Under the pieces are notes generated by a model. The model saw only the letters and a list, made by a program, of their open reading frames with translations. It was not told where the DNA came from and did not search any database. A program made the translations under genes and the position numbers. From positions 248,001-312,000 of the forward strand of contig CALVBT010000001.1 of NCBI GenBank assembly GCA_944325885.1: a DNA stretch of 64,000 bases, in the 5' to 3' direction. The DNA is from Candidatus Gastranaerophilales bacterium. Lineage in GTDB: Bacteria; Cyanobacteriota; Vampirovibrionia; Gastranaerophilales; Gastranaerophilaceae. Below, piece by piece: positions 1 through 64,000 of this stretch (positions are counted from its first letter, which is position 1; each line of letters begins with the position of its first letter).

Positions 1-251
1 ATGTTCAGTGCATTTTGATAAGAAATTATTGCTTTATCAAATTTTTTAAGGTTTTCGAGAACAATACCAGCGTTATAGTGTAATCTGGAGTCTTCGGGAA
101 AACGTTTTAGTAAATAATAGAGCTGCTTTAGAGCTTCTTCATTATAACCGTTTTCCATAAGTTCTATGGCAAGTTCTCTTCTTATTTTGAAGTTTGTCGG
201 GTCTTTTTCCAGATTGTCTGTGAGTTCGTTTATTTTTTCTGTATTGTTCAT
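1..251 (-). CDS. TPR-repeat protein, 3' part outside the window
   Basis: Reading in from an ATG at 249-251 gives about 83 residues with no stop before the window edge. The peptide begins MNNTEKINELTDNLEKD and continues with alternating helices such as EALKQLYYLLKRFPED and LHYNAGIVLENLKKFDKA. These carry the small and aromatic residue pattern of tetratricopeptide repeats, roughly residues 20-83. TPR domains are protein-protein scaffolds, and nothing shows the partner. No signal peptide is seen at this start. The C-terminal remainder lies before position 1. Confidence 0.75.
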   Translation of the reverse strand, partial: MNNTEKINELTDNLEKDPTNFKIRRELAIELMENGYNEEALKQLYYLLKRFPEDSRLHYNAGIVLENLKKFDKAIISYQNALN

Positions 252-308
252 AGTTAAATTTTAATGCTTTTTTAATGCTTTGGCAAAGATTTTATTTTCA
301 ATAATTGC

Positions 309-340
309 TTGACAATATTGCGATTTTACCGGATTATATA
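309..340 (+). promoter_or_regulatory. Candidate sigma-70 promoter upstream of the tRNA-Leu region
   Basis: A perfect TTGACA lies at 309-314. Weak -10 matches follow: GATTAT at 332-337 (17 bp spacing) or TATATA at 335-340. It points toward the duplicated element and tRNA-Leu. Its role as the tRNA promoter is inferred from position. Confidence 0.4.
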
Positions 341-407
341 TATACGTTATGTCAAGCTGGTTAGGATGTAAAAAGACTTCCTCAGTAATAATGCAAATTG
401 AAAATTA

Positions 408-575
408 AATACACGTAAGTTGAAAATTAAATAATTTGCCCTGGTGGCAGGAACCAAAGAGGGGCAAATGCAAGCAAAAACAATTAAGTATTGTTTTTGC
501 CAAGGCGGTCAGAACACACGAAGTGTTCCGCCACAATACACGTAAGTTGAAAATTAAATAATTTGCCCTGGTGGC
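408..575 (+). repeat. 41-bp direct repeat carrying a 5' fragment of tRNA-Leu, with a hairpin cassette between the copies
   Basis: Positions 408-448 are repeated exactly at 535-575. The second copy runs into the intact tRNA-Leu. The first copy ends 11 bases into the tRNA (GCCCTGGTGGC) and then diverges. The intervening DNA forms three inverted repeats. The first is 434-441 with 462-469, which encloses the tRNA fragment. The second is a perfect 11-bp stem, 474-484 with 490-500. The third is 504-508 plus 512-516 with 522-526 plus 528-532. This looks like a partial tRNA duplication or an inserted hairpin element rather than a functional tRNA. Confidence 0.7.
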
Positions 576-650
576 GGAATCGGTAGACGCGTCGGACTTA
601 AAATCCGATTGGACTCACCTCCAGTGCCAGTTCAAGTCTGGCTCAGGGCA
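565..650 (+). tRNA. tRNA-Leu (anticodon UAA)
   Basis: The 86-nt cloverleaf has acceptor strand GCCCTGG (565-571) pairing with 643-649 and discriminator A at 650. The anticodon arm is TCGGA-CTTAAAA-TCCGA with anticodon TAA at 599-601. It has a long class II variable arm and a T-arm containing GTTCAAGTC. The 3' CCA is not encoded, since ATC follows. It decodes UUA and UUG leucine codons, abundant in this AT-rich DNA. A terminator follows directly. Confidence 0.95.
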
Positions 651-656
651 ATCTTT

Positions 657-686
657 AAAGGAACTCGAAAGAGTTCCTTTTCTTGT
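657..686 (+). terminator. Rho-independent terminator of tRNA-Leu
   Basis: A 10-bp stem, AAAGGAACTC (657-666) with GAGTTCCTTT (671-680), closes a GAAA tetraloop and is followed by TTCTTGTTT. Confidence 0.85.
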
Positions 687-721
687 TTCTATGGTAATTT
701 ATAAAAATTTTATCTAAAAAA

Positions 722-746
722 TGAACAAAAATTTTTTTTATTCGTT
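722..746 (+). promoter_or_regulatory. Candidate ECF-sigma promoter of the anti-sigma/sigma/Spy operon
   Basis: TGAAC at 722-726 is separated by 16 bp from CGTT at 743-746, the usual -35 GAAC / -10 CGTN layout of ECF sigma factors. It lies just upstream of the operon encoding an ECF sigma factor, so autoregulation is likely but inferred. A Shine-Dalgarno AAGGA follows at 757-761. Confidence 0.5.
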
Positions 747-771
747 ATAGTAAATGTAAGGAATAAAAACA

Positions 772-1128
772 ATGGAAAATCAAAGCGAAAAAAAATGTAA
801 CGGATACGAGGCAATGTTCACTTTCTTGAGTGAAGAAGACTTTAAAGAACATCTCAAAGTTTGTGAAGATTGTGCAAAAGAGCATGCAAGAATGGAAAAG
901 GTGTCTGCTCTTATACAGGAAGCCAAACCCTATATAAAAGAAAAGAAAAAGAACTTCAGGGTTCTTGTTACGGCTGCAGCCTTCTTTGTTGCTGTTTTTG
1001 CGACATTGAGCGTGCCATTGTGCATGGTCGGTGTTGATATGTATGACAATATGGTGGCTCAAAATACGCCAAGCGTAGAAGAGCTTGGGCTGCCTGTTGA
1101 TGAATATGGGTTGTTATATATAGAATAG
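772..1128 (+). CDS. Membrane-anchored zinc-finger anti-sigma factor
   Basis: This 118-residue protein probably holds the downstream ECF sigma factor inactive at the membrane. Its cytoplasmic N-terminus carries Cys9 and the H27-x3-C31-x2-C34 signature of the ZAS anti-sigma domain. One hydrophobic membrane segment spans about residues 62-88, leaving a short outer tail of about 30 residues. The ATG has AAGGA about 10 bases upstream. The sigma gene starts 4 bases after the stop, so the pair is translationally coupled. The order anti-sigma then sigma is the reverse of the commonest arrangement. Identification rests on motif plus neighbour; the inducing stress is not visible, though a Spy-like gene follows. 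Confidence 0.8.
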   Translation: MENQSEKKCNGYEAMFTFLSEEDFKEHLKVCEDCAKEHARMEKVSALIQEAKPYIKEKKKNFRVLVTAAAFFVAVFATLSVPLCMVGVDMYDNMVAQNTPSVEELGLPVDEYGLLYIE

Positions 1129-1132
1129 AAAT

Positions 1133-1630
1133 ATGGACTTAAAAGAAATAATCTCAAATCACGGCTCTACCGTGAGGAATATCATAAAACGCATTACAAA
1201 TGAACACAATGAGGATCTTGAACAGGAGATCTACACAAAAATCTGGAAAAATTCTGATAAATATCAGGAAAAAGGTTCTATTCAGGCATGGATAAGGACT
1301 ATAAGCGCAAATCTGTCAAAAGACTATCTAAAGTCTTCTCAAAAAAAACTATCTGACAATTCTACAAATGACGAAACTGTTCTGTCATTTGTACAGGATT
1401 CAAAAGATACACCGGAATCTCTTTTGATAAAAAGAGAACGCCAGAAAATGATTTCTGCGGCTATAAACAATCTAAAGCCTAAGTTTAGAGAAGTTATTAT
1501 GCTATACGAAATCGAAAACCAGTCGTACGAAGATATCTCACAAAAGTTAAAATGTCCTATAGGTACTGTAAAATCTCGTTTATATAATGCAAAAAAAGAA
1601 CTGGCTTTTGCATTACAAGAATTAATGTAG
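1133..1630 (+). CDS. ECF-type RNA polymerase sigma factor
   Basis: At 165 residues it is typical of group 4 sigma factors. Region 2 covers about residues 20-75 (DLEQEIYTKIWKN, then a helix with IQAWIRTISANLSKDYL) and binds the -10 element. Region 4 covers about 110-160, with a helix-turn-helix in SYEDISQKLKCPIGTVKSRL that reads the -35. Regions 1 and 3 are absent, as expected. It follows its presumed anti-sigma factor by 4 bp and precedes the Spy-like gene by 15 bp. A TGAAC-N16-CGTT promoter upstream of the operon is a plausible self-target. The exact ECF subgroup cannot be assigned by eye. Confidence 0.9.
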   Translation: MDLKEIISNHGSTVRNIIKRITNEHNEDLEQEIYTKIWKNSDKYQEKGSIQAWIRTISANLSKDYLKSSQKKLSDNSTNDETVLSFVQDSKDTPESLLIKRERQKMISAAINNLKPKFREVIMLYEIENQSYEDISQKLKCPIGTVKSRLYNAKKELAFALQELM

Positions 1631-1645
1631 AAAGGATAAATTAAT

Positions 1646-2206
1646 ATGAAAAAATCTTTGGTAATTGCAGGTTTAGCTGCAGCAGTTATGATGTCAACTT
1701 CTATGTCTTATGCTCAAACAGTAGCTACACCAACAGAAAAAGCTCCTGCTAAAGCAGAAAAGCAGCTCCCTGAAAAAGGTGATTTTAAAAAGCACAAAGA
1801 AGGCAAAATGAAGCCGCAAAGACCTAATCTGGATGAACGTCTTAAATTAACCGAAGAACAAAAACAAAAGGCTCACGAAATCAGAATGGACGGCCATAAA
1901 AAAATGAAGCCTGTTTTTGAAAAAATGAAAGCTAAAAAGGCAGAAATAAAAGAAGTTAAAAACAGCAATATGTCTGAAGAAAAGAAAGCAAAGAAAATTG
2001 CTTCTTTGAAAAAGGATTTGAAAAAATTAAAACAAGAAGCTAGAAAAATCCAGATGGAAAACACAAAACAGTTTGAAGCAATCCTGACACCTGAACAAAA
2101 AGCAGAGTTTGAAAAAATCAAACAAGAAGGACGAGAAAGAGCAAAAATGCGTCATATGCAAAAACATGCCCGTCCTTTACCTCAAAATGATGCAGTAAAA
2201 AAATAA
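1646..2206 (+). CDS. Spy/CpxP-like periplasmic LTxxQ-motif protein
   Basis: The 186-residue exported protein has a signal peptide (about residues 1-23, ending SMSYAQ) and a highly charged helical body. Two LTxxQ motifs, LTEEQ near residue 72 and LTPEQ near 151, are the hallmark of the Spy/CpxP/ZraP family. That family comprises small periplasmic chaperones or sensors induced by envelope or metal stress. The middle is a Lys/Glu-rich coiled-coil-like stretch, and the C-terminus is His/Met/Arg-rich (MRHMQKHARP), which could bind metal. It is the third gene of the anti-sigma/ECF operon, making it either a regulon output or an extra periplasmic sensor. Both roles are inferred. Confidence 0.8.
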   Translation: MKKSLVIAGLAAAVMMSTSMSYAQTVATPTEKAPAKAEKQLPEKGDFKKHKEGKMKPQRPNLDERLKLTEEQKQKAHEIRMDGHKKMKPVFEKMKAKKAEIKEVKNSNMSEEKKAKKIASLKKDLKKLKQEARKIQMENTKQFEAILTPEQKAEFEKIKQEGRERAKMRHMQKHARPLPQNDAVKK

Positions 2207-2227
2207 TAAATACTGTTTGAATTTTCT

Positions 2228-2260
2228 AACAGCCCCCTTTGTCATAGGGGGCTGTTTTAT
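2228..2260 (+). terminator. Terminator of the ECF/Spy operon
   Basis: A perfect 10-bp stem, AACAGCCCCC (2228-2237) with GGGGGCTGTT (2247-2256), is followed by TTTATGTTAAT. The U-run is short but the stem is strong. Confidence 0.8.
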
Positions 2261-2300
2261 GTTAATATTGTTTTGTCATATTAGGGAGTGACTAGAGAAC

Positions 2301-2996
2301 ATGCATAAGTTTGTTTTGACATTAATAACTTTTGTTCTTCTGTCTGTTAATGTCTGTCTTTCAGCGGAAGATGAACTGCGTTTGGACAAGGCTATATATC
2401 ATCAATCTGCTGTTATGAAAACGGGTTTTCGCCTTTTAAACTCTAATCTTTATGACAAAAGAATTACATTTTATTACACGGTTGAGTCAAAACCAAGAGT
2501 AATCATAAACGACAGAGCCAAAAGAATAACGATTACAAAGGGCGTTTTGCCTTATATAGACAACGAAGATGAAATGGCTGCTGTTTTGAGTACGGCTATT
2601 GCTCATCTTATGGATGTCCATGGCGGATTTTTCAGAAGATTTTCTATGAGTTTTTCTCCCAGAAAATATGAAGTAAAGGCTGATAAAAGGGCTGTCGATT
2701 TGATGGTGAATGCCGGATACAATCCTGTCGCTCTTATCATTCTAATCAACAAAACAGCAAAGCAGCCCAGTTGGTTTGAGTATAATATTTTTCATCACAG
2801 GGGATCTGAGCGTGTTGCTTATTTGTACCAGTATATTTATGAAAAATATCCTCTGTTCCTTGCAAAGAATGAATATCTTGCATCGCCATATTATCAAAAT
2901 TTTTTGTATACAACAAAGACTCAAAGAAAAAATGTAAGAATGCTCAGAGAAGAGCTGATTAAACGAGATAGAACAAAGCCGATAAATACAAAATGA
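2301..2996 (+). CDS. Secreted M48-like peptidase paralogue with a degenerate active site
   Basis: This 231-residue protein has a signal peptide (about 1-22) and is clearly homologous along its length to the M48-type protein at 3937. They share DELRLDK at the mature N-terminus, DKR-TFYY, the segment before the metal site and VDLMVNAGYNPVA. At the zinc site, where the neighbour has HEISH, this copy reads TAIAH (residues 98-102), so the first His and catalytic Glu are gone. The second His and the downstream ExKAD segment remain. Loss of those residues should abolish zinc proteolysis, so it may be a pseudoenzyme partner or regulator. Its stop is followed one base later by the next gene. Confidence 0.75.
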   Translation: MHKFVLTLITFVLLSVNVCLSAEDELRLDKAIYHQSAVMKTGFRLLNSNLYDKRITFYYTVESKPRVIINDRAKRITITKGVLPYIDNEDEMAAVLSTAIAHLMDVHGGFFRRFSMSFSPRKYEVKADKRAVDLMVNAGYNPVALIILINKTAKQPSWFEYNIFHHRGSERVAYLYQYIYEKYPLFLAKNEYLASPYYQNFLYTTKTQRKNVRMLREELIKRDRTKPINTK

Positions 2997-2997
2997 G

Positions 2998-3861
2998 ATG
3001 ATTGTAAATATGAAAAAATTTGTTAGTTTTTTATTACTTTTTATTTGTTTATTTTCGCACACAGGCACAGCTGTGTGGGCAGCTTTCGGAAATAAAAACA
3101 GTGTGATAAAATCTGGGATTTCTAAAAACGTAAAAAGAGAAATTCCAAAAAGAAAAAAATATCAGCCAGTATTGATAGAAGACGAAGCTGTAAACGAGCT
3201 GTCATCTGTAAAAAAGAATAAAGTTAAATATAAAGAGCAAATTGTTGCTGATGACACTCTGGCTACACTTCCTGCTAAAACAAAATCTGCAAAAAGAAAA
3301 TATAAAAACACTATATTAAATGATGAAAAAATAGTTTTTTCTGAAAATGAAGCAAATTTTAAAAGACCTGTATATACGGGGAAATTTAAAACAGAAAACG
3401 GCGTGGCTGTTATGTTAAAGCCTGTTGGCAAAATTAGCACAAAAAACAGCAAAATTGTATTGAAAAAGGGGAATAAATCTGAAAAGTATAATATGCCGTA
3501 CCCGTATATAGGTGACAGGGTCGCATTTAAGGTTGTTAATGATGTAAAAAAAGACGGTCAGCTGTTAATAGCTAAAGATACTATTGTTTATGCAAAAATA
3601 GCAGAGGTTTCTCCTAGAGCTATGGGTGGTGCGCCTGCTGAAATGACAATAGAAAGTTTTGAAATGTATGATAAAAAAGGCAATCTTGTTCCTTTAGACG
3701 GACAAATAGCCAGCAGCGGTTATTCTCTGTCTTTTTGGATAGGGCTTGCAGAACTGGCAACAACTCCGTTTTTGTTCGGACTTGCTGTTCCTCTGCTTAG
3801 ACTTTTACCAGGCGGCCAGGCTGTAATTTCACCGAGAAAGAATTATGTAGTATATTATTAA
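2998..3861 (+). CDS. Secreted protein with C-terminal beta-domain, paired with the M48-like gene
   Basis: I do not recognise a named family. The 287-residue product has a signal peptide (start at 2998, or at the ATG at 3010 giving MKKFVSFLL), then a Lys/Ser-rich low-complexity stretch to about residue 120. A folded domain follows: a GDRVAFKVVNDVKKDG segment, I-A-K-D-T-I and GGAPAEM motifs, a hydrophobic stretch near 245-270 and a terminal YVVYY. The VxNDVxKDG...I-x-K-x-T...GG-P-EM pattern recurs in the protein at 4629 and more loosely at 5253, so the three are paralogues. It is almost contiguous with the peptidase-like gene before it, suggesting a functional pair in the periplasm. Confidence 0.7.
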   Translation: MIVNMKKFVSFLLLFICLFSHTGTAVWAAFGNKNSVIKSGISKNVKREIPKRKKYQPVLIEDEAVNELSSVKKNKVKYKEQIVADDTLATLPAKTKSAKRKYKNTILNDEKIVFSENEANFKRPVYTGKFKTENGVAVMLKPVGKISTKNSKIVLKKGNKSEKYNMPYPYIGDRVAFKVVNDVKKDGQLLIAKDTIVYAKIAEVSPRAMGGAPAEMTIESFEMYDKKGNLVPLDGQIASSGYSLSFWIGLAELATTPFLFGLAVPLLRLLPGGQAVISPRKNYVVYY

Positions 3862-3875
3862 ATCAATGTTATTTA

Positions 3876-3905
3876 TTGACTTTTTGTAAGTAAGACTTTT
3901 AAAAT
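3876..3905 (+). promoter_or_regulatory. Candidate promoter of the second M48/beta-domain unit
   Basis: TTGACT (3876-3881) is followed after 18 bp by TAAAAT (3900-3905), about 30 bp upstream of the M48 start. Confidence 0.4.
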
Positions 3906-3936
3906 TAGATATGCAGTATTAGTTGTGGAGAAATAT

Positions 3937-4614
3937 ATGAAAAAGTTTTTTTGTTTATTGGTATTGTTGATGGTTTCTGCCTCAGGCGTTTTTGCGGATG
4001 AATTAAGACTGGACAAAGAAACACAGTATCAGAAAAAGATTATGCAAATTGGTTTTAGGATACTTAATGCAAATCAGATAGACAAAAGAATGACTTTTTA
4101 TTATTCAACAAATAAAGATGTAAACGCTGTAACTTACCTTTCTTCAAAACAGATAGCTGTTTATAAAGGAATATTGCCGTTTTTAGATTCTGATGATGAG
4201 TTGGCAGCAGTAATTGCTCATGAAATTTCACACGGTATTGAGGCTCATAAAGGACTCTGGCGCAGAATAGTTATGAGTTCAAACTCAAAGGCTTATGAAT
4301 TCAAAGCAGATAAAAACGGTGTGGATTTAATGGTAAATGCAGGTTATAACCCTGTGGCAATGATAGTTATGCTCAATAAGATTTCAGCAGAACCGTGCTG
4401 GTTTGAGGTTTCAAGTTCTCATCCCGGTGGAATACAGCGACTTGTATCTATTTATGAATACATATATTCTAAATATCCGGAGTATCTTATAGATAATGAT
4501 TACAAAAATAACTTGTATTATCAAAATTTCTTGCTTACAACTAAAGAAGACAGAAAAGAAATCAGAGAAAAATATCTGAAGAAAAACACCTTGCCTGTTA
4601 ACAGCAAAAAATAA
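3937..4614 (+). CDS. M48-family zinc metallopeptidase, secreted
   Basis: The 225-residue protein has a signal peptide (1-20, VFA before DELRLD) and the gluzincin motif HEISH at residues 95-99. A third ligand candidate is Glu121 in EFKAD, with an SHPGG...R segment near 150 typical of M48 proteases (BepA, LoiP, HtpX relatives). It probably cleaves misfolded outer-membrane or periplasmic proteins. I chose ATG 3937 rather than the upstream GTG 3925 because GGAG at 3927-3930 is correctly spaced for it and it gives a normal signal peptide. It is shorter than BepA, with no TPR domain. It is the intact member of a tandem pair with 2301-2996, and 14 bp separate it from the next gene. Confidence 0.85.
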   Translation: MKKFFCLLVLLMVSASGVFADELRLDKETQYQKKIMQIGFRILNANQIDKRMTFYYSTNKDVNAVTYLSSKQIAVYKGILPFLDSDDELAAVIAHEISHGIEAHKGLWRRIVMSSNSKAYEFKADKNGVDLMVNAGYNPVAMIVMLNKISAEPCWFEVSSSHPGGIQRLVSIYEYIYSKYPEYLIDNDYKNNLYYQNFLLTTKEDRKEIREKYLKKNTLPVNSKK

Positions 4615-4628
4615 GTAGAGCAGATGTT

Positions 4629-5204
4629 ATGGTTTTGAAAAAACAAATATTATTACTCTTTTCTGTTTTTATGGTTTTTGCTTTTTGTTCAAAAGCTTTT
4701 GCTGCAATGCCTGTTTATACTGACGAAATACCACAGGAATATATTGATCAGGTTAAAGCAAGAAAAGAAATAAATAAAAAAATAGAAAAGTATGAAAAAA
4801 TTTATGATAAAGATTCGGCAGTAGCTGTGGTTTTGTACAATCCACAAAAAGTGCCGGTTGTGTTTGAATTAAAAAGTAAGGACAGGCAGGCTTTCACCGA
4901 GGTAATCAGTCCTAGAATCAATGACATTTTGGATTTTGTAGTAGCAAATGATGTCGTAAAAGATGGAAGTGTCATTATAAAGAAAGGAACTCCGGCAAAA
5001 GGTGTTGTTAGAGATGTGTTTGTAAACTTTGGCGGGTCGTTTGGTTCTCCGTCAGAGATGAAAGTTTCAGGTTTTACCACCACGGATGTTAATAACAATA
5101 GGGTGAATTTGTATGGTGATGCTACATTTAACTGTACTTGTATCTGGTCGGTATTTAATACAAATTTGAAAAAAAACACCCGTTTTACTGTATATTACAA
5201 ATAA
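4629..5204 (+). CDS. Secreted beta-domain protein, partner of the M48 peptidase
   Basis: This 191-residue protein of unknown function has a signal peptide (about 1-26, ending AFA). The segment from residue 60 to the C-terminus matches the 2998-3861 product: VVANDVVKDGSVIIKKGTPA, then VNFGGSFGSPSEMKVSGF, ending FTVYYK. It lacks the long low-complexity linker of that paralogue. The repeated order peptidase then beta-domain protein, twice in succession, shows that a two-gene unit was duplicated and suggests the products act together. Two cysteines near 168-170 (CTC) are the only ones outside the leader. Confidence 0.7.
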   Translation: MVLKKQILLLFSVFMVFAFCSKAFAAMPVYTDEIPQEYIDQVKARKEINKKIEKYEKIYDKDSAVAVVLYNPQKVPVVFELKSKDRQAFTEVISPRINDILDFVVANDVVKDGSVIIKKGTPAKGVVRDVFVNFGGSFGSPSEMKVSGFTTTDVNNNRVNLYGDATFNCTCIWSVFNTNLKKNTRFTVYYK

Positions 5205-5252
5205 ATTCTTTACATACGTGATTTAATTCTTTTTGTGGGGTAAAATTTTAGT

Positions 5253-6425
5253 ATGAAAAGATTTATTTCCTATTTTTTGTTAATATGCTTTTTGTCTTCT
5301 TTTTCAGGTGCTGATTATGTATTTGCCGCTGTGTCACCTGTGTCAGAAGCAGCTGATGCTCAGGTAAACAGTCCTTCTGAAGAAACTTTTAAAGGAAGAG
5401 CTGAAATTAACGATAAGCTCGAGAAACAAAATAAAGAGCTTTTTACGGGAGAAATAGACCAGCTCGAAGCAAAAGATGTTATTAAAATGACGGTTTCTCA
5501 AGTGTTGAGTTCCGGATATACAGAAGAAGGCGATGAGTTTTTTGCAGAAATTACGAGTGAAGTTGAAGGTGACAAAGGTGTAATTCTTCCTTCCGGTACA
5601 ATTGCCCATGGCAGTGTAAAGGAAATACAGGATTCTAAAAGACTAGGCAGAGATGCCTGGATAGAGGTTAGTTTTGATTATTTGATTACTCCTGACGGAA
5701 GAGAAATTCCGATTGAAGGAAAAATGAGTACAAAACTCAATCCTGTTGTCGGAACAAGTAAAGTAATAGCAAAAAGTGCAGGCTATACAGCAGTAGGCGG
5801 TGTAGTAGGCGGTTTTCTTGCTCTTAATATGTTTGGGCTTCCTGCTGCTGTTGCAAGCCAAGGGTACACGCTTGCCGGCGGTGCTGCAGTCGGCGGTGCT
5901 GTCGGATTGGGTATGGCACTTTACCGTAAGGGCAAAGATGTTTTAATCTCTCCCGGTGATGAAATCAGGGTGAAAATTACAAAGGGTGTAGAACTGCCTG
6001 TATTTAAAACAGAAGCTCTAAAACAAAAAGAGTTTGTCTGCGACGGTTTGAATGTAAAAATTACAAATATTGATTACGGCGAAGATCCTTTTGGTGAAAA
6101 AAATACAATAACTATTGCTATTGTTATTACAAACCTTACTGACAAATATTTTACCGGTTTTGATATTTCACTTGTGAATGATTTGAATGCGTCTTTTTAT
6201 CCTTCTGTTTTTGGTGATACAACAATAATGTTTTCTAAAATTAAGCCGGGTGACAGGGTTGCAGGTCGCATTTCTTTTTCAGTTGATAACATAAAAAGAA
6301 AACACTGGCTTGTCTTTTATGACAGAATAAATCGCAAACCTGTTGCAAAACTCTCTATTGACAATGCGTATAGAGAAATTCAGGCTAAAAAGAAGAAAAA
6401 TAAACGGAAAAAGAAAAATGCCTAA
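5253..6425 (+). CDS. Envelope protein with beta-domain and glycine-zipper membrane segment
   Basis: No family name is assigned. The 390-residue product has a signal peptide (about 1-26) and an N-terminal beta-domain near 75-165, with LPSGTIAHGSVKEI and PDGREIPIEGK segments like its two upstream relatives. A Gly/Ala/Val-rich stretch follows at about 172-225 (GGVVGGFLA, GGAAVGGAVGLGM), resembling a glycine zipper or membrane hairpin. A second beta-rich domain covers about 245-370, and the lysine-rich tail ends KKKKNKRKKKNA. It closes the cluster and overlaps the convergent gene's stop by 4 bp, with no terminator between. It is probably inner-membrane or periplasmic. Confidence 0.65.
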   Translation: MKRFISYFLLICFLSSFSGADYVFAAVSPVSEAADAQVNSPSEETFKGRAEINDKLEKQNKELFTGEIDQLEAKDVIKMTVSQVLSSGYTEEGDEFFAEITSEVEGDKGVILPSGTIAHGSVKEIQDSKRLGRDAWIEVSFDYLITPDGREIPIEGKMSTKLNPVVGTSKVIAKSAGYTAVGGVVGGFLALNMFGLPAAVASQGYTLAGGAAVGGAVGLGMALYRKGKDVLISPGDEIRVKITKGVELPVFKTEALKQKEFVCDGLNVKITNIDYGEDPFGEKNTITIAIVITNLTDKYFTGFDISLVNDLNASFYPSVFGDTTIMFSKIKPGDRVAGRISFSVDNIKRKHWLVFYDRINRKPVAKLSIDNAYREIQAKKKKNKRKKKNA

Positions 6426-7186
6426 ACAGGATTGTTGACCCCGTATCCGAACATTGCAAAATCGTATTTTACAGGGTCATTAGGGTCAAATTCTTTTAGA
6501 TTCTCCATTAGTTCGACAACAGATGTATAGTCGTTTTGTTTGCGATGCAAAAGTCCCAGTTTCCTTGATATTTTTGCAACATGCACATCAAGAGGTATCA
6601 TAAGCTCTGATTTTGGCATAAAGTTCCAGATTCCTAAATCAACCTCTCCGTTTCTTATCATCCATCTTAAATACATATTCAGGCGTTTGCAGGCACTTTT
6701 CTTTTTCGGGTTTGGCAAAAGATGATAAAACCCTTTTGTCACAGGGAGTGTCACCCTTGCATAAAAATAATCAACAGCAGTTTGGAGCATTCCTTCCACT
6801 GTTTTATGTTCTTGCCAGCCATAAGCGAATAAAGATTCTAGCGATTCTTTTTCTGTGTACAATGTCTTTAATATAAGCATAATTTGTACAAGGTCAATCC
6901 CTACAGAAAATCTGTAATCAAAATTATCAAGAGCGTGGTTTGATTCATCGAATGCCATGACAAATTTGTAGGGAGCGTTATTCATTATTTCAAAAAGCGT
7001 ATTGAGCTTTGATATGAACACTTCTCTTTTTCCGTATGCAAAAATAGAAGCAAGGAATCCTGCAATTTCTATGTCCTTTTTGTCTTTAAATCTATGCGGA
7101 AACTGCACAGGGTCGTCTTTTATAAAATCTTTTGTTTCATAAGTTTCAACAAGTGTATCCAGATATTCTTTTGTTTTTAAATCCAT
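6422..7186 (-). CDS. TIGR02757 (DUF2400) family protein
   Basis: The 254-residue protein has the family's conserved segments: GFLASIFAYGKRE near residue 43, LNMYLRWMIRNGEVDLGIW near 170, PLDVHVAKISRKLGL near 197 and DPNDPVKYDFAMFGYG near the C-terminus. The family's molecular function is not established. Its helical pattern faintly recalls HhH-GPD DNA glycosylases, but I see no convincing catalytic residue. It starts one base after the tadA stop, so the two are co-transcribed. Its 3' end overlaps the convergent 5253-6425 gene by 4 bp. Confidence 0.85.
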   Translation of the reverse strand: MDLKTKEYLDTLVETYETKDFIKDDPVQFPHRFKDKKDIEIAGFLASIFAYGKREVFISKLNTLFEIMNNAPYKFVMAFDESNHALDNFDYRFSVGIDLVQIMLILKTLYTEKESLESLFAYGWQEHKTVEGMLQTAVDYFYARVTLPVTKGFYHLLPNPKKKSACKRLNMYLRWMIRNGEVDLGIWNFMPKSELMIPLDVHVAKISRKLGLLHRKQNDYTSVVELMENLKEFDPNDPVKYDFAMFGYGVNNPV

Positions 7187-7187
7187 C

Positions 7188-7625
7188 TTATTTTTCTCTT
7201 ATTGCTGCAAAATAATCGTTTAAAATCTTATTGTTCTCAAGCTCCATTATACCCCCTTTGTAATTAAGTTTCGAGCCTGTGTTTTTGATAATTTCGGGCA
7301 TGGTGCTTATTGCTCCGTACAAGCTGTCGTAGCTTCCGAAGTATAAGTTTTCTATTCTTGATTGGATAATGGCCCAGAGGCACATAGGACAGGGTTCAAG
7401 AGTTACATACAAGTCGCATCCTGTGAGCCGCCAGTTGGACAGCACTTTAGAGGCTTGTCTTATGCATAAAATTTCTGCGTGTGCTGTGACATCCTGTGTT
7501 TTTTCTTTTTCGTTGTGAAATGCTGCAATGATTTCGCCATTTTTAACAATTACTGCACCTACCGGCAGGTCAGTACCCGAGTTTTGTGCGATATCAATGG
7601 CTTTTTCCATAAATTTTATGTTCAT
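7188..7625 (-). CDS. tadA: tRNA-specific adenosine-34 deaminase TadA
   Basis: TadA deaminates wobble adenosine to inosine in tRNA-Arg(ACG), letting one tRNA read CGU, CGC and CGA. At 145 residues it has the zinc and catalytic motif HAE (49-51) and PCPMC (78-82), plus the N-terminal PVGAVIV strand that distinguishes TadA-like deaminases. It is slightly shorter than E. coli TadA (167). A guanine or cytosine deaminase of the same fold is the main alternative, but the overall match favours TadA. It is the first gene of a two-gene minus-strand operon. Confidence 0.85.
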   Translation of the reverse strand: MNIKFMEKAIDIAQNSGTDLPVGAVIVKNGEIIAAFHNEKEKTQDVTAHAEILCIRQASKVLSNWRLTGCDLYVTLEPCPMCLWAIIQSRIENLYFGSYDSLYGAISTMPEIIKNTGSKLNYKGGIMELENNKILNDYFAAIREK

Positions 7626-7703
7626 ATTATTTTTAATATATTACAAAATATTACAAAATCGGCAAATTTTTTTTCATTTTTGTAATATTTCGTAATAAAA
7701 AGC

Positions 7704-7732
7704 TTGCATTTGTATATACTAAGTGATATATT
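7704..7732 (+). promoter_or_regulatory. Candidate promoter of the group 2 sigma factor gene
   Basis: TTGCAT (7704-7709) and TATATT (7727-7732) are separated by 17 bp. A start near 7738 would give a leader of about 145 nt that includes the hairpin at 7791-7824. Confidence 0.45.
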
Positions 7733-7790
7733 AAATATATACATCAATAACATTTTTTTTCAGGTCAGTCACGTCTATTAAACATCAAAA

Positions 7791-7828
7791 AACACGGCAG
7801 ATAGATGCTTCTATACTGTGCTGTTTTT
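7791..7828 (+). other. Terminator-like hairpin in the sigma factor 5' leader
   Basis: AACA-CGG-CAG-ATAGA (7791-7805) pairs imperfectly with TCTAT-A-CTG-TGC-TGTT (7810-7825) and is followed by a run of T (7824-7828). It sits between the candidate promoter and the Shine-Dalgarno (AGGAG at 7868-7872). It could therefore attenuate transcription, or terminate a short leader RNA. Confidence 0.45.
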
Positions 7829-7882
7829 ATGCGCAAAATTCAAAATTAATTAGGATATTAATAAATTAGGAGTAAGTGTATT

Positions 7883-8809
7883 ATGTCAAAATCTTCAGTC
7901 TCATTCAAATCAGCTTCAACAAAACCGTCTTCCCACAATGTTATCCCTGCTTCTCAAAATTCAAACGACGACACACTAAATCTTTACATCAGAAAGATTT
8001 CTGCATTCCCTGTTTTGACACAGGAACAGGAAAAAGAAACAGCTCGTATTGCAAAAGAAGGCACAGAAACAGAATCTCTCAGTGCAAAGCAAAAATTGGT
8101 ACAATCAAATTTAAAACTCGTTGTTAACATTGCCAGAAAAATGGTTCAGATTTCTCACCTGCCTATGGTAGATCTTATCCAAGAAGGAAATCTCGGGCTT
8201 ATGGTAGCTATTGAAAAATTTGATTACAAACTCGGTTATCGTTTTTCAACTTACGCTGCGTGGTGGATAAAACAGGCAATTTTTAAGGCAATTTCCGAAC
8301 AATCTCATTGTGTAAAAATCCCTGTGTATATTCAAGAAACGCTCTCAAAATTTTCTAAAGTAAAAGCAGAGCTTGAGCAAAAATACAATACTCAGGTTAA
8401 CAATGAAGAAGTTGCAAAACAAATGAATATTTCTGCCGAAAAAATTGATACTTTTCTCGGTGCTTATACAAAATCACTTTCACTCGATTCTGCTTATGAA
8501 TTAAATTCTGGCAGCGAGGTTACTCTTTCAGATATACTGGAAGACCCGAAATCTTCTGTTTATGCTGATGCAGAATATGAGAATTTGAAAAAAGATATCG
8601 AATTTGTAATCTCTAAATTGAAAGACAGAGAGCAGGCCGTTGTCAGAATGAGATTCGGGCTGGACAATCTGGGCAAAAAAACGCTGGAAGAAATCGGAAA
8701 AATTTATGGTGTAACAAAAGAATGTATAAGACAAACAGAAAACAGAGCTTTGAAAAAATTAAGAGAAATGACTGATACAAATAATCTACTCACTTGTTAT
8801 ATGTATTAA
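7883..8809 (+). CDS. Group 2 (RpoD/RpoS-like) sigma-70 factor
   Basis: The 308-residue sigma factor has region 1.2 (about 32-55, DTLNLYIRKISAFPVLTQEQ) and region 2 (about 72-145), with DLIQEGNLGLMVAIEKFD and the -10-reading YRFSTYAAWWIKQAI helix. Region 3 spans about 150-225 and region 4 about 235-300, with the recognition helix TLEEIGKIYGVTKECIRQTE. Region 1.1 is missing, as in cyanobacterial SigB/C/D and RpoS. The region 4 helix reads RQTENRALKKLR where housekeeping factors usually have RQIE-KALRKLR, supporting an alternative rather than primary sigma. A long structured leader precedes it and a strong terminator follows. Confidence 0.9.
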   Translation: MSKSSVSFKSASTKPSSHNVIPASQNSNDDTLNLYIRKISAFPVLTQEQEKETARIAKEGTETESLSAKQKLVQSNLKLVVNIARKMVQISHLPMVDLIQEGNLGLMVAIEKFDYKLGYRFSTYAAWWIKQAIFKAISEQSHCVKIPVYIQETLSKFSKVKAELEQKYNTQVNNEEVAKQMNISAEKIDTFLGAYTKSLSLDSAYELNSGSEVTLSDILEDPKSSVYADAEYENLKKDIEFVISKLKDREQAVVRMRFGLDNLGKKTLEEIGKIYGVTKECIRQTENRALKKLREMTDTNNLLTCYMY

Positions 8810-8830
8810 TTTATTGACATACGAACATAC

Positions 8831-8862
8831 AGCCGCACCCTTTATAGAGGGTGCTTTTTTTA
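8831..8862 (+). terminator. Terminator of the group 2 sigma factor gene
   Basis: GCACCCT (8835-8841) pairs with AGGGTGC (8848-8854), followed by seven T. The opposite strand lacks a T-run, so it serves the plus-strand gene. Confidence 0.85.
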
Positions 8863-8881
8863 TGCATTTTGTTCACCAAAA

Positions 8882-9166
8882 TTACGGGCAGATGCTTTCC
8901 CAGTCGATGCCGTCGTCATCGTCTTCTCCTGGTTCGGGTATGCGTTCTCCGTCTTCTAGCATAATCTGCAGCATTAGTTTTAGCTGATTTTTGTAATTTG
9001 CCAGTGCAATTTCTCTGGTCTTTGCGCAATAGGCAAAGCTCGGAAATTCTTTAATTTCTATATAATGGTATGGATTTCCGTTGAAGTCCAAATCAGTGCC
9101 TTCAACAAGTGTCCAGTCCAAATTCAGGTAATAATCAATATCTTTATCCATCCAGTGAATTCTCAT
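8882..9166 (-). CDS. HicB-like protein without a HicA partner
   Basis: The 94-residue protein (or 89 from an internal ATG at 9151) shows the HicB partial RNase H fold pattern. It has a strand ending in IEIKEFPSFAY, an AKTREIALANYKNQLKLMLQ helix, then GERIPEPGED. HicB antitoxins neutralise the HicA mRNA interferase, but no HicA-like gene (short, double-stranded-RNA-binding fold) is adjacent. It is the last gene of a translation-factor operon and its start overlaps the GerMN gene. It lacks an obvious DNA-binding tail and ends in an acidic DDDD stretch. A solitary HicB-type regulator or a domesticated relic are both possible. Confidence 0.6.
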   Translation of the reverse strand: MRIHWMDKDIDYYLNLDWTLVEGTDLDFNGNPYHYIEIKEFPSFAYCAKTREIALANYKNQLKLMLQIMLEDGERIPEPGEDDDDGIDWESICP

Positions 9167-9764
9167 TTAAAGGCTGTGAAATCATAATACCTTCACCGCC
9201 CAGTACTTCTGCTTGTTTTCCGTCAATATACAAGTATATGGGTTTTTTAGGGCTGTTTGCCAGCGCAGTTTTTATCAGCTGTTTCATTCTGCTGTACAGG
9301 CTGTCTGCACCGCCGCCATTTTGTATGTTTGAGGACACATCAATTATGATTTTGTTTTTACTTTCAACAATACCTTTTATTTGAACATTTTTGGGGATTT
9401 CTGAATATACACCGAGATTTTTTTCATAAGGTGTCGGCCCTGCAATAAGCTGGTTGAGTGCAAATTTGAGCTTTGACTGTCCTTGAGGAAGCTCTCTTTT
9501 TACTTTTTTGAATATATTTGTATCGTTTTTGTCCATGCCAAGAAAATAAACCGTAACATAAGTTTTTTCCGTCTTTTTGGTTTCTACAGGTTTTTGTGCT
9601 TTTTTCTCCGGCTGTGTTTGTTTTACCGGAGGTTCTGCAACCTGTTCTTCTGCTACAAGTTTTTTTTCAACTTTTGCATGCGGTGTATCAAAAAAGTTCA
9701 CTTTGACATAAAAGAATGCCAGTGCTGCGAGTGCTAATATTACTAATTTGGACCAGAATCCCAT
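9144..9764 (-). CDS. Membrane-anchored GerMN-domain protein
   Basis: The 206-residue protein has an uncleaved N-terminal membrane anchor (about 5-24) and a Pro/Lys/Glu/Gln linker (35-70). The GerMN domain spans about 70-195: VTVYFLGMD, KRELP, ALNQLIAGPTP, SEIP, then a terminal VDG-type turn (YIDGKQ). GerMN domains occur in Bacillus GerM and in many cyanobacterial and Gram-negative envelope proteins. There they probably bind peptidoglycan or partner proteins. Nothing else here suggests sporulation. It lies 29 bp after the LmeA-like gene and overlaps the HicB-like gene by 23 bp. Confidence 0.75.
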   Translation of the reverse strand: MGFWSKLVILALAALAFFYVKVNFFDTPHAKVEKKLVAEEQVAEPPVKQTQPEKKAQKPVETKKTEKTYVTVYFLGMDKNDTNIFKKVKRELPQGQSKLKFALNQLIAGPTPYEKNLGVYSEIPKNVQIKGIVESKNKIIIDVSSNIQNGGGADSLYSRMKQLIKTALANSPKKPIYLYIDGKQAEVLGGEGIMISQPLNENSLDG

Positions 9765-9793
9765 AAAGTACCCCGTTATATTAACTAATGGAC

Positions 9794-10690
9794 TTAATTA
9801 TTATAATAGTTTTTCGGTACAATAACCAGCCCTTTTATAACAATTTTATTATTAACAAAGTCAACATCTTTGATTTTTATTGTGCTTTTTGGGTTGTTCA
9901 GAATGTCTGATTTGTAAATAAACGGATTTAGTTTGTTTATAATCGGCAAAAATGCGTTTATGTTGGCATTTGCGTGAGAGGATGATGTATGCACGTCTGT
10001 GAAAAGTATTTTTCCTTCATGCACAGCAAGACCCATATCCGTGGACACCTGTCTTGGTTCTCCCAGTGTAAGAGGTGATATAAATTTTACTTTTACAAAA
10101 AGTCTGTCATTTTTAATTTCTGCTTTCGGGTCATATACTTTGAAAATAGTAACATTGCCCATATTTACAGTCATTGAGTTTAACAATTTTTGATACTGAG
10201 GTGTAGATAGCGTCTTTTGTAGGTCTTCTGTTGTAACGTCAGCACTAAATCCCAGTAAAAAGTCTTCGTTTGTGTAGACTTCTCCATTTTTGTAGATAAA
10301 GTGGTTGTATCCGCATAATGACTCTGCGATTACGTTTGATAAATAAAATCCGTCAATATAGATAGAATCAGACTTTGCACTGATTTTTTTGAATTTTCCC
10401 TCGAGCATGCTCTTTGCCCCGAAAGGTGTGATTTCAACTTTAAAATCACCGTTCAGTGCTTTGTTCATCTGTTTTCTGACCTGTGACTCCAGTGTAGCTG
10501 CAATTATTGCATTCATACCGGTAATTTTGCTCAAAGTTGCAGCAATAGGCCCGTTTACCTTCTTTTCTACCGGACACATTGAAGATGCTGAACTAAAGTC
10601 GTCCTCAATGCTTTCTGTCACTGCAAATACCGGCATTATTGACATACATGCCAAAATTGATACGCATATTATAGATTTTATTGCTTTCAT
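9794..10690 (-). CDS. DUF2993/LmeA-like phospholipid-binding secreted protein
   Basis: The 298-residue protein has a signal peptide (about 1-23, VFA). It has the DUF2993 pattern: an amphipathic helix with ATLESQVRKQMNKAL, then GKFKKISAKSDSIYIDGFYLS and a following N-containing strand, and further beta strands to the end. LmeA-type proteins are lipid-binding envelope factors; in mycobacteria LmeA helps lipomannan elongation. Cyanobacteria carry many of unknown role. The start overlaps the truB stop by 4 bp (ATGA), so translation is coupled. The family call is by pattern, not search. Confidence 0.6.
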   Translation of the reverse strand: MKAIKSIICVSILACMSIMPVFAVTESIEDDFSSASSMCPVEKKVNGPIAATLSKITGMNAIIAATLESQVRKQMNKALNGDFKVEITPFGAKSMLEGKFKKISAKSDSIYIDGFYLSNVIAESLCGYNHFIYKNGEVYTNEDFLLGFSADVTTEDLQKTLSTPQYQKLLNSMTVNMGNVTIFKVYDPKAEIKNDRLFVKVKFISPLTLGEPRQVSTDMGLAVHEGKILFTDVHTSSSHANANINAFLPIINKLNPFIYKSDILNNPKSTIKIKDVDFVNNKIVIKGLVIVPKNYYNN

Positions 10691-11559
10691 TGTATAAAAA
10701 CCTTCTTTGTTATTAATTTTTGTGATTTATCATCCTTTTGCGATATTGCACAGAGATTGTTATCAAAAACCAGCAATACATATTCATTATCATCAAACTG
10801 TTTTGTTAATAGACTTTGACCGTGTATAATTTTTTGATACTCAAATTCTGTGAGTTCGTAACATTTATATGATAGAACTTCAACAGGATTAATCAAATAT
10901 TTTTCAACATCTTCTCTGTCAGTAAGCATGTCCAGTGCAATTGCATTGTCTATGGTGAACAAGCCTGATTTTGTTCTCTTTAGCTCTGTCATTACAGCTC
11001 CGCAGCCCAGCTCCATACCAAGGTCGTTTATTATCGATCTTATATATGTTCCTTTGGAACATTCTATTTTTAGCAAAGCTGTCTGTTCTTCTTCTTCTTT
11101 AAATTCCAAAAGCTTTAGCTCATTTATAAACACTGTTCTTGAGGGAATATCTTCAGGAATCTGTCCCTGTCTGGCGAGTTCGTAGAGTCTTTTGCCTTTG
11201 TAATGCACTGCAGAATACACTGGCGGAATCTGCTCTATTTTTCCGCTGAATTTTTGAAGTCCTGCTTGCACCTGCTGTTGTGTTACTTTTTTGTCGGAAT
11301 AGTTTTCTACGGCTCCTTCAATATCATAAGTGTCAGAAATTTTTCCAAACTGAAGTTTTGCGATATATCCTTTGTCCTCTGTCAAAAACTCTATAAGTCT
11401 GGAAGCTTTGCCTATAGCTACCGGCAAAACGCCTGTAGCCATCGGGTCCAGTGTGCCTGTATGGCCGATTTGTTTTATTTTTGAGATTTTGCGCAGTTTT
11501 GAAACAACATCATGTGATGTCATACCGCCGGGTTTATTTATATTAATGAAGCCAAACAT
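10687..11559 (-). CDS. truB: tRNA pseudouridine(55) synthase TruB
   Basis: TruB converts U55 of the T-loop to pseudouridine in nearly all tRNAs. The 290-residue sequence shows the N-terminal NKPGGMTSHDVV motif and the catalytic GHTGTLDPMATGVLP motif, with nucleophile Asp38. RLIEFLTEDKGY, a PPVYSAVHYKGKRLYELAR segment (about 112-131) and KGTYIRSIINDLG (about 170) also match. The C-terminal 60 residues replace a typical PUA domain with a short divergent region. It sits directly after rbfA, the widely conserved order infB-rbfA-truB. Confidence 0.95.
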   Translation of the reverse strand: MFGFININKPGGMTSHDVVSKLRKISKIKQIGHTGTLDPMATGVLPVAIGKASRLIEFLTEDKGYIAKLQFGKISDTYDIEGAVENYSDKKVTQQQVQAGLQKFSGKIEQIPPVYSAVHYKGKRLYELARQGQIPEDIPSRTVFINELKLLEFKEEEEQTALLKIECSKGTYIRSIINDLGMELGCGAVMTELKRTKSGLFTIDNAIALDMLTDREDVEKYLINPVEVLSYKCYELTEFEYQKIIHGQSLLTKQFDDNEYVLLVFDNNLCAISQKDDKSQKLITKKVFIQ

Positions 11560-11574
11560 GATGCGCCTATAATT

Positions 11575-11928
11575 CTATAATTCGCCTTTAGAGATTTTGT
11601 CGATTAAATCCATGACCTTTGTCCCTCTTTCAAGAGAATCGTCCGGGATAAATCTTAACTCAGGTGTGAGGCGCAGTCTGATTCTTTTTCCTACTTCGTA
11701 TCTGATTTTTGAAACATTGTCTTCAAGCGCATCTATTGTTTGCTGTTTTGTTTCTTCATTTGTTGTAAAGACAGAAAAATATACTTTTGCAAAGGAGTTG
11801 TCATGCGCAAGTTCAATATCTGTTATTGATATTACGCCGGAAATACGAGGATCTTTGATATCTTTTTGAATGATATCAGCAATTTCCTTCATTAATGTTT
11901 TTCTAACACGTTCATTCCTTAAAGACAT
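11575..11928 (-). CDS. rbfA: 30S ribosome-binding factor RbfA
   Basis: RbfA assists late 30S maturation and 5'-end processing of 16S rRNA. The 117-residue protein has the conserved N-terminal RNERVRKTLMKEIADIIQ helix, the DPRISGVISITDIEL strand and a C-terminal LRLTPELRFIPDDSLERG segment with the type II KH-like pattern. The length is typical. It lies 24 bp after infB and 15 bp before truB. Confidence 0.95.
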   Translation of the reverse strand: MSLRNERVRKTLMKEIADIIQKDIKDPRISGVISITDIELAHDNSFAKVYFSVFTTNEETKQQTIDALEDNVSKIRYEVGKRIRLRLTPELRFIPDDSLERGTKVMDLIDKISKGEL

Positions 11929-11952
11929 AAATTTCTCCCTTTGAACTGGAGC

Positions 11953-14421
11953 CTAAACCAGTGCCTGTCTTTCTACTTCTTCTGTTGTTGAAACTTCTAT
12001 GATATCGCCTTCTTGGATATCATTGAACTTGGCAAATGAAACACCGCACTCAAAGCCTGTTGCAACTTCTTTAACGTCATCTTTAAAACGTTTGAGCTGG
12101 TCAATAGTGCCAGTGAAGATAGTTTCGCCGTTTCTGATAACTTTTGCTGTTTTGCCTCTGAGTATTTTACCCTCGGTAACATAGCAGCCTGCGATTCTTC
12201 CTGTTTTGCCGACATTAAATACCTGTCTGACTTCTGCTTTTCCGAGTTCAACTTCTTTGATTTCCGGCTGGAGAAGGTTGAGCATTGTTTTTTCTAAATC
12301 TTCAAGTATCTGATAGATAATATCAAATTTCTTGATGGTTACGCCTTCTCTGGCTGCAGCAACTTCTGCATTGTGGTCTTCTTTTACGGTAAAACCTAAG
12401 ATAATAGCGTTACTAGCGGCTGCAAGCATAACATCAGCCTCTGATATATCACCGACACCAACGTGGATAAGTTTTATTATAATTTCGTTGGATTTAAACT
12501 GGCCGATTGCCTGTGACAGTGCTTCAGCAGAACCGTTTGTATTTGCTTTAATGATTAAGTTCAAATGCTGGAATCCGTCATCACCTTCGCCAACGACTTC
12601 ATTTCTGATATGAGCAGGCAGCATTGCTTCCAGTCTGGAATTTCTTTCTTTTTCTTTTCTTTCTGCAACGATTGCTCTCATCATTTTTTCGTTTTCAACT
12701 ACTTCAAACTTATCTCCTGCCTGCGGGACTTCTGTAAGTCCGAGAATTTCAACAGGAGTAGAAGGAGCAGCTTTTTTTACACGTTCGCCAGAATCAGATA
12801 GCAAGGCTCTGACTTTACCGCAAACATTGCCTACAACAACGCAGTTACCTGTTTTTAGTGTACCGTTTTGAACGAGCAGTGTAGCAACAGGGCCTTTACC
12901 TTTGTCGAGGTTTGCTTCAATAACTACGCCGCTGGCCGGTGCATCAGGGTTTGCTTTCAAATCCTGTACCTCTGCAATAAGCAGAATGTATTCGAGCAAT
13001 TCATCAATACCTGTGCCTTGCAGTGCGCTGACTTTTACGCATACTGTATCACCGCCCCATTCTTCCGGTACAAGACCGTGTTCTGTCAGCTGCTGCAATA
13101 TTTTGTCTGGGTTTGCGTCAGGTTTGTCGCATTTGTTTACAGCTACAATTATAGGTACTTCTGCAGCTTTGGCATGGTTGATAGCTTCTATTGTCTGAGG
13201 CATGATGCCGTCATCTGCTGCAACTACAAGAATTGCAATATCTGTAGCTTTTGCCCCTCTTGCTCTCATTTCCGTGAAAGCTTCGTGACCGGGGGTGTCT
13301 ATGAATACAATTTTTTTGTTGTTCAAATATACTGTATAAGCACCGATAGACTGAGTGATGCCGCCTACCTCTGTTGATACGATTTTGTGTTTTGATGCAC
13401 GTATAGAGTCGAGCAGTGTTGTTTTACCGTGGTCAACGTGACCCATGATACTGATAACAGGCGCTCTTCTTTTTAGCAATTTTGGATCTATAGAAGCGAG
13501 TTCTTTTGCTTCTTCCTCTTTTTGCATCTCTTCTTCTATGTATGCTTCTAAGTCTTCTTCCTGAACTTCAATTTCAAAATTTTCGCAAACTTTTTTTGCT
13601 GTCGGTACATCAATAACCTGATTTACTGTAGCAAGAATGCCCTGCATCATTAAGAATTTAACAATTTCTGCCGATGCTTTATTTATTTTTGTAGAAAGTT
13701 CGCCAACAGTGAGCGGCTGATTGATTACAACACTTTTTACTTCTTTAGCTTCTTCTTCAACATGGGTTCTTTTTTTATGTTTTTGGGCGTTAGCCTTTTC
13801 CAGACTGATTCTTTCTTGTTCTTCTTCTTTAGAATTGTAGATTTTTTCTTTCTTTTTAGCGCCTTTTTTCTTTGAATTTCCCTTGTTGTCATAGATTTCT
13901 TGAGGGATTATGTGTCTTTGAATAGGCTTTTTCTCGGGTCTTGCCTGTGCTTCTTTTTTGTTTTCAGTTGAAGCTGCTTCAGTCTTTTTAGTTTCCGGTT
14001 TTGTTGTTTTAACATCTTTTTTTGCAGCCGGTTTATCTGCCGATTTTGCTGCACTTTCTGCAGTTTTTTTAGGCGGCAAAACAGGTTCGATTTTGCCGAG
14101 TTTTAGTCTGGATACAGGCTCAATTTTTCCAAGTTTAACTTTTTCTGCAGGTTTTTGCTCTTCTTTCTTTTCTTCAACAGGAGCCGGAGCTTCTTCTGCT
14201 TTTTGTTTTGCTTTTTTTACAACAAAAGCCTTAGGCTTTTTAGTTTGTGCAGCTTGAGGCTCTTGTAATAATTCTTTTAGCTTTTTTGCCTGTGATTCGG
14301 AGATTACACTGGAATGTGACTTAACTTTCACGCCAAGTTTTGTGTCCAACTTTTCGATTACTTCTTTGTTGGTCAGGTTAAGTTCTTTTGCCAAATCATA
14401 TACTCTTACGGTGTCTGTCAT
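11953..14421 (-). CDS. infB: Translation initiation factor IF-2
   Basis: IF-2 is the GTPase that brings initiator fMet-tRNA to the 30S subunit and promotes subunit joining. The 822-residue protein begins with an IF2_N domain (about 1-52). A long Lys/Ala/Pro/Glu linker follows (to about 220) with a duplicated KLGKIEPV motif, then a second IF2_N-like domain (about 228-285). The GTPase domain has G1 GHVDHGKT (327-334), DTPGHE and NKCD. C-terminal beta-barrel and fMet-tRNA domains follow. Only the linker is unusual in composition, as in most IF-2s. It is the centre of the minus-strand translation operon. Confidence 0.97.
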   Translation of the reverse strand: MTDTVRVYDLAKELNLTNKEVIEKLDTKLGVKVKSHSSVISESQAKKLKELLQEPQAAQTKKPKAFVVKKAKQKAEEAPAPVEEKKEEQKPAEKVKLGKIEPVSRLKLGKIEPVLPPKKTAESAAKSADKPAAKKDVKTTKPETKKTEAASTENKKEAQARPEKKPIQRHIIPQEIYDNKGNSKKKGAKKKEKIYNSKEEEQERISLEKANAQKHKKRTHVEEEAKEVKSVVINQPLTVGELSTKINKASAEIVKFLMMQGILATVNQVIDVPTAKKVCENFEIEVQEEDLEAYIEEEMQKEEEAKELASIDPKLLKRRAPVISIMGHVDHGKTTLLDSIRASKHKIVSTEVGGITQSIGAYTVYLNNKKIVFIDTPGHEAFTEMRARGAKATDIAILVVAADDGIMPQTIEAINHAKAAEVPIIVAVNKCDKPDANPDKILQQLTEHGLVPEEWGGDTVCVKVSALQGTGIDELLEYILLIAEVQDLKANPDAPASGVVIEANLDKGKGPVATLLVQNGTLKTGNCVVVGNVCGKVRALLSDSGERVKKAAPSTPVEILGLTEVPQAGDKFEVVENEKMMRAIVAERKEKERNSRLEAMLPAHIRNEVVGEGDDGFQHLNLIIKANTNGSAEALSQAIGQFKSNEIIIKLIHVGVGDISEADVMLAAASNAIILGFTVKEDHNAEVAAAREGVTIKKFDIIYQILEDLEKTMLNLLQPEIKEVELGKAEVRQVFNVGKTGRIAGCYVTEGKILRGKTAKVIRNGETIFTGTIDQLKRFKDDVKEVATGFECGVSFAKFNDIQEGDIIEVSTTEEVERQALV

Positions 14422-14479
14422 TATATGTGTATTTCTCCAATTTCAAATAAATTTTGCCTTAATATATTTGTAACACAAT

Positions 14480-14740
14480 CTAGTTTTCAAGTACAGCCCT
14501 GATTTTTTCTTTTAAATCTTCTGCAGGTTTTGTTTTTAGTATTTTGTAAATTTTATCCTTTTTAAAGGCAGTTTCAAGGCATTTGTCATTTTTGCAAATA
14601 TATGCAGAGCGGCCGAAAAATTTTGAGTCGGGCATAACCTTTATTTCTTTTTTGTTGTTTATTGTAATTTTTACAAGCTCATCTCTTGATTTTAATGAGT
14701 TGCAGGCTATGCATTTTCTTTTAATATCCTTTTCGCCCAT
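14480..14740 (-). CDS. ylxR: YlxR (DUF448) RNA-binding protein
   Basis: The 86-residue protein has the YlxR signature: RKCIACNSLKSRDELVKI at the N-terminus and GRSAYICKNDKCLETAFK in the middle, with two CxxC-like pairs. Members are usually encoded between nusA and infB. A link to RNase P or RNA binding is proposed in Bacillus. Here nusA is absent upstream and purD takes its place. It precedes infB by 58 bp. Confidence 0.9.
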   Translation of the reverse strand: MGEKDIKRKCIACNSLKSRDELVKITINNKKEIKVMPDSKFFGRSAYICKNDKCLETAFKKDKIYKILKTKPAEDLKEKIRAVLEN

Positions 14741-14761
14741 TTTACAGCCCCGCTCTTTTTT

Positions 14762-16027
14762 TTAACATCCTGCAAAAATAGTTTTGCCTATGTCTTTTCT
14801 GAATTTTTTTGAATCAAATTCGATTAAGTCAACAGCTTCGTAAACATTTTGCGCAGCTTTTTCAAGAGTGGAGGCATTTGCCGTGACGACAATCGTTCTT
14901 CCTCCTTTTGTTACAAATCTGTCGTTGTTATCTTTGATTGTGTTAAAGTGTGCTGTTTCGCTGTATTCTTCAGCTTCTTCCAGCCCGTTAATCGCAGCAC
15001 CGAACTTTCCTTCTTTCGGGTAATTCCCTGCAACCAGTACAACAGATGCGCTGTAGGCTGGTTTTTGTCTTATTTCCGTATAATCGTCAACAAGAGAGCC
15101 TATTACAGCTGCTTTCATAATGTCAGAAAGATTTTCATCCAGCAAATCAAGTGCGCACTGGGCATCAGGCTCTTTAAAAAACGGGTTGAACTCAAGTACA
15201 TTCAATTTCCCTGCTTTGTCGATTATAATATCAACGCCCAGCAAGCCTATATACTGGTTTCCGTTTTTTGCCAGCTCATCGAGAGCCGGATAGATTACTT
15301 CTTTGAATATTCTGCTCTCCAGACTGCTGTCCAGCATATAAAACGGTGAATAAGCTCCGAGTCCTGATGTTACACTGCCGCCGTTGCCTTCAAGAATTTG
15401 TTTGTAAGGTACAACCGATGCAACAGGCATTGCATTGTAGCCGTCCGTAATCACGTAGTATGAAAATTCTTGTCCTGCGACAAAATCTTCAATAATGATT
15501 TTTTTGTTCTGGCTGTCAAAAAGGTCATCTATAGCTTGTTTTGCTGTTTTAAAATTGTGGCAAATAAATACATTTTCGCCGTGTTGATGGTTGTCTGCTT
15601 TTACGACAATTGGATATTTTGATTTTCTTGCATAATCCAGTGCCATATTTTCTCTGTCAAAAATTCCGAATTTTGGAGTAGGAATTTTTGTTTTGTACAT
15701 AAATTTTTTGCTTACTGCTTTGCTTGATGCTATTCTTGCTGCTTCTGTTGTCGGTGCAAAAATCATCAGGCCTGCTTCGTTAAATTTGTCTGCTATGCCG
15801 TTGGATATAGCTTTTTCTGAACATGCTACGGTTAAGTCTATGTCGTTGGATTTTGCAAATTCCAAAATACCGTCTATATCGTCAGCTTTTATATCAATAC
15901 AGTTTGCAAATTCTGCAATAGCATCATTGCCCGGAGCTACAAATACCAGCTCTGTGTTTTCATATTGGGATACAAGTTTAGCAATGGTGTATTCTTTTGC
16001 TCCTGAGCCTATTATTAATATTTTCAT
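14762..16027 (-). CDS. purD: Phosphoribosylamine-glycine ligase (GARS), divergent
   Basis: PurD performs the second step of purine synthesis, joining glycine to phosphoribosylamine with ATP. I start it at the ATG at 16027 (AGAGG upstream; MKILIIGSG), giving 421 residues, the usual length. It has the N-terminal Rossmann-like PurD domain and the ATP-grasp core: YPIVVKAD near 137, SVTSGLGAYSPF near 228, LLGVDIIIDKAGKLNVLEFNP near 268. Some usually invariant positions are changed: the leading GGREHAL motif reads GAKEYTI, and GMGAYSP reads GLGAYSP. It heads the operon 21 bp before ylxR. Confidence 0.85.
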   Translation of the reverse strand: MKILIIGSGAKEYTIAKLVSQYENTELVFVAPGNDAIAEFANCIDIKADDIDGILEFAKSNDIDLTVACSEKAISNGIADKFNEAGLMIFAPTTEAARIASSKAVSKKFMYKTKIPTPKFGIFDRENMALDYARKSKYPIVVKADNHQHGENVFICHNFKTAKQAIDDLFDSQNKKIIIEDFVAGQEFSYYVITDGYNAMPVASVVPYKQILEGNGGSVTSGLGAYSPFYMLDSSLESRIFKEVIYPALDELAKNGNQYIGLLGVDIIIDKAGKLNVLEFNPFFKEPDAQCALDLLDENLSDIMKAAVIGSLVDDYTEIRQKPAYSASVVLVAGNYPKEGKFGAAINGLEEAEEYSETAHFNTIKDNNDRFVTKGGRTIVVTANASTLEKAAQNVYEAVDLIEFDSKKFRKDIGKTIFAGC

Positions 16028-16094
16028 AACATCCTCTTTTTTCTGATAATTAATTATACTACATAAACCCTCTATAAATACAGTTTTGTGTAAT

Positions 16095-16133
16095 TCTATA
16101 AAAAAGAAACGCCTGCATTGCAAGCGTTTCTTT
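16095..16133 (-). terminator. Terminator of the glycine-zipper protein gene
   Basis: A 10-bp stem, AAAGAAACGC (16103-16112) with GCGTTTCTTT (16124-16133), is followed on the minus strand by a T-run. It separates the 16168-17061 gene from purD. Confidence 0.8.
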
Positions 16134-16167
16134 GTATATTGATTAGGTTTTTGATTAGATTTTATTC

Positions 16168-17061
16168 TTAGCAGCAAGCACCGAGGATACCTGCAATACC
16201 GCCGACAACAGCACCTACTATTGCACCCGGAAGACCTGCACCGACTACTGCACCGATTGCTGCGCCTGTACCCATTGCAGCAGTTACACCGCCGATTTTT
16301 CCTACCACTTTTTTAGCTTTTTCGCCTTTTGGAGCTTCGGAACCTTCCATTTTTGCTATGATTTCTTCTTTAGAATATGTTTGACCGTTGCCAAAAGTTA
16401 TTGTATTCCAGAAAGCATTTGATACTGCGCCGTCGCAATTTTCCTGAATCATTGCTTTCAAATCCTGACCTGTAACAGCGTGGAATTGTTCTTTTGCACA
16501 ATTTCTCAATGTCATTTCGAGTCTTGCAGGATCATCTTTAAATTCTTCCTGAAGTCTTGTGTACAGAGGAGAATGTCTTAATGTTTCAACAATTCTTTCA
16601 AACTGGTGGATAATTTGATCTGATTGACCTTCAATAATTACAGTTTGTAATGAGTTGCAGGCTTCTCTGATAGAACCGGTCAGTCCGTCAGCGGCTGATG
16701 CATAGTTTTTAGCACTTTTGCCTTCTTGATAGTATTGTTCTCTGGCTACATTTCTAAGGTCATAATCATAGGCTAGACGATCTTTGTAATCCATGTTCAT
16801 ATATTTGAGGTATTGTTGTGACATCATAGCAAGAGGATTCATCCCCATACCATACATCCCGTACATACCGTATGAACCGCCCATACCGCCAGGGATACCA
16901 AAACCCATATTTACATTGATAGGCAAGTCATAAACAGGAGCTGTACCCAGTCCAAAATCTCTGTAAAATTCTGCATTCAGTTGGTCAAGACCTGCGCCCG
17001 TCGGGTTTGCTATTACCTGATACGGGTTTGGATAACCGTAGAATCCTGATATTCCGTTCAT
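16168..17061 (-). CDS. Unknown protein with Gly/Met/Tyr-rich N-terminus and glycine-zipper C-terminus
   Basis: Not a family I recognise. The start at 17061 is fixed by GGAGG about 7 bp upstream, giving 297 residues. There is no signal peptide. Residues about 50-75 are a Gly/Met/Tyr-rich low-complexity stretch (GGMGGSYGMYGMYGMGMN). About 85-230 is a helical domain with several conserved-looking charged helices. The last 45 residues are a glycine zipper of alternating Gly/Ala/Val (GTGAAIGAVVGAGLPG and so on) ending ACC. Such C-termini insert in membranes or oligomerise. The architecture would suit an effector, pore or phage-shock-like protein, but no function can be asserted. Confidence 0.7.
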   Translation of the reverse strand: MNGISGFYGYPNPYQVIANPTGAGLDQLNAEFYRDFGLGTAPVYDLPINVNMGFGIPGGMGGSYGMYGMYGMGMNPLAMMSQQYLKYMNMDYKDRLAYDYDLRNVAREQYYQEGKSAKNYASAADGLTGSIREACNSLQTVIIEGQSDQIIHQFERIVETLRHSPLYTRLQEEFKDDPARLEMTLRNCAKEQFHAVTGQDLKAMIQENCDGAVSNAFWNTITFGNGQTYSKEEIIAKMEGSEAPKGEKAKKVVGKIGGVTAAMGTGAAIGAVVGAGLPGAIVGAVVGGIAGILGACC

Positions 17062-17242
17062 AACTAACCTCCAAATTTTACTCTTGCGAGTATATAACCT
17101 TATTAATCTAACCTTATATATATAAAAACAATTTGCTTTGGAAAATTGCTCTGTATAAAAATTTTTCTTAACATTTGTTAACAATAATGCTCTGTTAAAA
17201 TGAAATCGCTTTTAAATGCTAAAATATATAAGGGAGAATGGA

Positions 17243-20200
17243 ATGCTAGTACAGGGTAGTGCCGTATCAAACAGAACTGAGTTTCTTATAAATAAATATA
17301 TTGAGCTTTTACAAAACGGTGTAGAGGCCGAAAAAATCCTTGTCCTGACATCAAATTCTTTTAAAAAGAGCAAATTTGTTGAGGCTGTGAAATCCTCTTG
17401 CGTAAAACATTTTGAAAATCCGAGAATTCATACCTTTTTCGGGCTTGCTTACAATGCTGTTATAGACAACTGGCCTGTGCTGGAAAACAAAATTAATACG
17501 GGAAGTCCGGTTATTACCCCTAATTTGACAGGTTTGGAAATATCTCAGTATTTTTTTAAAAAAGCAATAAAAGATGTGGGGTTTAAAGATTACAATTCAA
17601 AGATTAATCTTATTCACCAGCTTCTCAGAAGGTATTCTCTGATTGTTAACAATGCTCTGTCCGACAAAGAGGTCAAGCATCGCTCTTTTATACTCGGAGA
17701 AGCTTTTGCCAATGATGCTGCGTCTGGTATAGAGCTGTATAAAAAAAATACGCTCGAGTACAGGGCTTTTGATTACATAAGACAGCTCAGCCTGTTTGAA
17801 TATATTTATAAAAATACCGGCTATTTTAAAAATGTAGACTATCTGATAGCAGATGATTCCGATGAAATGACTCCTCTGGAAATAGATTTTCTTGAATGGT
17901 TAAAGCCGTCTTTAACGGACTTTTTTGTCGGATATGACTGTTATGGCTCCAGCAGAATAGGCTTTTTAAACACTGATACGGAAACAGTTAGCCGTATTGA
18001 GGGTATTTTTTCTTCTTCCGTATTAAATCTCGATGATATCAAAGAGTATTCTCCTGTTGTGAAGTATTCTTCTTTTACAAGAAGGTTGGAGATGCTGTTT
18101 TCAGCTTTTGAAAAAATATGTGCGCTTATAAAAAGCGGGGTAAAACCTTCTGAAATTGCCATAGTTACACCTTGTATTGATGAATCTTTGAAGTTCGCTG
18201 CAGAGGAGCTTTTTGGCAGTAAAAATATTGGTTATCAGTTTTTTTCCGGCAGCCAAAAGTTGTGCGAAACTCCTGTTGTAAAAAATGCAATCACTCTGTT
18301 AAAACTGGTTTTCGGCGAAAATCCTGATGTTTATACATTCCGCTCTTTGTTAAATAAAATGCTGAAAATTCCTGTCAGATACTGTTTGCCTCTTGTTGAA
18401 AAATATCAAAACAACGGGTGCATTTCTTCTGAATGTAATCTGGGGGTAGAGGTTTATGATGAAGCGGTTAAGAAATTTTTAAATGTTATTGAAAAGATAA
18501 AAGCGGACGGATTGGCACTTTCTGACAGGCTTTATTTAATATATGAAAATCTTGTGGATTTAAAGGCTTTTTCTGACGGTCAAATTGACTCATTTAATTT
18601 CTTTTTAAAACAGGTTCAGGACTTTGAGTCTGTTTTTGAAAAACTGAAAACAGACAGGAATTTTCAAAAATCAGTACTTGTGCAGCTGGAAAACTCTATA
18701 ATATCCGAGAACCCTTCTTCTGCTCCCGAGGTGAAGGAAAATTGTATAGTCTTTGCTACCTGTCAAAAATTAATAGACTTTTCTCTGAAAACAAAATACC
18801 AGTTCTGGCTGGATGTGACTTCTTCGGAATGGGTAAAGGAAGATTACGGTACACTTTACAATGCATGGGCTTTTCAGCGTTCTTGGAAAAAAGATGCGTT
18901 TACTTATGAGGACAATCTTTTTCTTTCTGCTTTAAAGACAAAAAAACAGCTGAGGAAGTTATCTCTGCTGTGCGGTGAAACTATTTATGCTTATGACAGT
19001 CTTTTTGATATAGAAGGCAATGAAAATTTTGGCGGTATTGCTGATTTTTTACAGACAGGTACGGCTCAAACAGAAAACAAAATAGAGTTTAATTTTACTC
19101 CGAGAGAAGACCAGAAACCAGTATTGGATTACAAATCAGGCAATATGGCGGTATCAGCAGTTCCCGGGGCCGGAAAAACTACTATACTGCTCGCTTTGAT
19201 TATAAAACTCTTGCAAAGAGGCGTAAAAAGTGAAAATATCTTTGTTTTAACATATATGGATTCTGCAGCCAGAAACTTTAAAGAAAGAATAAAACAGGCA
19301 TGTCCTTCACTGGAAAAATTGCCGAATATATCTACAATACACGGTCTTGCGCTAAGGATATTAAAGGAAAACTCAAATTATGTAAAAGCAGGTCTTGAGG
19401 CAGATTTTGAGGTGTGCGACGACAATTTAAGGCAAAAAATAATAAGAGAAGTTATGGCCCAGAATTTTATTGAGCAAGACGAGTTTGATAAATACGAAAA
19501 GGCTCTTTCTTCTTTTAAACTTTCTTATGTTTCAAAGATACCTTACGTAAAGGACAAAGAGCTGCAAAAGTTTTTGAAGCTGTATTTTTCATATAATGTT
19601 TATCTGAAAAACAGAAACCTGATAGATTATGACGATATGCTGTGTCTTTGTGTAAAGCTTCTTGAAGAAAATAAAGACATTGCATCGTTTTACCAAAACC
19701 TGTGCGAGTATGTAATAGAGGACGAGGCGCAGGATTCTTCTGTTATTCAGCAAAAATTGCTGGAAATTTTAAGCGCAAAACATAAGAATTTGATAAGATG
19801 CGGGGACATAAATCAGGCTATTACTACTACATTTACAAATGCTGATATTGATGGTTTTAGAAACTATGTTCTGCATTCTCAAAACGTTACTATGGATTGT
19901 TCTCAAAGGTGTTCAAAAAACGTTTATGAGCTTGCAAATAGTCTTGTTGATTATGCAAAAGAGTCACCTGTGTTGAAAGATGCATTTTTTGACATAAAAA
20001 TGCGTGCTGTGGACGGAAAAAATCCTGTTGTTGATAACGGTGTAGAATCGGATTTGTTTGAGGATTATAAAGAAGAAAGAGCGTACCTGTTAGAAACAAT
20101 AAGAAATATCTTCAGGCATGAAAAAAATGCATCTGTTGCTATTCTCGTGAGGAACAATTATCAGATAGAAGACTACTCTTCTTTTCTTGCGGATTACGGG

Positions 20201-21085
20201 TATGAGGTCATTACAAAAAGTGATTGTCTGATAATGCAGCCTGTATTTGCGCTTATTTTTGCTTTGTTAAAGTTTTGTGCGCATCCGTGGCAAAATGAAA
20301 ATGTCTTGAATTTGGCACTGGTTTTGAAGGAACAAAAACTTGTAAACTTTACGCAAAATGACATAGACTACCTGAAAGAATTAAAATCACCCTTTATTCT
20401 GCAGCAGGAGGATTGTTTGCCTGATGGTGCTTTGAGTGGATTTTTGTGGGATTTGAATTACTGGCTGGAATCTTCTGACCTCAGTGTTGATGAGCAGGCT
20501 TTGAAGGCTGGAATGTATTATTATACTTCCGAAATTGAAAAATCTAATATATTTATTATTGCTCTTTTGTTAAAGAGATTCTATTCTCAGTATAAAAATA
20601 TGGATTTGTTTCTTGAACGTTTGCAGGAGCTGGCTTTGAGGCCTGTTTTGAACAAGTTTAAGTTTTTTGCCGAAGAAACAATGTCTTCTTCTCAAACACA
20701 GAGAAAAGGTGTTATTCAGGTTATGACCTATCACAAGTCAAAGGGCGATGAGTTTGATTATGTTTTTATCCCGCAGTTGAGCGAAGAATTTTTGCCTGTT
20801 GATATAAAAAATATTAAAATTAAATCAAAAGAACGGTTTATTGAAGCGGTAAAAGCTATAAACTGTAAATACAGTAAAAAGGATGAACACAGCTTGTGCC
20901 TTATGACAGCTCAAGAAAATCTGCGTTTGTTTTATGTGGCTGTAACACGTGCAAAAAAGAAATTGTTTATTTCTTGCGCAAAAAAATATAAGAAATTTTC
21001 CAAATTAAAGACAACAGAACCGTCAAAATTGTTTGATTACCTGTTGTCGACCGGAGAAAGCGTAGCTGACAATGGAACAAAATAA
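17243..21085 (+). CDS. Double-core UvrD/AddAB-like helicase
   Basis: This 1280-residue protein contains two SF1A helicase cores. The first (about 1-600) has a Walker A-like start lacking the lysine (QGSAVSNRTE, residues 4-13) and degenerate motifs IADDSDEMTP and VGYDCYGSSRIGF, so it is probably ATPase-dead, like AddB or RecC. The second (about 620-1270) is intact: PGAGKTT with Lys645, Walker B IEDEAQD with Asp827-Glu828, VMTYHKSKGDEFDYVF, and motif VI LFYVAVTRAKKKLF. The start at 17243 has AGGGAG 6 bp upstream; an earlier in-frame ATG at 17216 lacks one. It overlaps the Fe-S nuclease gene by 14 bp, so together they probably form a double-strand-break end-processing complex. Confidence 0.8.
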   Translation: MLVQGSAVSNRTEFLINKYIELLQNGVEAEKILVLTSNSFKKSKFVEAVKSSCVKHFENPRIHTFFGLAYNAVIDNWPVLENKINTGSPVITPNLTGLEISQYFFKKAIKDVGFKDYNSKINLIHQLLRRYSLIVNNALSDKEVKHRSFILGEAFANDAASGIELYKKNTLEYRAFDYIRQLSLFEYIYKNTGYFKNVDYLIADDSDEMTPLEIDFLEWLKPSLTDFFVGYDCYGSSRIGFLNTDTETVSRIEGIFSSSVLNLDDIKEYSPVVKYSSFTRRLEMLFSAFEKICALIKSGVKPSEIAIVTPCIDESLKFAAEELFGSKNIGYQFFSGSQKLCETPVVKNAITLLKLVFGENPDVYTFRSLLNKMLKIPVRYCLPLVEKYQNNGCISSECNLGVEVYDEAVKKFLNVIEKIKADGLALSDRLYLIYENLVDLKAFSDGQIDSFNFFLKQVQDFESVFEKLKTDRNFQKSVLVQLENSIISENPSSAPEVKENCIVFATCQKLIDFSLKTKYQFWLDVTSSEWVKEDYGTLYNAWAFQRSWKKDAFTYEDNLFLSALKTKKQLRKLSLLCGETIYAYDSLFDIEGNENFGGIADFLQTGTAQTENKIEFNFTPREDQKPVLDYKSGNMAVSAVPGAGKTTILLALIIKLLQRGVKSENIFVLTYMDSAARNFKERIKQACPSLEKLPNISTIHGLALRILKENSNYVKAGLEADFEVCDDNLRQKIIREVMAQNFIEQDEFDKYEKALSSFKLSYVSKIPYVKDKELQKFLKLYFSYNVYLKNRNLIDYDDMLCLCVKLLEENKDIASFYQNLCEYVIEDEAQDSSVIQQKLLEILSAKHKNLIRCGDINQAITTTFTNADIDGFRNYVLHSQNVTMDCSQRCSKNVYELANSLVDYAKESPVLKDAFFDIKMRAVDGKNPVVDNGVESDLFEDYKEERAYLLETIRNIFRHEKNASVAILVRNNYQIEDYSSFLADYGYEVITKSDCLIMQPVFALIFALLKFCAHPWQNENVLNLALVLKEQKLVNFTQNDIDYLKELKSPFILQQEDCLPDGALSGFLWDLNYWLESSDLSVDEQALKAGMYYYTSEIEKSNIFIIALLLKRFYSQYKNMDLFLERLQELALRPVLNKFKFFAEETMSSSQTQRKGVIQVMTYHKSKGDEFDYVFIPQLSEEFLPVDIKNIKIKSKERFIEAVKAINCKYSKKDEHSLCLMTAQENLRLFYVAVTRAKKKLFISCAKKYKKFSKLKTTEPSKLFDYLLSTGESVADNGTK

Positions 21086-21746
21086 AGATACACAGACCTA
21101 TACACTCGCAAAACTGCAGATGTTTGATGAATGTCCGCAAAAATACAAGTTTTGTTATATAGACAAAGTTCACATAGTTGAACCTATTACTAAAACAAAA
21201 ACTGGTAATAATATCCATAATATTATCAATTATTATCTGAAGGGCATGGATGTCACAAAATTGATAGAGGCTCTGAGTCCTAATGAAAAGAGATTGTGGT
21301 TTAATTTTAAGAACAGCGATATAAAAAACTACAAATACATCGCAAGCGAGTATGCTTTTAACCTCAAACTTGATGAATACTGGATGACAGGCCGTATAGA
21401 TGCTCTTTTTGAGTATGACGGTGACTATATAATAATTGACTGGAAAACAGGTTCTACGTTTACCCCTGACAATGTAAAGTTTCAGACAGGTTTTTATCTT
21501 TTATGCATATATGAGATTTTAAAAATAAAGAAACTGATAAAACATCCTGAGCAGCTTTCTTTGCATTATTATGACCTTGCTGCAGACAGTGTAGTCAAAA
21601 TCAGACTGGATGAAGATACTTATCTGCAGTATAAGACCCAGTTCCTTTCTATTATTAATAAAATAAATGAAACTAAAAACTTTTTCTGTCATAAAACGGA
21701 AAAATGTAGATTCTGTAAATATTACAGAGCATGTCCGTTTTTTTAA
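21072..21746 (+). CDS. Stand-alone PD-(D/E)XK (RecB/Cas4-type) nuclease with Fe-S cluster cysteines
   Basis: The 224-residue protein has the RecB nuclease core: His49, Glu93, GRID with Asp110, IIDWKT with Asp123 and Lys125, and Q138-x3-Y142. It also has four cysteines in the AddB/Cas4 4Fe-4S spacing: Cys21, then Cys212-x2-Cys215-x5-Cys221 at the very C-terminus. In AddB this cluster pins the nuclease domain together. Here the nuclease is separate and its start lies inside the helicase gene, so stoichiometric partnership is likely. Cas4 is an alternative by fold, but there is no CRISPR or cas gene nearby. Confidence 0.85.
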   Translation: MEQNKDTQTYTLAKLQMFDECPQKYKFCYIDKVHIVEPITKTKTGNNIHNIINYYLKGMDVTKLIEALSPNEKRLWFNFKNSDIKNYKYIASEYAFNLKLDEYWMTGRIDALFEYDGDYIIIDWKTGSTFTPDNVKFQTGFYLLCIYEILKIKKLIKHPEQLSLHYYDLAADSVVKIRLDEDTYLQYKTQFLSIINKINETKNFFCHKTEKCRFCKYYRACPFF

Positions 21747-21805
21747 ACAAAAATAAAAGCACAAAAGTCCCCAAAGCGGCAAAATAGCAAATAAAAAATA
21801 TGCAA

Positions 21806-21835
21806 ATAAAAAAGAGCCTTTTTTTAAGGCTCTTT
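21806..21835 (-). terminator. Terminator of the SLOG gene
   Basis: AAAGAGCCTT (21811-21820) and AAGGCTCTTT (21826-21835) form a perfect 10-bp stem with a five-base loop. The minus strand continues TTTATTTG. It may also stop transcription of the nuclease gene. Confidence 0.8.
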
Positions 21836-21854
21836 AAAAAATTCTCTATTTATA

Positions 21855-22433
21855 TTAATCCAAATAGAACGCAGTAATTACTTTGTGTGATTCTTCCGCA
21901 TATTCAATAGCTTTGTGCAGCGTATTGGATGTATGAGAGAGGAAGCAAATCAACTGTTGACAATCGTCAATAATTTCTCTGTTGCAGATTCTGCTGGCAT
22001 CAGCCAGTGTCATCATTGCTCTGTCAGCATGTTCGATTATGTTAGGAACACCGATGAGCTGATCCTGTACATCAGAAGGCTGCTGGCCTATAGTCTGCGG
22101 CAAAATAACCTTAAGTTTTTCAGGGTTTGCTTTCATTGCACCTCTGATTGTTGCAGCGTTAGTCCCTGAAGAGCCGCCTGATGTAATTATTGTATTGCCT
22201 TGCATAACAAGTGCGTATGATAATGTTTCAATAATCTGCTGGTGCGTAATCGGTAAATTACGGCTGCCGATTATTGCAATACGTTTTTCAGATTGCTGGA
22301 TTGTTGCCAGCTCCATTGCCAGCTGGTCAACTGTATTTGCGTCATCTTCTGACACTTTGTCTAAATCATCAATCGGAACCATTATTGAGGATTGTTCCTG
22401 TGATTCCTGATTTTCTTTGTTTTCTTCTGACAT
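21855..22433 (-). CDS. SLOG-fold (DprA/LOG-like) nucleotide-binding protein
   Basis: The 192-residue protein has an acidic, low-complexity N-terminus (1-45). A Rossmann-like SLOG domain follows with KRIAIIGSRNLP at its first strand, TIITSGGSSGTNAATIRGA as the glycine-rich phosphate loop, and alternating strands to the end. The pattern is closest to the DNA-binding core of DprA, which loads RecA on ssDNA, but SAM and winged-helix domains are missing. LOG-type nucleotide hydrolases share the fold. It lies between two helicase loci, so a DNA-processing role is attractive but inferred. Confidence 0.7.
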   Translation of the reverse strand: MSEENKENQESQEQSSIMVPIDDLDKVSEDDANTVDQLAMELATIQQSEKRIAIIGSRNLPITHQQIIETLSYALVMQGNTIITSGGSSGTNAATIRGAMKANPEKLKVILPQTIGQQPSDVQDQLIGVPNIIEHADRAMMTLADASRICNREIIDDCQQLICFLSHTSNTLHKAIEYAEESHKVITAFYLD

Positions 22434-22490
22434 CGATTTTTCCTAATTTGAATAAAAACTTTTTTTTGATTATCATAATAATAACATAAA

Positions 22491-22519
22491 TTGACAAAAA
22501 TGAAAGTATTTTATTAATT
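22491..22519 (+). promoter_or_regulatory. Candidate promoter of pcrA/uvrD
   Basis: A perfect TTGACA (22491-22496) with a weak TTAATT -10 (22514-22519, 17 bp spacing) lies about 40 bp upstream of the helicase start. Confidence 0.4.
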
Positions 22520-22560
22520 ACACTTGCAAACATTTCGGACAGAATCAGGAATTTGGGGAA

Positions 22561-25065
22561 TTGGAAGAACTTTTATCATCTTTAAATGAACAGCAAAGAC
22601 AGGCAGTTGTTGAAAAAGAAGGCACCTTGCTCGTATTGGCAGGCGCAGGCAGCGGCAAAACAAAGGTTTTGACAACACGTATCGTAAACCTTGTAAAATC
22701 AGGGATAAATCCTTATAAGATACTTGCCGTTACTTTTACTAACAAGGCTGCAAAAGAAATGCGGGAACGTCTTTCAAAAATGGTAGGCGAAGATGTTGTA
22801 AAAAAAATGTGGGTAGGCACCTTCCACAATATTTGCGGCAGAATTCTGCGTTTTGATATAGAAAATTATAAAAGCCCTGACGGAAAAAAATGGGATAACA
22901 ACTATGTTATTTATGATGAGGCTGATTCCAATGCAATAATTAAAAACGCAATAAAAAAACTTAATCTTGATGAAAAGACCTATGCTCCGAAACTTGTTAA
23001 AGCTGCTATAAGCAATGCAAAAAGCAAAATGCAAGACGCTTATACCTTTTCTACCAGAGCAAGAGATTACAGAACCCAAAAAATTTCTGAAATATATGAA
23101 GAATATGAAAAGCAGCTTCTTGCAAACAATGCAATAGACTTTGATGATATGCTGCTTTTAACAGTGAATTTGCTCTCTACAAATGAAGAAGTCAGAAACA
23201 AATACCATGAACGCTTCTCTCATATACTCGTAGACGAGTTCCAAGACACAAACATAAGCCAGTATATGTTAATAAAACACCTGTATTCCAACGGCAAGGC
23301 AGAAACTGACTTAAAAGGCAGAAGTCTTTGCGTTGTGGGCGATGTTGACCAGTCAATTTACAGCTGGAGAGGTGCTGATTACAAGATAATATTGAATTTT
23401 CAGGCTGATTACAGAAATTCAAAACTTATTAAACTTGAGCAAAACTATCGTTCTGTCGGGACTATTCTTGATGCGGCCAATGCTATCATTGTTAACAATA
23501 CTGAGCGTGTGAGCAAAAATCTATACTCCACAAAAGGTCAGGGCGACAAAATTGATATCTATGAGTCGCAGGATGAGTCCGGTGAGGCCTACTATATAGC
23601 AAATAAGATAAAAAATAATTACTTGTCCTCCCTTAATGATTGTGCTGTTTTATACAGAACTAACTCCCAGTCACGTGCTATAGAAGAAGCTCTCATCTCA
23701 CAGGGCATTTCTTATCGAATGGTTGGCGGGTTAAAGTTCTATGACCGTAAAGAAGTAAAGGACATCATTGCTTATTTAAAACTTCTGTACAACAGGCATG
23801 ATTCCCAGAGTTTGAAAAGAATTATAAATGTGCCAAAACGTTCTATCGGCGACACAACTGTGAAGAAGATGCAAGAAATTGCAACAGGTATGGATTATTC
23901 TCTATATGACGTTATACAAAATATTGAGGAATATGACGATTTTTCTTCCGGCGTAAAAACAAAACTGAGAGCATTTTCTGATTTGCTTGATAAATTGGAT
24001 AAAAACAAAACCTCTTTGAATCTGCCGGAGTTTATTGCTTTTGTTATAGAAGAAACCGGATATCTTGCAGAATTAAAACAGGAGGATACGGAAGAATCTC
24101 ACGCCCGTATAGAAAACTTGCAGGAGCTTGTGAACGTGGCAAGGGACTTTGTTCCTGATGCAGAAGACAATATTCTTGGCGAATTTCTTGCTCAGGTTGC
24201 ACTGGTTAGTGATTTGGACGAAACACCTGATACGGACAACGCTGTGACACTGATGACCCTGCATGCTGCAAAAGGTTTGGAATTTGATACAGTATTTCTT
24301 GCTGGTCTGGAAGAAGGTATCTTCCCGCACAGCCGTTCTTTGAACAATAAATCCGAAATGGAAGAAGAACGCAGGTTAATGTATGTAGGTGTAACAAGAG
24401 CAAAGCAAAAACTTTATATCACATACGCAAAAAGACGACAAATGTGGGGCGAAACAAGGTACTATACCCCGAGCAGATTTTTGGCAGAAATTCCTGAAAA
24501 TCTGACAAACGCTACTTCTGCCGATGACAGTGTTTCTTCATACGAGAGCAGAAGCACATTTAAACAGGCTGTTAACAAAATTAAAGCCGACAAATCTGGC
24601 TATGTCGAAAAGTCTACTTCTTTTGGAAAAGGGTTTGTTGCACCTATTCCTTCTCAAAATACGCAGAATATAAGCAAAGTAGTTAAACCAAAACCGACAA
24701 AACAGTTTGTTCCGAGCGAACCGCCAAAAAGGCCTGTGTTTGTAAAGAAAGAGGCTTTTGTTGTAAAAAATAAAGAAAATATGGCTCGTGATGAGGAAAA
24801 AGTCAAAAAATTGCTCGAGGATAATCCTATAAAAAGAATGCTCGAAGAGAAGAAAGCAAAAGAAGCTGCTATTACAGCGGCAAATTCTACAGAATCTGTT
24901 TCTTCATCTTATGCAATAGGAGATAGAGTGTTCCATGAAAAATTCGGGATAGGTCATATTTCCGAAATAAAAAATATCGGCTCTTCTTCTATGTATATAA
25001 TTGATTTTGGAAAACAGGGTAAAAAAGCTGTTGATTCGCTATACGCAAATTTGAAAAAGTTTTAA
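22561..25065 (+). CDS. pcrA: ATP-dependent DNA helicase PcrA/UvrD
   Basis: This is the 3'-5' SF1A helicase of nucleotide excision repair, mismatch repair and replication-fork maintenance. Its 834 residues include Walker A AGAGSGKT (27-34), Walker B ILVDEFQDT (222-230), GDVDQSIYSWRGAD, TLMTLHAAKGLEFDTVF and VTRAKQKLYITYA, plus both 2B-type insertions. The C-terminal 45 residues form the Tudor-like domain (DRVFHEKFGIGHI), which in PcrA contacts RNA polymerase or DNA. The start is TTG at 22561 with AGGA upstream; this is right because the N-terminus LLSSLNEQQRQAV aligns with other PcrA starts and no later Met precedes Walker A. Confidence 0.95.
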   Translation: MEELLSSLNEQQRQAVVEKEGTLLVLAGAGSGKTKVLTTRIVNLVKSGINPYKILAVTFTNKAAKEMRERLSKMVGEDVVKKMWVGTFHNICGRILRFDIENYKSPDGKKWDNNYVIYDEADSNAIIKNAIKKLNLDEKTYAPKLVKAAISNAKSKMQDAYTFSTRARDYRTQKISEIYEEYEKQLLANNAIDFDDMLLLTVNLLSTNEEVRNKYHERFSHILVDEFQDTNISQYMLIKHLYSNGKAETDLKGRSLCVVGDVDQSIYSWRGADYKIILNFQADYRNSKLIKLEQNYRSVGTILDAANAIIVNNTERVSKNLYSTKGQGDKIDIYESQDESGEAYYIANKIKNNYLSSLNDCAVLYRTNSQSRAIEEALISQGISYRMVGGLKFYDRKEVKDIIAYLKLLYNRHDSQSLKRIINVPKRSIGDTTVKKMQEIATGMDYSLYDVIQNIEEYDDFSSGVKTKLRAFSDLLDKLDKNKTSLNLPEFIAFVIEETGYLAELKQEDTEESHARIENLQELVNVARDFVPDAEDNILGEFLAQVALVSDLDETPDTDNAVTLMTLHAAKGLEFDTVFLAGLEEGIFPHSRSLNNKSEMEEERRLMYVGVTRAKQKLYITYAKRRQMWGETRYYTPSRFLAEIPENLTNATSADDSVSSYESRSTFKQAVNKIKADKSGYVEKSTSFGKGFVAPIPSQNTQNISKVVKPKPTKQFVPSEPPKRPVFVKKEAFVVKNKENMARDEEKVKKLLEDNPIKRMLEEKKAKEAAITAANSTESVSSSYAIGDRVFHEKFGIGHISEIKNIGSSSMYIIDFGKQGKKAVDSLYANLKKF

Positions 25066-25098
25066 AAAAAGCTCCTTTGTTGATAAGGAGCTTTTTTT
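25064..25098. terminator. Bidirectional terminator between pcrA and the NUDIX gene
   Basis: GCTCCTT (25071-25077) pairs with AAGGAGC (25085-25091), flanked by A7 and T7, so it works for both convergent genes. Confidence 0.85.
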
Positions 25099-25104
25099 AT
25101 ATCT

Positions 25105-25785
25105 TTAAGAGAAGAAATGTCCTCTTTTGGAATCAAGTGTGATTTTATCAAAAGAATAAAGCCTCGCCGGTCTTTTGGAACCTGATTTTGTGTATTCATC
25201 CAGTTCTTTTAAGATTGCAAGTGATAGAAATTTCTTTCTGAAGTTTCTTTTATCCAGCTTTTTCATCAAAATCATTTCGTAAGCTTTTTGCAGCTCTGTC
25301 AGCGTGAATTTTTGCGGAAGCAGCTGGAAAGCAATCGGACAGAACTCGAGTCTTTCTCTTGTTCTTTTTAATGAGTATTCAATAATTTCTTTGTGGTCAA
25401 AAGCCAGAGCCGGAAGATTGTTTACCGGATGCCATTTTACCTCTGTGATTTCGGTATTCGGTTCAAATGACAACACAATGTCATCAGAGCGGATAAGTGC
25501 AAAATACGCACATGTAATTACACGTGAATTAGGGTGACGAAGCGGGTCGCCAAATGTGTACAACTGCTCAAGATAGATGTTTTGTACGTTAGTTTTTTCT
25601 TTCAATATTCTTAAAGCAGCGTCATCAAGTGTTTCTGATATACGAACATAACCACCGGGCAATGCCCATTTGCTTTTAAAAGGTTCATGCGCACGTTTAA
25701 CGAGCAGTACCTTTAGCTGGTTATCTTGTATTGTAAAAATAACTACGTCGGTAGTGACTTCATGAGTTTTTGTCTCTTTAAACAT
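25105..25785 (-). CDS. NUDIX-domain protein with C-terminal winged helix (NrtR-like)
   Basis: The 226-residue protein has a NUDIX domain (about 10-135) and a C-terminal winged-helix domain (about 150-225, TLTELQKAYEMILMKKLDKRNFRKK). This is the NrtR/YjhB-type layout, in which the NUDIX part senses a nucleotide such as ADP-ribose and the winged helix binds DNA. The NUDIX box is degenerate: where REUxEExGU is expected it reads RILKEKTNV, losing two catalytic glutamates. That favours a sensor rather than a hydrolase. I prefer ATG 25785 (GAGGA just upstream) over the in-frame TTG at 25806. Its target genes are not evident here. Confidence 0.75.
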   Translation of the reverse strand: MFKETKTHEVTTDVVIFTIQDNQLKVLLVKRAHEPFKSKWALPGGYVRISETLDDAALRILKEKTNVQNIYLEQLYTFGDPLRHPNSRVITCAYFALIRSDDIVLSFEPNTEITEVKWHPVNNLPALAFDHKEIIEYSLKRTRERLEFCPIAFQLLPQKFTLTELQKAYEMILMKKLDKRNFRKKFLSLAILKELDEYTKSGSKRPARLYSFDKITLDSKRGHFFS

Positions 25786-25822
25786 ACGTCCTCGGCTTGT
25801 TTCCAACTATTTTATATTTTAA

Positions 25823-25882
25823 AACAAACAAAAAGCATTTTGTATTTTTTTATAAAACTTTACAAAATGCTTTTTTGTTTAT
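25823..25882 (-). terminator. Terminator of the lytic transglycosylase gene
   Basis: AAAAGCATTTTGTA (25831-25844) and TACAAAATGCTTTT (25861-25874) form a perfect 14-bp stem around a 16-base loop. The minus strand runs into TTGTTTGTTT. Confidence 0.8.
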
Positions 25883-25894
25883 AGGTTATTCTCT

Positions 25895-26509
25895 TTAAAT
25901 TGCACCGGAAAGTGTGACTATAGGTAAATTTTCAAGTGCATTTGCGTTTGATTTCAAGACATTGTTGTCTTTATCAATTGTGAGCGATTTTTCAGCCTGT
26001 GAAGTTGTGCCTTTGCCCTGATATTTAGTTATTGCAGGGTCGGGATTAGCTTTTTGCGCATAGTATTCTGTCATAATCCCTCTGACAAAACGTTTTGTTT
26101 CTGCAAAAGGCGGCATTCCTTTGTATTTTGCAACATTGCCAGGGCCTGCATTGTATGCTGCCAGAGCGAGTTCCATAGAACCGAATTTCTGGTACATCAT
26201 TTTGTAATACATTAGTCCGCCACGAATGTTGTCGCTCAGGTAATAAGGGTTGTAACCCATTCTTTTTGCTGTAGACGGCATCAATTGAAATACGCCTACT
26301 GCTCCAAAGGAGCTTCTTTTTTCATGTACGAAACCTGACTCCATTTTTGCAATACTCAAACCAAGAGCCGGATCAATGCCCATTTCCAAAGAGTGTTTTA
26401 CAATGTAATCTTTGACTGTGGCTTTTGATGTAGCTGCGTTTGTTTGGTTAGGATTTGTTAAAAGGCAAAAAATGAGTAGTAAGGTTAGTGTTAGTAACTT
26501 TCTAATCAA
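25895..26509 (-). CDS. Secreted lytic transglycosylase (SLT domain)
   Basis: It cleaves the MurNAc-GlcNAc bond of peptidoglycan with formation of 1,6-anhydroMurNAc. The 204-residue product has a signal peptide (about 1-25) and an SLT/LysM-family goose-lysozyme-like domain (about 32-155). This carries the catalytic Glu in AKMESGF (residue 57), GAVGVFQLMPSTAKRMG and AAYNAGPGNVAKY. The tail of about 50 residues is unstructured. The start is TTG at 26509 with AGAGGA at good spacing. A hairpin leader and minus-strand promoter lie upstream. Confidence 0.9.
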   Translation of the reverse strand: MIRKLLTLTLLLIFCLLTNPNQTNAATSKATVKDYIVKHSLEMGIDPALGLSIAKMESGFVHEKRSSFGAVGVFQLMPSTAKRMGYNPYYLSDNIRGGLMYYKMMYQKFGSMELALAAYNAGPGNVAKYKGMPPFAETKRFVRGIMTEYYAQKANPDPAITKYQGKGTTSQAEKSLTIDKDNNVLKSNANALENLPIVTLSGAI

Positions 26510-26538
26510 ATGATAATCCTCTGTTTTGTAACTTGAAG

Positions 26539-26584
26539 CGGGATGAATAAAATAAAAGCAGGGCTTTTAAAATTCATAATCCCG
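26539..26584 (-). other. Hairpin in the transglycosylase 5' leader
   Basis: CGGGATGAAT (26539-26548) pairs with ATTCAT-AATCCCG (26572-26584), with an inner TAAAAGC/GCTTTTA stem around AGG. It is about 30 nt upstream of the start codon and downstream of the candidate promoter. No T-run follows on the minus strand, so it looks like an mRNA leader structure rather than a terminator. I found no match to a riboswitch I know. The rest of the gap 26510-26824 holds only this promoter and the approach to the dnaQ-like gene. Confidence 0.5.
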
Positions 26585-26646
26585 TGAACTAATTTTTTCT
26601 CTGATTGCTTTGACTTTCACAACGATTAAAAATTGAGTTCTAGTTT

Positions 26647-26674
26647 ATATTACTTCATAAAGATAAAAAGTCAA
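26647..26674 (-). promoter_or_regulatory. Candidate promoter of the lytic transglycosylase
   Basis: On the minus strand TTGACT (26674-26669) and TAATAT (26652-26647) are 16 bp apart, giving a leader of about 130 nt that contains the 26539-26584 hairpin. Confidence 0.45.
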
Positions 26675-26824
26675 GTCCATAGACAGTTTCCACCTCCTGA
26701 TGCTTTGTTTTATAGTGCTTTTGCGTGTTTTTTGCTAACGGTTTTATTTTGTTACAAGCACAATTTTTTTTAATTGCATGACTGTTGGTTCGTTTGTGTT
26801 AATATATTTAGGGGGAAGATTTAA

Positions 26825-27763
26825 ATGCCAAGAAAAAAATGTATTGAAATTGTACTGGATGTTGAAACAACCGGTCTGGATTATAAAAAAGAACGTATTA
26901 TAGAATTTGCAGCTGTGAGGCTGGAAAATGGTGTAATAAAAGATAAGTACGAAACTCTTATCAATCCTCAGCAGCATATCAGAAAATCTAGCATGGCTGT
27001 TCACGGTATTACGGAAGAAATGGTCGCAGACCAGCCCACAGAAGCTGAAGTTATGCCAAAAATTCTTGAATTTATCGGCAATTATCCTATAGTTGCTCAC
27101 AATGCCATATTTGATTACAATTTTATCAACGAGGCCTCAAAACGCCTGTATGGCAAACCAATTGAAAATCAGAGAATCGATTCTCAGTTCTTGTTTAAAG
27201 AAGTTTATCCTGAGTTTGAATCTCATGGCCTTGAAAATTTGATGAACAAATTCGGGGTGGAATTTGATACACGCCACAGAGCAATGGCTGACACTATAGG
27301 TCTTGCACAGGCTTATCCGAAGCTCAAAAAATTGTATGAAAAGAAATATGACTGGCAAATGAAGCAAATTGACAATATCGAATATCTTTTCGAGAGATTT
27401 TTGCGTATTCAACAGGCTGTTCAAACAATGCAATCTGAAATTCAGGATTTGAAATCAATATTTAAATTATATTTTGATGAAGGCGGAAAACCTGTCACTG
27501 CTACAACGGGAGAAACTCTTGTATACCAGTCAAAACAATCTTATTCTTATGATTTTGTCCAAATCAAGGATATTCTAGACGAGATAGGTGCTTTGCCAAA
27601 GGCTGTAAAATTGAATAACGGTTTTGTTGACAGGCTCGTGAACGGTCATAGCCTTGATGAAGAAACAAGAGAAAAAATCAAAGCGGCACGTTATGACTTT
27701 TCGGAAACAAGAAATATTCAGGTTGTAAAACCGGATAAATCACATTGTGTTGAATCAAAATAA
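26825..27763 (+). CDS. DnaQ-like DEDDh 3'-5' exonuclease
   Basis: The 312-residue protein has the DEDDh exonuclease fold of DNA polymerase III epsilon (about 5-175). Exo I is VLDVETTG (Asp12, Glu14), Exo II is IVAHNAIFDYNFI (about Asp98), and Exo III is HRAMADT with the essential His and Asp (about 157-162). It could proofread replication or trim DNA ends. The C-terminal 135 residues are helical and not recognised, so it is longer than stand-alone DnaQ (about 240). The Shine-Dalgarno GGGGGAAG is clear. Whether it is the replicative proofreader is not shown. Confidence 0.85.
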   Translation: MPRKKCIEIVLDVETTGLDYKKERIIEFAAVRLENGVIKDKYETLINPQQHIRKSSMAVHGITEEMVADQPTEAEVMPKILEFIGNYPIVAHNAIFDYNFINEASKRLYGKPIENQRIDSQFLFKEVYPEFESHGLENLMNKFGVEFDTRHRAMADTIGLAQAYPKLKKLYEKKYDWQMKQIDNIEYLFERFLRIQQAVQTMQSEIQDLKSIFKLYFDEGGKPVTATTGETLVYQSKQSYSYDFVQIKDILDEIGALPKAVKLNNGFVDRLVNGHSLDEETREKIKAARYDFSETRNIQVVKPDKSHCVESK

Positions 27764-27768
27764 AAAAG

Positions 27769-27797
27769 CCTGAACATTTGTTCAGGTTTTTGTTTTT
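27769..27797 (+). terminator. Terminator of the DnaQ-like gene
   Basis: CCTGAACA (27769-27776) pairs with TGTTCAGG (27779-27786), followed by TTTTTGTTTTTT. Confidence 0.85.
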
Positions 27798-27863
27798 TAA
27801 GTCTAGTTGCCGATTCCTCTATAGTTCTCTTTTTATAATTTAGTGGTCAGAATTTTTTGTTAA

Positions 27864-28052
27864 TTAAGCAATGAAGTTTGTACCGAATCTTGTTGCGCCT
27901 AAGAATACGCATTCTTCGAGCATTGAATCAAGGCTTCTGTAGATTTTTCTTGCCGGTTTTTTTTCTGCTTCTTCAATACCTGCTTTTGTTTCGTTGTATT
28001 GTGCTGCGATTGCTAATGTATAGTTTGCGAATGGATTTGTTGCGTTAATCAT
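27864..28052 (-). CDS. Small protein of unknown function (62 aa)
   Basis: The 62-residue peptide starts MINATNPFANYTLAIAAQ and ends GATRFGTNFIA, with a charged middle. It has no membrane segment or signal peptide. An AGAGG Shine-Dalgarno and an isolated position between other genes make it a likely real gene. The N-terminal MIN-x-T-N-P start resembles the polar N-termini of other lineage-specific proteins here. No function can be assigned. Confidence 0.55.
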   Translation of the reverse strand: MINATNPFANYTLAIAAQYNETKAGIEEAEKKPARKIYRSLDSMLEECVFLGATRFGTNFIA

Positions 28053-28229
28053 TTTCTCTGACCTCTTGTGTTTCTCTCTTACATATATATAAAGTATAAA
28101 AGTATATAAAAATTGCTAAAATAGTATATACTTTGCTTAATATTTCTTAATATTTATGTTTTTATTTGTTTATTAGCAAAATTTTTTATTTTTTGTTTTC
28201 GTATTATTATAAAATTAAGGAGTGAATTG

Positions 28230-28910
28230 ATGAATATTTCTAAAATATCTACACCTGTTTTAGCAAATAATAATAGTACATATGTTAATTTGGCAAATAA
28301 AAGACCTAGTTCATCAACTCAGACAAGTAAAACTAACAAGCAAAATCAAATACCAAAAGCTAATATTATTGTTGTAGCTATGGCACTTTCGGTTATTGCT
28401 GTTTTTTCATTTTTGAGAATAAAAGCTTTGCGTGGCGCAAAAAGAGCGAAAAAAATTATTGAAGATACTGTTGTGCATAATAAACCAAACAATGCTGAAA
28501 CCGTTGTTAATATGGAAAAGCAAAATCCCGTTGAAAAGGTTGCTGAAATCAAACGTGAAAAAGTTTCAAATGATATTAAAAAAGATGATGAACTTTTAAA
28601 AATGTCAAATAAGGATGTTGAAAATAGAAAAAAAGCCGAATTAGAAAAAGAGAAAAAAAAGAAAGAAAAACTTGACGGCATTCTGGATGATATAGAGGAT
28701 GGTACAATATTAATTCATGAAGAAAATATTTTAAAAAAGAAGAATATACAGATTGAAGACGATTGTGACCCTTATAGCTCTTTATCCGGCATGTTTAAAA
28801 AAGATAATAATTTTAATATTCACCATTCAAGTGATGATATTGCAGATGACATAGCTGACAATATTGACACTGATATCGACGTCGATGTTGATGACTTTGA
28901 TTTCTTTTAA
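28230..28910 (+). CDS. Membrane protein with coiled coil and Asp-rich tail, unknown function
   Basis: The 226-residue product (ATG 28230, AAGGAG at 28217-28222; the TTG just before is less likely) has a polar N-terminus (MNISKISTPVLANNN). One membrane helix follows at about 44-62 (IIVVAMALSVIAVFSF), then a Lys/Glu-rich coiled coil to about 155. The tail of about 30 residues alternates Asp with Ile/Val (DIADDIADNIDTDIDVDVDD). It has no recognisable domain. The acidic repeat could bind calcium or be a flexible spacer. It converges on the NagA-like gene with a 4-bp gap. Confidence 0.7.
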   Translation: MNISKISTPVLANNNSTYVNLANKRPSSSTQTSKTNKQNQIPKANIIVVAMALSVIAVFSFLRIKALRGAKRAKKIIEDTVVHNKPNNAETVVNMEKQNPVEKVAEIKREKVSNDIKKDDELLKMSNKDVENRKKAELEKEKKKKEKLDGILDDIEDGTILIHEENILKKKNIQIEDDCDPYSSLSGMFKKDNNFNIHHSSDDIADDIADNIDTDIDVDVDDFDFF

Positions 28911-28914
28911 TATA

Positions 28915-29898
28915 TTAAAATGTTAAAAGATTGTTCTCAAAATTCATTGCACAAATATTGTTTGAATTATCCCAGTATATCTGTGCATTTGGCTTTGTAA
29001 TATGATTTATGTTTAAAGAGGCCATTGATACTGCTGTTCTCAAATCCAGCAATCCGTTTTCTACGATATTTTTTATAATATCGCTTACAAAATTTGTACT
29101 TCCTGCGATTGTTCCGTTTTTGTCTACAGCTTTGCCGTTTTTTAAGAATACACTTTTTCCGCAGAAAAGCATTTCTTCTTTATCACTGTGAGTAATTGGC
29201 AGTGCATCACTAATTAAGATAATTTTGTTTAATGGTTTTGTTCTAAACGTAATTTTTAAAACCTCTTGCTGAACATGTACACCGTCTGCAATAAGCTCAA
29301 CATAAATATTATCGTCACTCAGTGCTTTTACAGCTGTTGAAGGATTTCTGTGGGAAAATTCACCCATTGCGTTGTACAAATGTGTAACCTGCTGAACGTG
29401 TGACAAATCAGTACACATACAATGTCCGGCAGAAACTCTTACACCTTTTTCTTTCAGATATTTACACAACAAAAAGTCTTTATCCAGCTCCGGTGCGAGC
29501 GTGACTATTTTTATCGCATCATCTTCGATTTTGCTGTAGTTTTCTATACTCGGGCAAAGCAGCTGCGACTCGTCGTGTATGCCTTTCTTCTGAGGATTTA
29601 GAAAACAAGCCTCAAGATGTATTCCTGCGATTTTTGCCATAGGCTCAACAGACTGTTCCTGCAGGCTCATTGCCAGTTTTATTTGTTCAATTTGTTTTTT
29701 CAAATTGTCTGGTGTGTCTGTCGCAAGAGTCGGGAAAAATGCACAAATACCGTATTTAAGGATTTTTTTTGAAAATTCTATAACATCTTCAGCCGTACAA
29801 AGAGAGAAATCTATACCGAAGCCCCCGTGGATGTGTTGTTCAACGAGAGCATCGGTTTCGATTAAATTATCAACTGATTGTGTTTGTTCGTTGTACAT
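28915..29898 (-). CDS. N-acetylglucosamine-6-phosphate deacetylase-like amidohydrolase
   Basis: The 327-residue protein has NagA-type TIM-barrel motifs: metal-binding HIHGG (22-26), GIHLEACFLNP (canonically HLEGPFLNP), SAGHCMCTD, THLYNAM, ELIADGVHV, ISDAL and GTIAGST. NagA removes acetate from GlcNAc-6-P in amino-sugar recycling. It is about 50 residues shorter than usual because the N-terminal beta-sandwich is missing: the HxH motif lies near residue 22 rather than 60. Altered GPF and GLAGS motifs make substrate specificity uncertain. It follows malQ by 31 bp in an operon. No clear Shine-Dalgarno is seen before the ATG. Confidence 0.7.
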   Translation of the reverse strand: MYNEQTQSVDNLIETDALVEQHIHGGFGIDFSLCTAEDVIEFSKKILKYGICAFFPTLATDTPDNLKKQIEQIKLAMSLQEQSVEPMAKIAGIHLEACFLNPQKKGIHDESQLLCPSIENYSKIEDDAIKIVTLAPELDKDFLLCKYLKEKGVRVSAGHCMCTDLSHVQQVTHLYNAMGEFSHRNPSTAVKALSDDNIYVELIADGVHVQQEVLKITFRTKPLNKIILISDALPITHSDKEEMLFCGKSVFLKNGKAVDKNGTIAGSTNFVSDIIKNIVENGLLDLRTAVSMASLNINHITKPNAQIYWDNSNNICAMNFENNLLTF

Positions 29899-29929
29899 TA
29901 TTATATTTTGTTGAATTATTTATATAATA

Positions 29930-31846
29930 TTATATAAGTTTTTCTAATTCTTTCAAGAGTTTTTCGTGTTTTTTAGCAAATTTTGAACCTCTTGCTTCGA
30001 TAGCCATTTTTAGAATTAACGGCAGATTCAAAGCCAGTCCGTTGTTGTTTATGCTGTTAAAGTAGAACTCTTCAAAGTTGTCAGGCAGTCTTAATGACCA
30101 GTTCTTATCTCCGGAAGTACCAGGTGTGTTGTATGTATCTTTAATACCGAAGAAGTCTGTAAAGAATACCTGAATATTTTCAGCTTTAGAGGCAAAAATT
30201 TCTGCAAGTTTTACATTCATCAGAGCTTTTGCATCTGTTGTCAGTTTTACTATCAAATCATCTCTTTGTTTGCCTTGCAGTTCAGAGTACATATCATCTA
30301 CAAGGTTTACAACATTGAGATAACCTTCGTGAGTGTTTATCATAGAATCAGCCCACATAGACACAGGCTGGTTGTCGTGTGTGCCTACCATAGCCCAGCT
30401 TCTCGGTACTATATTGCAGCATCTGTACGGGTGTTCAGGGTCTTCGTGTTTTACAAATTGAGTAAGACGCATACCTTGAAGATCATATTCTTTCATAACA
30501 GATTCTACAGGGAATGTTAGGGTGCCAAGGTCTTCACAAACAATGGCATCTTTGTTCAATCCTTCTTCTTTTGCTGCTGCAATAACGATTTTTTCTATCA
30601 TTCCACCGTATTTTTTGATTTGTTCTTTTGTGAGTGATTTTACTCTTTTTTCTTTGTCGTTTCCGAGTTCGAGATTCAAATCATCCATTGTTGCAATAGC
30701 ATACTGTGCCAATTCTGAATGTTCGGGAGAAGAATACAATCTGCCTGCACCGTCTTTTGGCATTGGTGATTTGCCTGCTTTGTAAACCCACGGGTCAATA
30801 AGACCTACAATGTGGTCAATTCTTACCCCGCCAGGGTTTTCTTTGAACATTTTTTTGTATAATTTTTTGAGCAGTTCACCGGCTTCGCCAAGGGAACCGT
30901 CTTCGTTGAACATTTTTTTAGGGTCAACTACAGGGAAGCCCCATGCCTGACCGCTTTTTGAAAAATAATCCGGCGGACAACCAAGAAGCCATCCTTCTAA
31001 GAACAGTGACTGGTAAGCCCAGCTGTCCCTGTCGGAAAATGCTACCTGTCTGTCTGCAATCAATTTAAGGTCGTGTTTAAGTGCATATTTTTTAGTTTCT
31101 GCATTTTGTTTTGCAGCAACAAACTGGCAGAAAGCATAGTAATTAATTTCATCAGCATATTTTAGTCTGATTTCTTTTTCTCTTAAGAAAGATGCTTTCT
31201 TTTCTTCTTCAGTTTTTGGATTAAAAAGGTTTCTGTCTGTTTTGTTATCCCACAAAGGCCAGTAGTCGTTGTTGTTTTCAATTGTTAATGCTTCATACAA
31301 AGCATCTTTAGACAACCAGGAATCATTTTCTGTTTTGAATTTTTCAAACTCTTTGTTGAGTTTTTTGTTGTCCCATTGTTTAAAGTTTACATAAGCTTCT
31401 TTCAAAGCTTCGTCCTGCGCATTGTAAATATATGAATATGCAGTGCGGTTTTTGTCTTTGTTAGGGTTTTCATTGCAAATTTTGTCGAAGGTTTGTTCAG
31501 ATAAAATATTTCCCCATTCTTTTGTAGTTAATTGTTCGAGGTCTATTAACAGCGGGTTTATAGAAAAGATTGTGCCTGTATATGGAGAAGAATCGCAGGC
31601 TTTTGTCTTGCCCTGAGGTCCCAATTGAATTGCATTGAACAATCCTGAACTAAATTCCATAAGGCTTTTTCCGCCGGCAGAATTCTGTGTACCGAAACCT
31701 GTATTCTTTCCGCATACAGAAGGAAAACTGTTGCCGTGAACAATCAGCGCAAAATTCTTTTTGCCGAGTTCTTTTAATGCTTTGTGGCACACTTTTTTGA
31801 TTTTTTTAAAGTCTTTTGTTTCTGCTTTTGTTTCGCAACAAATCAT
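29930..31846 (-). CDS. malQ: 4-alpha-glucanotransferase (amylomaltase, GH77)
   Basis: It transfers alpha-1,4-glucan segments between maltodextrins in glycogen or starch use. The 638-residue GH77 protein has the nucleophile in GGVRIDH (Asp344), the acid/base in VCEDLGT (Glu438), the VGTHDNQPVSMW aspartate and a late PGTSGDKNW segment. It is longer than E. coli-type cores because of an N-terminal and several internal lysine-rich inserts (about 150-240). The start has AAGGGG upstream. Downstream, the NagA-like gene suggests a small carbohydrate operon. Confidence 0.9.
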   Translation of the reverse strand: MICCETKAETKDFKKIKKVCHKALKELGKKNFALIVHGNSFPSVCGKNTGFGTQNSAGGKSLMEFSSGLFNAIQLGPQGKTKACDSSPYTGTIFSINPLLIDLEQLTTKEWGNILSEQTFDKICNENPNKDKNRTAYSYIYNAQDEALKEAYVNFKQWDNKKLNKEFEKFKTENDSWLSKDALYEALTIENNNDYWPLWDNKTDRNLFNPKTEEEKKASFLREKEIRLKYADEINYYAFCQFVAAKQNAETKKYALKHDLKLIADRQVAFSDRDSWAYQSLFLEGWLLGCPPDYFSKSGQAWGFPVVDPKKMFNEDGSLGEAGELLKKLYKKMFKENPGGVRIDHIVGLIDPWVYKAGKSPMPKDGAGRLYSSPEHSELAQYAIATMDDLNLELGNDKEKRVKSLTKEQIKKYGGMIEKIVIAAAKEEGLNKDAIVCEDLGTLTFPVESVMKEYDLQGMRLTQFVKHEDPEHPYRCCNIVPRSWAMVGTHDNQPVSMWADSMINTHEGYLNVVNLVDDMYSELQGKQRDDLIVKLTTDAKALMNVKLAEIFASKAENIQVFFTDFFGIKDTYNTPGTSGDKNWSLRLPDNFEEFYFNSINNNGLALNLPLILKMAIEARGSKFAKKHEKLLKELEKLI

Positions 31847-31895
31847 GAATTACACCCCTTCTTAACTACTAAAATTTTATCCAAACTTATCCTAC

Positions 31896-31924
31896 CATTT
31901 AGTATATTATTTTTATATAGTCAA
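31896..31924 (-). promoter_or_regulatory. Candidate malQ promoter
   Basis: Minus-strand TTGACT (31924-31919) with a weak TAAATG -10 at 17 bp spacing (31901-31896). Confidence 0.3.
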
Positions 31925-31990
31925 GGTGCATAATTTATAACTGTTTTTACATTTCTTTACCAAATTTAAATAAAGAATTTATAAAATTTC

Positions 31991-32019
31991 TTGCCAAACA
32001 CCGCAAAAATGACCATAAT
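31991..32019 (+). promoter_or_regulatory. Candidate promoter of ilvE
   Basis: TTGCCA (31991-31996) and CATAAT (32014-32019) are 17 bp apart, about 50 bp upstream of the ilvE start. Confidence 0.45.
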
Positions 32020-32067
32020 AAAAGAATTAAAAAATTAAATGTGTCACGGCCGAAAAGGAGAGTTAAG

Positions 32068-32988
32068 ATGACCACAGAATATGTTTATTTAAACGGTGAA
32101 TTTGTAGATGCAAAAACAGCCTCAATCCCTGTCAGAAACCATGCATTTTTGTACGGCACTTCTGTATTTGAAGGCATCAGAGCATATTACAACAAAGAAG
32201 AAGATCAGCTTTATGCTTTTAGAATGAAAGAACATTTTGAAAGATTGATTCACAGCTGCAAAATTATGCATATGGATCCAAAATTTACTGTTGAAGAATA
32301 TTGTGGTCTTACAAAAGAACTGTTAAAAAAGAACGGATACAGAACAGATGCTTACATAAGACCTCAGGTTTATAAAAACGCATTGAAAATCGGCCCCGGG
32401 TTGATTGACAATCCTGATGCTGTTTTGATTTTTTCTTTTGCAATGGGTGAATATATTGATTTGTCTAAAGGTTTGAGCGTTTGTGTTTCCAACTGGAGAA
32501 GAAATGATGACAATGCGATTCCGCCGCGTGCAAAAGTTTCAGGTTCTTATGCAAATACTGCATTGATTATTACGGATGCCAGACTGGCAGGTTTTGATGA
32601 TGCAATTGTTCTTGATCAGGCAGGCAAAGTTACTGAAGGCTCTGCAATGAATTTGTTTATTGTTGAAGGGGATACTCTTGTTACTACACAGACTACGGAT
32701 AATATTCTTGTAGGCGTAACAAGAAATACTATCCTTGAACTGGGCAAGAATGTACTTGGCTTGAAGGTTTGTGAAAGAGAAATTTCAAGAACAGAACTTT
32801 ATGTTGCTGATGAGGCCTTCTATTGCGGTACAGGCGCACAGGTTAGCCCGATTACTTCAATAGATAACAGACCTGTGGGAACAGGTGTTGTCGGAGAACA
32901 CACAAAAGAACTCCAAAAATTGTACTTTGATGTTGTCAAAGGCAAAGTAGAAAAATACAAAAAATGGTGTACACCAATATACGACTAA
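32068..32988 (+). CDS. ilvE: Branched-chain amino acid aminotransferase
   Basis: IlvE is the PLP enzyme that makes Val, Leu and Ile from their 2-keto acids with glutamate. I start at ATG 32068 because AAGGAG sits directly upstream; the in-frame GTG at 32041 lies before that Shine-Dalgarno. The 306-residue fold type IV protein has YGTSVFEGIRAY, PLP-lysine Lys156 in AKVSGSYANT, EGSAMNLFIV and a late GTGAQVSPI segment. D-amino-acid transaminases share the fold, but the length and GTGAQVSP motif favour IlvE. The mlaE-like gene follows by 20 bp. Confidence 0.9.
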   Translation: MTTEYVYLNGEFVDAKTASIPVRNHAFLYGTSVFEGIRAYYNKEEDQLYAFRMKEHFERLIHSCKIMHMDPKFTVEEYCGLTKELLKKNGYRTDAYIRPQVYKNALKIGPGLIDNPDAVLIFSFAMGEYIDLSKGLSVCVSNWRRNDDNAIPPRAKVSGSYANTALIITDARLAGFDDAIVLDQAGKVTEGSAMNLFIVEGDTLVTTQTTDNILVGVTRNTILELGKNVLGLKVCEREISRTELYVADEAFYCGTGAQVSPITSIDNRPVGTGVVGEHTKELQKLYFDVVKGKVEKYKKWCTPIYD

Positions 32989-33008
32989 CCAGTATACAAT
33001 AAATAATT

Positions 33009-33752
33009 ATGATTAAATTTCTCGGACAGTGTGTCCAAAATTTTGCAAGAACAATAAAATATATCTTTGACGGGCGTACAAAATTCTGCTCTGTTATTAC
33101 TCAGGCTGCAATGATTAGCTATGATTCATTGTCTATTTCTCTGACCATAGTTTTTATTGCTGCTGCGGTAATCTCTCTGCAGGTGTCAAAACAGTTTTTG
33201 ATGAGCGGAGCAGAAAGCTATGTCGGAGGATTTATTGCAGTGGCTCTTGTCAGAGAAATTGCACCCGGTTTTGCGGCTCTTGCAATAGGGGCAAGAGCCG
33301 GAACTGCAATCTGTGCGGAAGTTGCTAATATGCAGGTTACAGAGCAGGTCGATGCAATAAAAACACTGGGCGTTGATCCGGTCGGATATTATTTTGCACC
33401 AAGATTGATAGCTTCTGCTCTTACTGTGCCTATGGTTGTTATCCTTGCCGAGTTTATCGGGATAGTCGGCGGTATGATGGTTGCTTATTTTGCGATAGGT
33501 CTTCATCCTAACAGATTTATGAATACTGTTTGGCTTTTACTTGAGGCAAAGGATATTTATATCAGTATTTTTAAGGCTTTTGTGTTCGGTGTATTGATTA
33601 CTCTTGTGTGTGCTACTCAAGGGTACAAAACACACGGCGGAGCAAAAGATGTCGGCCTTTCGACCACTAAATCGGCAATTTTGTCTACTTTTTACCTTTT
33701 GGTTGCGGATTTTATTATTAATATTATTTTTTATGTGCATGTTGGAATATAG
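33009..33752 (+). CDS. mlaE: MlaE/YrbE-type ABC permease for phospholipid transport
   Basis: The 247-residue inner-membrane protein has the MlaE pattern: an N-terminal amphipathic segment, five or so membrane helices, and the conserved VREIAPGFAALAIGARAGTAI, EQVDAIKTLGVDPVGY and PRLIASALTVPMV segments (about 75-145). It is the transmembrane part of the Mla/Mce ABC system that moves lipids to or from the outer membrane. The ATPase (MlaF) and MCE protein (MlaD) are not adjacent, so they must be encoded elsewhere. Its presence supports a diderm envelope. Confidence 0.9.
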   Translation: MIKFLGQCVQNFARTIKYIFDGRTKFCSVITQAAMISYDSLSISLTIVFIAAAVISLQVSKQFLMSGAESYVGGFIAVALVREIAPGFAALAIGARAGTAICAEVANMQVTEQVDAIKTLGVDPVGYYFAPRLIASALTVPMVVILAEFIGIVGGMMVAYFAIGLHPNRFMNTVWLLLEAKDIYISIFKAFVFGVLITLVCATQGYKTHGGAKDVGLSTTKSAILSTFYLLVADFIINIIFYVHVGI

Positions 33753-33787
33753 TTTTTGCATTAATCCATAATAATGAGAGTGTCCAT

Positions 33788-33850
33788 ATGTATAACAATG
33801 ATTGTCGTTGTCCTGCAAAGATACTGAAGCCTTATAAAAAAATTAAATAA
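33788..33850 (+). CDS. Possible small protein, 20 aa, with a CxC motif
   Basis: ATG 33788 opens MYNNDCRCPAKILKPYKKIK and stops at 33850. GAGAG lies about 7 bp upstream. It sits between mlaE and clpB and could be a leader peptide or chance. I see no other support. Confidence 0.2.
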   Translation: MYNNDCRCPAKILKPYKKIK

Positions 33851-33957
33851 AAGTTAATTTTTCCTGATTTTTAGAAAAACCTCATTAAAATGAAAATATA
33901 AATTTGTAGTGTCCTAATTTTAAATTTAAAACTAAACAGAAATGAGGTATATAAAAT

Positions 33958-36564
33958 ATGATTGATTTTAATAAACTTACCAATCAGGCTCAGGAAACAA
34001 TGTTTTGCGCACAGCAGCTGATGGCGAAGTTTCAAAATACTCAGCTTGAGCCTTCTCATATTATGATGGCAATGCTTGAAGCAAAGGAAGGAATTTCAAA
34101 GGATTATATGACGGCATTGAAGCTTGATAGGCCGCAGTTTGTCGATGCTGTTATGTCCGAGCTGAACAATCTGCCGAGAGTAGAGCAGCCTGTTAGTACA
34201 CAGCAGTTGTACCTGTCACAGGAAACAATAAATTTGCTTGATATGGCACAATCGCAGGCCGAAGCTTTGAAAGATACATATATAAGTATAGAACATATAT
34301 TGCTTGCAATGACTGAATTGCAAGGCTCTAAAATAAAATCTCTTCTTGAGAATTTCGGCGTTACAAGAAACAAAATTCTAAACGAAATGAAAAAAATAAG
34401 AGGGCAAAATAAAGTGGATTCAAAAGATTCTGAAGAAAAATTTAAAGCACTTGAAAAATACTCACAAAACCTTACAGACCTCGCAAAAAGAGGAAAACTC
34501 GACCCTGTTATCGGCCGTGATGAAGAGGTTAGACGTGTAATTCAGGTATTGAACAGACGTACAAAAAACAATCCTGTTTTGATAGGTGAACCGGGTGTCG
34601 GCAAAACAGCTATTGTAGAAGGCCTTGCCCAGAGGATTGTAAGAGGAGATGTTCCTGAAAGCCTTAAAAATACACAGCTTATTGCTCTTGATTTGGGCGC
34701 ACTCGTTGCGGGTGCAAAATTCCGTGGAGAATTTGAAGAAAGATTAAAAGCTGTTTTAAAAGAAGTAGAAGCATCAGACGGCGAGATTGTACTGTTTATT
34801 GATGAACTTCATACCGTAGTCGGTGCAGGTGCTACAGAAGGCTCTATGGATGCCGGCAACCTCTTAAAACCAATGCTTGCACGTGGCGTTTTAAGGACAG
34901 TCGGAGCTACAACAATCAATGAATATCGTAAATATATAGAAAAAGATGCTGCTCTGGAAAGAAGATTCCAGCCCGTAATGGTAGAAGAGCCGTCTGTTGA
35001 AGATACAATAAGTATCTTAAGAGGGCTGAAAGAACGTTATGAGGTGCATCACGGAATAAGAATCAAAGATTCTGCTCTTGTTGCTGCGGCAAAACTTTCT
35101 GACAGATACATTACGGACAGATTTTTGCCTGATAAAGCAATAGACCTGATAGACGAAGCTGCTTCTGCTTTGAGAATAGATATTGATTCTATGCCAGAGG
35201 AGATAGATTCTCTGGTTCGTCAAAAAATGCAGCTGGAAATTGAAAGAAAAGCTTTGCAAAAAGAGGACCAGACAGAAGATAACGTTAAGAAAATTGACGG
35301 TTTGAATAAAACAATAAACGAACTTGATGAAAAACTCACAAAACTGAAAACACAGTGGGAACTCGAAAAAAGCAATATTATGGACGAGGCTCAAATCAAA
35401 GAAGAAATCGAAAAAACAAAAGCCCAGATAGATATTGCAGAGCGTGATGCGGACTTGGAACGTGCAGCCGAACTCAAGTACGGAAAAATGATAGAACTGC
35501 AGAAAAAACTGGAAGAAGTTCAAAAAAATGTAAAAGAAAAACCGAAAAATCAGCTTTTAAAAGAAGAAGTTGATGAAGACGATATTGCAGAAGTCGTAAG
35601 CAAATGGACAGGCATAGAGGTATCCAGACTTGTCGAAAGCGAAAAAGAAAAACTTTTGCGAATGGAAGACTTTTTGCATAAACGTGTAATAGGTCAGGAC
35701 GAGGCAGTGGTTGTCGTTTCTGATGCTGTAAGACGTGCGCGTTCTGGTTTGAAAGACCCAAAACGTCCGATTGGTTCGTTTATCTTCTTAGGACCAACAG
35801 GCGTAGGTAAAACAGAACTCGCAAAATCGCTCGCCGAGTTTATGTTCAATGATGAAGATGCTCTTATCAGAATAGATATGTCCGAATATATGGAAAAACA
35901 TTCTGTAGCCAGACTCGTAGGTGCGCCTCCGGGTTATGTCGGATATGATGAAGGCGGTCAGCTAACAGAAGCTGTAAGAAGAAAACCTTATTCTGTTGTG
36001 CTTTTTGATGAAATAGAAAAAGCACATCCGGATGTTTTCAATATAATGTTACAGATTCTGGATGACGGTCGTTTGACTGATTCAAAAGGCAGAACTGTAG
36101 ATTTTAAAAATACAGTTATTATTATGACAAGTAACATCGGCAGCTCCATTATTCTGGAAAATACTCTGAATTCTATGTTGTCGGAAAAAGATTTTGACCA
36201 GACAAAAGAGCAGGTTATGGACTTGATGAAAGAGCAGTTTAAACCTGAATTTTTAAACAGAATCGACGAAATTGTGTTCTTTAGAGCATTGACATTGCAG
36301 CAGTTAAAGGCAATAGTCGACATCTATTTTGCTGGTTTGACAAAACTCTTTGAAGACAGAGATATCAAACTGCAAATTACAGATGATGCAAAAGAGCTGT
36401 TAGCTACTCAGGGCTTCAATCCTGTTTACGGCGCAAGACCTCTCAAAAGAACAATCCGTCAGCTTGTAGAAAACCCTCTTGCAAAGAAAATTCTTGCAGG
36501 TGATTTTAAAGAAGGCGATACCATTACAGTCGATGCCGATGGGGATGAAATAACGTTCAAGTAA
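33958..36564 (+). CDS. clpB: ATP-dependent disaggregase ClpB
   Basis: ClpB threads aggregated protein with DnaK's help. The 868-residue protein has a double Clp N domain (1-145) and AAA-1 with GEPGVGKT (210-217) and Walker B LFIDELH. The ClpB-specific coiled-coil M domain follows (about 405-530), separating it from ClpA/ClpC. AAA-2 has GPTGVGKT (612-619) and [10 protein letters not shown], then a C-terminal small domain. No IGF/L loop for ClpP is seen. A distinct heat-shock operator (CIRCE) was not found upstream. Confidence 0.96.
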
Positions 36565-36581
36565 TTTCTGAACCTGAAAAT

Positions 36582-36616
36582 AAAAAAGGCTTGATTTAAA
36601 AAATCAGGCCTTTTTT
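36582..36616 (+). terminator. Terminator of clpB
   Basis: AAGGCTTGATTT pairs with AAATCAGGCCTT (one G-U-type mismatch), flanked by A and T runs (36582-36616). Confidence 0.8.
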
Positions 36617-36718
36617 GTTACTAATTGTAACGATGTCAAAATAATAATCGATATTTGCGCAAAATTTATTTTTCACGCTCTTTGTATTTGTATTGAATAA
36701 ACAGAAAAGGTGGGTAAA

Positions 36719-37210
36719 ATGACTATCAACGCAATCTCTTCTCAAAATTTATCAGAAGTTTCTTTTGGTAAAAAACATGATGTAGAAAAAGCAGAAAAAA
36801 AACATCACAAACATTCTAAAGAAACTACAGCAAAAATTTTAACAGCATTAGCAGGTCTGGCAGTGCTGGGCGCAGGTTCTGTACTCGTTTACAAAAACGG
36901 AAGCAAAATTAAAAAAGCTGCCGGCAAAATCAAAGACGACGTAATGACAAAAATCAAACAACACAAACCTGCTAAAACAGAAAAACCTTTTTCTGCACGT
37001 CAATTGATAGCAGAGCAAAGACTTGCTGATATAAGAAAAATGGATAGCGAAATTGCTCAAAGCGAAGCAAGAGTCGCTCCAAAATTCCATCAAATGAAAC
37101 AAAAAACATATGAAGATATGTTCAAAGATCTTCCTGATACAGGAAACCTTTTTGAAAAAGATTTGCCTGTAATGAAAAGATCTGAATTTATGGAACGTTA
37201 TAGCGCATAG
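36719..37210 (+). CDS. Small membrane protein of unknown function
   Basis: The 163-residue product (ATG 36719; AAGGTGGG upstream) has the polar N-terminus MTINAISSQNLSEVSFGKK and a His/Lys-rich stretch. One membrane helix follows (about 38-55, ILTALAGLAVLGAGSVLVY), then a charged helical tail with FSARQLIAEQRLADIRKM. No named domain is recognised. The N-terminal SFGKK resembles motifs in other proteins here. It is convergent with the serB-like gene, with a 5-bp gap. Confidence 0.7.
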   Translation: MTINAISSQNLSEVSFGKKHDVEKAEKKHHKHSKETTAKILTALAGLAVLGAGSVLVYKNGSKIKKAAGKIKDDVMTKIKQHKPAKTEKPFSARQLIAEQRLADIRKMDSEIAQSEARVAPKFHQMKQKTYEDMFKDLPDTGNLFEKDLPVMKRSEFMERYSA

Positions 37211-37215
37211 TAGTC

Positions 37216-37848
37216 TTATTTATCTAAGTTAATAATAATTTGGAACAGATCCTTTTTATCAATGACAAGAGTGGCCTCTTTTTTAAGAATCTCCTTCGCA
37301 CAAAAGGCCGCTCTTGTTTTTGCATATTTGAACATACTAAGGTCATTCGCCCCGTCCCCGACTACGAGCGTGTCCTTTGCGCCAATACCGAGAGTAGCCT
37401 GCAGCTTTTGGAGCATTTCACCCTTGCTTGTTGAAAACATCATCGGCCCGCCGACCAGCCCTGTGAGGATGCCGTCTTTGCTGTGCAAAATGTTTGAAAA
37501 TTCTGCATCATATCCGAGAATATCCTTTGCATAGGCGGTTGCATTTTTGAACCCGCCTGAGAAACAAACAACAGTGTAGCCTCGTTTTTTTAGCTCTGTT
37601 ATTGTTTCTTTTGCGCCGGGCATGTATGGCAGATTGTGACAAATTTCGTCTACTCTGGATTCCTTCATCCCCTTTAAAAGCGAAACACGATGCGTTAAAC
37701 TGTCAAAAAAATCCAGTTTACCTTCCATGGCCTGACTTGTGATTTTTGCAACTTCTTCTTGTAACCCCAGTTCAGAGGCAATAATTTCGATGGTTTCTCC
37801 ATCCATTAAAGTCGAATCAAAATCAAAAACAGCGAGCTTTTTTGTCAC
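37216..37848 (-). CDS. serB: SerB-like HAD phosphatase (phosphoserine phosphatase)
   Basis: The 210-residue HAD enzyme has motif I DFDSTL (Asp9, Asp11), motif II FSGG (near 97), Lys in motif III, and motif IV GDGANDLSM (near 163). These match phosphoserine phosphatase, the last step of serine synthesis, with the C1 cap. It lacks the N-terminal ACT domain found in E. coli SerB. Other HAD phosphatases of the same subfamily are possible. It is 18 bp downstream of dut. Confidence 0.8.
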   Translation of the reverse strand: MTKKLAVFDFDSTLMDGETIEIIASELGLQEEVAKITSQAMEGKLDFFDSLTHRVSLLKGMKESRVDEICHNLPYMPGAKETITELKKRGYTVVCFSGGFKNATAYAKDILGYDAEFSNILHSKDGILTGLVGGPMMFSTSKGEMLQKLQATLGIGAKDTLVVGDGANDLSMFKYAKTRAAFCAKEILKKEATLVIDKKDLFQIIINLDK

Positions 37849-37866
37849 AGTGACCTGCTTTCATTG

Positions 37867-38313
37867 TTAATTTTTCCCTGTTGACCCAAAACCGCCCTCA
37901 CCACGGTTTGTTTCGGAAAGTTCGGATACAACTTCAATATTTGCACGGGTCACAGGCGCAATAATCATTTGTGCAATCCTATCCCCGTTGTGGATGGTAA
38001 ATTCTTCTGTAGACAGGTTTATCACAGGGACACACAGCTCTCCTCTGTAGTCCTCGTCAATGGTGCCTACGCAGTTTACGAGCGTAATACCGTGTTTTAT
38101 TGACATTCCTGAGCGTGGGCGCACCTGAGCCTCGTATCCGTGAGGGATTTCCATCTTCAAACCTGTGGGTATGAGTCTTCGCTCGAGTGATTTTAGAGTT
38201 ATGGGTTCATCTAAAAATGCGCACAAATCCATTCCCGCTGCTCCCTCTGTTTGGTATGAGGGGAGGTTTACATTTTCGTGCAGCTTTTTGAATTTTAAAT
38301 TTATTTTTTCCAT
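37867..38313 (-). CDS. dut: dUTP pyrophosphatase
   Basis: Dut hydrolyses dUTP to dUMP, limiting uracil in DNA and supplying dTMP synthesis. The 148-residue trimeric-type enzyme shows all five motifs: EGAAGMDLCA, RPRSGMSIKHGI, NCVGTIDEDYRGEL (catalytic region), NGDRIAQMII and the C-terminal RGEGGFGSTG. It is co-directional with serB. Confidence 0.95.
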   Translation of the reverse strand: MEKINLKFKKLHENVNLPSYQTEGAAGMDLCAFLDEPITLKSLERRLIPTGLKMEIPHGYEAQVRPRSGMSIKHGITLVNCVGTIDEDYRGELCVPVINLSTEEFTIHNGDRIAQMIIAPVTRANIEVVSELSETNRGEGGFGSTGKN

Positions 38314-38415
38314 ATATCCTTGTCCGTTTATCTCTTTCTTTCTGTGTGAGCTTTATTTTATTGAATAAAAAGATTATAAACTATTCAAAATTACATGTTA
38401 AAAATATAAATTTAG

Positions 38416-38500
38416 TTAACAAAACTTAACCAAAATGTTTAAAAAAACAGAATTCTGGGAACTATAAAAATATAAGTTACGGAACATGAGGAAAAAAAGA
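38416..38500 (+). repeat. Promoter/leader block shared by the two autotransporter genes (copy 1)
   Basis: This block is nearly identical to 57647-57730. Both contain TTAACAAAACTTAAC, AACAGAATTCTGGGAACTA, a TATAAAAATATAAG element and GAGGA before the start codon. Differences are one C/T change and a poly-A run of 7 (38492-38498) against 6 (57723-57728). A weak TATAAA -10 lies at 38463-38468. GGGAAC (38457-38462) resembles an ECF -35, without a convincing -10. The same block drives both genes, so they are probably co-regulated. Confidence 0.75.
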
Positions 38501-38599
38501 ATGGTTAGACTAGTCGGAAATATCAGTAAAAATAATATTGCCTTAAAACCCGCTCGTACCAATACTTTTAAGCTTTCGGGGGGGGGTATAAACCGCTAA
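38501..38599 (+). CDS. Out-of-frame leader ORF of autotransporter 1 (phase OFF)
   Basis: ATG 38501, with GAGGA 8 bp upstream, opens 32 codons: MVRLVGNISKNN and so on to FKLSGGGINR, then TAA at 38597. The G tract (38578-38586, 9 G) lies inside it. Adding one G changes the reading after Ser to GGGYKPLKTKHF and joins the signal peptide of the downstream passenger without a stop. It is therefore best seen as the true 5' end of the autotransporter gene, disrupted in this sequence by a one-base frameshift. Confidence 0.7.
   Translation: MVRLVGNISKNNIALKPARTNTFKLSGGGINR
38578..38586 (+). repeat. Poly-G tract (9 G) inside the 5' end of autotransporter 1
   Basis: Nine consecutive G in an AT-rich genome, between the leader codons and the signal peptide. 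Ten (or 7) would put leader and passenger in one frame; nine is OFF. Poly-G of this length is a classic slipped-strand hot spot. Confidence 0.9.
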
Positions 38600-38622
38600 A
38601 AACAAAGCATTTCGCCGGTGCG

Positions 38623-41600
38623 TTGGTGCTTGCCCTGACTCTTTCCCTTGCTCTTTCTTTTTCATCCGTGCTTCCTGCTTTTTCTCAGGAACCGGCAGAC
38701 GACCACGCATATACTCTTACAAAAATAGAAGTCCAAGACCCCTCTAACCTTCCTGCTAATACCATAACAAAATACGAATGGAGCGAAACAGAGAACAAAC
38801 TCACTCCCGTGTATTATCGAGTGGATTTAAAACAAACAGACTACGGCCATACAACAGACTATGACGAAGTAAAAACTTTCACAGTAACCACACCAAACGT
38901 CGACAATACAGGCAATGCCTTTGAATATGAAATCAACTACTATGTAAACAACGACCGCCTATCCCCTGACAGAATCACAACAAATCAAAACGGTGCTGAT
39001 ATAGATATGGATTTTGTTGGTTTAAAACATGAACCATCTTACGGTGCTTCATATGGCGGAGCGATTTATAATTATAATAATTTCACAATCAGCGATATCA
39101 CAGGTGACTTCATAGGAAACTATGTGCAATCAACCTATAGTTCAGTCCGTGGTGGAGCGATTTATAATTATAGAGACAACATAATTGGGAATATTACTGG
39201 CAACTTTATCGGAAACTATGCTTCTACAACTGATGAGTACAATAGCAATTCTGAAGGCGGAGCGATTTATAATTCTGGAGAAATTGGCGATATAACAGGT
39301 GACTTTATTGGTAATTATGTATATACATCGAGTAGCCGTAGATATGTTACTCCTCACGCATACGGTGGTGCTATCTACAATACAGGCACAATCGGCAACG
39401 TTACCGGTGATTTTATAGGTAACTATGCAAAAGCAGATAACGGTTATGCCTATGGCGGGGCAATTTATAGTCCTGATGAAATTGGCGATATTACAGGTGA
39501 CTTCATTGGTAACTATGCACATGGAAATCGTGATGCATATGGCGGAGCTATCTACCGTACAGGCAATGCAACAGTCAATATTACAGGTGATTTCATAGGT
39601 AATTATGCTAAATCAGATGACGGTTATGCCAATGGTGGTGCTATTTACAGTGCTGGTGAAATTGGCAACATCACAGGTGTCTTTATTAGCAACTATGCGA
39701 ATGGAGATGATGCCTCTGGCGGGGCAATTTATAACGAGAAAAGCAGTACAATCGGTTATATAGAAGGCGATTTTATAGGTAATTATACTACAAGTCATGG
39801 CGCTAATGCGTTCACCGCAAGCAATGGCGGGGCGATTGCAAATTTAGGCGCTATCAACAGCATTACAGGTGATTTTATAGGTAATTATGCTCTTGGATCT
39901 TCAAGAGACGCCAATGGTGGAGCTATTTATAATGACAACGACAGTACTACGATAGATAATATAAGTGGTGATTTCATAGGTAATTATATTTCTGGCAGTA
40001 CTGCCTATGGCGGTGCTGTTTATAACGCTGGTAAAATCAGCAATATCACAGGCAATTTTATTGGCAACTATGCACAAGGCTCAAGCAATGCCCATGGCGG
40101 AGCGATTGCTAATAATGGCACAATCGATAATATCACTGGGAACTTTATAGAGAACTACGTAAAAACCTTCTATTATTCTGGTGAAGGCGGTGCTATTATT
40201 AATCTTTCTGAAATCAACGATATAACAGGCGATTTCACCGGTAATTATGTATCCGCACTAAGTGATGATGAAGATGGTTCAGCCTCAGGCGGTGCGATTC
40301 ATAACTCAGGCTTAATCAGCAATATAACAGGCAATTTTACTGGCAACTATGCTAAATCTTTATCGAGTTCAGCCTCAGGTGGAGCGATTACTAATTATGG
40401 TACAATTGGAAACATAACAGGTAATTTTATCGGCAATTTTGTACAAGCAGAATCAGATTTAGCACAGGGAGGTGCAATTGCTAACTATGGCGCCTCGGGT
40501 TCAGGGCCAGTTTCGGAATCATTATTGAATGAATTACCACAGGCAAATTTATCTCTTACAAATTCATCTTTCTTTAATAATTATGCAAAATCACAAACAG
40601 GCACAGCCAATGGCGGTGCAATTTATACAAATGATAATTTGAATATTACTGCAAAAGACGGCGGCTATTCCGTATTCTCCGGCAACTATACAGAATCTAA
40701 TGGCATAAAAACGCCTAATGCCATATACGTTGAATCCTCTGTTTACGGCAGTGCCTCGCCAGCATCTTTATCTGCAAAAAATGATATTCCTGATTTCATA
40801 ATAAAAGACAATAAAGTTGTATATAAAACAACAACACCTAACTATACATATACGCCAGTATTAACACTTAATGCCACAAATAACGGCACAATCATCTTTG
40901 ATGATCAAATATCAGGCAGCGCACCAGCTAGTGAAACAACATATTCTGCAGACCTTGTTGTGACAGAAGATGCAAAAGAATACTATGGATTTTCTAATAT
41001 AGATGAACTTATAAATTATACAAAAACTCAGGGCTGGTATGATGAAGACACTCCTGATGAGGAAATAATTTACGATGCAATTGAAGGTGGTATATTAATT
41101 GCATCCAATGAGCAAATAATATCATCAGATATAAAAGGCAGCTACGATCTAAAACTCACAGGCGACACCACAGGCAAAATCATCCTAAACAACGACATAA
41201 TCAATGCCAACATATCTCTGGATAACACAAACCTCTACCTCGGACGAGAAAACGTCTTCGACCAATCTCAATCCCTATCCCTTAACTCAGGCAACCTCTA
41301 CCTCAACAATAACTCAATCGGAACAATGCATATACCCACCCTCAACCTCAACGGTAATACAAACCTCTCCGTCGACGTCGATTTGGCCAACAAACAAATG
41401 GATAGAATCACTGCTGATAACTACAACATCAACAACAATGATGCCTTCATCAACGTAAACAATATCAACCTCCTCTCAGATTCCAATCAACAATCCACAA
41501 GTATCCTATTCGCCGATGAACAACTCGCTAACAATGTCCAATATACAGGCTCTACCCCCATAGCCTACTCCCCAATATATAAATACGACGTGTCCTACTC

Positions 41601-42660
41601 CACTAACCCCGAAGATAACCTGGGCTACTTCTTCTTCAATAGAGCCTCCTCATCTTCAGGCAACCAGTCAGATGCCTTCAACCCCGCTGTCCTTACCCCC
41701 TCCGTAGCCACCCAGGCAGGCGCATATACAACCCAGCTCCAAACATTTAACTACGCCTTCCAACACTCGGATAACTTCATGCTTATCCCATCATTTGAAC
41801 GTATCTCTATCATTAATAATAATAAATATGCTTTAGCTCAAAATAACGGGGTGTTCTCCCCTCTCCTTACCCCTTCTTCTACCTCAAGCTTCTGGGTTAA
41901 ACCCTACGCATCATTTGAGTCTATCCCCCTCAATAACGGCCCAACCGTCTCCAATATCAACTACGGCACCCTCATCGGCTATGACTCAAACCTTAAACAA
42001 ATTAATAACGGTTGGTCAAGAGTTTTAACAGGATATATTGGATACAACGGAGCTTCCCAAAGATATCAGGGAGTAGATGCCTACCAGAACGGAGGCCTCA
42101 TAGGTGCAACAACAACCTTCTACAAAGGAAACTTCTTTAACGCAACAACAATCTCCGCAGGCGCAAGCGTAGGAGATGCCACAACCATGTATGGCTCGGA
42201 AAACTATACAATGCTCATGGCAGGTATAGGTAATAAATTCGGGTATAACTTCGAATTTAAGGATGGAAAGTATATCCTCCAACCCGCTATGCTCTTATCC
42301 TACTCTTTCATAAATACATTCGACTACAATAACGCAGCAGGCCTAAGAATAGAAAGTGACCCATTACACGCAATCCAACTATCCCCAGGAATAAAATTCA
42401 TAATGAATACAAAAAGTGGATGGCAGCCATATCTGGCAGTAAATATGACATGGAATATACTGGATGAAACAAAAGTAACAGCAAACGATGTAAGACTGCC
42501 CTCAATGAGTATAGACCCGTATGTATCATACGGAGCAGGGATACAAAAGCGATTCAATAATGACAGATTTACAGCGTTTGGACAAACAATGATACATAAC
42601 GGAGGCCGAAACGGTATCTCGCTCACTGCTGGATTCAGATGGAGGGTGGGGAAAGATTAA
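38623..42660 (+). CDS. Type V autotransporter with GGAIYN-repeat beta-helix passenger (copy 1, frameshifted from its leader)
   Basis: Type V secreted surface protein, probably an adhesin. The reading frame from TTG 38623 gives 1345 residues, but that start lacks a Shine-Dalgarno and a charged n-region. The proper start is probably ATG 38501, joined by one extra G (1386 residues). A hydrophobic signal peptide ends at PAFS before QEPADD. The passenger has 17 repeats of about 20-45 residues, GGAIYN...ITGDFIGNYA, expected to form a parallel beta-helix. A linker and a beta-barrel of about 280 residues follow (from about GFWVKPYASFESIPLNNG to FRWRVGKD), which inserts in the outer membrane. Barrel and linker (41155 onward) are nearly identical to those of copy 2 (59187 onward). 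Confidence 0.85.
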   Translation: MVLALTLSLALSFSSVLPAFSQEPADDHAYTLTKIEVQDPSNLPANTITKYEWSETENKLTPVYYRVDLKQTDYGHTTDYDEVKTFTVTTPNVDNTGNAFEYEINYYVNNDRLSPDRITTNQNGADIDMDFVGLKHEPSYGASYGGAIYNYNNFTISDITGDFIGNYVQSTYSSVRGGAIYNYRDNIIGNITGNFIGNYASTTDEYNSNSEGGAIYNSGEIGDITGDFIGNYVYTSSSRRYVTPHAYGGAIYNTGTIGNVTGDFIGNYAKADNGYAYGGAIYSPDEIGDITGDFIGNYAHGNRDAYGGAIYRTGNATVNITGDFIGNYAKSDDGYANGGAIYSAGEIGNITGVFISNYANGDDASGGAIYNEKSSTIGYIEGDFIGNYTTSHGANAFTASNGGAIANLGAINSITGDFIGNYALGSSRDANGGAIYNDNDSTTIDNISGDFIGNYISGSTAYGGAVYNAGKISNITGNFIGNYAQGSSNAHGGAIANNGTIDNITGNFIENYVKTFYYSGEGGAIINLSEINDITGDFTGNYVSALSDDEDGSASGGAIHNSGLISNITGNFTGNYAKSLSSSASGGAITNYGTIGNITGNFIGNFVQAESDLAQGGAIANYGASGSGPVSESLLNELPQANLSLTNSSFFNNYAKSQTGTANGGAIYTNDNLNITAKDGGYSVFSGNYTESNGIKTPNAIYVESSVYGSASPASLSAKNDIPDFIIKDNKVVYKTTTPNYTYTPVLTLNATNNGTIIFDDQISGSAPASETTYSADLVVTEDAKEYYGFSNIDELINYTKTQGWYDEDTPDEEIIYDAIEGGILIASNEQIISSDIKGSYDLKLTGDTTGKIILNNDIINANISLDNTNLYLGRENVFDQSQSLSLNSGNLYLNNNSIGTMHIPTLNLNGNTNLSVDVDLANKQMDRITADNYNINNNDAFINVNNINLLSDSNQQSTSILFADEQLANNVQYTGSTPIAYSPIYKYDVSYSTNPEDNLGYFFFNRASSSSGNQSDAFNPAVLTPSVATQAGAYTTQLQTFNYAFQHSDNFMLIPSFERISIINNNKYALAQNNGVFSPLLTPSSTSSFWVKPYASFESIPLNNGPTVSNINYGTLIGYDSNLKQINNGWSRVLTGYIGYNGASQRYQGVDAYQNGGLIGATTTFYKGNFFNATTISAGASVGDATTMYGSENYTMLMAGIGNKFGYNFEFKDGKYILQPAMLLSYSFINTFDYNNAAGLRIESDPLHAIQLSPGIKFIMNTKSGWQPYLAVNMTWNILDETKVTANDVRLPSMSIDPYVSYGAGIQKRFNNDRFTAFGQTMIHNGGRNGISLTAGFRWRVGKD
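39055..40630 (+). repeat. GGAIYN passenger repeats (17 units)
   Basis: In-frame DNA repeats of roughly 60-130 bp encode GGA[IV][YAIHT][NS]...[IV]TG[DN]F[IT]GNY. Unit length varies because of short insertions. They are protein repeats, not a CRISPR or transposon array. Confidence 0.85.
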
Positions 42661-42720
42661 CCTGCTAAGGCTGAATGTATGAAATAATTTCTGACTCAAA
42701 ATTTATGCTACTATGTAGTT

Positions 42721-44715
42721 ATGAAAAAAAAGTTTGAAATAGTTTCAAAATACAAGCCCGCAGGCGACCAGCCAAAGGCCATAGACGCTCTTGTTGAAGG
42801 GTTGAATGCCGGATGTGATGCACAAACTCTGCTCGGTATTACGGGTTCAGGAAAAACCTTTACTATAGCGAATGTAATAGAGCGCATACAAAAGCCGACA
42901 CTTGTAATTGCGCACAACAAGACTCTTGCAGCACAGCTTTACAATGAATTTAGAGAACTTTTTCCTTATAATGCTGTTGAGTATTTTATAAGTTATTATG
43001 ATTACTATCAGCCCGAGGCTTATATTCCCCGTACTGATACGTTTATTGAAAAATCTGCAACAATAAACGAAGAAATCGACAGACTAAGGCACAACACCAC
43101 ACGCAGCCTCTATACCCGTAATGATGTTATAGTAATCGCTTCTGTAAGTTGTATTTACGGTTTGGGTTCTCCTGAAAGTTATTACAAGGGTTCTGTTACT
43201 TTGAAGGTAGGCCAGCAGATGGACAGGGATGAATTACTCCGTCATCTTGTTGCTGCTCAATACACAAGAAATGACCTTGAATTGGATAGAGCAAATTTTA
43301 GAGCCAGAGGCGATTTTGTTGAGGTTATGCCGTCTTATGAAAAAATTATTACAAGAGTGAGCTTTTTCGGTGATGAAATCGAAAGAATTACAAGAATAGA
43401 CAACGTTACGGGCGAGGTTATCGAAGCACCCAACGAGGTTGTTCTATTCCCTGCTGTGCATTATCTATCGGACGATGATGACAAAGAAGAAACAATACGA
43501 CTTATCAGAGAAGAGCTGAAGCTCCGTCTTGGAGAACTTTATGCACAAAATAAGCTCGTGGAAGCTCAAAGACTCGAACAGCGTGTCAAATACGATATCG
43601 AGATGATAAAAGAGATGGGCTATTGCTCCGGTATAGAAAATTATTCACGTATTATTGAGCGCAGGGCTGCCGGTACTCCGCCAAAAACTCTGATAGATTA
43701 TTTTAAAGATGATTTTTTGCTGGTTATAGACGAATCCCACGTTACAATACCTCAGTTGAAAGGCATGTACAGAGGCGATGCTGCCCGAAAGGATGTCCTT
43801 ATTGATTACGGGTTCAGGCTCCCTTGTGCTAAGGATAACAGACCCCTTACAGATGAAGAGTTCTGGGAAAGAGTTCATCAAAAGATTTTTATTTCGGCTA
43901 CTCCAGCAGAGTTTGAAAGAAGCATATCGGATCAAATTGTTGAACAGATTATTCGTCCGACGGGTCTGGTTGATCCGGAAATCTTTGTCAGACCTACGGA
44001 AAATCAGGTAGACGATTTGATTTCTGAAATTCAAAAGATTACCGATAAAAACGAAAGAGTCCTTGTTACTACTCTGACAAAGCGTATGGCAGAGGATTTG
44101 ACCGAATATATGAACCAGATGGGGGTAAAGGTCAGATATTTGCATAGTGAGATACAATCTCTTGAGAGGGTAGAGATTCTTCGTGATTTAAGGCTCGGTG
44201 CTTTTGATGTTCTGGTCGGTGTAAACCTTTTGAGAGAAGGGCTGGACATCCCTGAGGTTTCTCTGGTCGCTATAATGGATGCTGACAAGGAAGGCTTTTT
44301 GCGTTCAGAAACGAGTTTGATTCAAACTATTGGCCGTGCTGCACGTAATTCTTGCGGCAAAGTTATTATGTACGCTGACAAAATTACTGACAGCATGGAC
44401 GCTGCTATTTCTGAAACCAACAGACGCCGCCAAATCCAGATGGCTTACAATAAAGAACACAATATTGTTCCAAAAACCATTAAAAAACCTGTTGAAAACA
44501 ATCTCTTGCAGCTGGTATCAAGCTATAGAAACCTTGAAGATATTGTCGCCGAAGAAATGGTAGAGATGAATCTTTCTGTCAAAGATTTGCCAAAACTTAT
44601 TCAAAAACTGGAAAAAGATATGCACAGTGCTGCCAAGGTTCTTGATTTTGAAAGAGCTGCAGAAATTCGTGACCAGTTGAAAAAATTGAGAGAAATGGCC
44701 AAAACTAAAAATTAG
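42721..44715 (+). CDS. uvrB: Excinuclease ABC subunit B
   Basis: UvrB verifies damage in nucleotide excision repair, receiving DNA from UvrA and recruiting UvrC. The 664-residue protein has Walker A GITGSGKT (39-46), the damage-probing beta-hairpin [20 protein letters not shown] (about 93-112), helicase motifs including [18 protein letters not shown], and the C-terminal UVR motif ([18 protein letters not shown]). No Shine-Dalgarno is seen within 10 bp of the ATG. Its stop overlaps the convergent gene at 44712 by 4 bp. Confidence 0.97.
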
Positions 44716-45410
44716 TAGTAGTTATTTTTGCTTTCTATGTCAAAGTGCAGCTGGCCCCAGTAGTCGGACATGAAGGTCAAATTCATTATTACAAAAAATA
44801 CCGCAACGTATTTGAACAGAGGCCCGATTTCAAAAAAATTATAAATTAGATAAAGGGTGGGAAGCGCAATAAAAATTGAATATATAGCAATGATTATCAA
44901 ACACAGTATTGTGTAAACCAGTACATCTGCAACACCCGCAACAATGCTTGAGGCGTTAAAACCGGCTTTTAGTTCATATTTTTCCGAGAAATTGATAAGG
45001 GCTGTTATGAGTATTGCAAAGATAAAAAATCTGATTATCCATATTGCAATAAGCTGCGGTACGCCTTCAAAGTTGAATAATCCTACTACAAAATTAACCA
45101 CAAAATATCCTATAATCAAAAAAGGTATAGAAATTAAAAGCGCTTTTGTTGCAACATTAAAAAAAGTTATCGGGTCAAATTTCGGCAGTGTTTCGATTCT
45201 CTGGTTTATGCGGTTGCTCATTATAATGCAGCAATATCCCAGAAAAATATAGAACAAAATAAAACACAAAATAAAATTTATAAAATTGAATGTATCAGAG
45301 GGTACTATCATGTTTACTATTAAATAAATTATATAGCTAAAAGCGCCCAGCTTTAGCAAGGCAAAGTTGTCTTGATATACAGATCTAATCGAATCAACTA
45401 CTGACGCCAT
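44712..45410 (-). CDS. Multi-pass membrane protein, DUF4013-like
   Basis: The 232-residue protein has about six membrane helices (about 20-40, 43-65, 90-112, 120-145, 160-190, 200-220) and ends in a short soluble tail. Its overall look resembles DUF4013 or glycerophosphoryl-ester membrane regions, but the match is not firm. No charged catalytic motif is visible. AGGGA precedes the ATG. It converges on uvrB with a 4-bp overlap. Confidence 0.6.
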
Positions 45411-45507
45411 TCAATTTCCCTTTGTGAGTTATTATAATATTTATCTATTAAAGAAACAACTACTGTATATGCTTGATTTTTCCTTTATTTATACGATTTT
45501 TCAGGAT

Positions 45508-45525
45508 ATTGACCACATGGTCAAT
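45508..45525 (+). promoter_or_regulatory. 18-bp palindrome, candidate operator
   Basis: ATTGACCA-CA-TGGTCAAT has perfect 8-bp arms, ending 13 bp upstream of the candidate -35 at 45539. A related half (CCATGTGGTCAAT) occurs at 63739-63751 before another gene. Position suits an activator site. Confidence 0.5.
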
Positions 45526-45538
45526 AAATATTAATCCA

Positions 45539-45567
45539 TTGATTGTGGAAATAGATTTGAATCTAAT
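45539..45567 (+). promoter_or_regulatory. Candidate promoter of the 45596-47608 operon
   Basis: TTGATT (45539-45544) and TCTAAT (45562-45567) are 17 bp apart, just downstream of the palindrome. Confidence 0.4.
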
Positions 45568-45595
45568 CATAATAGTATTATGAGGAGAGTAGTAT

Positions 45596-45934
45596 ATGTT
45601 AAATAGACTAACAAGTCAGGATCTCATAAATAAAAATCTTCTTCAGGCTGAAAATGTTGAAAAACTTAATCTTGAAAAGAAAAATCCTTATGCAGATGTT
45701 GACAAAAATCTTCTGATAGATGAAACAAACATATCAAGCGAGGCTATTAATCTTTATCAAAAAGATATTGATATAAGAAAGTTTGCCAAACTCGCTATGT
45801 CTGATTCAGACGACTTGAGCCACAATGTACTAGTTGCGCAAAATGTTTTTAATTCACAGGATGCTGACTTTGAGGGTAAAATTATAGAAGGTATCTTTAA
45901 CAATCAAAAATTTTTGCAAGATTTGTTCGGCTAA
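45596..45934 (+). CDS. Hypothetical protein (112 aa)
   Basis: No family is recognised. The product is 112 residues, soluble, helical and acidic, starting MLNRLTSQDLINKNLLQ and ending NNQKFLQDLFG. There are no membrane segments or cysteines. GAGGAG (45582-45587) sets the start. It heads a likely operon with the TPR gene (20-bp gap) and the YkgJ gene. A small partner or adaptor is plausible. Confidence 0.7.
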   Translation: MLNRLTSQDLINKNLLQAENVEKLNLEKKNPYADVDKNLLIDETNISSEAINLYQKDIDIRKFAKLAMSDSDDLSHNVLVAQNVFNSQDADFEGKIIEGIFNNQKFLQDLFG

Positions 45935-45954
45935 GTCTTCAGATTAGGTAGAAT

Positions 45955-47208
45955 ATGGAAAATACAGATTTAGATAATATTAGCGGACTGTCAGGTGTTT
46001 CTTTTGAAGAAAATGACAGCTTTTCTGTTGACAAAATAAACCGTGCTTATGAGTTTTATCAGGCCGGCAAGTATAACGAAGCTCTCTCTATGGCTGAGGC
46101 AGATTTACAGTTGAACTCTATGGCTTACGGTCAGGTGTTGATAGGGAATTGCTACAAACGGCTCGGGGACAAAAAATCAGCGATGTCACACTGGCAAAAA
46201 GCTGTTGAAATTTCTCCTCTGGAACATTCTGCATACATAAACATTGCCAATGAACAGTATTCGGAAGGTAATGTTAATGAAGCTATTTTGAACTGGCATA
46301 TTGCCAGCACTATTATGCCGGAAAATCCTGCTGTAAATCTTAATCTTGCTCTTGCTTATGATAAAAAGGGCAGCAGAATAAAAGCAACAAGATATTTTGA
46401 ACGTTATTTAAAGTATGAAAAGAATTCAACTTCTCATGAATATTTGAATGTTAAACATACTATGGCAAATTTGACAGCAAAGGTCGACTTTTATGCCAAG
46501 AAGGTAGAGGAGTATAAGCTCCAAAAAGATTTAAAAGCAATAGCTGCTTTGTATCTGAAAATGATTTCTACTTATGCAAATTTGCCTAATATTTATCTTA
46601 ATATTGTGGAGATATTTTATTTTGATAAAAATTTTGAAAAAGCATTGGAATTTAATCTTATTGTTTATTTGCATTATCCTTATACAACAAAGATTTTATT
46701 GGATATAGCAAATTTGTATTATGTTTTAAAGCAGTATTCTTATGCGTATGCTTTTTATTCCAGAGCTTTGGAGTTGCTCCCTGACGGTACTTCATATTAT
46801 TCAAAAGTTCAGTCAAAATTGTCTGCTTTGTCTTTTGTTTTGAAAGATCCGGAACTCATCGAAACCCATCTGCAAAAAGCAAGAGAGGCTGAAAAAAATA
46901 ACGATTATGAAATTGCAATTGATGAATACGAAAATTATATGATACTGTCTGAGTCTGAAAACCCTGATATAAGACAAATTATAGATAAGTACAAGATTTT
47001 TTTGAATCCTGAACCTTTTGTTGTAAACGTTTTGTACAGTCAGATACCTGATTTAATGAACAAGAAAAAATTGAACGCCTGTGTTGAGCTTTGTGATAGA
47101 ATTATGACACTTGCTACCGAAAGTAATTCAAAAGAGGTTATTTATGCAATGAAGTGTAAATCGGAATGCAAGCGCATAATTCTTGCAAGGGAACAGTTTG
47201 GTGTTTAA
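45955..47208 (+). CDS. TPR-repeat protein
   Basis: The 417-residue protein has tetratricopeptide repeats from about residue 28 to 145 (AYEFYQAGKYNEALSMAE, AYGQVLIGNCYKRLGDKKSA, NLALAYDKKGSRIKA) and a second set about 195-290 and 310-340. It has no signal peptide, so it is a cytoplasmic scaffold. Its 3' end overlaps the YkgJ gene's start. Partner unknown. Confidence 0.85.
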   Translation: MENTDLDNISGLSGVSFEENDSFSVDKINRAYEFYQAGKYNEALSMAEADLQLNSMAYGQVLIGNCYKRLGDKKSAMSHWQKAVEISPLEHSAYINIANEQYSEGNVNEAILNWHIASTIMPENPAVNLNLALAYDKKGSRIKATRYFERYLKYEKNSTSHEYLNVKHTMANLTAKVDFYAKKVEEYKLQKDLKAIAALYLKMISTYANLPNIYLNIVEIFYFDKNFEKALEFNLIVYLHYPYTTKILLDIANLYYVLKQYSYAYAFYSRALELLPDGTSYYSKVQSKLSALSFVLKDPELIETHLQKAREAEKNNDYEIAIDEYENYMILSESENPDIRQIIDKYKIFLNPEPFVVNVLYSQIPDLMNKKKLNACVELCDRIMTLATESNSKEVIYAMKCKSECKRIILAREQFGV

Positions 47209-47608
47209 AAATATAAAAAAATTCTTTTTTAAAAATATATTAAAACGTAAATACTATCGTTCAGGCCATTGTATCGGCTGCGGTGAATGCTGCAGGCAGA
47301 TTTATGTCCGGCATGCCAGAAATGTAGTCCAAACAGAAGAAGAATTTAAAAAACTTCAGCTTCTTCATCCGTTTTATACGTATCTAAAAGTTATTGGAAA
47401 AGATGATATTGGTTTGATTTTTGAGTGTCAAAATCTCGATAAGACAACAAACCGTTGTACGATTCATAAGAAACGTCCCGGAATATGCAGGAGATATCCT
47501 GTTGAAGAAATATTTATGATGGGTGGAGAACTCGGAAAAAATTGCGGTTATAAATTTACCCCCATAGAGTCTTTTGAAGAAGTGTTCAATAATCTACAAA
47601 AGAAATGA
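47201..47608 (+). CDS. YkgJ-family cysteine-cluster protein
   Basis: The 135-residue protein has the YkgJ/UPF0153 cysteine pattern: CIGCGECC near residue 24 and C-x(7)-RCTIHKKRPGICRRYP near 76-100, followed by a late Cys (NCGYKF). Members are thought to bind zinc or an Fe-S cluster; the function is not established. GTG 47201 is preferred (AAGGGA 8 bp upstream) over TTG 47183 or 47198. It overlaps the TPR gene by 8 bp and the convergent folP by 15 bp. Confidence 0.8.
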   Translation: MFKNIKKFFFKNILKRKYYRSGHCIGCGECCRQIYVRHARNVVQTEEEFKKLQLLHPFYTYLKVIGKDDIGLIFECQNLDKTTNRCTIHKKRPGICRRYPVEEIFMMGGELGKNCGYKFTPIESFEEVFNNLQKK

Positions 47609-48781
47609 GGCTTTTTGCAGCTTTTTTAGTATAGTATGCGCTTTTACATTGTGAACACGTACTATTGATGCACCATTAGCTATTATTTTTTGTGACATTA
47701 TCAATGTGGCTGTGTCCAGTGCATCTGTGTCATCCGTGTTTATTGTTTCTTTTAAGAAGTTTTTTCTGGAATGTCCGACAAGTATAGGACAACACAATGT
47801 TTTTAGTTCATTCAGTCTGTTTATTATTTCAAAATTTTGTTTTGTTGTTTTACCAAAACCTATCCCCGGATCTATTATGATTTTAGATTTGTCCAGACCA
47901 TTTTGTGTTAGAGTGTCTATTTTTTTTGACAAATAATCGTATATCTCATCAACTATTTTGCCATCATAGAGTTTGTCTTGCATTTTATCCGGTGCAGCTG
48001 TAGAGTGGTTCAAGATAATCGGACATTGGTAATTTTTTATGACATTTAGCATATCTTTGTCCCAGTCCATAGCCGAAACATCATTAACTATGTCACAACC
48101 AGCTTCCAGAGCGGATTGTGCTGTTTTTGCATTTCTTGTGTCCACACTCAGGATTGTTTGGTTATCAATTTTACGTATTTCTTTAATTACAGGTAAAATT
48201 CTGTTTATTTCTTCTTCAGTTGTTATTTTTTCTGAATACGGTCTTGTTGATTCTCCGCCAATGTCTATTATGTCTGCTCCGTCTTCAATGAGCTTTTTAT
48301 AGTGATTTATTGCATTTTCAAGGGTATAAAATTTCCCTCCGTCAGAAGATGAGTCAGGTGTTACGTTTAATATCCCCATTATATAGGGCCTTGACCAGTC
48401 AAAGATGGTGTTTCTTAAGTGTAATTCGGCAGGTTTTTGGCTAAGTATATTTTTTAGCTGCTGTGAAAGTTGTGACAGTTTGAAAGGCTGGTATTTTAGT
48501 TTTTCCGCTATTTTTTCAAAGTGGCTTATTGACCCGCTTAATATGCAGTCTGACAGGTCAATTTTTCCTGTAATAACTTCTCTGTGGACTGCGCAGTCAG
48601 TGCCGGTGCTTATGGCTGTTTGTTTGATTATATTAGCCTGTGCGCAGGTTAAATTTGATATTTTAACCGAAATAAATCTGTGTTTTAAAATACCTTTTTT
48701 TGTATATGTGCTGTCAAAACCTATGTCAGACAGTTCTTGTTCTGTGCAGTTAATAAATTTAATTTCAAAGTCCTGTGTCAT
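47594..48781 (-). CDS. folP: Dihydropteroate synthase with N-terminal extension
   Basis: FolP joins p-aminobenzoate to the pterin pyrophosphate in folate synthesis and is the sulfonamide target. The C-terminal 265 residues are the TIM-barrel DHPS: MGILNVTPDSSSDGG, DIGGESTRP, NDVSA, DPGIGFGKT, VGHSRKNFL and a late RVHNV. About 130 extra N-terminal residues precede it, a domain seen in some Gram-positive and related DHPS proteins and of unknown role. Stop codons overlap the convergent ykgJ-like gene by 15 bp. Confidence 0.9.
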   Translation of the reverse strand: MTQDFEIKFINCTEQELSDIGFDSTYTKKGILKHRFISVKISNLTCAQANIIKQTAISTGTDCAVHREVITGKIDLSDCILSGSISHFEKIAEKLKYQPFKLSQLSQQLKNILSQKPAELHLRNTIFDWSRPYIMGILNVTPDSSSDGGKFYTLENAINHYKKLIEDGADIIDIGGESTRPYSEKITTEEEINRILPVIKEIRKIDNQTILSVDTRNAKTAQSALEAGCDIVNDVSAMDWDKDMLNVIKNYQCPIILNHSTAAPDKMQDKLYDGKIVDEIYDYLSKKIDTLTQNGLDKSKIIIDPGIGFGKTTKQNFEIINRLNELKTLCCPILVGHSRKNFLKETINTDDTDALDTATLIMSQKIIANGASIVRVHNVKAHTILKKLQKASFLL

Positions 48782-48812
48782 AAAATTAAATTAGCACAAA
48801 ATAAAAAGATAA

Positions 48813-49649
48813 TTAAGCAACGCTGTCTAAAGCTGCATCGATAATAGCTGCTGTTACCTGTTTTGTTGCGTTTTTGTGTGCATCTTTCTTTTGTACGCAA
48901 TCAGGGATACCGTCTTTGTTTGTATCGGTAGCAGCTTCTTTTAATGCGCCTACGCCTGCTGTTGAAGCAAATACTGTTTTTACACCTTTTTTAAGAATAT
49001 TTGAACCAAGAATCTGGTTCTTTTCTTTTTCAATAGCTTTTTGTATTTCTGCCTGCAATTGTTCTTCTGTTAAAGCTTTTCCGCCTTTTTCTTCAATAAT
49101 TGTTCTTTTTAGCAGGTCAAGCTGAGATTGATCTTTATTAACTGCATTTTTTAAATTAGCTTCAACGCCCTTTTTGCTCATATCGTCTATCCATACACCG
49201 AAGTCTTTTGCATATTGTACAGCTTTTGCTTTTATGCCTTCATAACGATAGGGGCGTTTTTCTGCCATTTTTTGGTTAAATTTTGTTATGCCTTTTGCAA
49301 TGTTTCTTGAAAGCAGGTTAAAAGTAGGTGTTGATGAATTAATAAAATTGAACACTCTGCCTGAAATAGCTGCTGCGGTTAATGCACTGGCACTGGCAAG
49401 TGCGCCGATTACTGTAAAGGATTTTAATGTATTTGGGGCTTTGCCTTCTGTTTCAATATTTTCATCAGAAACCATTTGAGCTATGCGTTCAAATTTGTCG
49501 GCATTAAACTCTTCTGTGCTTTTGCCTGTTGTATTTTGTTCAGACAATATAGCATTAAGTTCTTCGAGCTTTGTACCGAAGTTCGATGATACGTTCTTGT
49601 TGTGAGAACCATTTATAGATGTAGTGTTTGTTGAATCTATTCTTAGCAT
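48813..49649 (-). CDS. Membrane protein with C-terminal EF-loop (DxNxDGxPD), unknown function
   Basis: The 278-residue protein is a paralogue in layout of the next gene (49712-50545). It has a polar N-terminus (MLRIDSTNTTSIN, SSNFGTK) and a hydrophobic segment about 75-97 (SFTVIGALASASALTAAAIS). A charged helical region follows, then a second weak hydrophobic stretch, then DTNKDGIPDC near residue 245. That is a thrombospondin-type-3 or EF-hand calcium loop. No catalytic motif is seen. Location (cell surface or inner membrane) is uncertain because no cleavable signal peptide is visible. Confidence 0.65.
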   Translation of the reverse strand: MLRIDSTNTTSINGSHNKNVSSNFGTKLEELNAILSEQNTTGKSTEEFNADKFERIAQMVSDENIETEGKAPNTLKSFTVIGALASASALTAAAISGRVFNFINSSTPTFNLLSRNIAKGITKFNQKMAEKRPYRYEGIKAKAVQYAKDFGVWIDDMSKKGVEANLKNAVNKDQSQLDLLKRTIIEEKGGKALTEEQLQAEIQKAIEKEKNQILGSNILKKGVKTVFASTAGVGALKEAATDTNKDGIPDCVQKKDAHKNATKQVTAAIIDAALDSVA

Positions 49650-49711
49650 AGTCGTTTGCCTGTTATGGCTGTTTCTTTGTTTGTTATTAATGTTTTTTAT
49701 TTTATGTGTAA

Positions 49712-50545
49712 TTAATCTTCATCAAATATTTCTGCAGTTTGATTGTGTTGAGCTATATCAGGGACACCGTTTTTGTCTTCATCTCTGTTTGCTTCAACTA
49801 CTGCACCGATACCTGCCGCAGCTGCACCTACGTTGCCTGCAGCTTTTTTAATCAGGTTTTCTGTAGAAGCAAGTTCTTTTCTTTGAAGAAGTGTTTTGTA
49901 TGTTGCTGCTTCTTTTGTTTTTCCTGAGAGCTTTTCTTCTACCATTTTAGAAACAGTTGTTTCATCAAGAGTTTTGTTAGCATCAAGAGCTTCATTTCTT
50001 ATTCTGTCAGCTATTTTAACTTTGAATTGTGCAATTTCTGTATCAATAGAGTCTTTAACTTTTGTTGAACCTTTATTGCCGTAAGTTTCAATCCAATCTG
50101 TCATCTGTTTAGTGCTTTTTGCAACAAAGCCTTTGATGTTATTTTTTGTATAATTTTTGCTGTTTACAGCATTATTTTCTATTTTTTCAAGAGTATGTTT
50201 CAGACCTTTTGTCATAGGCAATATGATATATTCTTGCATTGCTTTATTTTTTGTTGCAGAAGTGATTACTTTAGACAAGCCGATTTTTCCTGCAGCAGCT
50301 GCGCCGCCGGCCAGAGCTGTAATTTTTGCAAAAGTTTTTAACGGCCCGTCGTGCATCTGGGCTGTCAGATTATCCAGTTTTGTAAAGCTGGTTTCATCAA
50401 AACCGTTTTCATCCATTGTGTCCAATAAATCAGTCGTAGCTGCAATAAATTTTTCTCTTTCGATTTTTTTTGCTGCCTTGTCGTCGTTCCTTCCCTGAAA
50501 AGACGGTCTGATAGGTGAACAATTTACAGATGTGGCTTGTAACAT
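49712..50545 (-). CDS. Membrane protein with C-terminal EF-loop (DxDxNGxPD), paralogue of neighbour
   Basis: The 277-residue product starts at ATG 50545 (GGAG 8 bp upstream; the GTG at 50554 is too close to it). Layout: polar N-terminus with RPSFQGR (residues 13-19), a helical region, an Ala/Gly-rich segment near 75-92 (FAKITALAGGAAAAGKI), and a long Lys/Thr-rich helical region. A Gly/Ala segment (GNVGAAAAGIGAVVEANRD) then precedes DEDKNGVPD near the C-terminus. The order of parts matches the 48813-49649 protein, suggesting an old tandem duplication. Function unknown. Confidence 0.65.
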   Translation of the reverse strand: MLQATSVNCSPIRPSFQGRNDDKAAKKIEREKFIAATTDLLDTMDENGFDETSFTKLDNLTAQMHDGPLKTFAKITALAGGAAAAGKIGLSKVITSATKNKAMQEYIILPMTKGLKHTLEKIENNAVNSKNYTKNNIKGFVAKSTKQMTDWIETYGNKGSTKVKDSIDTEIAQFKVKIADRIRNEALDANKTLDETTVSKMVEEKLSGKTKEAATYKTLLQRKELASTENLIKKAAGNVGAAAAGIGAVVEANRDEDKNGVPDIAQHNQTAEIFDED

Positions 50546-50866
50546 TTTCTTCACTCCAATATTTTTATTATAATTGTTTTTTACAATTAGTATAAGTCGC
50601 CTAAATATAATAATTGCTAAAATTAATGCAGTTTATTAATAAATTGTAACATATATTTTTAATTAATGGAACTGACCTTTTATATATATCTTTGATATGT
50701 AAAAAAAAAGCTGCATCGCAGCTTATACTTCATAATCTTGGGAGGAGATTTGGGGATTTGTACATGTATATTAATTCATTATGGTTAAAATGTTTACTAT
50801 TTTAGTCATAATTTTAATAAAAATTTACAATCTCTTTAAAAGCATGTATGTTTTATGATAAAGAGC
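50546..50866. other. 321-bp gap between spoT and the EF-loop gene
   Basis: It holds a minus-strand terminator hairpin (50708-50724) about 140 bp beyond the spoT stop. It also holds a plus-strand Shine-Dalgarno-like GGGAGGAG (50740-50747) followed by a 13-codon ORF starting MYINSLW, too short to trust. The rest is AT-rich and I see no RNA gene. Confidence 0.4.
50700..50724 (-). terminator. Terminator downstream of spoT
   Basis: AAGCTGC (50708-50714) and GCAGCTT (50718-50724) form a 7-bp stem with a 3-base loop. On the minus strand a run of about nine T follows. It lies about 140 bp past the spoT stop. Confidence 0.65.
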
Positions 50867-53143
50867 TTATTTCTTTTTCTTGGGCATGGGCTTTTTGTCG
50901 CTTTTGGTTGAGGACGAACCCTGTATTCTTTTTACGGAGATTACTTCCGGTATAGATTGTAGTTTGGTTATTACACTTTTTAGTCTGTTTATGTTGTCGA
51001 CCTCTATGCCCATTTCTATTATGCCTATTTTTTTAGCTGAATTTGATTTGATGTTTGCATAGGCAATATTTGTATTGCAGTCGGTCAGCTCAATCATAAT
51101 ATCTTTTAATATGCCCATTTTGTCCTGAACATCTATTCTTATAGAAGCGACATAAGTCTTGTTGAGGCCTTTATCCGCCCATTTTATGTCTATCAGACGT
51201 TCTTCCGGAACATTGTCCAGCGAAGGGCAGTCCACTCTGTGAATTGAAACACCTTTGCTTCTTGTCACCACTCCGACAATAGGCTCTCCGGGAACAGGTG
51301 TACAGCATTTAGCAAAGTAATATAGCATTCCTTCCAGCCCGACAATATCATTTTTTGATTTTTTAGATTTTGTGTGGCTGACAATAGGCTGGTCTACGTC
51401 CGTTGGTTTTTTGATTCTGTTTGTTATTTTATTTACTGTTGTTTCGCCATAGCCAAGAGCTGCCATAAGGTCGTCTACACAGGAGTAATTCATTGATTCG
51501 GCAATTTGTCTTAGTTCTCCTGTTTTTAAAAGCTCGTCAAATTTGGCCTTGCCGATTTCAGCCTCAAGCATATTGTGGCCGATTGTGATATGTTCTTCTC
51601 TTTTATTCTTTTTGTACCACTGTTTTATTTTTGATTGTGCAAGTTTTGTGACAACAAAGTTCAGCCAGTCCAGTCTGGGTGCAGGTGTTTTTGATGTCAT
51701 AATTTCTACAATATCTCCGTTATGGAGTTTTGTACTTAACGGACAGATTCGTCCGTTAACAAGTGCGCCTGTTATGCGGAACCCCACATCAGTGTGTATT
51801 CTGAATGCAAAATCCACCGGCGTAGCATCTTTTGGCAGGTCTATTACATCACCCATCGGAGTAAATGCAAATACCTGATCGGAAAACAGGTCAAGTTTTA
51901 CGCTTTCAACATATTCGCTGGCGGAAGAAACATCTTTTTCCATTTCTGCAAGTTTTCGCATCCATGAGAATTTTATATCCGTATCGGCATTCGCCTTTTG
52001 AGAGCCTTTTTCTTTGTATTTCCAGTGCGCAGCAACACCGTATTCTGCGACCTGATGCATTTCATGTGTTCTTATTTGTACTTCAATGGGTTTTGATTTC
52101 GGCCCGAGTACTGATGTGTGCAGTGAGCGGTACATGTTGCTTTTGGGCATTGCAATATAATCTTTGAAACGTCCCGGAATAGGTTTGAACTGAGAATGGA
52201 TAATACCGAGAACCTCATAACATTCATTGACCGTGTTTACGATTACACGTACGGCAGAGATATCGTACAGCTCGTGGAATGCGATATTCTGGCGTTTCAT
52301 TTTTGCATAGATTGAATAATAGTGCTTTGAACGTCCGGAAATAGTTGCTTTTATTTTGTGCTGCTTTAGCAGCTGTCCTATTTTGTCCACAAGTACCTGA
52401 ATAGTGGCATCTCTTTCGGCCTTTTTTAAGGCCACAAGCTGAGCAATTTCAAAGTATTTTTCCGGGTTTAAGTATCTTAAAGACAAATCTTCCAACTCTG
52501 CTTTTATTTTCCCGATACCGAGTCTGTTAGCAAGAGGTGCAAATATGTCGAGAGTTTCCTGTGCAATTTTTTGTTGTTTTGCGGCTGCCATATAGTTGAG
52601 AGTACGCATATTGTGCAGCCTGTCTGCAAGCTTTAGAAAAATTACACGTACGTCATTGGCCATAGCAATAAACATTCGTCTGAAGTTTTCTGCCTGACGT
52701 TCTTCTTTTGATTTGAACTGATATTTTCCAAGTTTTGTTACGCCTTGAACAAGGTTGAGAACATCTTCGCCGAATTTTTCTTTTATTGTTTCCGGTGATG
52801 TTCCGGTATCTTCAATAATATCGTGCAACAGAGCCGCAATGATAGTGTGTTTGTCCATCATCAAGTCCGTTAAAATTTTTGCAACTTCTACAGGGTGGAT
52901 GATGTATGGCTCTTCACTGATTCTGTATTGACCTGCGTGCAATTTTGCCGCAAAAATGTAGGCTTCTTCTATTTCTTTAATATCGTTTTCCGGCCTGTGC
53001 TGAGCAACGAGCATTTCTTTCAGCGGTTCAAAAATGCTCATATCCGGGCCGGGATCTTCTTGAGGAAACTCTATATGCTCCTGCTCGTCTGTAGTTTCTT
53101 CCGGCAGGTTTTGTGCGGTTTGTTCTTCATTGTTGTCTGTCAT
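50867..53143 (-). CDS. spoT: Bifunctional (p)ppGpp synthetase/hydrolase (Rel/SpoT)
   Basis: It makes and degrades the stringent-response alarmone. The 758-residue long RSH protein has an HD hydrolase domain (His69, His83, ALLHDIIEDTG with His107-Asp108). The synthetase domain follows (ISGRSKHYYSIYAKM, VRVIVN, RFKDYIAMPKSNMYRSLHT near 330), then a TGS domain (FTPMGDVIDLPKDATPVDFAF near 430), a helical/zinc-finger-like region (FAKCCTPVPGEPI near 625) and a C-terminal ACT domain. The HD motifs look intact, so both activities are expected. The C-terminus is a lysine-rich tail ending PKKKK. Single Rel or dedicated SpoT cannot be told apart from one gene. Confidence 0.93.
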   Translation of the reverse strand: MTDNNEEQTAQNLPEETTDEQEHIEFPQEDPGPDMSIFEPLKEMLVAQHRPENDIKEIEEAYIFAAKLHAGQYRISEEPYIIHPVEVAKILTDLMMDKHTIIAALLHDIIEDTGTSPETIKEKFGEDVLNLVQGVTKLGKYQFKSKEERQAENFRRMFIAMANDVRVIFLKLADRLHNMRTLNYMAAAKQQKIAQETLDIFAPLANRLGIGKIKAELEDLSLRYLNPEKYFEIAQLVALKKAERDATIQVLVDKIGQLLKQHKIKATISGRSKHYYSIYAKMKRQNIAFHELYDISAVRVIVNTVNECYEVLGIIHSQFKPIPGRFKDYIAMPKSNMYRSLHTSVLGPKSKPIEVQIRTHEMHQVAEYGVAAHWKYKEKGSQKANADTDIKFSWMRKLAEMEKDVSSASEYVESVKLDLFSDQVFAFTPMGDVIDLPKDATPVDFAFRIHTDVGFRITGALVNGRICPLSTKLHNGDIVEIMTSKTPAPRLDWLNFVVTKLAQSKIKQWYKKNKREEHITIGHNMLEAEIGKAKFDELLKTGELRQIAESMNYSCVDDLMAALGYGETTVNKITNRIKKPTDVDQPIVSHTKSKKSKNDIVGLEGMLYYFAKCCTPVPGEPIVGVVTRSKGVSIHRVDCPSLDNVPEERLIDIKWADKGLNKTYVASIRIDVQDKMGILKDIMIELTDCNTNIAYANIKSNSAKKIGIIEMGIEVDNINRLKSVITKLQSIPEVISVKRIQGSSSTKSDKKPMPKKKK

Positions 53144-53190
53144 AGTTAATTATTGTACACTTTTAAGTGGTACTGCACAAGAGGAAATAT

Positions 53191-53490
53191 ATGGATTTGT
53201 TTTACAAAGAGGATAATAACGGCGTGGTTGTACGGGTAAAGGCTGTTCCGAATTCTTCTAAAAATGAGGTTAGCGGACTGTATGAGGATGCTCTTAAGAT
53301 AAAAATAAAAGCACCTGCTGTTGAAAACAAAGCCAATGAAGAACTTGTGAAATTTATATCAAAACTTTTAAAAGTACCGAAAAGTTCAATATCTTTTAAA
53401 AACGGAGAAACCTCAAAACTAAAAACTCTGTATATAGATAACTGCAGTATTGATAAAATTAAAAATCTTTGTGTTAATATAGATTTATAA
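53191..53490 (+). CDS. YggU/DUF167 family protein
   Basis: The 99-residue protein has the DUF167 pattern VRVKAVPNSSKNEVSGL, KIKIKAPAVENKANEELVKFISKLLKV and a late hydrophobic strand. The family is widely conserved, with no firm function; a ribosome-associated role is sometimes suggested. ATG 53191 has GAGGA upstream; the GTG at 53167 does not. It lies 21 bp before secG. Confidence 0.85.
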   Translation: MDLFYKEDNNGVVVRVKAVPNSSKNEVSGLYEDALKIKIKAPAVENKANEELVKFISKLLKVPKSSISFKNGETSKLKTLYIDNCSIDKIKNLCVNIDL

Positions 53491-53511
53491 TTTTATATAA
53501 GGGATAAAAAT

Positions 53512-53739
53512 ATGATAACAACTATATTTTGGATTGTTCAAATAATTTCGTCATTACTTTTAATATTGCTGGTTATGATTCATTCACCAAAAGGCGATGG
53601 CATAGCAGGCATAGGCGGTGCATCACATGTATTTGCTTCGCAAAAGAATGCAGAATCAGGCCTGAACAAACTGACAATGTGGGTTGCTATAGTATTTTTT
53701 GTATCAACCTTTATCGCCGGGTTCAATATTTTTGGTTAA
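53512..53739 (+). CDS. secG: Preprotein translocase subunit SecG
   Basis: SecG assists SecYEG in protein export. The 75-residue protein has two membrane helices (about 4-23 and 52-72), separated by the conserved loop HSPKGDGIAGIGGASHVFAS with its Gly-rich motif. The length fits SecG. Confidence 0.9.
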   Translation: MITTIFWIVQIISSLLLILLVMIHSPKGDGIAGIGGASHVFASQKNAESGLNKLTMWVAIVFFVSTFIAGFNIFG

Positions 53740-53759
53740 TAAACTTTTTTAATAATTTT

Positions 53760-54236
53760 TTAAATATTGACCAGTCGTTCGAGTCTTCTGGCTATTCTTA
53801 CGATTGGTTTTTCTTCCTGCCAGCTGATTGAATCGACTAGAATAGTCTTGCAGCCGAGCAGTTTGCCGAACAAAATATCCGTGAGAGGTCTGTCGCCTAC
53901 CATAACCAGTTTGTCTTTATCAATGCCCAGCTCTTTTAAATGTTCTTTAGAAACTTCTGTTGCAGGTTTTTTAGCAGGAGCGATAACAGGAAAGTCGACT
54001 TGCTTTGCTGCTTTTGCAATGTATTCAAGATTGCTGTTGTTTGAAATAATCAAAAGCCTGAAATCTTGCTTTAGCCTTTCAAAAAGCTGTAATGTTTCCT
54101 GAGAAAATGTGCCTGACTTTGACTTCATGACAGTGCTGTCCAAATCAAAGGCAATAGCTGTTATGCCTTCTTCTTTCAGCCTGTCGTAATTTATTTCAAA
54201 AACTGTTTTTGCTTCGTAATCTGCTTTTAGTATCAT
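53760..54236 (-). CDS. YqeG-family HAD (IIIA) phosphatase
   Basis: The 158-residue HAD has motif I FDLDST (Asp31, Asp33), motif II ISNNSN, motif III PAKKP and motif IV MVGDRPLTDI. This matches the YqeG subfamily, found beside aroE and yqeH in Firmicutes; the substrate is unknown. It is 3 bp from the U32 gene stop, so the two form an operon. Confidence 0.85.
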   Translation of the reverse strand: MILKADYEAKTVFEINYDRLKEEGITAIAFDLDSTVMKSKSGTFSQETLQLFERLKQDFRLLIISNNSNLEYIAKAAKQVDFPVIAPAKKPATEVSKEHLKELGIDKDKLVMVGDRPLTDILFGKLLGCKTILVDSISWQEEKPIVRIARRLERLVNI

Positions 54237-54239
54237 TTT

Positions 54240-55493
54240 TTATCTCACGTTTTTTATACCGATAGTTCTGGCAAGCGCATATTTGTAGTTTTGCGGTTCT
54301 TTGCTCAGTTCAACCCAGATTTCATCATTTGTGTTGCCAACATCTTTTTCTTCATCTAATTTATCATTATAGATTTTTAAGACTTTAGTTTCAAAACATT
54401 CTTTTGGCGTGATGATTTCTATTTCATCATTTAATAAAATTTTGTTTTTAATCTTTATTTTGTAAAGGTTTTTGTCGTCTTTTGTTGTTTTGTCCCATAC
54501 TTCAAACAAGAAATCCGCACCGGCAAGCCCCTTGGATACATCGTAGCTGTAGCCTTCGTGGTCTTGTTCGTCCAGATAAAAGCCTGTAGTGTAACCACGG
54601 TTGCCTATTTTTAGCAGCTGAGTGAACATCTCTTGCGGGTCGGGCTTTTCTCCGTTGTAATAAGCATCTATTGCCTGCCTGTAAGCTTTTGCTACTGCAG
54701 ATACATAATAAAGACTTTTTGTCCTTCCTTCAATTTTAAAGGAGTCTGCGCCTGCTTCAATGAGCTGCGGAATATAATTTATTAAAGCAAGATCTTTTGT
54801 GCTTAAGATATGAGTGCCTCTTGCTGTTTCTTCTATTTCGTAGTATTCGCCGGGTCTTGTTTCTTCAAGAAGTTTGTATTTCCACCGGCATGGCTGGGAA
54901 CATCCGCCATGGTTTGCTTTTCTTTCGCCGTGGGTCATGTAGTCGCTCAACAAGCATCTTCCTGATAAAGAAACGCATTGCGCACCGTGTACAAACACCT
55001 CTAGTTCAATGTCAGGTACATTTTTTCTTATTTGTGCAAGCTGTTTTATGGAAAGTTCTCTTGCAAGGATTACCCTTGTTGCTCCAAAATCTTTCCAGAA
55101 TTTTACAGCCTCAGAGTTAAGAGTATTTGTTTGTGTGCTTATGTGGATATCGATATCTGGCAGTTTGTTTTTTACAATATTTAAAATGCCAAAGTCGCTG
55201 ACAATCAGTGCATCAGGGCCTGCGTCTTTGATAATATCAATATGCCCATACAGATTTTTTATATCTTCGTCATAAGCATAGATATTAAGCGTCATGTAGA
55301 CTTTTTTGCCGTAAGAATGAGCAAGCTCTATTGCTCTTTTGAGATTTTCAGATGTGATGACATCGCCTTTTCTCATTGTTCTGAGGCTAAAATCCACCAT
55401 ACCCATATAAATTGCATCTGCGCCGTAGTTTATGGCATAATCCAGTTTTTCTATATTACCTGCAGGTAAAAGTAATTCAACTCTCTTGTTCAT
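54240..55493 (-). CDS. Peptidase U32 family protein (TrhP/RlhA-like)
   Basis: The 417-residue protein has the U32 signature ELEVFVHGAQCVSLSGRCLL, with the cysteines in HGGCSQPCRWKY (about 194-206), plus a TIM-barrel start LLLPAGNIEKLDYAINYGADA. Despite the name, family members such as TrhP hydroxylate tRNA uridine 34 using prephenate. Others modify 23S rRNA or were called collagenases. Four conserved Cys could hold a metal or Fe-S site. No secretion signal is seen, supporting an intracellular RNA-modification role. Confidence 0.85.
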   Translation of the reverse strand: MNKRVELLLPAGNIEKLDYAINYGADAIYMGMVDFSLRTMRKGDVITSENLKRAIELAHSYGKKVYMTLNIYAYDEDIKNLYGHIDIIKDAGPDALIVSDFGILNIVKNKLPDIDIHISTQTNTLNSEAVKFWKDFGATRVILARELSIKQLAQIRKNVPDIELEVFVHGAQCVSLSGRCLLSDYMTHGERKANHGGCSQPCRWKYKLLEETRPGEYYEIEETARGTHILSTKDLALINYIPQLIEAGADSFKIEGRTKSLYYVSAVAKAYRQAIDAYYNGEKPDPQEMFTQLLKIGNRGYTTGFYLDEQDHEGYSYDVSKGLAGADFLFEVWDKTTKDDKNLYKIKIKNKILLNDEIEIITPKECFETKVLKIYNDKLDEEKDVGNTNDEIWVELSKEPQNYKYALARTIGIKNVR

Positions 55494-55520
55494 AGCAATT
55501 TTATTTTATAACAAATATAA

Positions 55521-56222
55521 TTATTTTAATAAATCCAGATTTAAAACAGTGTGCAAATCGACTTCTTCTGCATTATCAATTTTTTTGTAGTCCATAATTT
55601 CGTCGAGTTTTTTTATTGCATCTGAAAATTTGTTGCTTTTTTCGTTTGCGTGCATTTCTATTGTTGCGTTTTTAATGTTTTCGACAAAACCTAGCTCGTG
55701 TAAATAATCTCTGCTGGTTTTGCCTCTTGGGGACATTCTTTCAGGAACACCCATTGCAAAGTTTTTGTGTTCGTTAACCGCTTTTTCAAATACGTGACGC
55801 ATAATCGATTTGCCGGCGCATTTTGTTCCCTGATTCGGTTCTATCGGCCATGCTGCCTGATGAGCAAGGTAGATACCTGTTCCGTTATTTATGTCATTGT
55901 ATGACATTACGGAACACGGAGTGCTTTTTCTGGCGGAAAGAAGTCCGTCTGACCCGAATTTGATATTTGTTATTGCGCCGTAGAGCATGTCTTTCCACCT
56001 GTCAAAATCTTTTTTATCAGGGATATTTGGATACATTTTTTCAAGGTTAAGACTTTCTAACAATTCGTTTAAGAATGGCAAATCATTTTTGCCGACAGAA
56101 TACAGCGTAAATTCGTCAGCAGCCGGCATGTTGCGAAGACGGATTTTTGCAACCGGCAAAGCCTTAAAAGATTGCTTATAATTTGGTTGAGTTGTGTTTT
56201 GGCTGTTTGGATTTATTTTCAT
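55521..56222 (-). CDS. Possible GNAT-fold protein of a lineage-specific family
   Basis: The 233-residue product begins with the polar segment MKINPNSQNTTQPNYKQSFK, common to other proteins here. From about residue 35 the beta-alpha pattern is GNAT-like: a LYSVGKNDLPFLNELLE start, YLAHQAAW as a central strand, GTKCAGKSIMRHVFEKAV as the acetyl-CoA pyrophosphate helix, and RDYLHELGFVE as the last motif. Typical GNAT glycine spacing (RxxGxG/A) is imperfect, so this is tentative. AAAGGTG precedes the ATG. Confidence 0.45.
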   Translation of the reverse strand: MKINPNSQNTTQPNYKQSFKALPVAKIRLRNMPAADEFTLYSVGKNDLPFLNELLESLNLEKMYPNIPDKKDFDRWKDMLYGAITNIKFGSDGLLSARKSTPCSVMSYNDINNGTGIYLAHQAAWPIEPNQGTKCAGKSIMRHVFEKAVNEHKNFAMGVPERMSPRGKTSRDYLHELGFVENIKNATIEMHANEKSNKFSDAIKKLDEIMDYKKIDNAEEVDLHTVLNLDLLK

Positions 56223-56329
56223 AAAACACCTTTGTTCTGGTTATATATAATAGGTTTCTGAATTTTTAAAATTGACTAAAATATAAAAGATATTTACAAC
56301 ACGTAATAAAAGCAGTGGTGGAATTGTAC

Positions 56330-56358
56330 TTGAAATAGAAATATAAGCGTGTTAATAT
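56330..56358 (+). promoter_or_regulatory. rpsU promoter
   Basis: TTGAAA (56330-56335), exactly 17 bp, then TAATAT (56353-56358), about 45 bp upstream of rpsU. Confidence 0.6.
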
Positions 56359-56403
56359 GACTACACAAGTTACAAAATTTTATGCAAAGGTGGTGAAAAA
56401 TCA

Positions 56404-56577
56404 ATGCCAGAAGTTAAAGTCGGAGAAAACGAAAGTATCGAAAGCGCTTTAAAAAGATTCAAGAAAAAAGTACAAAAAGCAGGTACTTTGTCTGAAGTAA
56501 AAAGACGTGAAACTTACGAAAAACCAAGCATAAAAAGAAAACGTAAATCTGAAGCTGCTCGCAAAAGAAGAGTGTAA
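56404..56577 (+). CDS. rpsU: 30S ribosomal protein S21
   Basis: This 57-residue basic protein starts [20 protein letters not shown] and ends [10 protein letters not shown], the S21 pattern. S21 binds the 30S platform near the anti-Shine-Dalgarno region and influences start-site selection. It is a monocistronic gene between a strong promoter and a perfect terminator, with GGTGGTGA upstream. It is short enough to be missed by length cut-offs. Confidence 0.92.
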
Positions 56578-56594
56578 GCTTTGTAAATAAGATA

Positions 56595-56629
56595 AAAAAG
56601 TCCTTTTGATTTGTTCAAAAGGACTTTTT
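56595..56629. terminator. Bidirectional terminator between rpsU and the uridine-kinase-like gene
   Basis: AAAAAGTCCTTTTGA (56595-56609) and TCAAAAGGACTTTTT (56615-56629) form a perfect 15-bp stem. Confidence 0.9.
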
Positions 56630-56655
56630 TAGTGTCTGATTTTTAATTTTATTGT

Positions 56656-57507
56656 TTAAAGTACAGCTTCTTTTCCTCTGGCAATGTTGTCCATTGTGCG
56701 GAAGATTTTTTCTGTCATTTCTTGAATATAAGAGCTTGAAACAACGCCGTTCATAACAATGTCAGCACATTGCATAGCAGGACGGATGTATGTTTGTGCA
56801 GTTGTGTTTACATTCTCAAACTGCATATCAGCGGCGAGGCCTGTTTTTCCTCTGGATTCTGCTCGTCTGTACCATCTGTCTTTGATAATATCAAACGGAG
56901 TGAATACATAAACTTTGACGTCCATAATGTCACGCAGTCCCTCGTTCAGTACGTACAGCCCTTCGTTTACAATGATTTTTGCGGGTTTTTTGAGTACGCC
57001 GTGAGGAAAACTTTCACATGTTGTAAAGTTGTAGTCCGGACTTCTGACGGCTGAGCCGTTTTTGAGCGAAATCAAATGTTCTTTCATAAGCTGAAGATTA
57101 ATGGCTTTTGGCGTGTCAAAGCTGTAGCCTTTGGCAAAAAACGCTTCGTAGCTGCCGGCTTCTTTGAGTTCTTTTGACCAGTCGTGATAATAATCATCGC
57201 AGCAAACTATTGTGTAGAGATCTGTTCTTTCTTCTGCAATGCAAGAGCGTATAGCATTCTGGACAAAAGTTGTTTTGCCCGAGGCCGATTCTCCGGCAAT
57301 GCCGATAAGAAAACGTGAATCAGGGTCGCTCAAGGCTCTTCTTGCTATGTTGAAAATTACAGATTCTTTGACGTTGATAAAAAGAGGGTTCTTTTGCTTT
57401 TTATCTTCTTCTAATATCTTTTTTATGCTTTCAACTATCTTTACCACAATTGGAAATGTTGAGGCCTGATTATATTCAATTTTGTTTTGCTCTTCAGTTA
57501 GCTGCAT
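56656..57507 (-). CDS. Uridine kinase-like P-loop kinase
   Basis: The 283-residue protein has a 70-residue N-terminal extension before the kinase core. The core has Walker A GESASGKTT (about 71-79), DDYYHDW, SFDTPKAINL (usually NFDHPxA), RSPDYNFTT and a NEGLYVLNEGLRD strand. These mark the uridine kinase/phosphoribulokinase family, which phosphorylates uridine and cytidine with ATP or GTP. The extension and altered motifs leave the substrate open. GGGGG precedes the ATG. Confidence 0.75.
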   Translation of the reverse strand: MQLTEEQNKIEYNQASTFPIVVKIVESIKKILEEDKKQKNPLFINVKESVIFNIARRALSDPDSRFLIGIAGESASGKTTFVQNAIRSCIAEERTDLYTIVCCDDYYHDWSKELKEAGSYEAFFAKGYSFDTPKAINLQLMKEHLISLKNGSAVRSPDYNFTTCESFPHGVLKKPAKIIVNEGLYVLNEGLRDIMDVKVYVFTPFDIIKDRWYRRAESRGKTGLAADMQFENVNTTAQTYIRPAMQCADIVMNGVVSSSYIQEMTEKIFRTMDNIARGKEAVL

Positions 57508-57600
57508 TTTTTGCCCCCATTCATAATAGTATATTAGAATAAAAAGAGCTGAATTTCCCTTTTGTAGTTTAAAATGTAAAAAAAATTAATGTTGCTATTC

Positions 57601-57610
57601 TCGGGCCCGA
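57601..57610. other. GC-rich 10-bp palindrome TCGGGCCCGA
   Basis: A perfect GC-rich palindrome in AT-rich intergenic DNA just upstream of autotransporter 2. It may be an operator or chance. Confidence 0.35.
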
Positions 57611-57613
57611 TTA

Positions 57614-57650
57614 TTAAGGAATTTTTACCTAATTTGTGCTTTTTCCTTAA
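57614..57650. promoter_or_regulatory. Inverted repeat TTAAGGAA-N21-TTCCTTAA upstream of autotransporter 2
   Basis: Arms at 57614-57621 and 57643-57650 are perfect 8-bp inverted repeats. The right arm overlaps the start of the block shared with copy 1. It is absent from the copy 1 upstream region. Confidence 0.45.
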
Positions 57651-57730
57651 CAAAACTTAACTAAAATGTTTAAAAAAACAGAATTCTGGGAACTATAAAA
57701 ATATAAGTTACGGAACATGAGGAAAAAAGA
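57647..57730 (+). repeat. Promoter/leader block shared by the two autotransporter genes (copy 2)
   Basis: Nearly identical to 38416-38500; see there. Here the poly-A run before the start codon is 6, so GAGGA is 7 rather than 8 bp from the ATG. The upstream ATG at 57717 is out of frame. Confidence 0.75.
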
Positions 57731-57823
57731 ATGGTTAGACTAGTCGAAAATATCAGTGAAAATAATATTACCTTAAAACCTGCTCGTACCAATGCTTTTA
57801 GTCTTTCGGGGGGGGGGGTATAA
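57731..57823 (+). CDS. Out-of-frame leader ORF of autotransporter 2 (phase OFF)
   Basis: ATG 57731 (GAGGA upstream) reads MVRLVENISENN and so on to FSLSGGGV, then TAA. It contains the 11-G tract. Removing one G would join GGGYKPLKTKHFACSLTL and the signal peptide. It corresponds residue for residue to the copy 1 leader. Confidence 0.7.
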   Translation: MVRLVENISENNITLKPARTNAFSLSGGGV

Positions 57824-60686
57824 ACCGCTAAAGACAAAGCATTTCGCCTGTTCGTTGACGCTTGTTTTGACTCTTTCCCTTGCTCTTTCCCTTGCTCTTT
57901 CATTTTCATCCGTGCTTCCTGCTTTTTCTCAGGAACCGGCAGACGACCACGCATATACTCTTACCAAAATAGAAGTCCAAGACCCGTCTAACCTTCCGGC
58001 TAATACAATCACAAAATACGAATGGAGCGAAACAGAAAACAAACTCACTCCCGTGTACTACCGTGTAGACCTAAAACAAACAGACTACGGCCACAAAGCA
58101 GACCAAGACGATGTAAAAACATTTACCGTAACCACACCCAACACTGACAATACTGGCAATGCCTTTGAATACACAATCAACTACTACGTAAACAATGACA
58201 GCCTTGCACCTGACAGAATCACAACAAATCAAAACGGTGCAGATCTTGACTTTGATTTTGTTGGTCTAAAACATGAACCATCTTACGGTTCTTCATTTGG
58301 CGGTGCTATTTACAATAGTAGCGGAACAATCGGAGATATCACAGGCAATTTTATAGGCAACTATGCAAAATCTGAAAATAGGGAGGCCAGAGGCGGAGCG
58401 ATTTCTAATGCAGGCACAATCGGAAATATAACAGGTGACTTCATAGGAAACTATGCGCAATCAGATTATGAAGCCCATGGCGGAGCGATTTATAATCAAG
58501 AAACAATCGGCAATATAACAGGCGATTTTATAGGCAACTATGCTCAAGCTAATGAGCAAGCCGCAGGCGGAGCGATTTATAATGAAGGAATAATCGGAGA
58601 TATAACCGGTGACTTTATAGGTAACTATGCTTCCGGTAATAGTGCTGCAGGCGGAGCGATTGCTAATGGAGGAGGAACAATCGGAGATATCACCGGCGAT
58701 TTTATCGGAAACTATGCAAAATCTGAAAACGGTTTTGCCTGGGGCGGTGCTATTATGAATCAAGGCATAATCGGCACAATAAACCAGGATACAGGAGAAA
58801 TCACCTACGGAGAAATCAAAAACTCTTCATTCATAGGCAACTACGCAGAATCCACAAATGGAACAGCAATAGGCGGCGCAATATCGAGCATGTATCATCT
58901 TAATATCACAGCAGACAACGGCCAATCCGTCTTCTCCGGCAATAAAACAATCTCAAACGGCATTGAAGAACAAAACGCAATCGGCATGTATGGCTTTGTC
59001 GAAAAACAAGACGACAAATATGTTTTTCAAGATTTTACAGGTCCAACTGACAAAAACCCTGCCTCATTAACCCTCAAAGCCGTAAACAACGGCGTAATAG
59101 TCTTTGATGACACAATCAGAGGCGGCGGACTGGACATGAACACATTTTCGCCTATCGAAACCCCTGAAACAGCCTTTGACCTCACCCTCACAGGCGACAC
59201 CACAGGCAAAGTAATATTAAACAACGACATAATCAACGCCAATATCTCACTCGACAACACAAACCTCTACCTCGGCCGAGAAAACGTCTTCGACCAATCT
59301 CAATCCCTATCCCTTAACTCAGGCAACCTCTACCTCAACAATAACTCAATCGGAACAATGCATATACCCACCCTCAACCTCAACGGAACTACTAACCTCT
59401 CCGTCGACGTTGACCTCGCCAACAAACAAATGGATAGAATCACCGCTGATAACTACAACATAACAAATAAAGATTCCTTCATAAACGTAAACAATATCAA
59501 CCTCCTCTCAGATTCCAATCAACAATCCACAAGTATCCTATTCGCAGATGAACAACTCGCAAATAACGTCCAATACTCAGGCCCCTCCCCCATAGCCTAC
59601 TCACCAATATATAAATACGACGTGTCATACTCTACTAACCCAGAAGATAACCTCGGCTACTTCTTCTTCAATAGAGCATCCTCTTCCTCAGGCAACCAGT
59701 CAGATGCCTTCAACCCCGCTGTCCTTACCCCATCAGTAGCCACCCAGGCAGGCGCATATACTACCCAGCTCCAAACCTTTAACTACGCCTTCCAACACTC
59801 AGACTCCTTCATGAATATCCCCTCTTTAGATAGACTATCTATCATCAATAACAATAAATATGCACTAAATACAACAAACTTCTCCCCACTCCTTACCCCA
59901 CACTCCCACAACGGATTCTGGGTTAAACCCTACGCCTCCTTCGAGTCTATCCCCCTCAATAACGGCCCAACCGTCTCCAATATCAACTACGGCACCCTCA
60001 TAGGCTATGACTCCGATATTAAACAAATTAATCACGGCTTTAATAGAGTCTTAACTGCATATATTGGTTACAACGGAGCTTCCCAAAGATATCAAGGCGT
60101 AGATGCCTACCAAAATGGAGGTATCCTCGGCACAACTACTACCTTCTACAAAGGTAACTTCTTTAACGCTACTACAGTATCAGTAGGAGCAAGCGTAGGA
60201 GATGCAACAACCATGTACGGCTCAGAAAACTATACAATGCTCATGGCAGGTATAGGTAATAAATTCGGGTATAACTTTGAATTTAAACAAGGAAAATATA
60301 TCCTCCAACCAAACTTCTTAATGTCCTATTCCTTCATAAATACTTTCGACTATACAAACGCAGCAAACGTAAGAATCGAAAGTGACCCGTTGCATGCACT
60401 CCAACTCTCCCCCGGAATAAAATTCATAATGAATACAAAGAACGGATGGCAGCCATATCTCGCAGTAAATATGACATGGAATATACTGGATGAAACAAAA
60501 GTAACAGCAAACGACGTAAGACTGCCATCCATGTCCATCGACCCTTATGTATCATACGGAGCAGGTATACAGAAATGCTTTAAGGACGATAGATTCACAG
60601 CATACGGCCAGGCCATGGTACATAACGGAGGCCGAAACGGTGTATCCCTTACAGCAGGATTCCGCTGGAGGGTGGGTAAGGATTAA
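57792..60686 (+). CDS. Type V autotransporter with GGAIYN repeats (copy 2, frameshifted from its leader)
   Basis: Paralogue of the 38623 gene. The downstream frame could start at ATG 57792 (964 residues), but there is no Shine-Dalgarno there; ATG 57731 with one fewer G gives 984 residues. The signal peptide ends at PAFS before QEPADD. The passenger has only 7 GGAIYN-type repeats, then the linker and barrel ending FRWRVGKD. The barrel and linker share near-identity with copy 1, including long identical DNA stretches. The product is probably a shorter surface adhesin. No terminator is seen between it and rlmN. Confidence 0.85.
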   Translation: MLLVFRGGGYKPLKTKHFACSLTLVLTLSLALSLALSFSSVLPAFSQEPADDHAYTLTKIEVQDPSNLPANTITKYEWSETENKLTPVYYRVDLKQTDYGHKADQDDVKTFTVTTPNTDNTGNAFEYTINYYVNNDSLAPDRITTNQNGADLDFDFVGLKHEPSYGSSFGGAIYNSSGTIGDITGNFIGNYAKSENREARGGAISNAGTIGNITGDFIGNYAQSDYEAHGGAIYNQETIGNITGDFIGNYAQANEQAAGGAIYNEGIIGDITGDFIGNYASGNSAAGGAIANGGGTIGDITGDFIGNYAKSENGFAWGGAIMNQGIIGTINQDTGEITYGEIKNSSFIGNYAESTNGTAIGGAISSMYHLNITADNGQSVFSGNKTISNGIEEQNAIGMYGFVEKQDDKYVFQDFTGPTDKNPASLTLKAVNNGVIVFDDTIRGGGLDMNTFSPIETPETAFDLTLTGDTTGKVILNNDIINANISLDNTNLYLGRENVFDQSQSLSLNSGNLYLNNNSIGTMHIPTLNLNGTTNLSVDVDLANKQMDRITADNYNITNKDSFINVNNINLLSDSNQQSTSILFADEQLANNVQYSGPSPIAYSPIYKYDVSYSTNPEDNLGYFFFNRASSSSGNQSDAFNPAVLTPSVATQAGAYTTQLQTFNYAFQHSDSFMNIPSLDRLSIINNNKYALNTTNFSPLLTPHSHNGFWVKPYASFESIPLNNGPTVSNINYGTLIGYDSDIKQINHGFNRVLTAYIGYNGASQRYQGVDAYQNGGILGTTTTFYKGNFFNATTVSVGASVGDATTMYGSENYTMLMAGIGNKFGYNFEFKQGKYILQPNFLMSYSFINTFDYTNAANVRIESDPLHALQLSPGIKFIMNTKNGWQPYLAVNMTWNILDETKVTANDVRLPSMSIDPYVSYGAGIQKCFKDDRFTAYGQAMVHNGGRNGVSLTAGFRWRVGKD
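57808..57818 (+). repeat. Poly-G tract (11 G) inside the 5' end of autotransporter 2
   Basis: Eleven G, one more than the in-frame length of ten. Same site as the 9-G tract of copy 1. Confidence 0.9.
58299..58890 (+). repeat. GGAIYN passenger repeats (7 units)
   Basis: In-frame repeats encode GGA-I-x-N...ITGDFIGNYA. This is ten fewer than in copy 1. Confidence 0.85.
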
Positions 60687-60744
60687 GGAAATTAAACATA
60701 TTAAGCATATTTATTTTAAAACTTGTTCCTGATAATATTTAGCT

Positions 60745-61773
60745 ATGCCAAAACTTATATTATCAGGGATGAGTCTGGATGAGTTAACAGAATTTACCGA
60801 CTCTATTGAAGAATCTAAATATAGAGCGAAACAGCTCCACAATTGGATATATTTAAAGTCAGTTTCCGGTTTTGATGAAATGACAGATATATCAAAAAAA
60901 ACACGTGCAAAAATAGAAGAACTGGCCGTTATTACAGATGTAAAAATTAAGCATAAACAGGTGAGTACTGACGGCACAATAAAATATTTGATTGAATACG
61001 CTGACGGAAATTGTGTGGAAACTGTTTTGATGCGTTTTGACAACAGGGCAAATTTGACGGCGTGTGTAAGTTCGCAGGTCGGATGTGCCTGCAATTGCAA
61101 ATTTTGTGCTACGGCAAAACTCGGATTTATCAGAAATTTGACCCCAAGAGAAATTATTGAACAGGTTTTGACTATACAGCGTGATACAGGATTAAAGGTT
61201 ACAAATATAGTCTTTATGGGACAGGGTGAACCTTTATTGAATCTTGATAATGTTTTAAAGGCGATTGATATTTTTAACAGAGATTTTGTTATAGGTATTC
61301 GCCGTTTGACGGTTTCTACCTGCGGTATTATTCCACAGATAAACAAACTTGCGCAGATTGATTTTCAGCCGACTCTGGCTGTTTCTTTGCATGCTCCAAA
61401 TCACACTCTTAGAGAATCGTTGATGCCGATTGAGAAAAAATACAATATTGATGAGCTTATGTCTTCCTTAAAGGCTTATGTTGAAAATACCGGCAGAAGG
61501 GTAACTATCGAATATACTTTGATAAAAGGTTTTAACGACACTATACAGTGTGCAAAAGAGCTGGCAAAACTCTTGATAGGCTTAAAGGCAAATATAAATC
61601 TTATTATTTACAATCCAAATGATACAGATACTTTTGAAAAACCGGACAAAGAATCTATTCAAAAATTTAAATATATTCTTGAACAATCAGGTAAAAAGGT
61701 CACAATAAGGCTAGAAAGAGGTTCTGATATAGATGCAGCCTGCGGGCAGCTTAGCAATAAAATGAGGTCATAA
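60745..61773 (+). CDS. rlmN: Dual-specificity 23S rRNA / tRNA methyltransferase RlmN
   Basis: RlmN is a radical-SAM enzyme that makes m2A2503 in 23S rRNA and m2A37 in some tRNAs. The 342-residue protein has the cluster motif C114-x3-C118-x2-C121 in GCACNCKFCATAKLGF, GQGEPLLN, SLHAPNHTLRESLMP and the resolving C-terminal Cys333 (DIDAACGQL). The unknown gene follows 1 bp later. Confidence 0.95.
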   Translation: MPKLILSGMSLDELTEFTDSIEESKYRAKQLHNWIYLKSVSGFDEMTDISKKTRAKIEELAVITDVKIKHKQVSTDGTIKYLIEYADGNCVETVLMRFDNRANLTACVSSQVGCACNCKFCATAKLGFIRNLTPREIIEQVLTIQRDTGLKVTNIVFMGQGEPLLNLDNVLKAIDIFNRDFVIGIRRLTVSTCGIIPQINKLAQIDFQPTLAVSLHAPNHTLRESLMPIEKKYNIDELMSSLKAYVENTGRRVTIEYTLIKGFNDTIQCAKELAKLLIGLKANINLIIYNPNDTDTFEKPDKESIQKFKYILEQSGKKVTIRLERGSDIDAACGQLSNKMRS

Positions 61774-61774
61774 T

Positions 61775-62863
61775 ATGTATATTAATCCCGTTTCTTTTAA
61801 GATTTACAATCGTAATAACAACAGCAAACAGAATTGTAATAGACTGAATAACTATCCGCAAAAATTTGGCAAGGTAGCTGATACAGTTAGTTTTAGCGTG
61901 AAGAAAAATGTTTTTGAAGAAAATTTGGATATTGTTGACAGTATTATAAATGAAGACATTTTGCCCTTTATTGATGATGAGTCCAAAAATTTGTATATCC
62001 AAACAGGCAAAATGGGCTACGCACTGCAAGAAACTTTAAGAGTCTTTTCAAATCACGAAACCAGTATTTTTAACAGCAAATTAAATATTTTAAACAGCAA
62101 TGACAGCAAATTAAAATCCTCAAAGTTTTTTAAATACATTAAAACTTATGAAGATTTTAAAGATAATCAAAAAACTTTTGAACGCCTTTCTGCCATGGCC
62201 CAAATTCCAATGTATGGCAATAATTTAAAACTAAAAAATAAAATAAATTCTTCAAAACATCTCTTTAATGATGATAATGAGATAAAGTTGTTAGAACCAA
62301 TGGTACAAAAATATAATGCCGAGATATCAAAATTGGGTAATGAGCTGGAGTCATTGACATTGAAAAACACAAATAAAGCCATGTTCAGCTTAATTCGTCC
62401 AATAAATGATAATTTAACAACCAGCATATATTATATTATGATAAACCCGTACGGTGATTTTCAAAAACTTATAAAAAAACGCGAGAATGTTAAGGAATTA
62501 GTTAAAGACAACAAGGTTAGCCCTTATGAACGTTTAAAACACATTGAAATGTTGAATCATGATGCCAACAGTATTGTAAGGGTTATTCCCTCATATTCTA
62601 AAAATAAAAATGAAATTAAAAATTTTATAGAAAAAACGGCCGGTTTTGTTGATAATTTGCCGCAAAAAGACGAAATAAATTCTGCTTATACAAAAATTAA
62701 AGACAAAATTGATATGGCCGCTGATAAAACTTTGGCTGTTTTGAATGATTATTTTGATAAAGAATATAGAGAGAATGGTGTTGTAATTGATTTTCACAAA
62801 CTGGAAAAATCATTGAAAAGTCAACAAAGTGCGATAAATGAACTTTCCATGCTTATGGATTAA
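61775..62863 (+). CDS. Hypothetical protein (362 aa), helical, lineage-specific
   Basis: No family is recognised. The N-terminus is polar (MYINPVSFKIYNRNNN) and leads to VADTVSFSVKKN, a [VS]-SF-type motif, then about 300 residues of charged helices. No membrane segment or cysteine cluster is seen. It is coupled to rlmN (start 1 bp after its stop). A second SF-like motif (VSFK) lies at residues 6-9. Function cannot be stated. Confidence 0.7.
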   Translation: MYINPVSFKIYNRNNNSKQNCNRLNNYPQKFGKVADTVSFSVKKNVFEENLDIVDSIINEDILPFIDDESKNLYIQTGKMGYALQETLRVFSNHETSIFNSKLNILNSNDSKLKSSKFFKYIKTYEDFKDNQKTFERLSAMAQIPMYGNNLKLKNKINSSKHLFNDDNEIKLLEPMVQKYNAEISKLGNELESLTLKNTNKAMFSLIRPINDNLTTSIYYIMINPYGDFQKLIKKRENVKELVKDNKVSPYERLKHIEMLNHDANSIVRVIPSYSKNKNEIKNFIEKTAGFVDNLPQKDEINSAYTKIKDKIDMAADKTLAVLNDYFDKEYRENGVVIDFHKLEKSLKSQQSAINELSMLMD

Positions 62864-62867
62864 ATAT

Positions 62868-63647
62868 TTAGATTACAGCAAAACTTCTTACAGTATTTTC
62901 TTGCAGCTTTGTATTGTTGAGTTTGGAAATTCTTTTTCTAATTTTTATTGCATGGTGTGAATGCGGCTTCCTTTTAAGAAACAGCTTGTAATAATGGAGC
63001 GCACGAGAGTTCTGTTTTATTTTATCAAAACAAATTGCCATGCCAAGATATGCCTTGCTAAAATCCGGATTAACTTTCAGTATTTGTGAAAAAACACACC
63101 CTGCTGCTTTAAAATCGCCTATGTTCATATAAAGTGCAGACAGGTGGTTGTATGCTGTTATGAGTTTGGGGTTGTTTTCTATAATCGTATGATAGATGAG
63201 TATTGCCATGTCGTATTCTTCAATAAATTCATGGGCTACACCCAGCTGTATTTGCGCATTTACATTGCTTCTGTCAAGAGAAATCGTATGGTGAAAACAT
63301 TTTATTGCTTCACAAAATCTGCCTGTCACGAGATAGCACAGCCCGAGCTGGTAATGTATTTCTGCAGTGAAATATGACAGTTCTCTTGCTTTTTCCAGTG
63401 CTTTTATTGCTTTTTCGTAGTTTTCTTCCGCTTTGTAAGAAATACCCAGCCCCATATAGCTTCTGTAATTGTTTCTGTCTATAAAAATTGAGCTGAGATA
63501 GTGTTTTATTGATTCTTTAAAATGGTTTGCAAGACGGAGTGCATCAGCTTTTACAAACAATCTGTAAGCAGCTGTTGTTGTATAATTTGAAGGTTTTATT
63601 ACAAAGGAATCCAAACCTTGAACCACACTTTGATATTTTATCCCCAA
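62868..63647 (-). CDS. TPR-repeat protein
   Basis: The 259-residue protein is made almost entirely of TPRs from about residue 28 to 235, for example SYMGLGISYKAEENYEKAIKA, IHYQLGLCYLVTGRFCEAIKC, AYNHLSALYMNIGDFKAAG. The start is TTG 63647 with GGGGAG 5 bp upstream. No signal peptide. It converges on the 61775 gene with a 4-bp gap. Confidence 0.85.
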   Translation of the reverse strand: MGIKYQSVVQGLDSFVIKPSNYTTTAAYRLFVKADALRLANHFKESIKHYLSSIFIDRNNYRSYMGLGISYKAEENYEKAIKALEKARELSYFTAEIHYQLGLCYLVTGRFCEAIKCFHHTISLDRSNVNAQIQLGVAHEFIEEYDMAILIYHTIIENNPKLITAYNHLSALYMNIGDFKAAGCVFSQILKVNPDFSKAYLGMAICFDKIKQNSRALHYYKLFLKRKPHSHHAIKIRKRISKLNNTKLQENTVRSFAVI

Positions 63648-63738
63648 AATTTCTCCCCGTTAATTTCTCATGTTCCCTTTACTATATTTTAGAAATTTTG
63701 ATAAGAAATGTTATTGGCCTAAGGGTTTAAATTTTAGT

Positions 63739-63751
63739 CCATGTGGTCAAT
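63739..63751 (+). promoter_or_regulatory. Half-site related to the 45508 palindrome
   Basis: CCATGTGGTCAAT matches the right half and centre of the palindrome at 45508-45525 (read on the other strand). It lies about 15 bp upstream of the candidate -35 of the next gene. Confidence 0.4.
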
Positions 63752-63766
63752 TTAAATTTTTTAAGG

Positions 63767-63795
63767 TTATATTTTCGGCTGTTAGCGGATATAAT
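63767..63795 (+). promoter_or_regulatory. Candidate promoter of the 63827 gene
   Basis: A perfect TATAAT -10 (63790-63795) with a weak TTATAT -35 (63767-63772), 17 bp apart. Confidence 0.5.
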
Positions 63796-63826
63796 GGTAT
63801 AAATTAGAATAGATTAGGGGATTTTA

Positions 63827-64000
63827 ATGTCTGATTTTTTAGCAAAAAATTTATCTATAATTGCTCAATATAATAAAGGCCTTTATAAAAAGCTGGCACA
63901 AACAGTCCTTTTGAAAAAGAATTTTGAACTGTGCGCAAATCCAAACGGAGAGTTTAACCTAAAAATTGATTCTGTGCCTGTTCATTCCGTTACAGGGGCT
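63827..64000 (+). CDS. DUF115/Maf-like protein, N-terminal part only
   Basis: The frame runs off the window after 58 residues, starting MSDFLAKNLSIIAQYN, with AGGGG upstream. The segment NPNGEFNLKIDSVPVHS resembles the start of DUF115/Maf (motility-associated glycosyltransferase-like) proteins, in which a similar G-E-x-N-L motif precedes the conserved domain. The call is tentative without the rest. The upstream half-palindrome may link it to the 45596 operon. Confidence 0.45.
   Translation, partial: MSDFLAKNLSIIAQYNKGLYKKLAQTVLLKKNFELCANPNGEFNLKIDSVPVHSVTGA

Follow-up and report, generated by a model that had tools for sequence, protein, structure and literature searches.

A leader, a G tract and an autotransporter frame

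The window analysed here is a stretch of 64,000 nucleotides from a Candidatus Gastranaerophilales genome (contig CALVBT010000001.1, positions 248,001 to 312,000), and coordinates without a contig name refer to it. Its first autotransporter gene lies on the forward strand and starts with a Shine-Dalgarno sequence, GAGGA (38488 to 38492), located 8 nt upstream of an ATG at 38501. This ATG opens a short leader ORF (38501 to 38577, forward strand) that consists of MVRLVGNISKNNIALKPARTNTFKL plus 2 nt of the next codon, a layout common to three paralogues. Within the leader, an AAAACCC box (38545 to 38551) is found on the G strand about 33 nt 5' of a tract of nine Gs (38578 to 38586); in most homologues the box stands at -30 to -36, in both gene orientations. 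At this tract length the leader ends at a TAA stop (38597 to 38599). The putative signal peptide, the repeat passenger and the barrel form a frame of 1357 open codons (38587 to 42660, the codons running to 42657, forward strand), which at nine Gs is out of the leader frame. The preliminary description of this DNA had placed the Shine-Dalgarno sequence, the ATG, the G run and the stop at these same positions, and the signal peptide and passenger/barrel in a different frame from the leader; both statements were confirmed.

When the frames were tabulated for tracts of 5 to 14 Gs, the leader was continuous with the passenger at 7, 10 and 13 Gs, while every other length led to a stop within a few codons, which bears out the earlier count that ten Gs (or seven) would fuse the two. 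The earlier view that the downstream frame has no proper start also stands. At nine Gs no ATG stands close to the beginning of the passenger frame, and the first start-like codon is a TTG at 38623, which is not preceded by a Shine-Dalgarno sequence and falls inside the hydrophobic stretch of the signal peptide. Another ATG, at 38486, shares the frame of the ATG at 38501, but its Shine-Dalgarno sequence is poorer, and in the sister gene the two do not share a frame. Matches to nine consecutive Gs number four in the window, against 0.05 expected, and none of 100 dinucleotide shuffles reached that count.

Identity of the encoded protein

The downstream frame is predicted to encode a type Va autotransporter whose repeat passenger is Pmp-like. 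Its putative signal peptide, KPLKTKHFAGALVLALTLSLALSFSSVLPAFS, was recognised by eye. The body holds 17 GGA[ILV] and 21 FxxN motifs (0.3 and 6.5 in shuffles) and thereby has the multiple repeats expected of the Pmp family of Chlamydia. A Pfam search of the gene gave a single Chlam_PMP repeat above threshold (2.5e-4) and nothing else, the PMP middle domain included. The window protein works like a Pmp protein, yet it is not filed as a member of the Pmp family.

The C-terminal linker helix and 12-strand barrel typical of type Va autotransporters (41683 to 42645, forward strand) are present in an AlphaFold2 model built from an alignment of 38 sequences, whose confidence is low to moderate overall (pLDDT 64 for the whole model, mostly 71-89 in the barrel). 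The best Foldseek matches of this predicted fold were autotransporters, namely AIDA-I (4mee, E 1.1e-13), EspP, and BrkA (3qq2, TM(target) 0.84). With these proteins it has in common a repeat passenger and, in the predicted fold, the helix and barrel, next to the putative signal peptide. Unlike them, the window gene is too distant in sequence to match PF03797 of Pfam, which 3 of the 38 homologues do match, and a barrel-profile sequence search of the PDB gave no match, whereas the fold search did. The C-terminal region is mostly 64-88% identical across homologues from many relatives.

Four paralogues with tracts in one genome

The succession of leader, tract, KPLKTKHF-like n-region and signal peptide recurs in four paralogous genes of this genome, whose ON and OFF states are given here as the assembly consensus, the tract length of a metagenome assembly being possibly off by one. 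The gene described above (tract at 38578) has nine Gs, needs ten, and is OFF. The second autotransporter of the window has a leader ORF at 57731 to 57807, a tract of 11 Gs at 57808 to 57818, and a body with signal peptide, passenger and barrel at 57819 to 60686 (955 codons), all on the forward strand; its barrel is 88.6% identical to that of the first gene, with a dN/dS of 0.13. This copy needs ten Gs and is OFF for the ATG at 57731, a call that is less firm because 11 Gs put the body in the frame of an internal ATG at 57792, which lacks a Shine-Dalgarno sequence. The third copy (C1:152559) carries nine Gs, needs 8 or 11, and is OFF. The fourth (C4:148285), with the ten Gs that it needs, is the sole copy of the four in frame, and thus ON. 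A more distant paralogue (L210, C3:201600) has no G or C run at all and starts with an ordinary ATG and signal peptide.

Apart from the tract the frames of the paralogues are intact, several of them being broken there alone, and near-identical paralogues differ mainly in tract length. Their barrels are 88-99.7% identical, with dN/dS values of 0.016-0.14 between copies, the OFF copies included; purifying selection therefore still acts on those that the assembly shows as OFF.

Across the 2.17 Mb of this genome (19 contigs), short G runs are scarce and long ones in excess: 6 runs of at least seven Gs were found where about 23 are predicted, and 5 of at least nine Gs against 0.75, the expected counts coming from an order-1 model built on window composition. 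Four of the five runs of at least nine Gs occupy the same site in paralogous autotransporter genes. The fifth, of 12 Gs, splits a giant flagellin gene of about 1340 codons (L004:884-4904; G000:C2, about 75.9-79.9 kb), in which the Flagellin_N domain lies right before the tract and the Flagellin_C domain ends the 1183-codon frame that follows it. By frame arithmetic, 11 Gs would join Flagellin_N to the long middle region and Flagellin_C.

Homologues across the genus

The homologues in named records belong to Candidatus Gastranaerophilales genomes from metagenomes, with a few bins labelled differently. Runs of at least eight Gs are present in 20 of the 23 species examined in the genus. Among the 88 distinct tracts collected there, 46 lie at the 5' ends of this autotransporter family or of look-alike leaders; in 31 of them the coding strand carries the G run (type A), in 15 it carries a C run (type B). 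Leader tracts are 8-13 G/C long, most commonly 10-11. Counting only homologues with a leader ATG preceded by a Shine-Dalgarno sequence and at least 200 open codons downstream, 5 of 26 are ON, a share below the one third expected at random, if not strikingly so.

The length of the tract varies among close relatives. In 23 of the 28 pairs of tract loci that are at least 90% identical around the tract the lengths differ; these pairs are not independent events, since they share sequences. Two loci on different contigs of one genome (L128 and L187, G011) are identical over 187 flanking nucleotides, with C11 and C10 as their sole difference. These two paralogous 5' ends appear to result from recent copying between loci followed by a change in the tract. 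Some copies look locked, judging from their tracts: L219 and L242 have six Gs each and keep leader and body in frame, whereas in L243 the run is interrupted, GGGGGTGGGGG, and the frame is lost. A simple-sequence (slipped-strand) contingency locus needs a tract long enough to slip, at least 7-8 Gs, within a coding sequence or promoter; here nine Gs are located in the 5' coding region, and the tract length shifts the frame of the body relative to the start. The length polymorphism seen is that between paralogues and related species only. No length variants of these loci were found in viral contigs.

In several leaders (L073, L112 and L190-L196), translated short dispersed repeats (RHSERSEES, CHPGGF) stand just 3' of the tract, as if this 5' region tolerated insertions.

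Probable regulation by tract slippage and its alternatives

The G tract is very probably a translational phase-variation switch. Translation would begin at the ATG at 38501, and replication slippage would add Gs to the tract or remove them. With 7, 10 or 13 Gs the ribosome would continue into the signal peptide, and an autotransporter displayed on the surface would result; with other lengths translation would stop after about 32 residues. The assembly shows nine Gs, so the commonest sampled state would be OFF. Since independent copies of the switch sit on four paralogues (9, 11, 9 and 10 Gs), cells would differ in the autotransporters that they display. Slippage, which the preliminary description had also proposed, is supported as the best reading of the sequence data by the conserved position of the tract and its recurrence in the four paralogues and about 40 homologues, by the frame arithmetic and the anatomy of the locus, by the variable length among copies, and by the intact OFF copies that purifying selection maintains. 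Active switching within a population, with its consequence for expression, would follow from this reading, and cells might benefit by altering their adhesion or by evading phages or the immunity of the host.

The tract could instead be fixed at an in-frame length, the nine Gs being an assembly or sequencing error, and the gene be permanently ON, its protein having a long N-terminal extension. Metagenome assemblies are prone to errors in homopolymer length, and the same doubt has been reported for C. psittaci pmp genes (PMC3323650). Yet homologous tracts range from 8 to 13 in independent assemblies, in ON and OFF frames, and the copy at C1:152559, which has nine Gs and needs 8 or 11, means that several separate errors would be required. 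Even a fixed G10 would remain mutable, and this explanation is considered unlikely. Slightly less probable still is a slippery site, where ribosomal or transcriptional slippage would yield some full-length protein at any tract length and the tract would set expression at a fixed level, as a dimmer does, instead of being a genetic switch. Slippage on long G runs can occur in both transcription and translation, and the two frames overlap the tract. Against this, a programmed site would hold its length and frame relation, which vary widely here, and similar tracts are found in other genes on the C strand and, in one place, in a spacer that resembles a promoter.

It is very improbable that the body is translated from the TTG at 38623 (or a GTG at 38626) and that the leader is an unrelated small ORF. 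This TTG is indeed the first start-like codon of the open frame, but a protein started there, without a Shine-Dalgarno sequence and within the hydrophobic core, would lose the basic n-region KPLKTKHF that is conserved among the paralogues, and homologues with short tracts have leader and body in one frame. The broken consensus frame might also belong to a pseudogene in decay, frameshifted at a run that is prone to mutation. Given 1357 codons without a further stop, several paralogues broken at the tract alone, and barrels with dN/dS well below 1, on which it was rejected, this is the least credible of the explanations.

Relation to known phase-variable systems

Phase variation by slippage in a poly-G tract is a known mechanism; the lineage and the scale appear undescribed. 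Autotransporters of the Pmp type are the closest precedent: poly-G phase variation has been described or suggested for them in Chlamydia pneumoniae, C. abortus, C. psittaci and C. trachomatis (PMC4488443, PMC3504296, PMC6812762, PMC3323650), and C. abortus has paralogues that are identical but for a frameshift in the tract (PMC6812762). According to the preliminary description, no account of such switching was known for this type of gene in this lineage. This holds for the lineage, as no report of phase variation in Gastranaerophilales, Melainabacteria or Vampirovibrionia was found in the open-access literature, but the Chlamydia precedent for the gene type had been left out. With the Chlamydia proteins (the C. 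pneumoniae pmp10/pmpG family, C. abortus pmp12G/16G/17G and the C. psittaci pmps) the genes described here share surface autotransporters with GGA(I/L) and FxxN motifs, several paralogues, a poly-G tract and, presumably, frame-dependent expression. They differ in belonging to another phylum, in the absence of the PMP middle domain by Pfam, in having one Chlam_PMP repeat over threshold, and in the position of the tract, which at the 5' end separates a short leader from the signal peptide, while that of C. abortus pmp16G is reported to be centrally located.

The other precedent is found in Campylobacter, where PhasomeIt revealed large poly-G phasomes of 5-81 phase-variable genes per strain (PMC6321876). 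As in Campylobacter and Helicobacter, G/C tracts of about 9-11 dominate, several to dozens of loci occur per genome, and surface and methylase genes are involved. Here, by contrast, the bacteria are a sister group of cyanobacteria that is not photosynthetic, they have MutS1 and MutL, and in one genome runs of nine or more Gs number 119.

Tract-bearing genes of other kinds and scale in the lineage

Besides autotransporters, tracts in the same genus interrupt genes for an N6/N4 DNA methylase, an AlgX-like acetyltransferase, an FkbM methyltransferase and a polysaccharide pyruvyl transferase. Elsewhere in the family, in other genera, a short leader is often followed by the tract and then by an N-methylation sequence like that of type IV pilins, and tracts are also found in genes for UDP-sugar dehydrogenases, aminotransferases, acyltransferases and glycosyltransferases. 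The tract genes of the lineage (flagellin, DNA methylase, acyl-, glycosyl- and pyruvyltransferases, pilin-like proteins) are of the kinds that are usually phase-variable.

At L202 (G018:C7) a DNA methylase gene (N6_N4_Mtase) is split by an 11-G tract, and a second 11-G tract lies about 570 nt away in a methylase-like neighbour, making this locus a candidate phase-variable methylation system. At L250 (1900-2120, reverse strand), a single case from the other genera of the family, nine Gs form the spacer between TTTACA-like and TATAAT-like boxes upstream of a Shine-Dalgarno sequence and an ATG; this tract would switch transcription, as a candidate case of transcriptional phase variation.

Seven genomes, which belong to two genera, each contain between 23 and 119 runs of nine or more Gs, where about 1.3 are expected in the richest. 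The genome G139 and others of its genus hold 42-119 such runs in 1.6-2.0 Mb, with MutS1 present; several sampled runs in these tract-rich genomes are intergenic, and the count of 119 takes coding and intergenic runs together. Their poly-G repertoires are possibly among the largest known. The strict pattern CGGGGGGGGGNAT was matched in 39 of 286 sampled genomes of the order and in 13 of 50 genera, both of which are lower bounds.

Loss of mismatch repair was considered as a cause and rejected. MutS1 is above the cut-off in 22 of 23 members of the genus and in all 22 other genomes tested, including every tract-rich genome tested, and the genome studied here has both MutS1 and MutL; switching is therefore not helped by the loss of this system.

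The Gastranaerophilales are mostly uncultured relatives of cyanobacteria from animal guts. The tracts on the sister genes, and those on surface genes that number dozens across the family, point to what may be a large and undescribed system for random change of the cell surface. If the tracts switch, autotransporters, pilin-like proteins, flagellin, glycans and DNA methylation would be varied randomly, as in mucosal pathogens, which would help to explain the strain-level heterogeneity of the surface. It would also mean that gene calls in these genomes are systematically wrong, with OFF genes called truncated or missing. Switching is readily testable in existing metagenome reads.

Conserved DNA context of the tracts

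Throughout the genus, the G strand 5' of the tract carries the sequence AAAACCC, whose usual starting point is 33 nt ahead of the run, and this region often ends in TTTC. The context is found with type A and type B tracts alike: in 14 of the 15 flanks of type B there is a 9-mer that flanks of type A have in the same register (mean 1.2 and maximum 4 in 200 shuffles), although the type-B flanks resemble one another and are thus not 15 independent cases. The window sequence TTTTAAGCTTTCGGGGGGGGG occurs exactly at a type-B locus of another species. A protein-level cause is hard to reconcile with the presence of the context in both orientations, and a DNA-level element behind it is possible.

It may be, although this is a tentative proposal and more doubtful than not, that the AAAACCC sequence, some 26 partly conserved nucleotides often ending in TTTC, and the G tract together form a transferable "switch cassette" of which the G tract is the active end. 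It would have been placed in either orientation into the 5' ends of surface genes of the genus and would make them phase-variable, in a family of gut bacteria that uses such tracts unusually widely although its mismatch repair is intact.

A conserved hairpin, AAAACCCTTG-N5-CAAGGGTTTT, was also considered as a functional unit but found no support, as compensatory changes were no more frequent than in shuffles and the predicted DNA folding was weak in several copies. An imperfect palindrome, AAACCCTTG-N4-6-CAANGNTTT, occurs 26 times in the genus (none for the reversed control), 22 of them at leaders of the autotransporter type. In one genome (G019; L224, L230, L236 and L241), AAACCCTTG-N5-CAANGNTTT palindromes are found without an adjoining G run, most of them in positions that look intergenic.
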